Shown: piece after piece, positions 1 through 38,406 of the stretch
How the letters are laid out: every line of letters begins with the position of its first letter
Position numbering within the stretch: the first letter of the stretch is position 1
DNA from: a virus
Reading direction: 5' to 3' (one strand)
Virus record (IMG/VR): IMGVR_UViG_3300005337_000034
Coordinates: 1 to 38,406 of that record
DNA: 38,406 nucleotides
Made by a program: the position numbers and the translations under genes
Notes under the pieces: model-generated
What the model was told of the DNA's origin: nothing
The model's input: the letters and a program-made list of their open reading frames with translations, nothing else
Databases searched by the model: none

Positions 1-483
1 CTGAACAACTACTTGTCCGGACTGTCCCCATTCATTTCGCTCCGGGCAACTGCATGGTGTGCGTACGACTTCGGCATGCGCCGCCCTGTCGCTGCCCAGC
101 CATCCGCAGCAGCGCGTATCGCCTCGTTCTATCTGGCAGAGGACGGACTTACCTGTACGCATGACGTAGGCGAATGCAAGTTGCCAGTGTGGTGCAAAGA
201 TTCGACTGATGCCTACAACGCTATGCGCATTGTGAGTGCACTGCACTACCGCGCAAACCTGCCATCCACCGCCCCACCATCAGCAGGCAGCGCAGCGAAG
301 GATGCGCAAGACGCGGCGCTGTGGCGTGCTTTTGAGAAGGCTCTGCGCAACCGGCGCATTCCAGGCCCGGCACATGGCCGGCGCTTCAAGATCGTAGAAA
401 TCTGCCCGATGTCGAGTGACGAGACTGAGTTTGACGATTTCGTTGCTTGTATCGCCGCCATCGCACAAGGAGAAAAACAGTGA
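1..483 (+). CDS. Hypothetical protein, 5' end probably cut by window
   Basis: The frame is open from base 1 to the stop at 481-483. No convincing ribosome site precedes any internal start (TTG at 13, ATG at 76), so the gene may begin upstream of the window. From about base 100 the codon use looks like the neighbours, with GC-rich third positions. I recognise no domain; the C-terminal half is charged and contains a helical stretch around LWRAFEKAL. The stop overlaps the GTG start of the next gene (GTGA at 480-483), which puts it in the same operon. If the molecule is circular it would lie downstream of the pentapeptide-repeat gene at the right edge. Confidence 0.55.
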   Translation: MNNYLSGLSPFISLRATAWCAYDFGMRRPVAAQPSAAARIASFYLAEDGLTCTHDVGECKLPVWCKDSTDAYNAMRIVSALHYRANLPSTAPPSAGSAAKDAQDAALWRAFEKALRNRRIPGPAHGRRFKIVEICPMSSDETEFDDFVACIAAIAQGEKQ

Positions 484-1193
484 CCAACGAAGACCTGCAA
501 CAACTGAAGGCGCTGGCGATGGCGGCAACGCCCGGGCCGTGGGAGCATGACGAGGAACTGACGCCGTGGCGCATCGCTGGCGGCGAGGTAGTTGGCGGCG
601 ATGGGACTGGCGTTTCGGTAGTTTTCACCGACTATGACTGGCATGTGAAAGTCGGCGAGGAACCCGATACTGGCTCTGCCATCTACGAAAGCACTGGCGA
701 GCCAGCAACAATCGTAGAAGGCGTACGCAACAACGATGCCGCTTTCATGGCAGCCGCCAATCCCAAGGCCATCCTCGCCCTGATCGCGCGCATCGAGTCC
801 CTTCCCGCCCCAGCAGTCGCCAATGCTGCGGTGAGCGAGCTGCCGCCGCTACCTGAGCCACTACAAATCGATTGGCCGACCGCGCATAGCGTGGCACTCG
901 GTTGTGGCGTCGAAGATCGCGGCATCCATGATCGTTACGAAGCGGCTGAGTATGGCTTTGAGGATGGTGTTCAGAAAGCCGCTTGCTGCGTTCCTGACGT
1001 GATCTACGATGCCGATCAGATTCTCGCCTACGGTCAGGCCTGCATCGCCGCCGCTGCTCCCAATGCGCAACTGGTAGCGGCGCTGCAATCGGCTCTGGCA
1101 ATCATCAACAACGAAGCGGACCCTGATGAATATGCTGCGCCTTTGGCAAAAATCCGCGCTGCTCTCTCTGCTATTAAAGGAGAGAAGGCATGA
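480..1193 (+). CDS. Ead/Ea22-like phage protein
   Basis: The 237-residue product starts at GTG 480, chosen because an AGGAG sits just upstream and the start overlaps the previous stop. The N-terminus carries the ATPGPWE signature, followed near residue 90 by the NDAAFMAAANP block. Both are typical of the Ead/Ea22 family of early lambdoid accessory proteins, whose function is unknown. The C-terminal half repeats an alanine-rich pattern with a second 'AAAAPNAQLVAAL' segment. The stop overlaps the next start. Family assignment rests on motif recognition only. Confidence 0.75.
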   Translation: MTNEDLQQLKALAMAATPGPWEHDEELTPWRIAGGEVVGGDGTGVSVVFTDYDWHVKVGEEPDTGSAIYESTGEPATIVEGVRNNDAAFMAAANPKAILALIARIESLPAPAVANAAVSELPPLPEPLQIDWPTAHSVALGCGVEDRGIHDRYEAAEYGFEDGVQKAACCVPDVIYDADQILAYGQACIAAAAPNAQLVAALQSALAIINNEADPDEYAAPLAKIRAALSAIKGEKA

Positions 1194-1267
1194 GCGCCTC
1201 CGACGTAGCATGCATCGTCCTGACCGTCGTTGCTCTCCTGGTCTCGATATTCGGACGGCGAAAATGA
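1190..1267 (+). CDS. 25-residue single-pass membrane peptide
   Basis: A very short frame starts at ATG 1190, overlapping the previous stop (ATGA), and ends in a TGA that overlaps the next ATG at 1264. After a short polar N-terminus come about 14 hydrophobic residues (IVLTVVALLVSIF), then a basic tail (GRRK), a layout expected for a tiny inner-membrane peptide. A GGAGAGAAGGC ribosome site precedes it. Exact coupling to both neighbours is the main support; the function is unknown. Confidence 0.6.
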   Translation: MSASDVACIVLTVVALLVSIFGRRK

Positions 1268-1431
1268 CCCCCGTTGACCGCCAAGAGGCCCTTGACCGCA
1301 AGGAAATCCGCGATGACGCAGAGTACTGGCGACTCTCCGACGAAATCGAAGCCGCGCACCCGGATTGGGATGGGGCGCAGATTTACGACGAGATTGTCCG
1401 CAAGATGACGGAGGGCATCGAAGAAGACTAG
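1264..1431 (+). CDS. 55-residue acidic hypothetical protein
   Basis: The start at ATG 1264 is chosen because it overlaps the stop of the 25-residue peptide (ATGA). The product is strongly charged and probably helical, with a C-terminal half rich in Asp and Glu. No domain is recognised. It is the last gene before the non-coding element at 1441-1876, so it closes the first early cluster. Confidence 0.6.
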   Translation: MTPVDRQEALDRKEIRDDAEYWRLSDEIEAAHPDWDGAQIYDEIVRKMTEGIEED

Positions 1432-1440
1432 CGAAACTTC

Positions 1441-1470
1441 TTGCCAGATTCCAATGCAATGTGGCAAAAT
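1441..1470 (+). promoter_or_regulatory. Putative promoter of the left structured RNA
   Basis: TTGCCA at 1441-1446, an 18-base spacer and CAAAAT at 1465-1470 look like a moderate sigma70 promoter. The first helix of the downstream RNA begins 15 bases after the -10 box. The homologous element on the other strand has a candidate promoter at nearly the same distance (14 bases), which is the best argument that it is real. TTGCCA/TGGCAA also form an inverted repeat here. Confidence 0.5.
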
Positions 1471-1476
1471 TCCTCT

Positions 1477-1592
1477 CGTTGATGTGACGGCGTCGACGAA
1501 ATCAGGAAGCCGATTCGGTTTCTGTGTTTCTAGGGTTGAATCCCACCTGGCCGTCACCAGTGAAGCGCAGAATCCCAATCGGCTTTTTTGCG
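1477..1592 (+). ncRNA. Structured early-arm small RNA, left copy (possible C4-type RNA)
   Basis: Helix S1 pairs TGACGGC (1485-1491) with GCCGTCA (1550-1556). Helix S2 pairs AAGCCGATT (1507-1515) with AATCGGCTT (1577-1585) and runs into six T residues, an intrinsic terminator. The arms interleave (S1, S2, S1', S2'), so they can form a pseudoknot. The 5' arm of S2 can instead pair locally (GAAGCCG 1506-1512 with CGGTTTC 1516-1522), giving a terminator/antiterminator choice. A short palindrome GGGTTGAATCCC lies at 1533-1544. A diverged copy at 34300-34184 (-) keeps the helices with different bases. Known C4 antisense RNAs of P1/P7 are the closest comparison I can name; identity is unproven. Confidence 0.7.
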
Positions 1593-1876
1593 TTTGCGCG
1601 GCACATCAACCGCACTCCGAGCGACATCAAGGGCCAGCCGGCCGCGCGGATAACAGGCTGATGCAAAGTCCCTGCGTAATGTGACTAGGGGGCAGTCGAA
1701 AGCAGCACATGCTTTTGAGGACATGGCGTAAAAGGTTGTCGGCGAAAGCCACTGGGGAGATTGGCCCACTTTGACGGGCAGCCATGGTAACGGACTTGCA
1801 TCACAGTGCTTAAGAACAAGAGAGTGTCAGGGGGACAACCTAACCCCTAGTCAAAGATTGAACCTATGGAGGAACA
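1593..1876 (+). promoter_or_regulatory. Conserved structured leader before recT, left copy
   Basis: No credible gene is present. Blocks align with 34183-33879 on the other strand: a GC-rich block around 1601-1657, then hairpins AAAGCA/TGCTTT (1699-1704/1710-1715), GGC-GAAA-GCC (1741-1750, a GNRA tetraloop), GCCC/GGGC (1764-1767/1776-1779) and GGGG/CCCC (1831-1834/1844-1847), the last just before the recT ribosome site. The corresponding right-copy helices have different bases but still pair. This looks like a long regulatory 5' leader transcribed by readthrough of the terminator at 1577-1589. Confidence 0.6.
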
Positions 1877-2611
1877 ATGAGCAATATCGTACCATTTCAG
1901 GAGCTTGAATCGATGTCTAGCTATATCGTTCGCTCCAAGCTCTTCGGGGCAAAAGACGAGTCTCAGGCCATGAGCTTGATGCTGCTGGCCCAGGCTGAAG
2001 GGCTTCATCCGATGACAGCGATTCAGGACTTCGACATCGTGCAGGGTCGGCCTGCGCGCAAAACGCATTCGATTCTGGCCCGTTTCCAAGCTGCAGGAGG
2101 AAAGGTAGCATGGGAAGAAATCACGCCGACGCGTGCTTGCGGCGTCTTCTCGCATGCGCAGGGCGGTTCGCTTAAAGTTGAATGGACTTTCGCCGATGCC
2201 CAAAAGGCCAATCTGACCGGAAAAGACAACTGGAAAAACTATCCCAAAGCTATGCTGCGCGCGCGCTGTATCGCCGAGGGCGTGCGCGCTGTGTTTCCAG
2301 GGGCTATCGGCGGTATGCTGACTGTGGAAGAGGCTCAGGATATGGCCCCGAGTCGCGGTGAGATTGATATCACTCCAGAAACGCCGGCCAAAAATATCGC
2401 GCCGACTCTGATTGATTGCACCGACGAGCATTTCCAAAACAATACAGAGGCCTGGCGCGCGATCATTCTAAGCAAGCGCAAGACACCGGCCGGTCTGATC
2501 GCTGTGCTGAGCACTAAGCTGATCTTGACCGAAGACCAGAAGCTGACCATCGACAGCTGGTCGCACGAAGAAGAAGCCATTGACAACAATAACGAGGAAC
2601 CACAGCAATGA
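1877..2611 (+). CDS. recT: RecT-family single-strand annealing protein
   Basis: The 244-residue product matches the RecT family of phage annealases, which coat and anneal single-stranded DNA. Recognisable features are the N-terminal MTAIQDFDIVQGRP region and the core block WKNYPKAMLRARCIAEGVR (about residues 117-135), followed by FPGAIGG and an acidic VEEA segment. GGAGGAACA just before the ATG is a strong ribosome site. The stop overlaps the start of the exonuclease gene (ATGA), the usual recombinase/nuclease pairing. The structured leader at 1441-1876 lies directly upstream, so expression is probably controlled there. Confidence 0.88.
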   Translation: MSNIVPFQELESMSSYIVRSKLFGAKDESQAMSLMLLAQAEGLHPMTAIQDFDIVQGRPARKTHSILARFQAAGGKVAWEEITPTRACGVFSHAQGGSLKVEWTFADAQKANLTGKDNWKNYPKAMLRARCIAEGVRAVFPGAIGGMLTVEEAQDMAPSRGEIDITPETPAKNIAPTLIDCTDEHFQNNTEAWRAIILSKRKTPAGLIAVLSTKLILTEDQKLTIDSWSHEEEAIDNNNEEPQQ

Positions 2612-4320
2612 TTACCCATGACCTGATTCAAGGCAGCCATGAATGGCTTACCTATCGCGCGAAATACTTCAATGCCAGCGATGCGCCGGCCATGCTGGGC
2701 TGTTCGGCCTACAAGTCGCGCTCTGACCTGATCGCCGAACTGGCTACCGGCTTGGCGGTTGAAGTCGATCCCGCTACGCAGCGGCGTTTCGATGACGGCC
2801 ACCGATACGAAGCGCTTGCGCGCCCTGTGGCTGAATCCATCATCGGCGAAGACCTATATCCTGTCGTAGGCTCCGAGGGCCGCTTCTCTGCCTCATTCGA
2901 CGGCCTGACGCTGGGCGAAGACACTGGCTTCGAGCACAAGTCACTGAACGACGAACTGCGAGCAGTCTTTGTCGACATCGCCACCATGAACCCGGAGCAC
3001 CAAGCTACCAGCGCCGGCGCTCTGCTGCCTAAGATGTACCGCGTCCAGATGGAACAGCAGTGCATGGTTTCTGGCGCCAGCCGCATCCTGTTCATGGCAT
3101 CGAAGTGGAACGGCGAGGAACTGGTAGAGGAATACCACTGCTGGTATGTTACAGACGCCGCCCTGCGTGCTGAAATCATTGCTGGCTGGGCGCAGCTGGA
3201 AATGGATGTCGCCGCCTATGTTCCGGCTGAGCCTGTGCAGAAGTTGGTGGCCGCTTCGTTTGAAACACTGCCGGCCATCGCGGTGCAGATCAAGGGCGAA
3301 GTCACCGCCAGTAACATGGGGGCTTTCAAGGAACGCCTATCGGAATACCTCGCCAGTGTCAAGACCGATCTGGTCACGGACCAGGACTTCGTAGACGCAG
3401 ACGCCGCAGCGAAAAACTGCGTCACTATCGAAAAGCGGCTGAGCGCTACCAAAGAGCAGGTGCTTGGACAAGTGGCCGACATCGACGCCATCGTGCGCGC
3501 GCTGGATGATGCGGCCGGCCAGGTGGCAAAGCTGCGCATCCTGCTTACCAAGGAAATCAAGGATAAGAAAGACCTGCTAAAAGCCGGAATTCTCACCAAG
3601 GCCCAGCAAGCATTGAAGGACCATGTAGCGGTTCTGGAAAAAGAAATCGCGCCGGTCACGCTGGTCTATCAGGCACGCGACTTCGCCGGCGTTATGAAAG
3701 GCCTGCGCACGATCAAGACGTTGCAGGATGCCGCCGACACTGAACTGGCCGCCGGCAAGATTACCGTCGATTCCCTGGCCGCCGGCATCCGCGCGCGTCA
3801 AGCTTGGTTCAAGGTCGAAGCAGTCGATTATGTCGGTCTTTTCGCTGACCTGCAGCAGATCATCCAGAAGCCTGACGACGACTTCAAGCTGATCGTCACC
3901 ACTCGCATAGCTACACAGAAGGCCGCCGACGACAAGCGGATCGAAGAAGCCAAGGCAGCCGCATTGGCCGCTGCTGCACCAGCGCCCCAGACCGACAGTG
4001 CAGCCATTGCTGACGCCATGATCGCGGAAGCCGTGATACCGCCGCCGGACATGCGCACAGTCATTACTGTGGAGTTGGAAGAAGTGCCAGAAATGGCGCC
4101 AATCACTCAGGAAGCCCCGCCATCGCTCAAGCTGGGCGAGATCAGTGGGCGCCTGGGCTTCACTGTTACAGCCGAATTCATGGCGAAGTTGGGCTTCGCG
4201 CCGGCAGCGACCGACAAGAACAGTAAGCTTTTCCACGAATCTGACTTCCCCAACATCTGCGCCGCGTTGCTGCGGCACATTGCCGAGGTACAGGCGAAGA
4301 AATTCACGGTGACGCTATGA
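2608..4320 (+). CDS. YqaJ-type (lambda-exonuclease-like) recombination nuclease
   Basis: The N-terminal 210 residues look like a YqaJ/RecE-type 5'-3' exonuclease: an opening QGSHEWLTYR block, a G-x3-E-x3-R helix near residues 64-72, SFDG with Asp98, then FEHKS with Glu109 and Lys111 as likely metal-binding and catalytic residues. The remaining 350 residues are helical and alanine-rich, with coiled-coil character and a DUF1351-like feel. At 570 residues it is longer than a bare YqaJ domain. It should make the single strands that the coupled RecT protein anneals. Confidence 0.85.
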   Translation: MITHDLIQGSHEWLTYRAKYFNASDAPAMLGCSAYKSRSDLIAELATGLAVEVDPATQRRFDDGHRYEALARPVAESIIGEDLYPVVGSEGRFSASFDGLTLGEDTGFEHKSLNDELRAVFVDIATMNPEHQATSAGALLPKMYRVQMEQQCMVSGASRILFMASKWNGEELVEEYHCWYVTDAALRAEIIAGWAQLEMDVAAYVPAEPVQKLVAASFETLPAIAVQIKGEVTASNMGAFKERLSEYLASVKTDLVTDQDFVDADAAAKNCVTIEKRLSATKEQVLGQVADIDAIVRALDDAAGQVAKLRILLTKEIKDKKDLLKAGILTKAQQALKDHVAVLEKEIAPVTLVYQARDFAGVMKGLRTIKTLQDAADTELAAGKITVDSLAAGIRARQAWFKVEAVDYVGLFADLQQIIQKPDDDFKLIVTTRIATQKAADDKRIEEAKAAALAAAAPAPQTDSAAIADAMIAEAVIPPPDMRTVITVELEEVPEMAPITQEAPPSLKLGEISGRLGFTVTAEFMAKLGFAPAATDKNSKLFHESDFPNICAALLRHIAEVQAKKFTVTL

Positions 4321-4508
4321 CCGACTCAGCCAAAATCGCCGACGCCCTTATCGCTGGCTCGCGCGGCATACTGACCAAACCCAGCAAGCCGAATGCTGAC
4401 TCGCTGTACTGGCCGCCATCCCCTGCGCCTATTGACCTGCATGTGATGCCAATCGAAACCTACCGCGCCCGGTTTGGCGCAAATAGTGTGGCATCTTGCG
4501 ACGAATAG
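4317..4508 (+). CDS. 63-residue hypothetical protein
   Basis: It starts with an ATGA overlap on the exonuclease stop, so it belongs to the recombination operon. The product is small and proline-rich in the middle, with no recognised domain or membrane segment. A gap of about 100 bases follows before the VWA gene. Confidence 0.5.
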   Translation: MTDSAKIADALIAGSRGILTKPSKPNADSLYWPPSPAPIDLHVMPIETYRARFGANSVASCDE

Positions 4509-4612
4509 TTGTTGCATTATGCCTCAGCATGATTTACATTGGAGTTCTCCAAGCGGTTTAGCCGAACACCGTGCAAATAGCGAAGTTTGGTATTTCTTTT
4601 AAGGAAATTAAA

Positions 4613-5218
4613 ATGAGTGAACTGAAAACTGCAGCCGAACTGTCCGAGTACGATTTCATCGTCGTAATCGATGCTTCCGGCTCCATGGGTGAGCGCGATA
4701 TGGGCGGCAAGTCCCGCTGGGAATACATGCAAGAAACCGCTATGGCCTTCACCCGCGACCTGGAAGCGATCGACAGCGACGGCCTGGGCGTTGTGATGTT
4801 CTCGGGCGCCAACATCGAAAGCTTCGATGGCGTCACCACTGACAAGGTCAAGGAAATCTTCGCGAACCGTTCGCCGCGCGGCAGCACTCCGCTGGCTGAA
4901 GCACTGACCGCAGCCCTGAAGCTGGCCGGCAAATCCGACAAGAAGGACTTCATCATCGTCTTCACCGACGGCGTCCCGGACGACCAGTCCAAGGCAGCGA
5001 AGGTTATCATCGACCAAGCCAACAGCCAAGTAACCGACGATGCTCTGACCATCCTGTTCGTGCAAGTCGGCCATGACGCCGGCGCGGCGGCCTACCTGAA
5101 AACCCTGGACGACGATCTGACCGGCGCCAAGTTCGATATCGTCGATGCCAAGACCATCGACGAAGCCGAAAAGTTCCCGACCACCGCAGCGCTGATCGCG
5201 CACGCAATCAACGACTAA
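4613..5218 (+). CDS. von Willebrand factor A (VWA) domain protein
   Basis: The 201-residue product is almost entirely one VWA domain with a complete metal-ion-dependent adhesion site: DASGS (Asp20, Ser22, Ser24), Thr92 in the STPLAEAL segment, and Asp119 in FTDG. VWA domains bind partner proteins through a coordinated magnesium; no catalysis is expected. No signal peptide or transmembrane segment is visible, so it should act in the cytoplasm. AAGGAAA precedes the chosen ATG. It sits alone between the exonuclease block and two mini-genes, so its partner cannot be inferred from context. Confidence 0.85.
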   Translation: MSELKTAAELSEYDFIVVIDASGSMGERDMGGKSRWEYMQETAMAFTRDLEAIDSDGLGVVMFSGANIESFDGVTTDKVKEIFANRSPRGSTPLAEALTAALKLAGKSDKKDFIIVFTDGVPDDQSKAAKVIIDQANSQVTDDALTILFVQVGHDAGAAAYLKTLDDDLTGAKFDIVDAKTIDEAEKFPTTAALIAHAIND

Positions 5219-5269
5219 ACCACCACCGGCGCGGCGGCATGCTTCTATGTCGCCGCCAAAGGAGAAATC

Positions 5270-5401
5270 ATGTTCGACATCATCTTGCTCACCTTCGTCG
5301 TGGGCGTTTTTGTTTCTGGCTTCTGGTGCGGCAAGCAATTCGGCACCGCGCGCAAAACATGGGAAGCTTTTACCGGCTACCTTGGGAGTTTCTTCAAATG
5401 A
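5270..5401 (+). CDS. 43-residue membrane peptide
   Basis: It starts at ATG 5270 behind AAAGGAGAAATC, a strong ribosome site. Residues 3-20 are hydrophobic (ending GVFVSGFW), followed by a basic and aromatic tail, suggesting one transmembrane helix. Its TGA overlaps the ATG of the next gene. Function unknown. Confidence 0.6.
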   Translation: MFDIILLTFVVGVFVSGFWCGKQFGTARKTWEAFTGYLGSFFK

Positions 5402-5547
5402 CCGGCCGCACGTCAGCCGCGCTCAAGAAGGCAATTTCATTGCTGAGCAAGTATTCCATCAGTGAAGCGGCCCGCAAGGCTGGCGTGTCTCGCTCCACGA
5501 TTTACAGGCACCTCAAAAAAAATAACGCACAGACTGGAGAGAAGTGA
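5398..5547 (+). CDS. 49-residue helix-turn-helix protein
   Basis: It starts at ATG 5398, overlapping the previous stop. The segment from about residue 18 (SISEAARKAGVSRSTIYRHL) is a clear helix-turn-helix of the resolvase/transposase-like or Fis-like type, and little else is present. It is a candidate small DNA-binding regulator. Its TGA shares bases with the next ATG, so it is translationally coupled on both sides. Confidence 0.7.
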   Translation: MTGRTSAALKKAISLLSKYSISEAARKAGVSRSTIYRHLKKNNAQTGEK

Positions 5548-6419
5548 TGAGCGACGTGATGTTTTTCGGCATTCTTGAAATGCCCTACGATATGGCCATG
5601 GAAACCGAATTGAGCCGCAGTCAGTTCTACGACCGAGTACAGGACGCGGTGGCGCGCATCAAGACGGCAGAGCAAAAAGTCGAAGAGCAGGCCAAGGAAA
5701 TCGAGAGCCTGCAATGCCGCCTGGAGCTGGCTGACATGCGCATCAACGCCCTGGTCGATGCCAAGACCGCAGCCGAGCGCCGGCTTTTCGACATCAGCAA
5801 GGAGTTGGCCGATATGGTGCAGGAGTCACGGGTAGCCACCCAGCCAGCACAGACAGCGCCTGTAGCCGATGTCAAGGCAATCACGGGGATGCCATTTGCT
5901 GATCTGGCGACCCCCATCCGGGAATTTCAGGCGCGCAAAAAACTGGCGGTCCATCCCCCAGCCGATGCCGCGCCAGTGGAGGCGATCAATCTGATTGTGC
6001 GCGATGTGGCCGAACTGGACTACAGCAGTGATATCGCGCCGAACCTGATGCAAGTCAGCGAGGCCGACTTGCGCCTCATCATCGAGCGTCACATCGCCAC
6101 TCAGCCATCCCCCGCGCAGGGTGATGCGCCCTCGCCACACAGCATCGGCTACAACGACGACTTGCCAGAAGGCTGGAAGCGCGCCGCAGATGGCCGCGTG
6201 ATACCGCCAGCGGGCATTGTTGGCGAGGCTTACACCGTAGGCGGCGTGCAGGGTGATGCGCTGAGCCAGCAGGCGGCGGACGATGCCTTTGAGGTGCACC
6301 GCATCGCGCAAGGGAAAATCCTCGGCATGCCGGGTTTGATGGCGCGGCCCTGCTTTATCGCCGGCTGGGAGGCTGCTATCCGCGCTCTCGCCGCCAAGCC
6401 ATCGGAGGGTGGAAAATGA
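5547..6419 (+). CDS. Hypothetical early protein with coiled coil
   Basis: ATG 5547 is preferred over GTG 5544 because it shares bases with the preceding TGA. The N-terminal third contains a long helical heptad region (about residues 30-95, rich in Glu, Lys, Ala and Leu). The middle is proline-rich linker, and the C-terminus has a compact block ending FIAGWEAAIRAL that recurs at the ends of phage early accessory proteins. I infer a modular accessory protein of the Ea22-like kind; no enzyme motif is visible. Confidence 0.6.
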   Translation: MSDVMFFGILEMPYDMAMETELSRSQFYDRVQDAVARIKTAEQKVEEQAKEIESLQCRLELADMRINALVDAKTAAERRLFDISKELADMVQESRVATQPAQTAPVADVKAITGMPFADLATPIREFQARKKLAVHPPADAAPVEAINLIVRDVAELDYSSDIAPNLMQVSEADLRLIIERHIATQPSPAQGDAPSPHSIGYNDDLPEGWKRAADGRVIPPAGIVGEAYTVGGVQGDALSQQAADDAFEVHRIAQGKILGMPGLMARPCFIAGWEAAIRALAAKPSEGGK

Positions 6420-7018
6420 GCATCATAGCAAAACGAGGGGTCTGCTTTTCGTGCGGGCATGACCATGGTGACGGTTTTGGATCGCCTGGCCTATTGCGCG
6501 TTCTAAAAGCACGGGGCGATGAAGTAGCTGCCTATCAAGCCGAAATCGCCGATCTCCGCACCGCCCTGGAAGCGGCACAGCAGCAGCTCGCCCAGCGCGC
6601 CGGGAGCGGCTGCGCCTGTAAATTCGATTCCGATGACAAGATAAGCAGCCCATGCCTCATGCACCGCGAATGGGCGAATCGCCAGCAGCCGGATAGCGGG
6701 CGCGATGCGGCGCTGGAAAAGTTGCAACGCTACGAGGAAAGCTGCGGCGAAGGAGGCGGGGTTTATCCTTGCGCTAACGGCCCTTACGTAAAGTTGGCCG
6801 ATGTTCAAGCCCTTGCCTCGCAGCCCAGCGAGCAAGCCGCTGGTGGTCTGCCGGATATCTGGGAAGGCTACGAAGGTGGCACATGCACGTCCGACATTCA
6901 TGGATTGGGCGGCACCATCAAACTGCACTACCAATCGCCTGCGGAAGCCGAAAACGCATTTGACATGCTGTGCAATTTCTTTGCCGCAACCAGTGCGAAG
7001 GGAGAGCGTGATGCATGA
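6416..7018 (+). CDS. Hypothetical protein with N-terminal CxxC
   Basis: The start overlaps the preceding stop (ATGA). The 200-residue product opens with a CFSCGHDHG motif that could hold a metal, continues with a short coiled coil (about residues 35-62) and a Cys-rich stretch, and ends in a globular region I do not recognise. It shares the accessory-operon style of its neighbours. Confidence 0.55.
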   Translation: MSIIAKRGVCFSCGHDHGDGFGSPGLLRVLKARGDEVAAYQAEIADLRTALEAAQQQLAQRAGSGCACKFDSDDKISSPCLMHREWANRQQPDSGRDAALEKLQRYEESCGEGGGVYPCANGPYVKLADVQALASQPSEQAAGGLPDIWEGYEGGTCTSDIHGLGGTIKLHYQSPAEAENAFDMLCNFFAATSAKGERDA

Positions 7019-7466
7019 TCTACAAAGCCACATCAATATTTTGGAGAGCGCACCAGATTCAGCCGGAACTTCTTGGCAGGTGGGGCTGGCTAGAATCTCT
7101 TTAGTGAAGACGACCACGCTGGGCGTCTACACGTTGACAGCCGACATATTGCATGAGACCGACGAGAGCATGGCCAAAGACGGCATTCAGCGCGCCATCG
7201 CTGGGCTGGCTGGGATTTACGGTTTCGCTCCAAACTATCCATGCATCCTGCCTGCCCAGCAGCCAGTGGACCCGGATGCTCTCCCCGGCGAAAAAGTACG
7301 CGCCCTGCTGGATCACCTGCGCGCTATTCGGGCGCTGGAGGATGATAGCCCGGACCCCGATGCCGTGTGGGAAAATACCCACGCGCTCAACCTTCAGCGC
7401 CTGATCGACTGGCTGGACGGTGATTCGACCTATCCGGAAGCAATCTTGTTCAAGCGCGAGGAATGA
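7011..7466 (+). CDS. Hypothetical protein, 151 residues
   Basis: ATG 7011 follows GGGAGAGCGTG and overlaps the end of the previous gene by 8 bases. The N-terminal half looks like a small beta-rich domain; the C-terminal half is helical and acidic. A longer upstream extension in this frame overlaps the previous gene fully and is unlikely. No family recognised. Confidence 0.55.
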   Translation: MHDLQSHINILESAPDSAGTSWQVGLARISLVKTTTLGVYTLTADILHETDESMAKDGIQRAIAGLAGIYGFAPNYPCILPAQQPVDPDALPGEKVRALLDHLRAIRALEDDSPDPDAVWENTHALNLQRLIDWLDGDSTYPEAILFKREE

Positions 7467-7467
7467 T

Positions 7468-7899
7468 ATGAAAGTTAGAAATATCCCATCCCTGCCCATA
7501 CTTGAGTTCCTTGGGAAGCTGGAGCGCGGCGAAATCAAGGCGACATACGAGAGCCAAGAGGAAGACGCTGTAGACGGCATCGTCACATGGTTCCCAAGCT
7601 GGGGTGTCGTTTGGGCTGGAGCAAAACAGAGCGTACAGCACGCCATGCCGGCCGAGGTTCGCGGTAACGAGAAGCGCGTCAGGCGTAAAATGCAGAGCCT
7701 GAAGGATCAAGGTCTGATCACCGGATGCTGTTGCGGCTGTCGCGGCGACTTCGAACTGACTGATAAGGGACGCTCATTACTTGTGCAAAGAAAGCCAAGT
7801 ACGCTCGCGCAGCAAGTGGCCGATGCCAAAGCTGAAAGCGCAAGCTGGTCGCCTGAAAAGCGCGCCAGCGTGAGGCTGGAAGGCGGTGATCAGCCATGA
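7468..7899 (+). CDS. Hypothetical protein with winged-helix-like C-terminus
   Basis: It starts one base after the previous stop, with GAGGAATGAT as ribosome site. Residues 67-111 read like a winged helix: a helix with KRVRRKMQSL, a CCCGC turn, then a strand with FELTDKGRSLL. A DNA-binding role is possible. The cysteine cluster CCCGC is unusual and could bind metal. The end overlaps a short downstream frame. Confidence 0.55.
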   Translation: MKVRNIPSLPILEFLGKLERGEIKATYESQEEDAVDGIVTWFPSWGVVWAGAKQSVQHAMPAEVRGNEKRVRRKMQSLKDQGLITGCCCGCRGDFELTDKGRSLLVQRKPSTLAQQVADAKAESASWSPEKRASVRLEGGDQP

Positions 7900-8041
7900 C
7901 CACACCATTGAACCACCTCGCATACTGGCCGCGCAAACCGCCGTCGAAGAATCAGGCCCACCGCCCAGTCCACCCGGCGACTCCGCCAAGTTCAAGGAAT
8001 GGCTGGAGTTCATGGAAGCAGAGCAGAAAACAGCGCATTAA
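7886..8041 (+). CDS. 51-residue hypothetical protein (GTG start)
   Basis: Two short frames compete here. This one, from GTG 7886, has the codon pattern of the operon and a plausible C-terminus (KFKEWLEFMEAEQ). It overlaps the previous gene by 14 bases, behind a GGAAGG. The alternative, ATG 7896 to 8075, has the cleaner ATGA coupling but an Arg/Pro/Ser-rich product typical of an out-of-frame reading. I favour the GTG version. Confidence 0.4.
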   Translation: MISHDHTIEPPRILAAQTAVEESGPPPSPPGDSAKFKEWLEFMEAEQKTAH

Positions 8042-8086
8042 TCCGCCGCCGCTTCGGACAAGCGGCAATCACTGAAAGGGAATACC

Positions 8087-8278
8087 ATGCAAACCAAACC
8101 GCAATTGGAAGAGCAGAAATCCAAGCTGGATGCCGACATCGAAGCGCTGAACCAGGAAATGAGCGGCGACGAATTCCAGACGCTGGAAATAGAAACGCAG
8201 GACCTGGACCGCGCCCGGCTGGCGCACATGCAGCACCTGTCCGGCATCCTGCAGGCGCGCATCGACGGCTTCGCATAA
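8087..8278 (+). CDS. 63-residue coiled-coil protein
   Basis: This is the last gene of the plus-strand operon, preceded by AAAGGGAATACC. Nearly the whole product is a charged amphipathic helix (heptads of Leu/Ile with Glu, Lys and Gln), so a small dimeric coiled coil is likely. It ends 18 bases before the terminator hairpin. Function unknown. Confidence 0.6.
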   Translation: MQTKPQLEEQKSKLDADIEALNQEMSGDEFQTLEIETQDLDRARLAHMQHLSGILQARIDGFA

Positions 8279-8296
8279 GCGGCGCCGGATATGAAG

Positions 8297-8323
8297 AAGC
8301 CCGCGCTGTGCGGGCTTTTTTTA
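8297..8323 (+). terminator. Intrinsic terminator between convergent operons
   Basis: AGCCCGC (8298-8304), loop GCTGT and GCGGGCT (8310-8316) form a seven-base-pair stem followed by a T run. On the minus strand the stem is followed by CTTCTTC, so it may also stop late transcription arriving from the other side. The stop codon of the holin gene lies within the T run. Confidence 0.85.
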
Positions 8324-8887
8324 TTTAGCCTGCTGCGCGATGATCCGCGTTTTCTCGGCGCTGCCCTTCGTGGTCCCGTAGAAGTAGGCCATGACGCTAC
8401 CCAGCACCGACGAGATCAGCACTCCCAGCACCGTGTCGGCGACGCGCTGCCCGGCGGGTTCGATTTTGATGAAGGTCACACCGGTGAAGTACAACATGGC
8501 GAACAACGACCAACCCGCAGCAAGGTAGTACACGAAGCGCTTGCTGAAAAGATCGTCCTGCCCCAGCGCTGCCGTCTGCATGGCGCGAGCATTCCCGGTA
8601 TCAGCAAGGTACGCTTTTTCCATATCGGCCTGCTGCGCGCCCATGGCTTGCTGGAACTCCAACACCTTATTGGGATCGGCCTGCAGCACCGCCATGGCTT
8701 CCTGAGGCGTGCCGGTTCCGGTGATGGCCTGGGCCACGCCCACCACGTGGTTTGCGATGTCGACGGTCTTGTCGCTGCCGCCGAACAGCTTCAGGATGCC
8801 GGGCACGAACTGGCCCAGCGCCATAGCGATTCCAACAGGGCCGCCGGCTATGCCGCCAGCGATGCTTGCTACTGTAGATGCGTCCAT
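8321..8887 (-). CDS. Holin, 3-TM gene-transfer-agent type
   Basis: The start at 8887 is preferred because GTAGGAATTTGATC lies just upstream. The 188-residue product begins with a glycine-rich hydrophobic region, has a soluble helical middle, and ends with two clear membrane segments (about residues 121-143 and 150-170) around an FTGVTFI turn. This matches the 'holin of 3TMs, gene-transfer release' family. It would permeabilise the inner membrane at lysis. It lies next to the endolysin gene, as expected. Confidence 0.7.
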   Translation of the reverse strand: MDASTVASIAGGIAGGPVGIAMALGQFVPGILKLFGGSDKTVDIANHVVGVAQAITGTGTPQEAMAVLQADPNKVLEFQQAMGAQQADMEKAYLADTGNARAMQTAALGQDDLFSKRFVYYLAAGWSLFAMLYFTGVTFIKIEPAGQRVADTVLGVLISSVLGSVMAYFYGTTKGSAEKTRIIAQQAK

Positions 8888-8889
8888 GA

Positions 8890-9384
8890 TCAAATTCCTA
8901 CGGTGACGGACGCGAGCGCCCAGTTTTTGGCCCATTCATCCGGCCGGGGTTTGCCGGGGCGCCAAGCCGACACATACTGCGCCCAGCCATCGTCAGCGGT
9001 CGTCGGCAGCGAGTGCGGCAGCGTGTAGACCAGCAGTCGCGCGGCGCAGGCGGCCACGATGTCCTGGAACCGCATGGCCTCCCACAGCGCCCCCGGCGTG
9101 GCCCGGACGCCGTAGGCATCGCAAATCTTGGTCATGCGCGGCGCGGAGCTGGGATGCGACAGCACGCCCTTGCAGCCGCCGCCCTGCTCGAACTGCCACC
9201 AGGATGCAGCCGGGCCAGCCTCGGCGCCGCCGGCAACGACCTGGCGGCGATGCGCCAGCCCGGATTCTTGCAAGGCGATCGCCAGCAGGAAGCGTGCGGC
9301 ATCGCTGCTGCCAGGGATGCCCATCGACACCAGCTCGCACAGCGCTGGCTGGATGGCGGTTTGCAGCAGTCTGATAGGTGTCAT
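8890..9384 (-). CDS. Putative endolysin, lysozyme/transglycosylase-like
   Basis: The 164-residue product has an ALQESGL helix near residues 36-42, whose Glu is a candidate catalytic acid, followed by an ASWWQFEQGGG segment like the substrate-groove strand of lysozyme-fold muramidases. No signal peptide or SAR helix is visible, so it would depend on a holin. The start overlaps the previous stop (ATGA) and the next gene is the holin. Assignment rests on context plus these two motifs; the exact family is uncertain. Confidence 0.6.
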   Translation of the reverse strand: MTPIRLLQTAIQPALCELVSMGIPGSSDAARFLLAIALQESGLAHRRQVVAGGAEAGPAASWWQFEQGGGCKGVLSHPSSAPRMTKICDAYGVRATPGALWEAMRFQDIVAACAARLLVYTLPHSLPTTADDGWAQYVSAWRPGKPRPDEWAKNWALASVTVGI

Positions 9385-9638
9385 TCGATTTCCTTTGGCA
9401 GCGTACCGCCGTTATCCCATTGACGCTTTAAGAGCTTGTACTTGATCCAGTGCACGCGGATCACGAACAGGCCAACCACGCAGCCAATGGCCACAGAAAT
9501 AATGCCCAGCACCGTTTGGGTCTGGCTCAAGATCGATAGCGTGCCCATGGCCGTTGTGGAGGCAGCAACGGTACTAGCAATCGCCGGGTGGTTGGCCGCT
9601 GCCTCGACAGCTTGCTTTAAGGTTTCGGGCTCGTTCAC
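9381..9638 (-). CDS. Small membrane protein, holin-like
   Basis: The 85-residue product starts at GTG 9638, overlapping the previous TGA. It has an alanine/threonine-rich amphipathic N-terminus, a strong membrane helix at about residues 43-62 (GIISVAIGCVVGLFVI) and a basic C-terminal tail (KYKLLKRQ). Coupled directly to the endolysin, it may be a second holin, an antiholin or a pinholin-like partner. Its upstream half overlaps the nested frame 9574-9756. Confidence 0.6.
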   Translation of the reverse strand: MNEPETLKQAVEAAANHPAIASTVAASTTAMGTLSILSQTQTVLGIISVAIGCVVGLFVIRVHWIKYKLLKRQWDNGGTLPKEIE

Positions 9639-9756
9639 GGAGCTTCCTTTCGAGTATAAAATTGCGCCCTGCCATGATCAGCGCCACGAACCAGATGGAA
9701 CCCCAAATGATGAGCATCATTGCTGTCCACCATAAATAGTCTGAGCCATTGCACAT
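9574..9756 (-). CDS. Nested 60-residue membrane frame in the lysis region
   Basis: ATG 9756 is preceded by GTGGAGTTTGGCAT, a good ribosome site. The product has a hydrophobic run at about residues 8-29 (WTAMMLIIWGSIWFVALIM) followed by a basic helix (RNFILERKLRER), whereas the tail of the overlapping 140-residue protein is poorly patterned. It overlaps two other lysis-region genes in another frame, an arrangement seen in spanin and holin/antiholin pairs. It could also be chance. Confidence 0.4.
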   Translation of the reverse strand: MCNGSDYLWWTAMMLIIWGSIWFVALIMAGRNFILERKLRERARNLKASCRGSGQPPGDC

Positions 9757-10057
9757 ATGCCAAACTCCACGAAAGTACGTTGTAGAAGATTGGCGAGGCA
9801 TAGGCCATGTAGAGAATCCACCCTACGAAATTGACGACTATGGAGGCAAGGCATAGGGCCTGCATGTCATCGCATAGCCGGTCTTTTGTCAGGGCCGGCA
9901 CTGCATACAGCAAAATCAGGTCGACCAGTGCGGCGCTCCCATGGAACATCAGCATGCCAACCGGCGAGTTTGGCAGATCGGCAGTGCTGAGTTCGTGAAT
10001 CTCCATGGCCGCAAAAAACAGCAGAGCGGCGAAGACCCTGGCGCGCCACATGTTCAT
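9635..10057 (-). CDS. Four-helix membrane protein of the lysis cluster
   Basis: The 140-residue product has four hydrophobic stretches (about 7-20, 40-56, 67-87 and 91-110) and starts with an ATGA overlap on a 28-residue upstream gene. Its TGA overlaps the GTG start of the next gene. The last 30 residues are His/Arg-rich and look like a shadow of the nested frame 9574-9756, so the functional part probably ends near residue 110. A holin or lysis-regulator role is inferred from position. Confidence 0.6.
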   Translation of the reverse strand: MNMWRARVFAALLFFAAMEIHELSTADLPNSPVGMLMFHGSAALVDLILLYAVPALTKDRLCDDMQALCLASIVVNFVGWILYMAYASPIFYNVLSWSLAYVQWLRLFMVDSNDAHHLGFHLVRGADHGRAQFYTRKEAP

Positions 10058-10140
10058 TTGGTCTTCTTGACAGGCTTAGGTGCGGTTTTCTGGTCTGGCC
10101 GCTGCTTGCCGCCGCCTGCTCCGGTTGCTTGTGGTTTCAT
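10054..10140 (-). CDS. 28-residue basic mini-protein
   Basis: ATG 10140 sits behind AAAGGAAGC, one of the best ribosome sites in the region. The frame ends in a TGA that overlaps the ATG at 10057. The product is rich in Lys, Gln, Pro and Gly, with a PKPVKKTK end, and has no hydrophobic segment. It may act mainly as a translated leader for the following membrane protein, or as a small nucleic-acid-binding peptide. Confidence 0.5.
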   Translation of the reverse strand: MKPQATGAGGGKQRPDQKTAPKPVKKTK

Positions 10141-10151
10141 GATGCTTCCTT

Positions 10152-11798
10152 TCAAGGTTGTTGAGGTAGTCGGCCTACTTGGTAGAGGTAATTCAGGAAT
10201 GCAGGGTCAAGTGCCATTGGTGCAGCATTTGCGGCTTTGCTGACCGCACCGGCACCCTTGCCAGCGGCAAGCGCCGCCTCACCCATCAGGCGCGGGGACT
10301 GTACAGCAAGCGCTGGGATAGCCGCCATCGGGCCGCCAAGAGCATAGCTACCCAGCCCCAGGCCGCCAGCAACGGCGTTGCCCAGGCCGCGCGGCATGAT
10401 GCTCGAGAGCGCCTGGCCAGCCAGGGCTGGCATTATTTGCTGACCTCCTTGCTGCTCCATCTGCTTTGCCATATTCAGACGATTGCCATAGTTCGTGTTG
10501 ACGTTATTGCGAGTCAGCGACTGCAATTTGCGCATGGCTGTGTCGACGGAAGCATTCTTGCCAAGCGAGAGCGCCCGCTCGATCTCGCGGATTTGCTCGG
10601 TTGCTTCGCTGTAGCCTTTCATGGTGTCGGCATAGGTTGGCGCCTGGTTGACGATTTCCTGCTTCACAGCATTATAAATCTTGCTTCCAACCATATTGGC
10701 AGTCTTTTCCTCGAACGGGATCGAGTCCACAATGCCGCCGATTTTCTGCTTCAAGGCGTCCAGGCCTTCGGGGGTATGGTACTCGGCTGGGTCCAGCGCC
10801 TTCCATTCGCCAATGGCATCTGCAATAGCCTGCTGAACCTGGGCGGCCTTCGTGTTCTTGACCTGGCCTTTGAACGTAACTGCGTTGAATGCGTCATTGA
10901 CGGCCTTATCGATGCCACTGAACCCAAGCACGCTCTTGTCGTTTGATACTTGCGCGATCCCTTGGCGATAGGCGTCCGACTTTGCTTGGCCCATGGCGGC
11001 GATATTCTGCTTGGCGGAATCAAGAACATCAGTAATCGGGACATTTCCGCGCATGTTGTCGGCGAACTGGCGCGCAGATTGGCCGCCTTGCATGCCAGAT
11101 CGGAATGCCTGCTTGATTGGCTCTTCGCCGGTATGGGTGGCCAAACCAGTCAAAACAGCCGCACCACGTCCAATTAGTGGCGCCGCGACTGAAGCGGCCT
11201 TTGTTGCTGCCGTCATTGGATTGGTGAGGAGCGAGGCATTGCCGAGCATGCTGCCAGCGCTCGATAACGCAGATGCGCCCGGGATACCTGTCAATGTAGC
11301 CGCCTTGCTTCCAAGATTGGCGACGCCGCCGCTAAGGCCAAGCACCGTCGAGAGGTCAGACGCAGCGCCAACTGGATCAGTTGCCAGAGTATTTTTCAAG
11401 GAATCAGTCGAGCCATAGCGGTTCACAAAAAACTTGTTTGCCGCATCAGATACATCCTCGGTCTTTTGGAGCGCCGCGCGGTGAGCTGGATTCGGGTCCA
11501 TGCTGTCAATCGCCGAAACTACCGACTGCGGAAGCGCGTTACGAACGGTGCCAATGCCAAGCTTTACCGTGTTGCCCAGCGTATCCAGCGGATGCCGCAC
11601 GCTTTGATAAATGCCGCCCAAGAAATTACCAGCGCTAGCCGGCAGGTTTTTGAGCGCATCCATTGGAACATCTGACCAGCCGCGATCTGGCGTCGCTGAG
11701 GAGAATAACTCAGCCGACAAATCGCGCCCGCTACCTGGGGTAGGTGCAGTTGATGGGGAGGCGCCAAACAATTCAGCGCTGAGGTCTCGACCAGCCAT
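10152..11798 (-). CDS. Putative internal virion (ejection) protein, 548 residues
   Basis: The product carries a duplicated nonapeptide GRDLSAELF at residues 3-11 and 24-32, then glycine/alanine-rich hydrophobic stretches (about 150-230 and 470-530) around a long helical middle with a coiled-coil-like block near 340-440. Such amphipathic, Ala/Gly-rich proteins between tail and lysis genes are usually ejected with the DNA in podoviruses. The start shares a base with the previous stop (TAATG). No catalytic motif is visible. Confidence 0.6.
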   Translation of the reverse strand: MAGRDLSAELFGASPSTAPTPGSGRDLSAELFSSATPDRGWSDVPMDALKNLPASAGNFLGGIYQSVRHPLDTLGNTVKLGIGTVRNALPQSVVSAIDSMDPNPAHRAALQKTEDVSDAANKFFVNRYGSTDSLKNTLATDPVGAASDLSTVLGLSGGVANLGSKAATLTGIPGASALSSAGSMLGNASLLTNPMTAATKAASVAAPLIGRGAAVLTGLATHTGEEPIKQAFRSGMQGGQSARQFADNMRGNVPITDVLDSAKQNIAAMGQAKSDAYRQGIAQVSNDKSVLGFSGIDKAVNDAFNAVTFKGQVKNTKAAQVQQAIADAIGEWKALDPAEYHTPEGLDALKQKIGGIVDSIPFEEKTANMVGSKIYNAVKQEIVNQAPTYADTMKGYSEATEQIREIERALSLGKNASVDTAMRKLQSLTRNNVNTNYGNRLNMAKQMEQQGGQQIMPALAGQALSSIMPRGLGNAVAGGLGLGSYALGGPMAAIPALAVQSPRLMGEAALAAGKGAGAVSKAANAAPMALDPAFLNYLYQVGRLPQQP

Positions 11799-13423
11799 TA
11801 TTGGCCTCCAATCGTATAGCCTTGATCTTTAAGGGCCTTGGTGACTTCAGCCGTGCTACGCCCACTCTTACGCGCAGTCTCGGCGATATCGGCCAAGGTC
11901 GCGGTCTTTGCGCCGCCTCCAGCAGGCGCCCCGCCCTGATGGCTCTGGTAAATCTCTTGCGCACGGCCAGAAAGGTATTTACCAAAGTCGTCACGCTTGG
12001 TCGATACGCGATATTGCTGCTCCAGGCCGCCCAACTGACCAACCATCAGGTCCTGATAGGTCTTGATGACAGCCTTGAGCTGCGCCGGGCTATTGGCCGC
12101 GTCGATGGTGCGCGCGGCTTCCTCGCGGTCAGCCACACCGCCACCAGAGCCGACGATGGCCTTGACAATCTCGTCGCCGACGATCTTCTTGGCCGCATTG
12201 AAATTGGTCGGAGCCGGGTTGCCGGTCTGCTGCGCATAGTAGTTGCCTACTTTGTTCAGCATGTTCAGATCGCGGTTGCCTAGAGCATCCGACAATTTAT
12301 CGAGGGTATCCAAGTGGGCAATCGACACGTTGAACGATTTCACTGTATTGCCATACTTGCCGCTGTCGAATGCCTTCACGGCGGCATTACGCGAGGCTAC
12401 GTCGCCTTTGTTGTTGAGCTGGCTATCGCGGCCTCCCGCTACGCCAGTGTCGCCAGCCAGTTCAGCCGCCTTGTTCAAAATGGCGGAGCGCCCAGCCGCT
12501 GCGGACTTGCCCATGCCCATCTGCGGCAGCGTGCCGTCGAAGTTATAGCGCTTGGCGGCGTTCAGAATGGCATCGGTGGACAATGGCCCCGTTCCGTCTT
12601 CCGCTTGGCTCTTGTCGAAGGCCAGGCGCTCGCGAGAGATAGCATTGCTGGCGAGCGAATCAGGCGTTTGCGTGCGCTGGAAAATCTGCCCAGGCGTCGC
12701 GGAATTGTCATCGATCAGCTGAGTGGTTCCGCCCAAGTTCAATTCGCGCAACTTCGGCGCCACTGCCAAACCGGTGTCTTTCCATGACCCATTGTCTGCC
12801 AGGATGAAATTGTGCAGCTTCCCATCGTCGCCGCGCGCGACACGGAAATCAGTGGAATACTTCGGCTGGAACTTGAGCGCGGTCTCTTCCAGCTTGTCGG
12901 CCTGCGCGACCAGTAGTGGGTTGCCGGTTGCCCGCATGGCTGCCGCTTGCGCTAGCCGCGAGTTGAAAAGCTGCTCGGTGCTGTTGCCACTGCCGCCAGA
13001 AGGCGTTGCACCTTGGGCCTGAGTCAATTTCGCAGCATTCTCGACTGTTGGCGCCAAGTCATTACCCAACACGGACTGCGCGAACGAAGTTGGAGAAGAG
13101 GCGCGCGCATTGTAGTCTTGCAGGAACTTTTGAGCGTCAAGGTTCTGTTGCCGGCTGATGGACTTATCCTGCAGATCACCCTGCAAGCCTTGGATTTGCA
13201 GCCCATGGAGCTGCGCGGCCTGCTGTGCCTGCTCCTGCTGCATCCGGCGCTGCTGAGCCGCGTCAGTGCCAGCCTGAAAGGCCTGGAGGCCACCGCCAGC
13301 GATCTGTCCGAATGACGTTGGCATGCGCGACGGGCCGGACTGCTGGAGCATCTGCGCGGCGGCCGCCAGTAGCCCCTGTGTCTGCTCAGGACTGAGATTG
13401 CCCAGGCTGTCAAAGAGTCCCAT
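11798..13423 (-). CDS. Putative internal virion protein, 541 residues
   Basis: The N-terminus (MGLFDSLGNLSPEQTQGLL) is followed by a Gln/Ala-rich helix (about 50-110), a mixed middle region, and a helical block around 350-460 resembling the structural part of large podovirus ejection proteins. The C-terminal 35 residues form a small helical module (SGRSTAEVTKALKDQGY) separated by a glycine linker. It lies in a three-gene block of similar low-complexity proteins. No lytic transglycosylase motif was found, although ejection complexes often carry one. Confidence 0.55.
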   Translation of the reverse strand: MGLFDSLGNLSPEQTQGLLAAAAQMLQQSGPSRMPTSFGQIAGGGLQAFQAGTDAAQQRRMQQEQAQQAAQLHGLQIQGLQGDLQDKSISRQQNLDAQKFLQDYNARASSPTSFAQSVLGNDLAPTVENAAKLTQAQGATPSGGSGNSTEQLFNSRLAQAAAMRATGNPLLVAQADKLEETALKFQPKYSTDFRVARGDDGKLHNFILADNGSWKDTGLAVAPKLRELNLGGTTQLIDDNSATPGQIFQRTQTPDSLASNAISRERLAFDKSQAEDGTGPLSTDAILNAAKRYNFDGTLPQMGMGKSAAAGRSAILNKAAELAGDTGVAGGRDSQLNNKGDVASRNAAVKAFDSGKYGNTVKSFNVSIAHLDTLDKLSDALGNRDLNMLNKVGNYYAQQTGNPAPTNFNAAKKIVGDEIVKAIVGSGGGVADREEAARTIDAANSPAQLKAVIKTYQDLMVGQLGGLEQQYRVSTKRDDFGKYLSGRAQEIYQSHQGGAPAGGGAKTATLADIAETARKSGRSTAEVTKALKDQGYTIGGQ

Positions 13424-13425
13424 GA

Positions 13426-14766
13426 TTATGGCCCCACATAGGTTGGATCAAGATAGCCGGCTTGCGAAGCGGACCACGCAGGAAGCGCTGCTTGTCCAGC
13501 CGCCAGGCCGCCGTTATTTGTTGCATTCTGGTATGCATTGTACAGACCAAGCCCCGCAGTTGCTCCACCGATCAGGTTACCGGTCGGGTTGGTGAAGTAT
13601 GGTGATGTCGTTGCCGAGCTGCCGCCAAGGCCGGTATATGGTGCCAGGATGCTGCTAACCTGACTCAGCTGGGAAGTTGGCGCGTTCTGGTTGGCATTGG
13701 CATAGTTGTATGCCTGGCCCAGCAGTCCGCTGCTCAGTCCAATCCCGGTCGCCTGGTTAGCCGAGTTCAGTTGATTGGTCTGCTGCTGGGCTTGCTGGTT
13801 ATTCTGACCAGCATTCTGTGCATAGCCTGCATTCGCCAAATTCGCCTGTTGCTGCTGGGCTGAATTCTGCGAAAGCATCGCCTGCTGTGCGCCAGCATCC
13901 TGAGCGGCTACGCCATACTGTTGCGCGCCGAGACCCTGAGTAGCAGCCAGTGCACGGTCCTGCCCTTGGTTGTAGGACTGTGCTTGCGCACCCGTGGTAT
14001 TGGCGCTGTTGGTTTGTGCCAGGGCCAGGTTATTGTTGCTCAACTGCTTGGTGTAGTCGCTCAACGCGTTGCCTTCGGCGATGCCCTGCCGCGATCCGCC
14101 ATACTGCCCGGCCAGCACCGCATTAGAGCGGATTCCTGGCAAAACGCTGCGCTGAAGCGTGTCCGTCAGATTCGCCTGATTCTTGGCATAGCTGGTGTTG
14201 GTCAAATCGACAGCGCTTTTCAATGCCCCGGTCAGATATGGGTTTGCGCCAGCGTCACCATTGATGAACCGATCGTATGAGCCGGACAGATTCATGTAAT
14301 TCTGAGCTGGTGCGTTCACATGCGCGGCAGACAACTGGATATTCGGTGATGCCTGCGCGGCCTGCATTTGCGGCGCGGTCAGAGCGCCGGCCTGCAGATT
14401 TTGCGCCGCCTGTTGGCTGGAGTTGAACGTTGGGATGCCCCAGTTATGCAGGTAATCGTCCGTCGAGCTGCCAAACGCCGACAGCCCCGGCGAACGAGGT
14501 TGGTTGGCCAGCCCTGCTGCTTGCCCCAGAATGCCTCCATTGCCGGATGTGCCATCGCCATACAGAATGGCCTGCATACGCGGGTCCATGGTGAACTGCT
14601 GTGTTTGGGTGGTGGTGCCAGCTGGCTGAGAACCTCCCCCGCCTCCGCCGCCACCGCTGGCAATTGCGCCGCCCAAGGCGCTGCCGATAACACCACCGAT
14701 TCCCGGAGCGATTAGGTTGCCAACAAATGGCGCTGCTGCTCCAATCAGGCTAGAAAAAAGTCCCAT
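13426..14766 (-). CDS. Putative internal virion protein, Gly/Gln/Asn-rich
   Basis: The 446-residue product starts with a hydrophobic glycine-rich hairpin (residues 4-38), has an eight-glycine run near residue 39, then a long Gln/Asn/Ala-rich helical region (about 230-350) and a second small hydrophobic segment near the C-terminus. A TGGAGATTGAT ribosome site precedes the start. The paired glycine zipper-like segments suggest membrane insertion during DNA ejection. Assignment is by style and gene order. Confidence 0.55.
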   Translation of the reverse strand: MGLFSSLIGAAAPFVGNLIAPGIGGVIGSALGGAIASGGGGGGGGSQPAGTTTQTQQFTMDPRMQAILYGDGTSGNGGILGQAAGLANQPRSPGLSAFGSSTDDYLHNWGIPTFNSSQQAAQNLQAGALTAPQMQAAQASPNIQLSAAHVNAPAQNYMNLSGSYDRFINGDAGANPYLTGALKSAVDLTNTSYAKNQANLTDTLQRSVLPGIRSNAVLAGQYGGSRQGIAEGNALSDYTKQLSNNNLALAQTNSANTTGAQAQSYNQGQDRALAATQGLGAQQYGVAAQDAGAQQAMLSQNSAQQQQANLANAGYAQNAGQNNQQAQQQTNQLNSANQATGIGLSSGLLGQAYNYANANQNAPTSQLSQVSSILAPYTGLGGSSATTSPYFTNPTGNLIGGATAGLGLYNAYQNATNNGGLAAGQAALPAWSASQAGYLDPTYVGP

Positions 14767-14782
14767 ATCAATCTCCAGTTAA

Positions 14783-15064
14783 TTAGCCCAATTGGACCCA
14801 AACGGCGGCCGGCTCTTCAAAAATATAAACCCCCTGCCCGCCGCCCGGGTCCCAGTCTGAGCCGTCTGCATAGGCAATATCGCCATCGCGCGGTTTTGGC
14901 GGTGCGACGTGGACTTTGTCGTAGTGACCGCGTGCCAATGCAGAGATTGCCGCCTGCTGCTTCAGCCCTTCTTCGCGTAGAAACCGAATCAGATCCGGCA
15001 AATTTTGAATGCCTGATGGGTCGCCGGCCGCGTAAAGCACTGTTCCGAGATTTGGAGTCCGCAT
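14783..15064 (-). CDS. 93-residue hypothetical virion-cluster protein
   Basis: The start at ATG 15064 is preferred over ATG 15070, because AAGGAGC is seven bases from the former and it shares bases with the preceding TAA. The product has an N-terminal helical half and a C-terminal half rich in Gly, Asp and aromatic residues, ending in a beta-like IFEEPAAVWVQL. No family recognised. Confidence 0.55.
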   Translation of the reverse strand: MRTPNLGTVLYAAGDPSGIQNLPDLIRFLREEGLKQQAAISALARGHYDKVHVAPPKPRDGDIAYADGSDWDPGGGQGVYIFEEPAAVWVQLG

Positions 15065-16629
15065 TACCATGCTCCTTGCTGTTCGACGTCGACATCATAG
15101 CTATCCAGGCGCCACTGATATGCGGTGCCGCTTTCAAAGCGGATGGCGATATAGCGGCCTGCGACAAAGCAGTCATCGGAAATGGTCTCTCCAATAACGT
15201 GCGTCATGGTAACAGTATACATTGGCGTGGTGTAAGGATCATCCATCCCAGCAACTTTGATGATGACCGTTTCGCCCAGGTTGCCGGTGATTCGCGGGCG
15301 AATGCCTCGCACCAACTTGATCAGCTCAGGCGCATCGAATGACAGCCCCTGTCGCTCCAGGTAGGCTGATGGCATGGCACCGTCGAACGATGCGCTGCCA
15401 TCGAGCTGATAGAGCTTCTGGCTGGCGCTGGCCATCAACACGCTTGCCATATCCGGCGTGAACTGAGGCCCATTGAAGAGCGTCAGATAGGAGTCGAAGG
15501 GTGCAGTCTCCTGGTCGAACGTTGGGCCGTTGGTATTGCCAAGTGGGCCGTCCGAAGCATGATTCAGGTTTGGCAGCTCGCGGAAGGAAATAGTCCGGTC
15601 GCGGTAATTCCATACCACGGCACGGTCGCATACCGTCGATCCGATCTGTGGGTAGCAGATAAAGACCTCGTTCAGGTACGTGTTTTTGAACACGAAACAC
15701 TTGTCCTTGCCGGTAACGTCGATGTTTTGGAACAGGTATCGACGCGTCAGCTTGTCGAGCACGGAAGTGGCCGTTTGCCCATCGTGCGCTATCACGTCCG
15801 AACCAGTCAGTACGCAATGAAAGCTCGCGGTATCTACTTCCACATCGACAATGCAATTCTTGTTCATAGCGCCACTGGTGCCGAGCACCTTGCGGAACGA
15901 GAACACATAGGGACCGCCCGTGATGTCCATGCGGTGCACGCTGGCCTGCTTGTAGATCAGAAAGAATTCTCGCAGTTGGAGGCCATCAATGATAATGTCC
16001 TGACCGGCCGACAGGTTGTATTCGCCCGCGTCCTGCGTGGCGTCCGTTTCATCCCATGTCGATGGCAATGCGCCAGCATCCGCCGGGCTTGACCACTTCA
16101 CCATGAACGGATAGGACCCGCCTGGCTTGGTAATCCCGAGCGCCACCAGATAGGGGCCGAACGAGCGTAGCGATTTGCAATAGGTTGCAGCCGGCCACGC
16201 GGTCAGGTCGACAAACTTGTGCGTCAGGTTCTGGTCCCAATACATCGGGATCTTGCTGATGTCACCGACATTCAAGATTGGGATGCCGCCGAAGATCGTT
16301 CCGGTCCACTGATTAACTACGCCGGTTCGCGCGGTCGCATGCGTGATGTCGGTGTAAGTGGTGGCGCCGCCTGTGACATTGACGACGTACTGCTTCGCGG
16401 CAGACGCTAGGAGCCAATACGGAGAACCTGAGACCGAAACAGCCATGACATACTGCGGCGCCACAGGCACCGTTGGGTAGGCCTCATTGTGACCGTAAAA
16501 CTGATATGCGTAGCCATCTAGGAACCGGATATTGCTGCAATCTGTCCATGCCTGAATGGGCAGCTCATGCATCGACAGGTCTTTGATGATTCCAGCCGAA
16601 CCACAGTTTTTGACGGGAATGAGGGGCAT
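15064..16629 (-). CDS. Tail hub / DNA-stabilisation-like protein, beta-propeller style
   Basis: The 521-residue product is beta-rich throughout, with repeated aromatic strand patterns (for example SGSPYWLLASAAKQYVV and PYLVALGI), comparable in size and gene order to P22 gp10-type stabilisation proteins or podovirus nozzles. It lies between the fibre genes and the internal virion genes, downstream of the adaptor. Such proteins close the head exit channel and carry fibres. Residue-level homology cannot be confirmed by eye. Confidence 0.55.
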   Translation of the reverse strand: MPLIPVKNCGSAGIIKDLSMHELPIQAWTDCSNIRFLDGYAYQFYGHNEAYPTVPVAPQYVMAVSVSGSPYWLLASAAKQYVVNVTGGATTYTDITHATARTGVVNQWTGTIFGGIPILNVGDISKIPMYWDQNLTHKFVDLTAWPAATYCKSLRSFGPYLVALGITKPGGSYPFMVKWSSPADAGALPSTWDETDATQDAGEYNLSAGQDIIIDGLQLREFFLIYKQASVHRMDITGGPYVFSFRKVLGTSGAMNKNCIVDVEVDTASFHCVLTGSDVIAHDGQTATSVLDKLTRRYLFQNIDVTGKDKCFVFKNTYLNEVFICYPQIGSTVCDRAVVWNYRDRTISFRELPNLNHASDGPLGNTNGPTFDQETAPFDSYLTLFNGPQFTPDMASVLMASASQKLYQLDGSASFDGAMPSAYLERQGLSFDAPELIKLVRGIRPRITGNLGETVIIKVAGMDDPYTTPMYTVTMTHVIGETISDDCFVAGRYIAIRFESGTAYQWRLDSYDVDVEQQGAW

Positions 16630-16631
16630 AA

Positions 16632-16961
16632 TCAGCTTTTACGAAGTTGGGCCCGAAGTGCCGCCGCCCGGGCTTCCAAAGCGGCCACGCGAACAATATC
16701 TCCTTCACGCAGGGGACGGATGCTCTTGGCATCGATCACTTCCAGTTGCGCCAAGATAGGAGCGTTGAAAACATCGTTTGAAATCGGCACCGGCAACGCA
16801 TCAATAAGGCCGTCGCGGTTTTTATTCGCCTGATATTTAAACCATTCCCGGCGCTGCTCCGCACTGACAGCAATATATGCATGCTCATGCTCTGGGTGCA
16901 AATCTTGGCTATATCCGCCAGTGAGATTGCCTTGCTGATCATAGGTTACGTATTCCATCAT
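16632..16961 (-). CDS. Putative tail-fibre assembly chaperone (Tfa-like)
   Basis: The 109-residue product starts at ATG 16961 (or 16958), overlapping the fibre gene's stop. It begins with YVTYDQQGNLTGGY, a small beta-hairpin signature, and ends in an alanine-rich helix (residues 90-107). A short protein of this shape directly after a fibre gene usually helps the fibre trimerise. Function is inferred from position. Confidence 0.45.
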   Translation of the reverse strand: MMEYVTYDQQGNLTGGYSQDLHPEHEHAYIAVSAEQRREWFKYQANKNRDGLIDALPVPISNDVFNAPILAQLEVIDAKSIRPLREGDIVRVAALEARAAALRAQLRKS

Positions 16962-18061
16962 GCGACCTTCACAAATTCAATTTCTGAATACACTTCTACC
17001 TGCCCTGAAGATACCGCAACTCCAAGCCCGTTTGTTGCGACCGCTGCCGTAGTGTAATGCCGAATCGAGAAAACTTTAGATGACGAAATTGTTAATTTCC
17101 CATAGATTACCGAATCGCTTACCCCAGTGCTGCCACCGGAAATGGAATATGCGTTCGACCCAACCCCAGCATATGTTGAATCTGTGACGTTATATAAAAA
17201 AGCCTTATGGGTAGTGCCATTGTAATGTGGCGCGCGTGCTTTAAAAATATATGATCCAGAAGGCAATGTTATTTGATTTGATGCCAAACTAGAATTTGTG
17301 ATGCTATTGCTTTCAACAGTGTTCAGTACACGAGTTTGCGTTATATCGGCCGCTGCCGAACCGCCGCCATGCGTGCCAGAGGCGCGCTGCTCTGAAACCT
17401 TCAGATAGGGCGATCCCATTTGAAAATCAAAGTCTGGAACCTTTGCAGTGCGAGTAGTTGCGGTCGTCAGACTAGCCAGATCAAACGCAAACAACTTAGT
17501 GGCATCTGATCCATCTTTGAACCGAATTACCGTCGCTTTAAGCAAATTAGTAAATGCAGCGACAGTGCCGGTAGAATCAGCACCCAAGATGTAATCTGCT
17601 ACAAGAGCCGGTAGCGCAGAACCAAACGCCAATTGATCAATATAGTTTTTTGTTGGCCCAAGCAAGCGCGCATTTATGCCGTCATATGCCAAAAGAGTTG
17701 GCGTACCAAGCACCAAGTCGCCAGGAAGTACTGCCGCATTGGCTACAGTCTTGATCGTCTTTGCACCCAGCCCGGAAATGTTGATCGTAGGCGTGGCGGT
17801 TAGGTTTGTAGCGGTGGGCATGAACTCAATCAGCATTTTGGCCGTATAGGCCACTACCGCATGCGCCGGCGTCAGCGTATAGGCATCCGCTGCGCCACCG
17901 TCTACACCTGTCACCAGAATGGCCCCAGTAAAGCCCGCGAAGTCGTTCAGCAACGCGGTCTTGATGTTGCGGTGGTGGTCGTCAGAAGTCGATGCGGGAT
18001 CTCCGCCCAATGGCCATAAAGGGTTCAGGTCAGCGATATTGACGACAGTTTCAAGGCCCAT
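16958..18061 (-). CDS. Tail fibre / receptor-binding protein
   Basis: The 367-residue product opens with the DDHHRNIKTAL block (about residues 27-37), common at the N-terminus of phage fibres that attach to the tail, followed by repetitive beta-rich shaft sequence. From about residue 230 it has a Ser/Thr/Gly-rich jelly-roll, C1q-like pattern ending VYSEIEFVKV, suited to receptor binding. GGAGCAAATT precedes the ATG. It lies next to a candidate assembly chaperone. Confidence 0.65.
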   Translation of the reverse strand: MGLETVVNIADLNPLWPLGGDPASTSDDHHRNIKTALLNDFAGFTGAILVTGVDGGAADAYTLTPAHAVVAYTAKMLIEFMPTATNLTATPTINISGLGAKTIKTVANAAVLPGDLVLGTPTLLAYDGINARLLGPTKNYIDQLAFGSALPALVADYILGADSTGTVAAFTNLLKATVIRFKDGSDATKLFAFDLASLTTATTRTAKVPDFDFQMGSPYLKVSEQRASGTHGGGSAAADITQTRVLNTVESNSITNSSLASNQITLPSGSYIFKARAPHYNGTTHKAFLYNVTDSTYAGVGSNAYSISGGSTGVSDSVIYGKLTISSSKVFSIRHYTTAAVATNGLGVAVSSGQVEVYSEIEFVKVA

Positions 18062-18073
18062 AATTTGCTCCGT

Positions 18074-19009
<936 letters not shown>

Positions 19010-19021
19010 TTCAGCAGTCCT

Positions 19022-19636
19022 TTATGGTGTGTTCGTGTCGGTGCGCATCCGCATAGGCCCACTTGAGGACCATTCAAGACGATTCGCATCGTCAATCGCA
19101 GTGAGAAACTTTTGCTCGTATATCGCCTTCAGCGGGGCATTCTGCGAAAAGTCCGCCGCCTCGACCAGGGCGCCGAACAGGTAAATATTCGGCCATCTGT
19201 CGAGCAGCGAGTTTGTCGTGTTGGTGTCGCTCAACGCCAAGAATTCCGCTTCGTAAGTCAATGACACCGAATAGACTGCATCAGGAACCGGGCCAAAGTA
19301 AAACTTGTCTCCGATGATTGTGTATCGATATGGCGAGCCAGAACGTTGATCGGAGAACTCGCCGTTGTATTGATCGGGTGCAACGTATGTGATTTTCGAC
19401 TGCACGTTGGCGATCGACATTGCCCGCACCTTCAGCAGGTCAGCCGGGGTAGAGGCATAGGCGGTGCCAAGCACCGTCGACACAGTCGCGTTCAGGCTCT
19501 GCAGTCGGTCCTTCAACAATGCCTTGATGCGCTTCTCAGTCAGCATAATGAAGTCAGGAATGTCTCCAGTCAGATTCGACCGGTGCATCCAGCTTGCAAC
19601 AGAGGCTTTCAGCCCTGCATAGGTATCGAGCGCCAT
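19022..19636 (-). CDS. Head-tail adaptor, SU10-adaptor/P22 gp4-like
   Basis: ATG 19636 is chosen over an upstream TTG because AGGGCGGATCTG lies at good distance and the ATG shares a base with the preceding TGA. The 204-residue product has the adaptor pattern: N-terminal helices with PDFIMLTEKRI, a central ADLLKVRAMS block, then YFGPVPDAVYSVSLTYEAEF and a C-terminal WPNIYLFGALVEAA helix. These proteins dock onto the portal and connect it to the tail. Confidence 0.72.
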   Translation of the reverse strand: MALDTYAGLKASVASWMHRSNLTGDIPDFIMLTEKRIKALLKDRLQSLNATVSTVLGTAYASTPADLLKVRAMSIANVQSKITYVAPDQYNGEFSDQRSGSPYRYTIIGDKFYFGPVPDAVYSVSLTYEAEFLALSDTNTTNSLLDRWPNIYLFGALVEAADFSQNAPLKAIYEQKFLTAIDDANRLEWSSSGPMRMRTDTNTP

Positions 19637-19971
19637 CAGATCCGCCCTGGCCAAACCCGGAACATTTTGTTGTCCGGATCGTTGACGATGCGACGCATGT
19701 GCACGTCATTGCCAATCACCTCAGCAAAGCTCACGCCATGGTCGTTCATGTATTTCTCGATAATCACATTGGGAATGGTGGCGGCGAGTTTCAGCTCTTT
19801 TGTGCCGTGCATCCCCTCCTTGTGCATCGAATAAGCGCGCTCGGCAATAGGCGTGCAATCCTGAGTGCGAAGCGTATGCATCTGATCCCCCTCGATCACG
19901 ATGCGCGTGTGCACTTCAGAATTTGCTTGCTTAGCGCGACGAGACTGTCGAGCGGCTAGTACTGGATTCAT
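19636..19971 (-). CDS. Conserved-looking small head/tail-cluster protein
   Basis: The 111-residue product is basic at its N-terminus and helical in the middle (a KYMNDHGVSFAEVIG segment), ending in MFRVWPGRI. It is coupled to the adaptor gene by TGATG. The position between capsid and adaptor genes suggests a role in head completion or portal closure, but no domain is recognised. Confidence 0.5.
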   Translation of the reverse strand: MNPVLAARQSRRAKQANSEVHTRIVIEGDQMHTLRTQDCTPIAERAYSMHKEGMHGTKELKLAATIPNVIIEKYMNDHGVSFAEVIGNDVHMRRIVNDPDNKMFRVWPGRI

Positions 19972-19985
19972 CTCACCACCTCGTC

Positions 19986-21665
19986 TTAGAGTTTCACCCA
20001 GCGCATTTGATAGATATCGAACGTAGCCCCACCGACATCACTGAAAGTGAAGAACAGTTCGCCCTTGTTGAAGGTCAGCGATGTGATGTCAGTCGGCATA
20101 TAGAACGGCTCCGACACCAGCGTCAGAATATCGCTGTTCGTATATGCTGAGCCTGTCTCACCAGTGTTTGGCAGCGATAGGCCTACAGCGGTCTGCGACG
20201 ACAGCGAACCGCCCACCCATGTCGCGCCGGCCGTCACAGTAACCGCCAGAAAGTTGGTGGCGCTGGTCACTTGGCACAGGCATTCGAAGTAGCCCCACGA
20301 GCCGCGCGGGAACTCAGTCAAGGTTGACCCGGGCAAGATCAATGCGCGCACCTGGTCGTTCAGCGCACCAGAAGTGACAACAAGGCGCTGGGCATTCCCT
20401 ACGCCATTGGGCGCCGCTACGATCGATGCGACAGTGCTTGGCGTGCCAACCACGCGATTCGTCGTGATGCCGTTGAGGATGGTCCCGCTTGAACCGGTCC
20501 CACCAGATGCACCAGTGGCGCCGGTTGCAAGACCCACACTGGCGTTCAGCAGGTTTTTGCTGCTGGTGTCGTTCTGGATGCAATCCAACTGGCTAGACAG
20601 CATCGGACGCTTGATCGCCATCGAGGCAATCCATGCATCCTGCATGATCTTGCGAGCAATCAAATATGCACCATAGGAGCCTGGGTGCTTATCGCTATCC
20701 CACAAAACGCTGGTCTTCATCAGTCCAGTGCTCAGCGTGGAGTCGACCAGCGGCTCATGGAGATCAATCCAGCGGATGCAGGCATTCTGCGCAGCAGCTT
20801 TTGCCAGCGCTGCGTTAATGCGGCATGCCGCTGCCTTTTGTGCAGTAGTCCAGCCAGCAGAAGCACCAACCGGCGGGATTGCAAGTGCAACGATGCACTT
20901 TGCTCCAGCCGCGATAGCCTTGGCCCATACGGCCTGACGATTTGCTACCACGCCCGCCTCTGCTGCTGCCAATGTCACCCATTCAGTAACAAATAGCGAA
21001 ATGTCGTTCGTTCCGCCATCTTCGAAACACATGTCAAAGTTTCGATTGAAGATGTTCGCCGCAGAAGCCAGGATAGTATTCGTGGTGGTGCCTGTCACGG
21101 CGCCATAGTAGACGGGCAGGAATGGCATCCCCATGAGCGCATTCAGTACCGGGAGAATCCCACGCGATCGCGTACTCCTAGCCGAGATAGTAGTATCCAG
21201 GATGGTCGGATCGCAATTCGCCGGGAATTCAGCCGTGTAGGCTTGACCGAGAATGGAGTCGCCGATCTGAACCACGCGACGCCCTAAAGCCCCGATTGGT
21301 TCCAGCACCGCGCCATAAAGCGTGCGGTCGGCCTGGGCGTCCAGGATTGTGCCGAAGCCTGGGACGCTATCCACGCAAATTTCAGCGGTGCATAGGCTGG
21401 AGTCGTTGGCCGTCTTGCGCAACAGCAGCGCGTCAACAGTGAAATTGATGGTCTCGACAGCGCCGCCATTGCGGCCTACATATCTCCATGCGCCAGAGCC
21501 AATCTTGTATTCAAAGTCAGCCGTTGCGCTGGTATTGGTAAGCACCATCCGCGAGGATTTAGCCGTGTATGCCAGCGCAGTGCCGGCGCTACCTGCGGCC
21601 GCCGTGATTGTTGCTTTAATCGTGGTGGTAGTCGATGTGCCGGTGATATTTACGATATTGGTCAT
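19986..21665 (-). CDS. Virion-type SGNH/GDSL hydrolase
   Basis: The 559-residue product has three parts: an N-terminal beta-rich virion-style domain (1-115), an SGNH hydrolase domain (about 125-350), and a Ser/Thr/Gly-rich beta-rich C-terminus. In the hydrolase, GDS with Ser137 is the candidate nucleophile, GGTND at 217-221 supplies the oxyanion-hole Asn220, and DSDKHP with His327 the catalytic histidine. The helping Asp sits four or two residues before the His, not the usual three. Such domains deacetylate surface polysaccharide or act as esterases on receptors. AGGGGAACGCT precedes the ATG. Confidence 0.78.
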   Translation of the reverse strand: MTNIVNITGTSTTTTIKATITAAAGSAGTALAYTAKSSRMVLTNTSATADFEYKIGSGAWRYVGRNGGAVETINFTVDALLLRKTANDSSLCTAEICVDSVPGFGTILDAQADRTLYGAVLEPIGALGRRVVQIGDSILGQAYTAEFPANCDPTILDTTISARSTRSRGILPVLNALMGMPFLPVYYGAVTGTTTNTILASAANIFNRNFDMCFEDGGTNDISLFVTEWVTLAAAEAGVVANRQAVWAKAIAAGAKCIVALAIPPVGASAGWTTAQKAAACRINAALAKAAAQNACIRWIDLHEPLVDSTLSTGLMKTSVLWDSDKHPGSYGAYLIARKIMQDAWIASMAIKRPMLSSQLDCIQNDTSSKNLLNASVGLATGATGASGGTGSSGTILNGITTNRVVGTPSTVASIVAAPNGVGNAQRLVVTSGALNDQVRALILPGSTLTEFPRGSWGYFECLCQVTSATNFLAVTVTAGATWVGGSLSSQTAVGLSLPNTGETGSAYTNSDILTLVSEPFYMPTDITSLTFNKGELFFTFSDVGGATFDIYQMRWVKL

Positions 21666-21677
21666 AGCGTTCCCCTG

Positions 21678-21983
21678 TCAGTCTTCCAGCGGCAAAGCGT
21701 TCACGACGCCGGCCGCGACATCCTGGATCGCCGCGAAGTGCGTGGCGCCGCGCGGAATGGCCACGATGACCGAATCGTTTGGCATCAGGAGCAAATCCGT
21801 TGCCACAGCCGTCAGTCCCACGACGCCGATGCGAATGTGGGCGGCAACGGTTGCAGCGAACCGAACGAACCGAGGAACATCGCCACTCGACGCGGCAGGC
21901 AATGCTGCACTGGCAGAGGCGGCACCTGTCGTGATGTTCGCGCCAGTGACGGAAATTGTGATATAGCTTGCATTCTTACCCAT
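21678..21983 (-). CDS. 101-residue capsid-cluster protein
   Basis: ATG 21983 (GGGG upstream) is preferred over a TTG twelve bases earlier. The product is Ala/Val/Thr-rich, beta-patterned and without a membrane segment, resembling small decoration or head-fibre proteins. A UUCG hairpin lies immediately upstream. Function inferred from position only. Confidence 0.5.
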   Translation of the reverse strand: MGKNASYITISVTGANITTGAASASAALPAASSGDVPRFVRFAATVAAHIRIGVVGLTAVATDLLLMPNDSVIVAIPRGATHFAAIQDVAAGVVNALPLED

Positions 21984-21997
21984 GGCGTTCCCCAAAG

Positions 21998-22013
21998 CAG
22001 CCCCGAAGGGCTG
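21998..22013 (-). promoter_or_regulatory. UUCG tetraloop hairpin in capsid cassette
   Basis: On the minus strand CAGCCC-TTCG-GGGCTG forms a perfect six-base-pair stem with a UUCG loop. No T run follows, so it is more likely an mRNA stabiliser or processing barrier than a terminator. Confidence 0.65.
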
Positions 22014-22019
22014 CGCTTG

Positions 22020-22487
22020 TTACTTGGTGTAGTAGTGGATGTAAACATCGGCCACCATGCCGACAGTCGTTGCCGAGCCAGTGATGGTGACAAACTGCGA
22101 AGTCGTCATCTTCTGTACGGATTTCCCGCCGGCGCCTTTGTCATCGATGTTATTGACGACTTTTTCGGTGCCGCCAGCAGCATACGTATCGATCAGATTG
22201 GCCGCCGAAGTGGTCGCATCAGCGGCCACGCCAACGCTGATGTTGGCCGCGCCGGTCGATTTGGTGGTGATGTCGATTTCCACACGATCAATGAAAATCG
22301 GCACGCTCTCCGGATTAGCCCAGGCCAGGATAGCGCCACCGGTAGTAGCCGCTACGCCCAATACGGAAAATTTCCGGATGCTTACATTGCGATGAGCGGT
22401 GCCGCCCACGCGCAACATAGTCACAGCGGTGACATCGTCCACAAACTTGATGCTGCCGCTATCGGTTTGGATGAGATTGGTTCCCAT
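22020..22487 (-). CDS. Putative head decoration protein, 155 residues
   Basis: The gene is directly downstream of the major capsid gene with an AGGAGAACATT ribosome site. The product is Thr/Val/Ala-rich and beta-patterned, with no cysteines and no hydrophobic helix, ending VADVYIHYY. Position and composition suggest a decoration or minor head protein; no family is identified. Confidence 0.5.
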   Translation of the reverse strand: MGTNLIQTDSGSIKFVDDVTAVTMLRVGGTAHRNVSIRKFSVLGVAATTGGAILAWANPESVPIFIDRVEIDITTKSTGAANISVGVAADATTSAANLIDTYAAGGTEKVVNNIDDKGAGGKSVQKMTTSQFVTITGSATTVGMVADVYIHYYTK

Positions 22488-22506
22488 AATGTTCTCCTAG
22501 TAAGAA

Positions 22507-22520
22507 GGGGCCGAAGCCCC
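22507..22520 (-). promoter_or_regulatory. UUCG hairpin after the major capsid gene
   Basis: GGGGC-TTCG-GCCCC on the minus strand, 12 bases after the capsid stop and ahead of the next ribosome site. There is no proper T run. Confidence 0.65.
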
Positions 22521-22531
22521 TCCAGGGTTGA

Positions 22532-23458
22532 TTACGAGACGTCAGCCACCAGGCCATTGGCCAGCGGGTTGTCGGATTGCAGGCAGTACTCCGCCAGGAT
22601 CTGCTTGCGATCGGTGTCGCCGGTCTTCGCCAGTTCCCAGCTGCGGAAATTGCGGTAGAACGACAGTTCCCAGCGGCCCGACTCCAGCACCCACACGTCA
22701 CGAGTACGCTGGAAGCGGTTCGGGATCGCCTTCAGTTGGCCGAAGTCCGACACATATACGTCAACAGCTGCGGTAACTTTCTTGTCTTCGGCTTCGTCCA
22801 TGCGGGTAGCATTGCCGGTGAAGGTCGAGAAGGTCTGCTTCTGCGCTGGGCCCATCATCAGCACGTTGGGGTTGCCGCCGCTGGTGTAGCACTTTTGGCA
22901 GACATCTTTCAGCAGGCTCTCGGTGAAGGTGCGCAGCGTGCCGTCCGTCTGCGCCACGTTCGTGACGTAGTTTGGTGCGACATAGCCGGCGCCAGCGCTG
23001 GTGTTCGCGGTATCGGCCCAGCCGACCAGGCCACGGCTGCGGCGCGGTGCGGTTGCCAGAACGGCGTTTTGCGTCAGGCCGGTCTCCATGTCGCGCTTCA
23101 GTTCCAGCGAGCGCTTGGCCATCTGGTAGCCCATTTCCGATTTGCGTCCGGCGGAATCGGCAGCTTCCTGCGAACCCGACACGGCGGCGGTCTTGCTGGA
23201 AATCTGCGTGCGATTGTTCAGGCGAACAGTCGGCACCAGGGCGGTTGCGACAGCGTCGTCGCCCTCGACCTGTTCATTGTTCGCGGCAGCGGCCAGCGAG
23301 TCGGTCTGCCATTCATGCAGGGTGTTCGTGGCCTTGCCCTTGCGGATCATGCTCATGAACGGGGTTTCGGTCGGGGTGATGCGGTAGATCACATCCGCCA
23401 GATCCTCACGATTGCCAATGGTGGCGGTCGTGACTTGGGTATTGGTTGGTGCGCCCAT
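22532..23458 (-). CDS. Major capsid protein, DUF5309 / SU10 type
   Basis: The 308-residue product matches the DUF5309/SU10 major head protein family (HK97 fold). Signs are the N-terminal YRITPTETPFMSMIRKG block, HEWQTDSL, the long helix with YQMAKRSLELKRDME (about residues 130-145), and a C-terminal region with QLKAIPNRFQRTRDVWVLE. TTAGGAGAAGGAA is a strong ribosome site. It follows the scaffold gene and precedes candidate decoration genes. Confidence 0.88.
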   Translation of the reverse strand: MGAPTNTQVTTATIGNREDLADVIYRITPTETPFMSMIRKGKATNTLHEWQTDSLAAAANNEQVEGDDAVATALVPTVRLNNRTQISSKTAAVSGSQEAADSAGRKSEMGYQMAKRSLELKRDMETGLTQNAVLATAPRRSRGLVGWADTANTSAGAGYVAPNYVTNVAQTDGTLRTFTESLLKDVCQKCYTSGGNPNVLMMGPAQKQTFSTFTGNATRMDEAEDKKVTAAVDVYVSDFGQLKAIPNRFQRTRDVWVLESGRWELSFYRNFRSWELAKTGDTDRKQILAEYCLQSDNPLANGLVADVS

Positions 23459-23470
23459 TTCCTTCTCCTA

Positions 23471-23484
23471 ACGCCTCGCGGCGT
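23471..23484 (-). promoter_or_regulatory. GNRA hairpin between scaffold and capsid genes
   Basis: On the minus strand ACGCC-GCGA-GGCGT forms a five-base-pair stem with a GCGA (GNRA) tetraloop just upstream of the capsid ribosome site. Confidence 0.6.
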
Positions 23485-23494
23485 ATGAAATTGA

Positions 23495-24508
23495 TTACAT
23501 GTTGGCGAAGATCGCAGCGGCATCACGCACGCTGCCAGACTTCTCCAGTCGCTTGATTGCGGTAGTGCGGCCATCGGTTGGCGCCACCTGAGTCACCCCA
23601 GGACGCTCGACCTTGACAGGCGCAGCTTTTACCTTGCCTTGGCCTTCTTTCACCTTGGCCATCAGCGCCTCATACTTCATTGCCTTGTCTGCCATCAGCA
23701 GCATGCGTGCATCGAGCAGCATGCGACCGTCTTCAGCCTTGAAACCGCTCTTTTCCATGAACGATTCCACGCTCGCGAAGAACTTTTTACCCTTCTCCGC
23801 GTCCTTGGCATCCAAGATACCGGCTTCGGTCAGGGCAGCTTGCTGCGCCGCCATGAACTGCTGGTATTGCTGCTGTTGTTCTTGCTGATATTCGCCATTC
23901 AAGCGCTGCAGTTCCACCTGGGCCTTACCCAATTCCGCTTGTCTCGTTTTAAAGATGCGGTCTTGGCGCAGGTATTCGACAGGGTCGGATTCCAGCAGTT
24001 CTTGCGTCAGCACCTTGGCTTGCTCTTCAAGCAAGCTGCCGGTGGTGATTGCGAAGTGGTTCAGCTTAGTCGCATAGGCTTCACGCTCTTCGCGCGCCTT
24101 TGCGATTTCGGCATCCGCAGCCTTACGCTGTTCGGCTGCCGCCATGGTCTTCTGCGTGTAGTCTTGCTGGCGCAGGCCATTCTTGTACAACTCTGGCAGG
24201 TCTTCTTTGCTCAGCTCGATCGTCTTGCCATCAACTTCGATGGTGATTTTCTCGCCGTCAGTAGTAGCCGCCCCCTCGACCGGTTCGTCGTCGGTTTTTT
24301 GGGTCGCGCCCACAGCCTCTTCAGCCGCCAAGCGTTCCGCCGCCGATTCCTCGGTTTCTTCCTCGCCTTGCTCATCATCCCCCAGCGCAGCGAAAGCGCT
24401 CCCGGCGTCATACATGCCAAGAGAGCCCCCACTTTCGCCGTCAGTCACCCCCATGCGCAGAAAGCCGCTCAGGCCAAGGATGATGCTCAAGAGTTTGCTG
24501 ATTTTCAT
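23495..24508 (-). CDS. Capsid scaffolding protein
   Basis: The 337-residue product has a hydrophobic N-terminal 18 residues, an acidic region (about 40-85), then a long charged coiled coil (about 120-240, including a Gln-rich run near 215) and a basic C-terminus that would contact the capsid protein. This layout and the position directly upstream of the major capsid gene are typical of phage scaffolds. AAAGGAAAATAGC precedes the start. Confidence 0.78.
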   Translation of the reverse strand: MKISKLLSIILGLSGFLRMGVTDGESGGSLGMYDAGSAFAALGDDEQGEEETEESAAERLAAEEAVGATQKTDDEPVEGAATTDGEKITIEVDGKTIELSKEDLPELYKNGLRQQDYTQKTMAAAEQRKAADAEIAKAREEREAYATKLNHFAITTGSLLEEQAKVLTQELLESDPVEYLRQDRIFKTRQAELGKAQVELQRLNGEYQQEQQQQYQQFMAAQQAALTEAGILDAKDAEKGKKFFASVESFMEKSGFKAEDGRMLLDARMLLMADKAMKYEALMAKVKEGQGKVKAAPVKVERPGVTQVAPTDGRTTAIKRLEKSGSVRDAAAIFANM

Positions 24509-24552
24509 GCTATTTTCCTTTTACGGATTCTCTATGGATTGTCCGTGGATTG

Positions 24553-24894
24553 TTAGAAATCGGTAATCACGTCGCCGGCACTGATTTGGTAGGCTGCCGG
24601 ACCTTTGTTCACTTCGATATTCACGCCGTTCGGCAACTGGAACAGTGCGCCATTCTCTTCAGGGTGCCAGCAGCGAACAACCTGCCGATTTTCCCGCTTG
24701 ATCTCGTCAATCAGGACAGCCCAATCGCATCCCGGGCCCGCTCCATCAGCGTTCTGTTGTGCTCCACCTCCAGGCGCGCCAATTTGCCCGTCTCCAAGCG
24801 CGTCTTCAGGTTGGCTTCCAATTTCTCCGCCAGTTTCAGGAGCTGCCACAGCTTTTCGCGGCCTTCCTGGTCTCTTGCTGGTGCTGATTTCCAT
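24553..24894 (-). CDS. Small protein with AT-hook-like N-terminus
   Basis: The 113-residue product starts with KRPGRPRK, matching the AT-hook core, then a low-complexity Gly/Ala linker, then a compact C-terminus (WAVLIDEIKRENRQVVRCW and NGVNIEVNKGP). The first 184 bases overlap the 97-residue gene 24711-25004 in another frame. The linker could be mere shadow of that gene, but no alternative ATG or GTG start gives the well-formed C-terminal half. Confidence 0.5.
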   Translation of the reverse strand: MEISTSKRPGRPRKAVAAPETGGEIGSQPEDALGDGQIGAPGGGAQQNADGAGPGCDWAVLIDEIKRENRQVVRCWHPEENGALFQLPNGVNIEVNKGPAAYQISAGDVITDF

Positions 24895-25004
24895 GATTCG
24901 ATAATCTCCGATTTGACGTCATCCATTGCTTGCTGGAATGCCGTGTTTTGCAGAACCAGGTAAGCTTGGTCCGCGTCGTAAATGCGTTCATCAAGCGTCG
25001 CCAT
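24711..25004 (-). CDS. 97-residue helical protein following the portal gene
   Basis: The start overlaps the end of the portal gene by 14 bases. The product is all-helical and charged, with KLWQLLKLAEKLEANLKTRLETG in the middle, and has the codon pattern of neighbours. It is probably a small head-assembly protein; family not recognised. Confidence 0.6.
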   Translation of the reverse strand: MATLDERIYDADQAYLVLQNTAFQQAMDDVKSEIIESWKSAPARDQEGREKLWQLLKLAEKLEANLKTRLETGKLARLEVEHNRTLMERARDAIGLS

Positions 25005-27333
25005 TTACTGCCCCCGCTACCGCATTATCTGCGGCTGTTTGTGCGGACAATTCCGCAGCATCTGCCTTTTGCTGAGCCGTGATCTGCGCAACCAATACCT
25101 TTGTCGCATTGTCTTGATCGATCTTGTAGCGATCAAGTTCTCGTTGTGCAGCCTGGTCGGCAAGCTTGGCCATTTCGCGCTCGTGTTCGAACTGCTGACG
25201 CAGCGCATCGAGTTGGGCTTGATTCTGGGCCTCCTGCAGCTTCTGTTCTGCTTCGGCCTGCTGCTTGTTCAGGTCGATCTGCATGCGCGCCTGGGCTTCG
25301 ATCTGGAGCCTGTACTGCTCAAGCTGTGCTTTGTGCTGTCGATCGGCTTCGCCTTCCTGCGCTTTCTGCTGTGCTAGTTGCTGGTCAGACTGTGCCTTGA
25401 TCTGCGCCACTTGCACGGATTCCGGTGGCTGCGGTGGACCTTTGGGCGGCGCCTTGGCTGGGTCGGTAAAGAATTCGTCGCCATTCTTGAAGCCCAAGGC
25501 GTTGCATAGCTTCTGGTTCAGGTGATAGATGTTCTCAGGCGTGGAAATGCCCAGTGCCAACCCGGCCTCTTGTTTCTGTCCGGTCAGCATCAGATGCTGT
25601 ACCAGTTGGTCTTTGTTCCCGGTGCCTAGACCGACATTGATGTTCAGGTTGAAATGATTCGTCCATTCGCGCGGATCCACATTCGTCCAGCCGCCCGACA
25701 GCTTGACCATTTCGGCTTTTTTCTGGTACTTGCTGACCAACTTCAGGATCATGTAGCCAAGCTCAGTGAAACCTGTCTCAGCCATGTAGCGGCTGATCGA
25801 TTCGACGCGCATATCTTCGCGGTTGGTCACGATGTTGGCCTGGGTCGCGGTCTGCTGGAGCTGCAAGCCGTTACCGCCCTGACTGCGGCGCGTCCAGCCG
25901 GTAGACTCCTGGCCGGCGTCGTCGAAGATCTGCATCAGTTGGATAGAGCCGGCGATATCGCCAATGCCCTGCTGCAGAGGCGCCACAGCATCTTTGTTCT
26001 TGACGCGGACAATGCTGCCAGGAACGTTCGACAGCAGATCGTCCAAATTGACTTGGTTTTCAACCGCCACCGTGCGGCCGTTGACCTGCATGTAAATATT
26101 GTCCAGTTGTCCACGCTTCAGACTGGTCAGGATTTGTTGTGTCGGCAGTGCCAAATCAGCCGGGCAAATGCCGTAAAGCATGTGCGGCATCAGGATCGAG
26201 CCCAGCGCCACGAATGGCGGTGCGTCGAACTCGTCATTGGCCAGCATGGTTTTGCCGCACTTGACGACCTTGCGCCACTCCGGAATGCCATCGCCATCCC
26301 AATCAACCTGCATGTAACTCTCGATGACCCATACCTTTTTCTGCATGGGGTCGGTTTCGCTACCGTTGTCGAAAAGCTGGGAATCGTCGTTCAGGTATTC
26401 GAAACGCTGCTCACGCTCCGGGCTGAACTCTGCGGTGTTATCGTCGCTACTCAGATCGTCGGGGACTTTGTAGCCAGGCGTTGCCTTCAGTTCTGCAATC
26501 GTGCGCTGGAATCGATGCGCGGAGAATGGCGAAGTCTTGATCGACTTGGCGCGCTTGCTGATGAGGAATTCTTCAGGGGGAACGTTCTCGATGCAAACCC
26601 GGCCGCCCGTCTTGGTGCGCTTCATGGTCACATCGTAGAGTAGCGGAATCTCTTGGGCTTGCATCTGCTGAAACTGTGCCATGGCGCCTTGCAGTTGCTG
26701 GGCGACCTGAGGATTTTGTTGCGCAGCCATCTGCATCTGTTGAAGTTCCTGGGCAGCCTGTTGCAGCATCTTCTCTTTCTGCCGCGCCGCCTCTTCGTCC
26801 GGATAGCTCTTCTGCGCGATGAGCTGGACTTCAGGGTCTTCCATGAGCATGGTCAACTGCTCGATGCTCTGCCCGTTGTATTCTTCCTTTGACTCGATGT
26901 CAGAGGTATCCCACCAAACCTTGATGACGCCCAACTTGATGTTCAGCGCCTCACGAATCCATGTGTTGGTGATCGTGTAGCCTTCGTTCTTCTTGCGGAA
27001 GATGTGATTGACGTACTCGCTGATGTTCTTGGCCTGGTCTTCCAGGCCCGGCTTGGTCTCTTCGAACTCGAAAATGTTGTCCGAGCCGTAGAAGGTCTTC
27101 ATCAGCGGGCCTTCCATGCCGAGCACCGTGTTACGAACAGTGGTGTCAACGACCTTGGAACGGCCAGTTATCTCGGGAGGCGCGAGTTCCTCCTTCGCCT
27201 CGGCCATGAAATAGTAATCGTTGCGGCGGCGCAACTGTTCAAGCCGGCCATCACCATAGCCATAAGCCTGCGTGACCTCTGAATCGATCATCGCAAGCAA
27301 CTGGTCTTCGGTGATTTTCTCTGGCTTTGTCAT
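24991..27333 (-). CDS. Portal protein, P22/SU10-like
   Basis: The 780-residue product has portal hallmarks: an N-terminal crown/stem region with KVVDTTVRNTVLGMEGPLMKTF (about 60-81), a central domain including IPEWRKVVKCG and PHMLYGICPADLALPTQQ, and a long Gln/Glu/Ala-rich coiled coil (about 640-760) forming a barrel-like C-terminus. Length fits podovirus portals such as P22. It makes the dodecameric ring through which DNA is packaged and released. It lies between terminase and scaffold genes. Confidence 0.85.
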   Translation of the reverse strand: MTKPEKITEDQLLAMIDSEVTQAYGYGDGRLEQLRRRNDYYFMAEAKEELAPPEITGRSKVVDTTVRNTVLGMEGPLMKTFYGSDNIFEFEETKPGLEDQAKNISEYVNHIFRKKNEGYTITNTWIREALNIKLGVIKVWWDTSDIESKEEYNGQSIEQLTMLMEDPEVQLIAQKSYPDEEAARQKEKMLQQAAQELQQMQMAAQQNPQVAQQLQGAMAQFQQMQAQEIPLLYDVTMKRTKTGGRVCIENVPPEEFLISKRAKSIKTSPFSAHRFQRTIAELKATPGYKVPDDLSSDDNTAEFSPEREQRFEYLNDDSQLFDNGSETDPMQKKVWVIESYMQVDWDGDGIPEWRKVVKCGKTMLANDEFDAPPFVALGSILMPHMLYGICPADLALPTQQILTSLKRGQLDNIYMQVNGRTVAVENQVNLDDLLSNVPGSIVRVKNKDAVAPLQQGIGDIAGSIQLMQIFDDAGQESTGWTRRSQGGNGLQLQQTATQANIVTNREDMRVESISRYMAETGFTELGYMILKLVSKYQKKAEMVKLSGGWTNVDPREWTNHFNLNINVGLGTGNKDQLVQHLMLTGQKQEAGLALGISTPENIYHLNQKLCNALGFKNGDEFFTDPAKAPPKGPPQPPESVQVAQIKAQSDQQLAQQKAQEGEADRQHKAQLEQYRLQIEAQARMQIDLNKQQAEAEQKLQEAQNQAQLDALRQQFEHEREMAKLADQAAQRELDRYKIDQDNATKVLVAQITAQQKADAAELSAQTAADNAVAGAVNGDA

Positions 27334-27422
27334 TGGGTAGGGGCGCCATCACGGCGATGCCTGGAAACTGGTTTAGCTGCTATGCGCGCAATTCTACACC
27401 GAAATGTTTCCGTGTCCAATTT

Positions 27423-28862
27423 TTAAGCATTGTTCATCCGTGGCATCTTCAGAGCCCCGCCCCACTTCTTGCCTATATCGCCATAGTTGATAGAGAAGCG
27501 ACGCATCATGTAGGCATAACGCACGGCGTCCATCACATCATCCTGTGTCTTGGAAATGTGGCCGTTTGCGTCACGATGGTACTGGAGGAACTCATCGAAG
27601 AAGCCGCGCAATCCGGCGAAGACTTTGAACTTGCCGTTTAGCATGAGATTCCGGATCTCGGTAATACCAGCTTCGACACCGTTGCCACCGTCAGGCCATT
27701 GAGCATGGTCCGCCAGCATGTTGAAGCCCTCATCCTCGTAGTAGGATTTCTGTTGCTTGGCGCTGCCCTTCTCGTGGTTCAGGCCGTCTGCCGGCCATGC
27801 GGTTGGAACCGTTGCTGACCAGCTTTTCGTGGATGACCATGCATCGCTTGGCTTGACCTGGCGCTGCTTCCACACACGCGTGATGTAAAAAACGCCGTTG
27901 TCGCGGTCCTCAACCAGTTGGATTTGGGCTTGCGGGTGATCCCAACCGAAGTCCATGCCGTCAATGACCCACCAGTGAGGCGGAATATCGAAGGATGGGC
28001 AGGTGATGTCCTCCTCTGCCATGTCGTAGATTCGGCCGTGTCCGAGCATTGGAACTCCTTTGGTGCGCATGTCGCGCTGGTGCGCCGGGAACGAGGCCAG
28101 CAGTTCTGTTTTTACCTTGTCAGACAAGTGAGGCGCATCATCCCAGCCCTTTTGCATGTATTTCTGCCCCGGGCCCGGGTTATCCATGAACTGAATCACC
28201 AACTCTGTACGCCCATTCTCTGGCGTCAATGTCAGGATGCCCCGGCCGCCGCGCCCTTTGTCGCCGGTCGCGGTACGCACCAGCACCTGCGGGAATATCT
28301 CCGGGTCCTCTGGCTCTTCGTCAATGTGGAACCAGTCCACACCATCACCCATCAGAGCGTGTTGGCCCTGGCTATAGCTCCAGAACTGGATGCGACTGAT
28401 ATCCCCAGAGTAATGCCGCACAAATGCAGTGCGCAGCGCGTTTGGGGTGCCTGACATGGATTCATAGCCTACGATGCGCTCCATGGGGATTAGGCCGCCG
28501 ATGAACTGATCGCCGTCCTTTCGGCCTATGATTGCGGCCTGCAGAAGGTCTCTGGTCTTCTCCCCCGAGTAGCCCAGGCACCAGATCAGCGGCGCATGGT
28601 CAAACTTGTGTCCTGGCCAGTCATCCGGATATTCGCCCAGCGCATGGCAGGTGTCGATGTATGTCCCGGTCCAGGTCTTGCCGATCCTGTTTGCGGCGAT
28701 TAGCGCGACCTGGGAATAGCCCGCAGTCGATTCAATGAACTCCTTCTGCCAGCCATAGAGCCGTTCATAGAATGAGCGGTAGCGGTTGATATGCGCGCGC
28801 CGCTGCTGCTCCATCAGGAGAGCATACAGCTGCTCTTGCTCAATCCTGCTCAGAGCTGCCAT
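27423..28862 (-). CDS. terL: Terminase large subunit
   Basis: The 479-residue product carries an N-terminal ATPase: Walker A variant AANRIGKT (56-63) and Walker B WFHIDEE (177-183). The C-terminal RNase-H-like nuclease shows DGMDFGWDHP, with Asp304 the likely first metal ligand, and DDVMDAVRYA near the end. It cuts and pumps phage DNA into the prohead through the portal. The start overlaps the end of the small subunit by 23 bases and no strong ribosome site is seen, which suggests coupling. Confidence 0.9.
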   Translation of the reverse strand: MAALSRIEQEQLYALLMEQQRRAHINRYRSFYERLYGWQKEFIESTAGYSQVALIAANRIGKTWTGTYIDTCHALGEYPDDWPGHKFDHAPLIWCLGYSGEKTRDLLQAAIIGRKDGDQFIGGLIPMERIVGYESMSGTPNALRTAFVRHYSGDISRIQFWSYSQGQHALMGDGVDWFHIDEEPEDPEIFPQVLVRTATGDKGRGGRGILTLTPENGRTELVIQFMDNPGPGQKYMQKGWDDAPHLSDKVKTELLASFPAHQRDMRTKGVPMLGHGRIYDMAEEDITCPSFDIPPHWWVIDGMDFGWDHPQAQIQLVEDRDNGVFYITRVWKQRQVKPSDAWSSTKSWSATVPTAWPADGLNHEKGSAKQQKSYYEDEGFNMLADHAQWPDGGNGVEAGITEIRNLMLNGKFKVFAGLRGFFDEFLQYHRDANGHISKTQDDVMDAVRYAYMMRRFSINYGDIGKKWGGALKMPRMNNA

Positions 28863-29343
28863 TGGTTTTGGCCAGCAACGCAGCCAGCTTGGCGTTCAAT
28901 TCGACATCGCTCATGGTCTGCAGCGGAGGAAGATCGGCGGCGCCGCCGATCGCTAGTTTCTCGCCGTAGCGTTTCGGGTCCCACTTGGCCAGGAGCTTGA
29001 GCCTGGTCTCAACGCGCAGCTTTGACCGGCTAATCCATTCGGTGTCTGGGCGCTCGCCATCTTTTGTGGAAATCGTATCACTGTGCGTGTTATCCGCAAT
29101 ATCCAAACATTCCTGGGCAATGGCGTCGAACCCGTCCTCGCGCGCGCGCGCGATGGCTGCGGAAAAATCTGGGTCGACTGCCTTCCATGTCGATATCGTA
29201 GAAGGGCTTGGCATTTTCTCATCGCGACAAATCTGCGCCAATGGCTCGCCCTTCGATAGACGATCGCAGATTTCTTGGGCTATTTGGGGAGTGAACTTAC
29301 TTGGACGGCCGCGCGGCAATGCGGCTTTGGTTGACTTTGCCAT
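28840..29343 (-). CDS. terS: Terminase small subunit
   Basis: The 167-residue product begins with RGRPSKFTPQIA, followed by a helix-turn-helix (ICRDEKMPSPSTISTW, about 38-53) used to bind the packaging site, a helical oligomerisation region and a C-terminal tail that contacts the large subunit. It is located directly upstream of terL. The ribosome site is weak; the tRNA-Gly gene lies 126 bases upstream. Confidence 0.82.
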   Translation of the reverse strand: MAKSTKAALPRGRPSKFTPQIAQEICDRLSKGEPLAQICRDEKMPSPSTISTWKAVDPDFSAAIARAREDGFDAIAQECLDIADNTHSDTISTKDGERPDTEWISRSKLRVETRLKLLAKWDPKRYGEKLAIGGAADLPPLQTMSDVELNAKLAALLAKTNGSSEQD

Positions 29344-29469
29344 GGTGCTATCTGGATTCCTTCGCAGGATTGTCCAGCCTCATTGATTTCGATGCGGCAA
29401 GTGTAACATGGTTGCGGGCAAAAAGAATCCGGCGCGGAGCCGGGCTAAGTTGGAGACTTACCATGAAAC

Positions 29470-29543
29470 TGGAGCGGCTAAAGGGAATCGAACCCTTGTC
29501 CTCAGCTTGGAGGGCTGTGGCTCTGCCATTGAGCTATAGCGGC
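29470..29543 (-). tRNA. tRNA-Gly(TCC) with non-canonical C33
   Basis: The 74-nt minus-strand gene folds into a full cloverleaf: acceptor GCCGCTA/TAGCCGC with a C-C mismatch at 3-70, D stem GCTC/GAGC, anticodon stem with an A-A mismatch at its base, and T arm AAGGG-TTCGATT-CCCTT. It has discriminator T and encoded CCA. Anticodon TCC and U73 are glycine identity elements. The anticodon loop reads CCTCCAA, so position 33, almost always U, is C. It may be a decaying or a specialised tRNA. Confidence 0.85.
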
Positions 29544-29900
29544 TTTGAAACTATTGTCTGTCCGGCGCCTATGTTCAACGCCGGGCGCCGTCAGGATTGG
29601 CGAATGTGGTTAGCCCTACCTGATGACGGCTACTGCATGTGATCTTCCCGGGCGGCTCCGGGACGGCCTGCTTCGCCGTGCCTTCTTTCTTCCCAATCTA
29701 TCCGGCAAACTCCCACTGGGTTAGGAGCCGCGAGCAATAAACCCAAACTGGGTAGACCGCTGCCTTCTTATGCCTCAGATCGCGCGAGACGCCGCATTGG
29801 ACTTTACTGCCCTGCCGTTCTCGCGCTTGCCCGCAGGCCCGGCGCTACCGTCAGTGGCGATGAATTCGAAGCCCTCATTCTAGCTCATGATTGAGCAAAG
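29544..29900 (-). other. Non-coding stretch upstream of tRNA and terminase
   Basis: I see no credible gene. On the minus strand ACCCA-GTT-TGGGT (29753-29741) is followed by TTATT, a weak terminator-like hairpin, and a related CCCAGTGGG lies at 29720-29712. GC-rich inverted segments occur near 29567-29592. The region separates the replication/accessory genes from the packaging genes, so a late promoter or antitermination site would be expected here, but no strong promoter is recognisable. Confidence 0.4.
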
Positions 29901-30119
29901 TCAATACGTATCGTCGGCATCTAAAATCAATGCCTCGATTTCGTCGCCATTGCCTTCGTAAACTATCCCTTCGCATCCCATTTTGACAGGGACATAATGC
30001 CCCTCCCATTCAGCCATAACCGGCATGTCGTCGGGGTATTTTGCAAGTCCTTCACGCAACTCTTTAATGGTCAGCGTTTCACCGCGTTTGACGCCATTGG
30101 AGTAATAAAAAGTTTTCAT
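29901..30119 (-). CDS. 72-residue acidic phage protein
   Basis: The product contains TIKELREGLAKYPDDMPVMAEW, a layout I associate with small conserved phage proteins of unknown role, and an acidic C-terminus. Its start overlaps the preceding stop (ATGA). It is last in a chain of eight short coupled genes before the non-coding gap. Confidence 0.65.
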   Translation of the reverse strand: MKTFYYSNGVKRGETLTIKELREGLAKYPDDMPVMAEWEGHYVPVKMGCEGIVYEGNGDEIEALILDADDTY

Positions 30120-30301
30120 GATATCTTCCTGTCCGAGCCAAATGGCACATTCCGGCTCTCGGTGCGTGCTGTGACAATGCGCTTGCCGCTGTACTCGCTG
30201 GTGCCGTAGTGGGTCTCTATGACGGTGAAAGTCTCGCCTCCGAGACGATTCTCGCCCTGGGCGGGAGCCAGGTCGCGGCGTATTTCTGGTTCGCGGTCCA
30301 T
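30116..30301 (-). CDS. 61-residue hypothetical protein
   Basis: The stop overlaps the start of the 72-residue gene. The product is charged with a small beta-like core (ETFTVIETHYGTSEYSGKR). It starts three bases after the previous stop. No family recognised. Confidence 0.55.
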   Translation of the reverse strand: MDREPEIRRDLAPAQGENRLGGETFTVIETHYGTSEYSGKRIVTARTESRNVPFGSDRKIS

Positions 30302-30304
30302 GAT

Positions 30305-30628
30305 TTACCAGTCGCGCACGCGCTTGTGCATCAGTTCAGGGGCGATTGCGTCGGGCTTCTTGTCGTCAGCATCGCGGCCGGGCACGATAACAGGAACCGG
30401 CGTAATCGGGAAGGTAATGATGCCTAAGGATGAATTGGAGGGGTGCCGTTCTCTAGCCATGGCGTCCAGGTAGTCGTTCATCGACTTTTGCGGCGTTTGG
30501 TATTGATTGTCGAAATTGATGAATCCACCATTGCTGGAGACTATGTTTCTGCCGTTCTGGTTCTGTTGCAGGCCTTGGTTCGGCAGCGAATTCGCCGCAT
30601 AGAGCTGCTCGATGTATTGCTTGTCCAT
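30305..30628 (-). CDS. 107-residue hypothetical protein
   Basis: ATG 30628 is chosen over TTG 30634 because AAGGA lies six bases upstream. The product is Asn/Gln-rich in the first half, then has a proline-rich hydrophobic strand (FPITPVPVIVPG). No domain recognised; possibly a disordered adaptor. Confidence 0.55.
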   Translation of the reverse strand: MDKQYIEQLYAANSLPNQGLQQNQNGRNIVSSNGGFINFDNQYQTPQKSMNDYLDAMARERHPSNSSLGIITFPITPVPVIVPGRDADDKKPDAIAPELMHKRVRDW

Positions 30629-30630
30629 GA

Positions 30631-30816
30631 TCAATCCTTGTAAAACCTACGAAATATCGCGGTGATGCGCTCGCGGCTCTTTTCCGTCAGCACCGTGGTG
30701 TCGAAGAGCGGGCCGGCGCGCTCGGCCCAGTTCGTGATGTCCGTCAACTCACTATAGCTGAGGCCGTCCTTCATGTAAAGGGCGTAGATGGCGCGAAGCT
30801 GGTTGTCGGTGTTCAT
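30631..30816 (-). CDS. 61-residue helical protein
   Basis: The short all-helical product includes LRAIYALYMKDGLSYSELTDI, which has helix-turn-helix-like spacing but no clear recognition helix. It ends two bases before the next start and follows a 48-residue zinc-finger-like gene. Function unknown. Confidence 0.55.
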   Translation of the reverse strand: MNTDNQLRAIYALYMKDGLSYSELTDITNWAERAGPLFDTTVLTEKSRERITAIFRRFYKD

Positions 30817-30819
30817 GGT

Positions 30820-30966
30820 CTAGTCCCTCCAATTCCAATCTTTCGGATGCCCTCGCCGGTCGCAGGTCTGTTCTTTCTTGCATCGGAAGCAGACGCGCCA
30901 AGATCCGGAAGAGTTGTAGCCGAATCGATGGCCCAGCAGAGCGCAGATGAGTTTGCGGAAAATCAT
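30820..30966 (-). CDS. 48-residue zinc-ribbon-like protein
   Basis: ATG 30966 overlaps the previous TGA (ATGA). The product has a hydrophobic start (FRKLICALLGHRFG) and a CFRCKKEQTC cluster with nearby His residues, suggesting a single zinc-binding knuckle. Similar 45-60 residue proteins are frequent in phage accessory operons. Confidence 0.6.
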   Translation of the reverse strand: MIFRKLICALLGHRFGYNSSGSWRVCFRCKKEQTCDRRGHPKDWNWRD

Positions 30967-31208
30967 AATTTCGTCCCACGCTTGAGCGCAGCCAGATCCC
31001 GCTGCGCCTTCAGGCTCAGGCCGTAGTAATCGGCGTTTTCGCGGTCGATCTGATCCGGATCGGTGTCCAGAGGGTTGGCCAGGCGGAAGGCCTCGTCTCC
31101 CTGCTCCAGCAGGTGCCGGAACCACATCACGCAAACCACAGCGATTGTAGCCAAGCCCAGCGCAATGCCGATGTTGGCGGGGGTGGCGTTTTGGATGAAC
31201 CAGTTCAT
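30963..31208 (-). CDS. 81-residue single-pass membrane protein
   Basis: Residues 11-30 form one transmembrane helix (NIGIALGLATIAVVCVMWF). The remaining cytoplasmic part is acidic, with a DTDPDQIDRENADYYGL segment. It is coupled at both ends by ATGA overlaps. Role unknown. Confidence 0.6.
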   Translation of the reverse strand: MNWFIQNATPANIGIALGLATIAVVCVMWFRHLLEQGDEAFRLANPLDTDPDQIDRENADYYGLSLKAQRDLAALKRGTKL

Positions 31209-31594
31209 GATGCCTCCTTGGTGATATCCAGCGGCTGCTGGGGTTCTGGTGCGGCGCAGGCGATGCGCAGCGTGTCCTCAAGCCGGGCCAGCCATTTCGG
31301 CAGGCTTTCGTGGTCGCCGCGCAGCAGGTGGGGCGACATGTTCAGGCGGATTTCCTTGTTCATGGCGGTCTCGATCTTGTCCCAGTCGCGGCTGCCGCCA
31401 TTGGCGCGCACTTCCTGGGTGATCTTGACCAGCCACGACAGGCGGCACAGCTCGTTCGTGATTTCGTGCACGCGCTCAGGCTTACAGCCGAAGTGAAAGC
31501 TGCAATACCACTGGCCGCCGCCGGTGGTACTGGTGCTCATGGCGCCGAAGCAAGGGCAGGCGTTCGCTGCGCAGTAGACGGAATGGTCGCTCAT
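31205..31594 (-). CDS. 129-residue hypothetical protein with Cys-rich N-terminus
   Basis: The first 40 residues contain Cys8, Cys13, Cys15, Cys31 and Cys37 with nearby His, consistent with a zinc-binding module (YCSFHFGC). The remainder is helical. It is coupled to the downstream membrane gene and to the upstream methyltransferase. Not assigned to a family. Confidence 0.55.
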   Translation of the reverse strand: MSDHSVYCAANACPCFGAMSTSTTGGGQWYCSFHFGCKPERVHEITNELCRLSWLVKITQEVRANGGSRDWDKIETAMNKEIRLNMSPHLLRGDHESLPKWLARLEDTLRIACAAPEPQQPLDITKEAS

Positions 31595-32250
31595 AGCAAT
31601 GACTCCTGTTCCTGCTTCGGCGCGGCCGGCGCGAACAGCTGGCCCTGGGCAATAGCCCGCTCGATCCTGGAGCAGGCTGCATCAAAATATTTTGCTTCGC
31701 GCTCAATCCCAACGAAGCGGCGCCCAGCCATGATGGCGGCGACGCCGGTGGTTCCGCTGCCCATAAACGGATCGCATATGCGTTGCGCATTGGGAATAAA
31801 TGACAGGCACCAGTGCATGAGGTCGACCGGCTTTTGCGTAGGATGGTCGCGTTGCCATCCGTTCACAGGGTGCATAAAATGCTTGCTATTCATGTCGATG
31901 TTCGTCCAGCAAAGCTCTACGCTTGCCATCGTGTGAACCCCGTTGACTTTTACCCAAACCAACCAGCCTCGGGATGCCGGTACCGGATAATAATTGCCGC
32001 CCCATAGCATGCGAACTGGCGCCACAGGTTCAAGCATTTCAAGCAGCCCCGGTACCGGTTGCGCGTCCCAATCGCCCAACGTTTTCAACCCACCCTCTCC
32101 GGTGCTAAACCGTTTTGTTCCACCGGTCATCTTGTCGCCCAAGCCATAAGGCGGATCACTGACAACCGCATCGCAAGCGCCAATCAGCGGCAACACTTCT
32201 GCGCAATCGCCATGCCACATTTCAGCCCCACCGATGATGACCGGCTTCAT
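31591..32250 (-). CDS. DNA adenine/cytosine-N4 methyltransferase, beta class
   Basis: The 219-residue product has motif IV DPPYG at 32-36 (catalytic) before motif I DPFMGSG at 160-166 (AdoMet binding), the order of the beta class of amino-methyltransferases. QKP near 139-141 is also typical. It transfers methyl groups to exocyclic amines in DNA, most likely protecting phage DNA from host restriction. No partner restriction gene is visible. Its target sequence cannot be predicted by eye. Confidence 0.88.
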   Translation of the reverse strand: MKPVIIGGAEMWHGDCAEVLPLIGACDAVVSDPPYGLGDKMTGGTKRFSTGEGGLKTLGDWDAQPVPGLLEMLEPVAPVRMLWGGNYYPVPASRGWLVWVKVNGVHTMASVELCWTNIDMNSKHFMHPVNGWQRDHPTQKPVDLMHWCLSFIPNAQRICDPFMGSGTTGVAAIMAGRRFVGIEREAKYFDAACSRIERAIAQGQLFAPAAPKQEQESLL

Positions 32251-32888
32251 TCCGCCTCCGGTTTCGGCAAAGCCTTCAGGGAGAAGCCGCGCAGCGCTTC
32301 CATGGCGCCCGGTGGCGGCGTGCTGTTTCCCAGCTGCGGCGCGGCGGCCGGCGCCCAGGTCGCGTTCAGCAGGCCCAGGCGGATGCCTTCATCACGAACG
32401 GCGTTCTGCGCCTCGATGCTGCCGGCCGGCGAGACCCAGTAGCGCGGCGGGCGGCGCGCCAGCTTCTCCTGCTCCACCAAACGATCGTAGGCAGCGCGAA
32501 AGGCCATGCGGGCGGCGTTCATGTCGGGACGCGGAATGTCCAGGAACTCGGCCGCCGCCGCCAGCGCGCAGGATGTGACCTGGTTCAGCAGGCCCGGCTC
32601 GGTTTCCAGCTTCGGCACCTGCGCCCAGGCTTCATCAGCGCCGATCCACTGAACCGGCTGGCGGCGCTCGACCTGCGCGCGGATATAGGAAGCATTGGGC
32701 CGCCACTTGCCATTGATCTTGTCGTTGATGTGGTCCACCAGCGCCTGCTTGATCTGGCTCAGCGTCAGATCGGCCAGCGCGGCGAACATCAAGTCCAGGC
32801 TGCCCTCGGTGTACTGCTCGCCCTGGCCGATCGTGTCGCGTGCATCCCGCATCACCTCGCGGAACTCGTTGAAGTCTCGGTTATCCAT
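32247..32888 (-). CDS. Putative replication-associated protein
   Basis: The 213-residue product has a helical N-terminal half with SLDLMFAALADLTLSQIKQALVDH and KWRPNASYIRAQVE, a pattern I associate with loader or organiser proteins in phage replication blocks. The second half is alanine-rich and ends in proline-rich tail. It is coupled to the methyltransferase and overlaps the 170-residue upstream gene by 8 bases. Assignment is tentative. Confidence 0.4.
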   Translation of the reverse strand: MDNRDFNEFREVMRDARDTIGQGEQYTEGSLDLMFAALADLTLSQIKQALVDHINDKINGKWRPNASYIRAQVERRQPVQWIGADEAWAQVPKLETEPGLLNQVTSCALAAAAEFLDIPRPDMNAARMAFRAAYDRLVEQEKLARRPPRYWVSPAGSIEAQNAVRDEGIRLGLLNATWAPAAAPQLGNSTPPPGAMEALRGFSLKALPKPEAE

Positions 32889-33393
32889 TTGCGATGTCCT
32901 CCACGGAATCGGCTGGCAGCCCCCAGCGCTGGCGACGCGCGGCGCGGTCGGCTTCTGGATCCTTCGCAGTCACCGTGACGGGGCGGCCGTTGCGCGAATC
33001 GAAACCGCGCGCGGTGCCGTTTTTGTCTTTCAAGCCGTACACGTCCAGCCAGCCGTGAAACGTGGACTGGTCCAGCACCGCGCCGGGCGAGTGGCCGTTG
33101 CGCATCAGCTCGGCCAGCTTGTCGATCAGCAGCTTTTGCGCGCGCTCCGTCGGCGACTTTTTCGCGGCGGCGCGCATGGCCAGGAAAGCGTCCCAGGCGT
33201 CCTGCGGGATCCAGTCGGGCAACGTCACCAGCGTGGGTGCAGTCTTGGCCTTGCGCTTCGGCTTTGCAGCCACCAGCGCATCGTAGGCGGCCAGAAGCTC
33301 GGCAAGGTCTATTCGACCAATTTCGATATAGTCGCGGGATTGGTTGCGTTCATCTGAAACCAGCCGGCGCAGCTCCATGTGGTCAGTGCTCAT
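32881..33393 (-). CDS. Putative phage replication protein, C-terminal-domain type
   Basis: The core block IPQDAWDAFLAMRAAAKKSPTERA with LIDKLAELMRNGHSPGAVLDQS (about 60-110) resembles the C-terminal helical module found on many phage replication initiators, here with only a short N-terminal region. At 170 residues it is smaller than a full initiator. The start overlaps the HNH stop (ATGA). A DNA-binding role is likely; the exact function is not certain. Confidence 0.5.
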   Translation of the reverse strand: MSTDHMELRRLVSDERNQSRDYIEIGRIDLAELLAAYDALVAAKPKRKAKTAPTLVTLPDWIPQDAWDAFLAMRAAAKKSPTERAQKLLIDKLAELMRNGHSPGAVLDQSTFHGWLDVYGLKDKNGTARGFDSRNGRPVTVTAKDPEADRAARRQRWGLPADSVEDIANG

Positions 33394-33878
33394 GACTTCT
33401 CCAGTTCCGGCATGTTGTTGCCGCGTTTTTTGTTGCAGGGTTCACAGGCCAGCACGCGGTTGTTTGCGTTGTCGAGGCCGCCACGGTCAAGCGGCACAAC
33501 GTGCTCGATGGTGGATGTGTTCAGGTCGATCTGGATACCGCACCAGTGGCAAGGAACCGTTTTGCGGCCCTTCATCATCTTGCGGCGGATGGCGCGGCTG
33601 TTGGTTGCGCGCTGGTCCTTGAGGTGCGCTGGTGCCACCTTCGGCTGCTCCTGCGACATTGCCACCGCCTGCGCCGGCGTCACGTTCTTGACGCCCTTGG
33701 TAGTCCGCGCCACGTAGGCTGTTCGCGCGGCTGACAGCGGGTAGTAGTTGACCAGCAGCGCGCCGTGAATCTTGTAGTGGCCATTGGTTGATCCTGGCGC
33801 CGGATATTCCAGCTTGACGCCAGCATCTCTGCAGAGTCGCTCTAATTCACGGACCCTGTTGAATTGCTCCATAGACAC
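33390..33878 (-). CDS. HNH endonuclease with HicA-like N-terminus
   Basis: GTG 33878 is preferred to ATG 33872 because GGGAGG lies seven bases upstream. The C-terminal half is an HNH nuclease: CxxC at 110-113, the EH pair 125-126 (His126 catalytic), Asn residues near 139-140, and CEPC at 145-148 binding zinc. Residues 8-60 look like a small double-strand-RNA-binding or HicA-like fold with GSTNGHYKI. It is the first gene after the right structured leader. HNH genes are common in phages as packaging helpers or free nucleases. Confidence 0.8.
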   Translation of the reverse strand: MSMEQFNRVRELERLCRDAGVKLEYPAPGSTNGHYKIHGALLVNYYPLSAARTAYVARTTKGVKNVTPAQAVAMSQEQPKVAPAHLKDQRATNSRAIRRKMMKGRKTVPCHWCGIQIDLNTSTIEHVVPLDRGGLDNANNRVLACEPCNKKRGNNMPELEKS

Positions 33879-34183
33879 GTTATGTCCTCCCTATAGTTAC
33901 ACTACGACTAATGCTGAGGGTTGGGGTGATTCCCCCGAGGCCTCGCTACTTTCAATCCTGAGCACTTTAGAACTGAACCACCGTCACCACGAATACCGTT
34001 CTCAGTACGGCCAGACTGCCCTCCAGCCTTGCGGCTGTCACCCTTTACATTCGTGTCCTGCTCGCCGCTGTGCGCGACTGCAAAGCCCCCCAGCAACTAG
34101 CTCGGGATTCAGTTCGCCCTGTTCTTCCGCGCGGCCGGGCGGCCCTTGCTGACGTGCGGTGTACGGTCGATGTGGCAGCCAGA
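33879..34183 (-). promoter_or_regulatory. Conserved structured leader before the HNH gene, right copy
   Basis: Non-coding. It contains the counterparts of the left leader: a GC-rich block near 34177-34120, hairpin TCGC/GCGA around a GCACA loop, AGCC-GCAA-GGCT (34036-34025, GNRA loop), CCGT/ACGG (34010-33996) and GGGG/CCCC (about 33936-33923). The ribosome site GGGAGG follows. The helices keep pairing although the bases differ from 1593-1876. A 62-codon frame inside it (34096-33908) is probably not a gene. Confidence 0.6.
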
Positions 34184-34300
34184 AACGCAAAAAGCCCTCA
34201 GAAGTATCGGCGCTTTCATCGTGGCAGCGATTCGGGATTTAACCCAGAAAACACCGAGGCTTATGAGGGCTTCGGATTTGTCTCTGCTGCCACATCGACA
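34184..34300 (-). ncRNA. Structured early-arm small RNA, right copy
   Basis: Homologue of the RNA at 1477-1592. S1 pairs GTGGCAGC (34293-34286) with GCTGCCAC (34228-34221). S2 pairs AAGCCCTCA..AAG (34272-34260) with CTTCTGAGGGCTT (34204-34192) and ends in a T run, then GCGTTT as in the left copy. GGGTTAAATCCC (34245-34234) matches the left palindrome. A further 14-base inverted repeat joins S1's 5' arm to 34166-34179, giving a competing longer helix. S2's 5' arm also sits in a local hairpin (CCGAAGC/GCCTCGG). Confidence 0.7.
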
Positions 34301-34306
34301 AAGCGA

Positions 34307-34336
34307 ACTCTACCGCTATTTCTTGATCACCGTCAA
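34307..34336 (-). promoter_or_regulatory. Putative promoter of the right structured RNA
   Basis: On the minus strand TTGACG (34336-34331), 18 bases, then TAGAGT (34312-34307). The -10 box ends 14 bases before helix S1, matching the left copy (15 bases). Confidence 0.55.
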
Positions 34337-34367
34337 TAGGTTGTGGAAATTAAATTTAATTCGCGCA

Positions 34368-34514
34368 TCAATTACCGAAAACCACGCCCCACGCCATCCC
34401 CATCATGAACCCAGCCCCAACGCATCCGATAGGCCAAGACCAGAAGGCCAGGGCCAGCAGAGCACCGAATAGCGCGCAGGGCAGGCACAAAAGGGCGAAG
34501 GCGAGGTGTTTCAT
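34368..34514 (-). CDS. 48-residue membrane protein
   Basis: ATG 34514 overlaps the preceding TGA. The product is almost wholly hydrophobic, with two probable membrane helices (about 4-25 and 28-47) and several Trp and Cys residues. It is the last gene before the right promoter and RNA element. Function unknown. Confidence 0.6.
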   Translation of the reverse strand: MKHLAFALLCLPCALFGALLALAFWSWPIGCVGAGFMMGMAWGVVFGN

Positions 34515-34750
34515 AGCAGCGAGGCTTGGGCAGTTTGCTGATGCGCTTCTGCAATGCGCTGATCCTGGAGCATCTTGTAGTCGGCATTCAATTCGCAGCC
34601 GATGAAGCGGCGGCCGTGTTGAATCGCAACAGCAGCTGTGGTGCCGCTACCCATGAACGGGTCCAGCACCACGTCACCCGGCGCGCTGCCGGCCAGGATG
34701 CACGGCTCCTTGCGGCGGAAGGGCGTGCGCATCATTTCAGTCCTTTTCAT
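34511..34750 (-). pseudogene. C-terminal remnant of a beta-class DNA methyltransferase
   Basis: The 79-codon frame has motif I DPFMGSGTTAAVA and the following IGCEL segment of an amino-methyltransferase, but the catalytic DPPY motif and target-recognition part, which should precede it, are missing. The sequence before PCILAGSAPG is short and unlike the family. It is coupled to the cytosine methyltransferase by ATGA. I read it as a fragment left by recombination. A retained AdoMet-binding mini-protein is the alternative. Confidence 0.65.
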
Positions 34751-35648
34751 TTGCAGAGAATCTCCCATGCTGTTGCTGCCACTCGCGGAACTTGTCCGTT
34801 GCCAATGGCTTTAAGTCGGTCCACCCGATTGGCCACCCCATCAGCCACTCGACCCAATCCGGGTTCAGTTGGCCAGCCTGGGAGCCGTCGGGCGATACTT
34901 GCGTGTTGAGGCGAATTTGCTGGCCTTTGGCCAAGCGCTCCTCTATGCTCTGCTTGCTCCACTTGTTCGCGTCCGAAGAGTTCGGCGTCCGCCACATCTT
35001 GACGGCCTGACTCAGGCGCATTTGTGACTTCTCGCCGTTCGGTGCCACATGCTTCGGCAACCCATTGGCCGTGATATGAACGGTCTTGGACACTTGGCGA
35101 TTCGAGTTGTCCGAGGCGCATGGCGTGGGCCACAATCCAGATTCGATCTCGCAAATGGGGAGCTCCGGTGTCTGCTGCAGAGATGACACCCCAGCGTGCA
35201 TCAAACCCCATCGCGGCCAGGTCTCCGAGAACGACTCCGAGTCCCCGAGAAGTGAGCATTGGACTGTTTTCCACGAAGACGAATCGTGGTCGAACATCGC
35301 GAATGATCCGTGCCATTTCGGCCCATAGACCGCTGCGCTCTCCGTCCATGCCGGCACCTTTTCCAGCTGCACTGATGTCCTGGCAAGGAAAGCCGCCCGA
35401 AACCACGTCAACAAGTCCTCGCCAGGGATTGCCGTCAAAGGTTCGGACGTCATCCCAAATCGGGAAAGGCGGGAGTGTTCCGTCGTTTTGTCGGGCCAGT
35501 AAAACTGATCTGGCGTAGGCGTTGTACTCGATGGCGCAGATTGTTCGCCATCCAAGCAAGTGACCACCGAGGATTCCGCCGCCTGCTCCTGCGAAGAGAG
35601 CGAGTTCTCGTAAGCCTTCATCATTGCATTGCTGATTGACCATGACAT
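34737..35648 (-). CDS. Overprinted 303-residue protein of the cytosine-methyltransferase locus
   Basis: This frame overlaps the cytosine methyltransferase over its whole length in a different frame. Unlike a random shadow it has coherent motifs I associate with a recurrent phage protein: SSWKTVQCSLL and a following WPRWGLM (about 125-150), GLWPTPCASD (about 170-179), and LNPDWVEWLMGWPIGWTDL near 265-283. ATG 35648 has the best-placed ribosome site (GGGGG eight bases upstream). Biochemical function is unknown. I consider both frames translated, pending proof. Confidence 0.65.
   Translation of the reverse strand: MSWSISNAMMKAYENSLSSQEQAAESSVVTCLDGEQSAPSSTTPTPDQFYWPDKTTEHSRLSRFGMTSEPLTAIPGEDLLTWFRAAFLARTSVQLEKVPAWTESAAVYGPKWHGSFAMFDHDSSSWKTVQCSLLGDSESFSETWPRWGLMHAGVSSLQQTPELPICEIESGLWPTPCASDNSNRQVSKTVHITANGLPKHVAPNGEKSQMRLSQAVKMWRTPNSSDANKWSKQSIEERLAKGQQIRLNTQVSPDGSQAGQLNPDWVEWLMGWPIGWTDLKPLATDKFREWQQQHGRFSANEKD
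34747..35643 (-). CDS. dcm: DNA cytosine-C5 methyltransferase
   Basis: The 298-residue product carries FAGAGGG (17-23, AdoMet binding), FPCQ with catalytic Cys87, the VENS motif with Glu125, RDRIW (motif VIII) and the C-terminal AIGNGQVP block (motif X). It methylates carbon 5 of cytosine in DNA, presumably against host restriction. The start may be ATG 35643 or GTG 35652, the latter overlapping the upstream stop as GTGA. The ribosome site is shared with the overlapping 303-residue frame. Confidence 0.88.
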   Translation of the reverse strand: MVNQQCNDEGLRELALFAGAGGGILGGHLLGWRTICAIEYNAYARSVLLARQNDGTLPPFPIWDDVRTFDGNPWRGLVDVVSGGFPCQDISAAGKGAGMDGERSGLWAEMARIIRDVRPRFVFVENSPMLTSRGLGVVLGDLAAMGFDARWGVISAADTGAPHLRDRIWIVAHAMRLGQLESPSVQDRSYHGQWVAEACGTERREVTNAPESGRQDVADAELFGREQVEQAEHRGALGQRPANSPQHASIARRLPGWPTEPGLGRVADGVANRVDRLKAIGNGQVPRVAATAWEILCK

Positions 35649-35897
35649 TCACATTACCCCCTTCATGTTTTGTGGCTCCACCCAATGCTCCGACACGACA
35701 ACGCGCAGCTCGGTGCGGATCAGGCCTTGTGCGGAGAGCAGCGCGACTAGGTCGGCGGGGACTTCCAGCGTGTCGGGCATCTGCCAGCGCTTGAGCATCC
35801 AGAATTTCGGCGCTTCCAGTTTCCAGCCTTCGCCGCGATTGCGGAGGGAGAAGCCATTGCGCATGCGGCGCTCGATTTCATCGAGGTCAGTTATCAT
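35649..35897 (-). CDS. 82-residue hypothetical protein
   Basis: The start overlaps the end of ninG by 11 bases. The product has a DLDEIERRMRNGFSLRNRG helix and a C-terminal beta-rich part (LRVVVSEHWVEPQNM). The AAGGGGG inside its last codons serves as ribosome site for the two frames downstream. No family recognised. Confidence 0.6.
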   Translation of the reverse strand: MITDLDEIERRMRNGFSLRNRGEGWKLEAPKFWMLKRWQMPDTLEVPADLVALLSAQGLIRTELRVVVSEHWVEPQNMKGVM

Positions 35898-36489
35898 TTT
35901 GCAATTCCTTCCATTTTCTGAGATATTTGAATTTGATCGACTGAATTGCTGAAATATCTAATTTCAGCGGCGGCTGTTCCGTCTCTAACCACTCGACAGC
36001 GACTCGGCCAATCTTCTGAATCAGGCGTATGCGGTACTCCACGATGTTGCCGCCGCGATGCTGGTTGCATGGCACACACTGCTTATGGACATTGTTCTCG
36101 TCAAAGCGCAAAGCAGGAGCTGCTCCCACGCTGCGGTAATGCCCGGCATCGTATGAACCATCGTGGAATCGCCCGCAACTGATGCATGGCTGATCATGGT
36201 CGCGCATGCGAATGTACTTGTTGAACTCCTTCTGCGCCTCTCTGAGCCAATCTTGCCGCGACTTCAACGCGGTGCGCCGCTCTCGATCCGTTTTGCGCTC
36301 CTGGGCTTTCCTGATGGCCTCAGCATGGATTGCAGCGCATTCCGGTCCGCAAGCCTTATGCGTCATGCTGCGCGGCTCAAAGAGTTCCTTGCAGACGGCG
36401 CATTTGCGCTTGCGCGGTCCTTTCGGCGGCTTTGGCTCGGCTGGCGGCTTCATCTTGAACGGCGTCCTGGTTATCGGAGTTTTGCGCAT
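35887..36489 (-). CDS. ninG: NinG/Rap recombination protein
   Basis: The product matches NinG (Rap) of lambdoid phages, which cuts branched recombination intermediates. Signs: KCAVCKELFEPR with a second Cys pair (CGPEC), then the nuclease-like core QPCISCGRFHDGSYDAGHYRSVG, and HKQCVPCNQHRGGN. ATG 36489 is chosen because it shares bases with the previous TAA; ATG 36498 is possible. It sits in the pR-like arm as in lambda and would work with the RecT/exonuclease system on the other arm. Confidence 0.85.
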   Translation of the reverse strand: MRKTPITRTPFKMKPPAEPKPPKGPRKRKCAVCKELFEPRSMTHKACGPECAAIHAEAIRKAQERKTDRERRTALKSRQDWLREAQKEFNKYIRMRDHDQPCISCGRFHDGSYDAGHYRSVGAAPALRFDENNVHKQCVPCNQHRGGNIVEYRIRLIQKIGRVAVEWLETEQPPLKLDISAIQSIKFKYLRKWKELQNDN

Positions 36490-36893
36490 TAAGGCCATGC
36501 GGACACCTGAGCAGGTCCGAACAGCGCCTCTACGAGCGAATCCCGCCACATTCCTATCTGGACGGCCTTGATGATCCTACGCCTGACAGGCGCCTCGTAA
36601 TCTTCAGCCGAATCGAAGCGCTTGCTATGCTTTTTGCGTGGCTTAAGTGCTACTGGCCGCCCAGCTTGACCAATCACGAACGTATCAGGAGTGCCGCCCT
36701 TGTTCGAGCGCTCCCCGCGAGTAGCCACAAGATGGCCGTTATTGCAGAGGTCGCGGAACCAGTTGCGGGCGGTTTGGCGGTTGACGCCGATATGCAGGCA
36801 AATAGCAGCACTGCTCACACCTGGATTGGCCTCCACGTGATCATAGACAGCTTGGAAGCGCTCCAGCTTCATTTTGGCGGTGTAGGCAAGCAT
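36489..36893 (-). CDS. Winged-helix DNA-binding protein
   Basis: The 134-residue product has an N-terminal helix-turn-helix (GVSSAAICLHIGVNRQTARNWF, about 25-46) followed by a wing (GHLVATRGER), and a basic C-terminal region. It is probably a transcription regulator or replication-origin binder. It is tightly coupled to ninG (TAATG) and starts two bases after the 73-residue gene. Confidence 0.65.
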   Translation of the reverse strand: MLAYTAKMKLERFQAVYDHVEANPGVSSAAICLHIGVNRQTARNWFRDLCNNGHLVATRGERSNKGGTPDTFVIGQAGRPVALKPRKKHSKRFDSAEDYEAPVRRRIIKAVQIGMWRDSLVEALFGPAQVSAWP

Positions 36894-36895
36894 GA

Positions 36896-37117
36896 TCAGC
36901 CCCTTGGATAGAGAGCGTTAATCTTGCCGATCTGGAGCAACAGATTCTTGCCGCGCTCGTCGCACTTCATAAAGAGGGCGATCATTTGTGCAAGCAACGG
37001 GTCAGCAGCCGGGGCCGAAAGAGGGGCATGAGTGTCAAATTCCCTGATTGCTGCGCGCTTGTGCTCGTCCGGGTGGTTCAGGCCATCGTGTTCAAACTGT
37101 TGTATTTCGCGTTTCAT
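36896..37117 (-). CDS. 73-residue hypothetical protein
   Basis: The helical product ends in KNLLLQIGKINALYPRG and has a His/Asp-rich N-terminus. It lies between the DUF1367 gene and the winged-helix gene, with only small gaps. Function unknown. Confidence 0.55.
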   Translation of the reverse strand: MKREIQQFEHDGLNHPDEHKRAAIREFDTHAPLSAPAADPLLAQMIALFMKCDERGKNLLLQIGKINALYPRG

Positions 37118-37126
37118 GATATCCCC

Positions 37127-37585
37127 CTAGGTGAACCGTAAAACTTGCTCTACTACATTATCAAGATCGTCCCGCGTGTAATTCGTCAAAATCCGCGCCA
37201 AGATCACGTCGATAATGGCGCTATACAGCTTGTCCTTTTCTTCATCTGTCATCTTTGCAAACGACCAGCTTTTCGGGATGAAGCGCAACTCCCCGTTCAA
37301 TCTGACGCGAGTTTCATAGAAGCCAGCCAAAATCGTGAGGTCAGCCCGGAACTGGTCGAAGTTCTTGGCGATCACGTCGCCCTTATAGGTCCGCTCGCCC
37401 GGGTCCCATGCCTCATATGCTAGATTCGCCAGCGCCATAATCTTGCGGTGAAACTTGACGTTGTTATGCCGCGTCATTGTCACCTTGACGCCCTGCCCCA
37501 GCTTCATCTTGGCGATAGCTTCGATGCCTTGCTGATCAACCGGGACGAGGCAGCCATTGGCGGCTTTAGCGAGCACAATTTCCAT
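37127..37585 (-). CDS. DUF1367-family phage protein
   Basis: ATG 37585 is chosen because it lies one base after the preceding stop; the open frame upstream overlaps the HTH gene and is shadow. The 152-residue product shows the DUF1367 pattern: VPVDQQGIEAIAKMKLG, FHRKIMALANLAYEAW, KNFDQFRADLTILAGFYE and the acidic C-terminus DDLDNVVEQVLRF. The family is common in the early right operon of lambdoid phages; its function is not known. Confidence 0.8.
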   Translation of the reverse strand: MEIVLAKAANGCLVPVDQQGIEAIAKMKLGQGVKVTMTRHNNVKFHRKIMALANLAYEAWDPGERTYKGDVIAKNFDQFRADLTILAGFYETRVRLNGELRFIPKSWSFAKMTDEEKDKLYSAIIDVILARILTNYTRDDLDNVVEQVLRFT

Positions 37586-37586
37586 T

Positions 37587-37826
37587 TCAATCCACCTTGC
37601 CGCCCAGCAGACGGCGGATGCGCGGAAGCGGTGTATGGAAAGCCTCCATGATCTTGATGATAGTGGCCGGGCCGACATCGATTTCGCCCCGGCGCATCCG
37701 AGACAGGTTGGTGGCCTGGATGCCGAGTGCGCGCGAAAGAGCAGCATCCGAAGGGATTTTCGGGTCGGCTTCGCGCTTCAGCGCATCGAACAGCATGTCC
37801 GCATGCTGCTTATTTTTTGACTTCAT
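37587..37826 (-). CDS. Cro/CI-type HTH regulator
   Basis: ATG 37826 has AAAGGAATTGCC upstream. The 79-residue product carries a helix-turn-helix (AALSRALGIQATNLSRMRRGE, about 27-47) of the Cro/CI type, with no oligomerisation domain. It is the first gene of the minus-strand arm and is divergent from the plus-strand promoter at 37914. This places it as the Cro-like or repressor element of an immunity region. A separate larger repressor is not visible. Confidence 0.75.
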   Translation of the reverse strand: MKSKNKQHADMLFDALKREADPKIPSDAALSRALGIQATNLSRMRRGEIDVGPATIIKIMEAFHTPLPRIRRLLGGKVD

Positions 37827-37865
37827 GGCAATTCCTTTCGGTTGTCTAGTGCTGAGTTCAAGCAT

Positions 37866-37900
37866 ATCACAATTATTTGCCATAAGAATAGCTTTGTGAT
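37866..37900. promoter_or_regulatory. Candidate operator, inverted repeat
   Basis: ATCACAA (37866-37872) and TTGTGAT (37894-37900) form a seven-base inverted repeat, with a smaller TTAT/ATAA repeat inside, in the AT-rich gap between the HTH gene and the divergent promoter. It is a likely binding site for the 79-residue regulator. Confidence 0.5.
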
Positions 37901-37913
37901 GATAATTTTGTTG

Positions 37914-37942
37914 TTGACGTATATTTTTTATCGTGGCATAGT
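37914..37942 (+). promoter_or_regulatory. Plus-strand promoter of the divergent early operon
   Basis: TTGACG (37914-37919), a 17-base AT-rich spacer and CATAGT (37937-37942). It is adjacent to the candidate operator, so repressible. Confidence 0.65.
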
Positions 37943-37985
37943 TCAGTCATGGGCAGCGCACATGGCACGGCGGAACTGGAGAAAA

Positions 37986-38126
37986 ATGATGTTTATCAAT
38001 GATCAAGTCTACTGCTACGGCGAACTGGATGTTCACTTCCAAAACGCCGAAGAGGCAGCAACCGACAGCCCGATATACGATGACTGCTCTATCACTGATC
38101 TGGTAAGCATGTACATCGCCGCCTAA
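37986..38126 (+). CDS. 46-residue hypothetical early protein
   Basis: ATG 37986 (or 37989) follows CTGGAGAAAA. The acidic product contains VYCYGELDVHFQNAEEA. It is first in the plus-strand operon from the immunity region. An open extension upstream covers the promoter and is not translated in this model. Confidence 0.55.
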   Translation: MMFINDQVYCYGELDVHFQNAEEAATDSPIYDDCSITDLVSMYIAA

Positions 38127-38158
38127 TCAACCCGCCCGCTTCGGCGAAATAGCACAAT

Positions 38159-38178
38159 GCCCGCCACGCGCGGGCTTT
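38159..38178 (+). other. GC-rich hairpin between the 46-residue gene and the pentapeptide gene
   Basis: GCCCGC (38159-38164), loop CACGC, GCGGGC (38170-38175), followed by only three T residues. It may be a weak terminator or an attenuator. Confidence 0.4.
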
Positions 38179-38216
38179 GCCACTGAAACACCACCACAAC
38201 CAAGGGAGAAAATACC

Positions 38217-38406
38217 GTGAAGATCACCATTGCAAACCGCTGGACAGGCGCTGAAATTTTCAGCATTGACGAAGTTGAGGCAACCGTCGCCAAGGCTTTG
38301 CTGGCAGCAATCAAGTCCGGTGCCGATCTGTCCCGTGCCAACCTGTCCGGTGCCGATCTGTCCGGTGCCGATCTGTCCGGTGCCGATCTGTCCGGTGCCA
38401 ACCTGT
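38217..38406 (+). CDS. Pentapeptide-repeat protein, 3' truncated by window
   Basis: GTG 38217 lies behind AAGGGAGAAAATACC. The first 33 residues are a short N-terminal strand/helix domain; from residue 34 the product is A(D/N)LS(G/R) pentapeptide repeats, which build a right-handed quadrilateral beta-helix. Six repeats are visible before the window ends inside the gene. Small phage pentapeptide proteins are frequent beside immunity regions; their function is unknown. Confidence 0.8.
38316..38405 (+). repeat. 15-bp tandem repeat, six units
   Basis: Units of TCC(G/C)GTGCC(G/A)A(T/C)CTG repeat without gaps to the window end, encoding the pentapeptide array. Near-identical units suggest recent slippage or an assembly break at the repeat. 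Confidence 0.9.

Follow-up and report, generated by a model that had tools for sequence, protein, structure and literature searches.

Paired promoter-pseudoknot units in the early arms of a phage genome very likely open a large structured RNA absent from Rfam

Structured RNAs of several hundred nucleotides are, to our knowledge, rare, and the phage examples are mostly without known function. GOLLD and ROOL are such large, structured, phage-associated RNAs, while the C4 antisense RNA is a short phage RNA with its own promoter near early or immunity genes, which pairs in trans with an antirepressor operon leader, and ColE1 RNA II is anchored at its promoter and has a 5′ strand that can choose between partners. 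The put RNA of phage HK022 binds the zinc-binding domain of the RNA polymerase β′ subunit and suppresses termination, with no dedicated protein known to us. The put RNA is about 70 nt long and consists of two stem-loops (PMC9378689). The 38,406-nt stretch of viral DNA analysed here (IMG/VR record IMGVR_UViG_3300005337_000034; hereafter the window) carries two matched units, one in each early arm, each of which is very likely, on comparison of sequences, the 5′ domain of a structured phage RNA of approximately 350–450 nt belonging to a class absent from Rfam. With HK022 putL and putR this RNA shares the presence of a structured RNA near the start of the early transcript, one per arm in the window and in record G018, and it may by analogy act on the polymerase that made it, but it differs in its length, its two pseudoknots, its internal U-tract and its 3′ domain. 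A put-like site had been proposed in the first-pass annotation of the window, and this holds for position, and perhaps for mechanism, as an analogy rather than as membership, given the size and two stem-loops of put; the occurrence of the unit in both early arms, there considered unusual, has a precedent in putL and putR. The RNA is much longer than C4, differs from GOLLD and ROOL in size and anatomy, and differs from ColE1 RNA II, with which it shares promoter anchoring and alternative partners for the 5′ strand, in that it occurs in phages, in paired copies and without evidence of priming. A C4 identity, also suggested previously, finds no support: neither unit matched the C4 model (RF01695) even at E-values up to 10, and no match was obtained across the whole window at the gathering score. 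Searches of the window and 17 relatives against all Rfam families, including GOLLD, ROOL, HEARO, group I and II introns, RNase P, tmRNA and ToxI, left the element unmatched at the gathering score. At E-values up to 10, the window units gave weak matches far below threshold, and permissive searches of twelve relatives gave weak, inconsistent sub-threshold ones; all of these are taken as chance.

Direct reading of the sequence confirmed that both units contain a promoter, interleaved helices S1 and S2, a hairpin, a T-run and the motif GCGTTT at the positions first described (Table 1). The predicted promoter-to-T-run transcript is 112 nt in both copies, and an independent promoter scan returned exactly the two sigma-70-type promoters listed. 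Pairing of the 3′ strand of the left S1 creates a pseudoknot with S2. The original description of the units was sound as far as it went, but overlooked helix P0, the helix S3 nested within S2 and the core that follows. The supposed palindrome GGGTT-x-AATCCC opposes T to T and is merely a short GGG/CCC hairpin, which is restricted to close relatives, different hairpins taking its place elsewhere. Using a descriptor that requires a minimum of 8 pairs in an S2 ahead of the T-run, a minimum of 6 in an S1 crossing S2 and a third helix (P0) spanning the T-run, the two window units scored 26 and 27, and scores of at least 26 were encountered 0.03 times per dinucleotide-shuffled window (300 shuffles). 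Chance similarity is excluded by these shuffles together with the own-partner tests reported below.

Table 1. Coordinates of the RNA elements in the two arms of the window and of the genes that follow them
Feature	Position	Strand	Remarks
Left promoter	1441-1470	+	-35 TTGCCA 1441-1446, 18-nt spacer, -10 CAAAAT 1465-1470
Left P0	5′ strand 1478-1486; 3′ strand (P0′) 1602-1610	+	5′ strand opens the RNA; 3′ strand after the T-run
Left S1	5′ strand 1484-1491; 3′ strand 1550-1557	+	5′ strand overlaps end of P0; own-partner pairing
Left S2	5′ strand 1507-1515; 3′ strand 1577-1585	+	Own-partner pairing
Left S3 (inside S2)	5′ strand 1520-1526; 3′ strand 1566-1572	+	
Left apical hairpin GGG..CCC	1533-1544	+	The former palindrome; sequence varies among relatives
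Left T-run	1584-1589	+	Terminator-like; direct reading
Left conserved core	1609-1659	+	ACCGCACTCCGAGCG..GCGCGGA; model R1 match 1595-1659, 51.9 bits
Left variable 3′ domain	1660-1860	+	Left/right alignment; stops just short of RecT gene at 1877
Genes led by left copy	RecT-like 1877-2611; RecE-like exonuclease 2608-4320	+	PHROGs
Right promoter	34336-34307	-	-35 TTGACG 34336-34331, 18-nt spacer, -10 TAGAGT 34312-34307
Right P0 and S1 5′ strand	34299-34286	-	Full 14 nt also pairs with 34179-34166
Right P0 3′ strand	34179-34166	-	Extended, repeating S1 3′ strand
Right S1	5′ strand 34293-34286; 3′ strand 34228-34221	-	Own-partner pairing
Right S2	5′ strand 34272-34264; 3′ strand 34200-34192	-	Own-partner pairing
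Right S3 (inside S2)	5′ strand 34256-34247; 3′ strand 34217-34208	-	
Right T-run	34193-34189	-	Direct reading
Right conserved core	34167-34117	-	Model R1 match 34181-34117, 64.5 bits
Right variable 3′ domain	34116-33890	-	Left/right alignment; stops just short of HNH gene
Genes led by right copy	HNH endonuclease 33390-33878; O-like replication protein 32881-33393	-	PHROGs

In an alignment of both copies, the similarity between left and right extends approximately 300 nt past the T-run, up to the next gene, and what had been viewed as a complete small RNA gene ending at the T-run is rather the 5′ domain of a longer RNA. Sequence comparison gives the order of its parts: the promoter, P0 at the 5′ end, the S1/S2(S3) pseudoknot, the U-tract over which P0 is closed, a core with a second small pseudoknot and a variable structured 3′ domain. 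P0 opens where transcription is inferred to start and, by spanning the T-run, closes the unit; its 3′ strand P0′ is complementary in cis to the 5′ end of the same RNA. In 44/51 units P0 is preceded at a constant distance by a TANNNT −10 element, against a background of 4 %, and the RNA thus very probably begins at P0, which places the left start at approximately 1477–1478. The pseudoknotted unit spans 84–163 nt to the T-run across the relatives, and the T-run, with a mean of 6.5 T per 8 positions in 52 units, is terminator-like in composition. Nevertheless, P0′ and the core beyond it are conserved, and P0 still pairs in L068 and L080 despite an insertion of approximately 110 nt, so that read-through must matter. 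This insertion, between the T-run and P0′, resembles a long hairpin and has related sequence at the same point in both; other insertions lie inside the 3′ domain of L046 and L048 (roughly 110–160 nt overall). The conserved stretch after P0 reads ACCGYACNCCGNRCG..AGCAAG-hairpin-GCGCGGAAG, and the pseudoknotted core is followed by 150–250 nt of variable structured 3′ domain. At least five unrelated-looking types of 3′ domain were observed behind the same 5′ domain and core, a variety across relatives which suggests exchangeable modules. In several units (the right unit of the window, L034, L037, L038, L107 and L110) the S1 partner is repeated in the downstream strand, making strand exchange possible, with weak support for such a repeat across all units (z = 3.4). 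Two candidate features were rejected, namely a T-loop at GGGTTnAATCCC, which is not conserved, and complementarity of ACCGTACTCC to 16S rRNA, for which the bases differ in other members.

Selection on RNA structure, first proposed from the two window copies, is strongly supported by the relatives. The stems retain complementarity among these, with the relatives of the RecT gene carrying units in which S1 and S2 have unrelated bases on an identical plan, together with P0. When each 5′ strand was compared with its own and every other unit's 3′ strand, own-partner pairing yielded z = 21.3 for S2, 18.1 for S1, 14.3 for P0 and 7.4 for H0, the helix that the 5′ strand of P0 can form locally instead and which has weaker support than P0, against 1.5, 0.8 and 0.2 for three control pairings, in 52 units which came from pattern matches and for which relatedness was partly controlled, the own-versus-other comparison being conservative for relatives. 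The same test gives no support to a local hairpin that rivals S2 in close relatives. Pairing of P0 and S1 stands at 96.9 % among the ten closest units, a value reached in 0/500 shuffles, with both sides changed in 7/13 pairs. The core helices, which include a helix of three pairs with a loop that itself pairs onward to form the second pseudoknot, are 92.4 % paired in 34 sequences versus 80.2 % when shuffled (covariation 0/500), while in the freshwater 3′ domain 94.8 % of cells are paired and compensatory changes occur in 11/38 pairs. Furthermore, G-U mismatches outnumber A-C mismatches (85 versus 28, p = 7e-8), from which the structure is that of RNA of the unit's sense strand; a structure at the DNA level, or of the other strand, is contradicted by this asymmetry.

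The RNA occurs in approximately 80 contigs of IMG/VR and in one phage whose record is annotated. Exact patterns drawn from the conserved stretch matched 68 IMG/VR stretches for the first and 15 for the second, where chance matches to the first 20-base pattern are expected, by our own estimate, at well under one, and nearly every match is immediately preceded by promoter, S1/S2, T-run and P0. Among 84,980 species genomes of bacteria and archaea, a single match to the first pattern (L116) was obtained and judged to be chance (13 bits, no unit), and no match to the RNA was found in the plasmid collection. A single record of the phage collection was recovered with the patterns, and was likewise the only one by blastn: MW202753, an uncultured phage from Manatee Spring. 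A 'hypothetical protein' (UOF81610.1) is annotated over the RNA in this record (L151, MW202753.1, 2972-3403) and is probably a mis-annotation of the RNA locus. The units at L010 (~2200-2470), L015 (~2480-2760) and L004 (~1560-1700) follow the promoter/S1/S2/T-run plan without the R1 core, that of L015 being built differently (TTCCG..CGGAA), and the family is probably wider than the search pattern used. Strong R1 core matches with no recognisable 5′ pseudoknot unit directly upstream occur in L057 (4516-4582, −) and L076 (3236-3300, −). No description of the RNA was found among the open-access papers searched.

The covariance model R1 located the core in 26/33 whole records, 23 of which hold a single copy once two chance matches were removed (second copies in G008 and G009, E 0.03–0.04, where the unit is absent). 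Two convincing divergent copies occur in the window (divergent when its ends are joined), G015 and G018. With the window genes assigned using PHROGs and those of G015 and G018 by reading translations against the window's, one copy in the window and G018 leads RecT and an exonuclease, the second lies ahead of an O-like replication gene, and a helix-turn-helix gene, NinB and NinG separate the two, as in lambda-like left and right arms, while the right copy of G015 leads a methylase and an O-like gene. In the other records the one copy lies amid recombination, replication, methylase or endonuclease genes, as judged from translations. In L038 the RNA is located between terS and terL, both recognised from translations alone. 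The RNA runs in the same direction as the following gene in nearly all lineages except that of L058 (L058, L059, L071, L074, L079, L099 and L102), where it is opposed to the genes on both sides. A gene reading as TerL is found approximately 4.9 kb downstream in L059, on the strand of the RNA.

The leading, if tentative, reading is that of a cis-acting, attenuator- or put-like leader on the early transcripts. S2 and the U-tract would form a built-in pause or terminator approximately 100 nt after the start. The local helix H0 and the S1:S1′ pseudoknot, in which S1 joins the loop of S2, would form first during transcription, with P0 and the core following after passage, and the outcome of folding would decide whether polymerase continues into the operons for RecT and replication. 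Once complete, the fold may remain with polymerase, as HK022 put RNA does. The left and right copies keep different S1 and S2 sequences, so that each would fold solely with itself. The paired arms and internal terminator are best fitted by a leader governing read-through into the early operons, which would represent RNA-only control of these operons well beyond HK022 put. Against a leader stand the opposed orientation in the L058 lineage, the single copy of most genomes in varying places, including between terS and terL, and the approximately five unrelated types of 3′ domain, which are hard to square with a simple attenuator.

Nearly as likely as a leader is a free-standing, trans-acting phage RNA, working, like GOLLD or ROOL, as an RNA-protein complex or RNA-only assembly, with its gene among the early genes by chance, the U-tract as a structural element or folding pause and the G-rich 3′ hairpin as the real end. 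The L058-type orientation, the predominance of single copies, the diverse gene neighbourhoods and the large multi-domain fold with its structured, variable 3′ domain all favour such an RNA, but against it stand the strong terminator-like U-tract inside 52 units, the agreement in direction with the following gene in nearly every other lineage and the divergent pair in three genomes. A free-standing RNA would constitute a new phage RNA machine. Somewhat less likely is a multi-domain machine of a new class, with a mechanism without described counterpart, in which a constant 5′ part, comprising the switchable, start-anchored P0/H0, the S1/S2 pseudoknot, the U-tract and the pseudoknotted core, would be joined to interchangeable 3′ domains and target the host transcription or replication apparatus. 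A role at a replication origin as primer or R-loop RNA, along the lines of ColE1 RNA II with its alternative 5′ pairings and G-rich 3′ end, appears improbable: the RNA adjoins replication and recombination genes, its 5′ strand has alternative partners and freshwater members have a G-rich end, but this end is mostly paired within the RNA and three genomes have two divergent copies. Least plausible of all is that the 112-nt promoter-to-T-run transcript is itself the functional product, as a C4-like small RNA acting by antisense pairing or protein binding, since, for all that promoter, compact fold and U-tract resemble a complete small-RNA gene, P0 spans the T-run and shows covariation, core and 3′ domain are both conserved and C4 is not matched.

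Regardless of its mode of action, the RNA is common in environmental phages; its start is defined, its helices can be tested and its paired copies are matched. Elsewhere in the window, the recombination arm encodes a von Willebrand factor A domain protein (4571-5218, +), which is unusual for a small phage, and a phage tRNA gene is located upstream of the terminase region (29473-29543, −).
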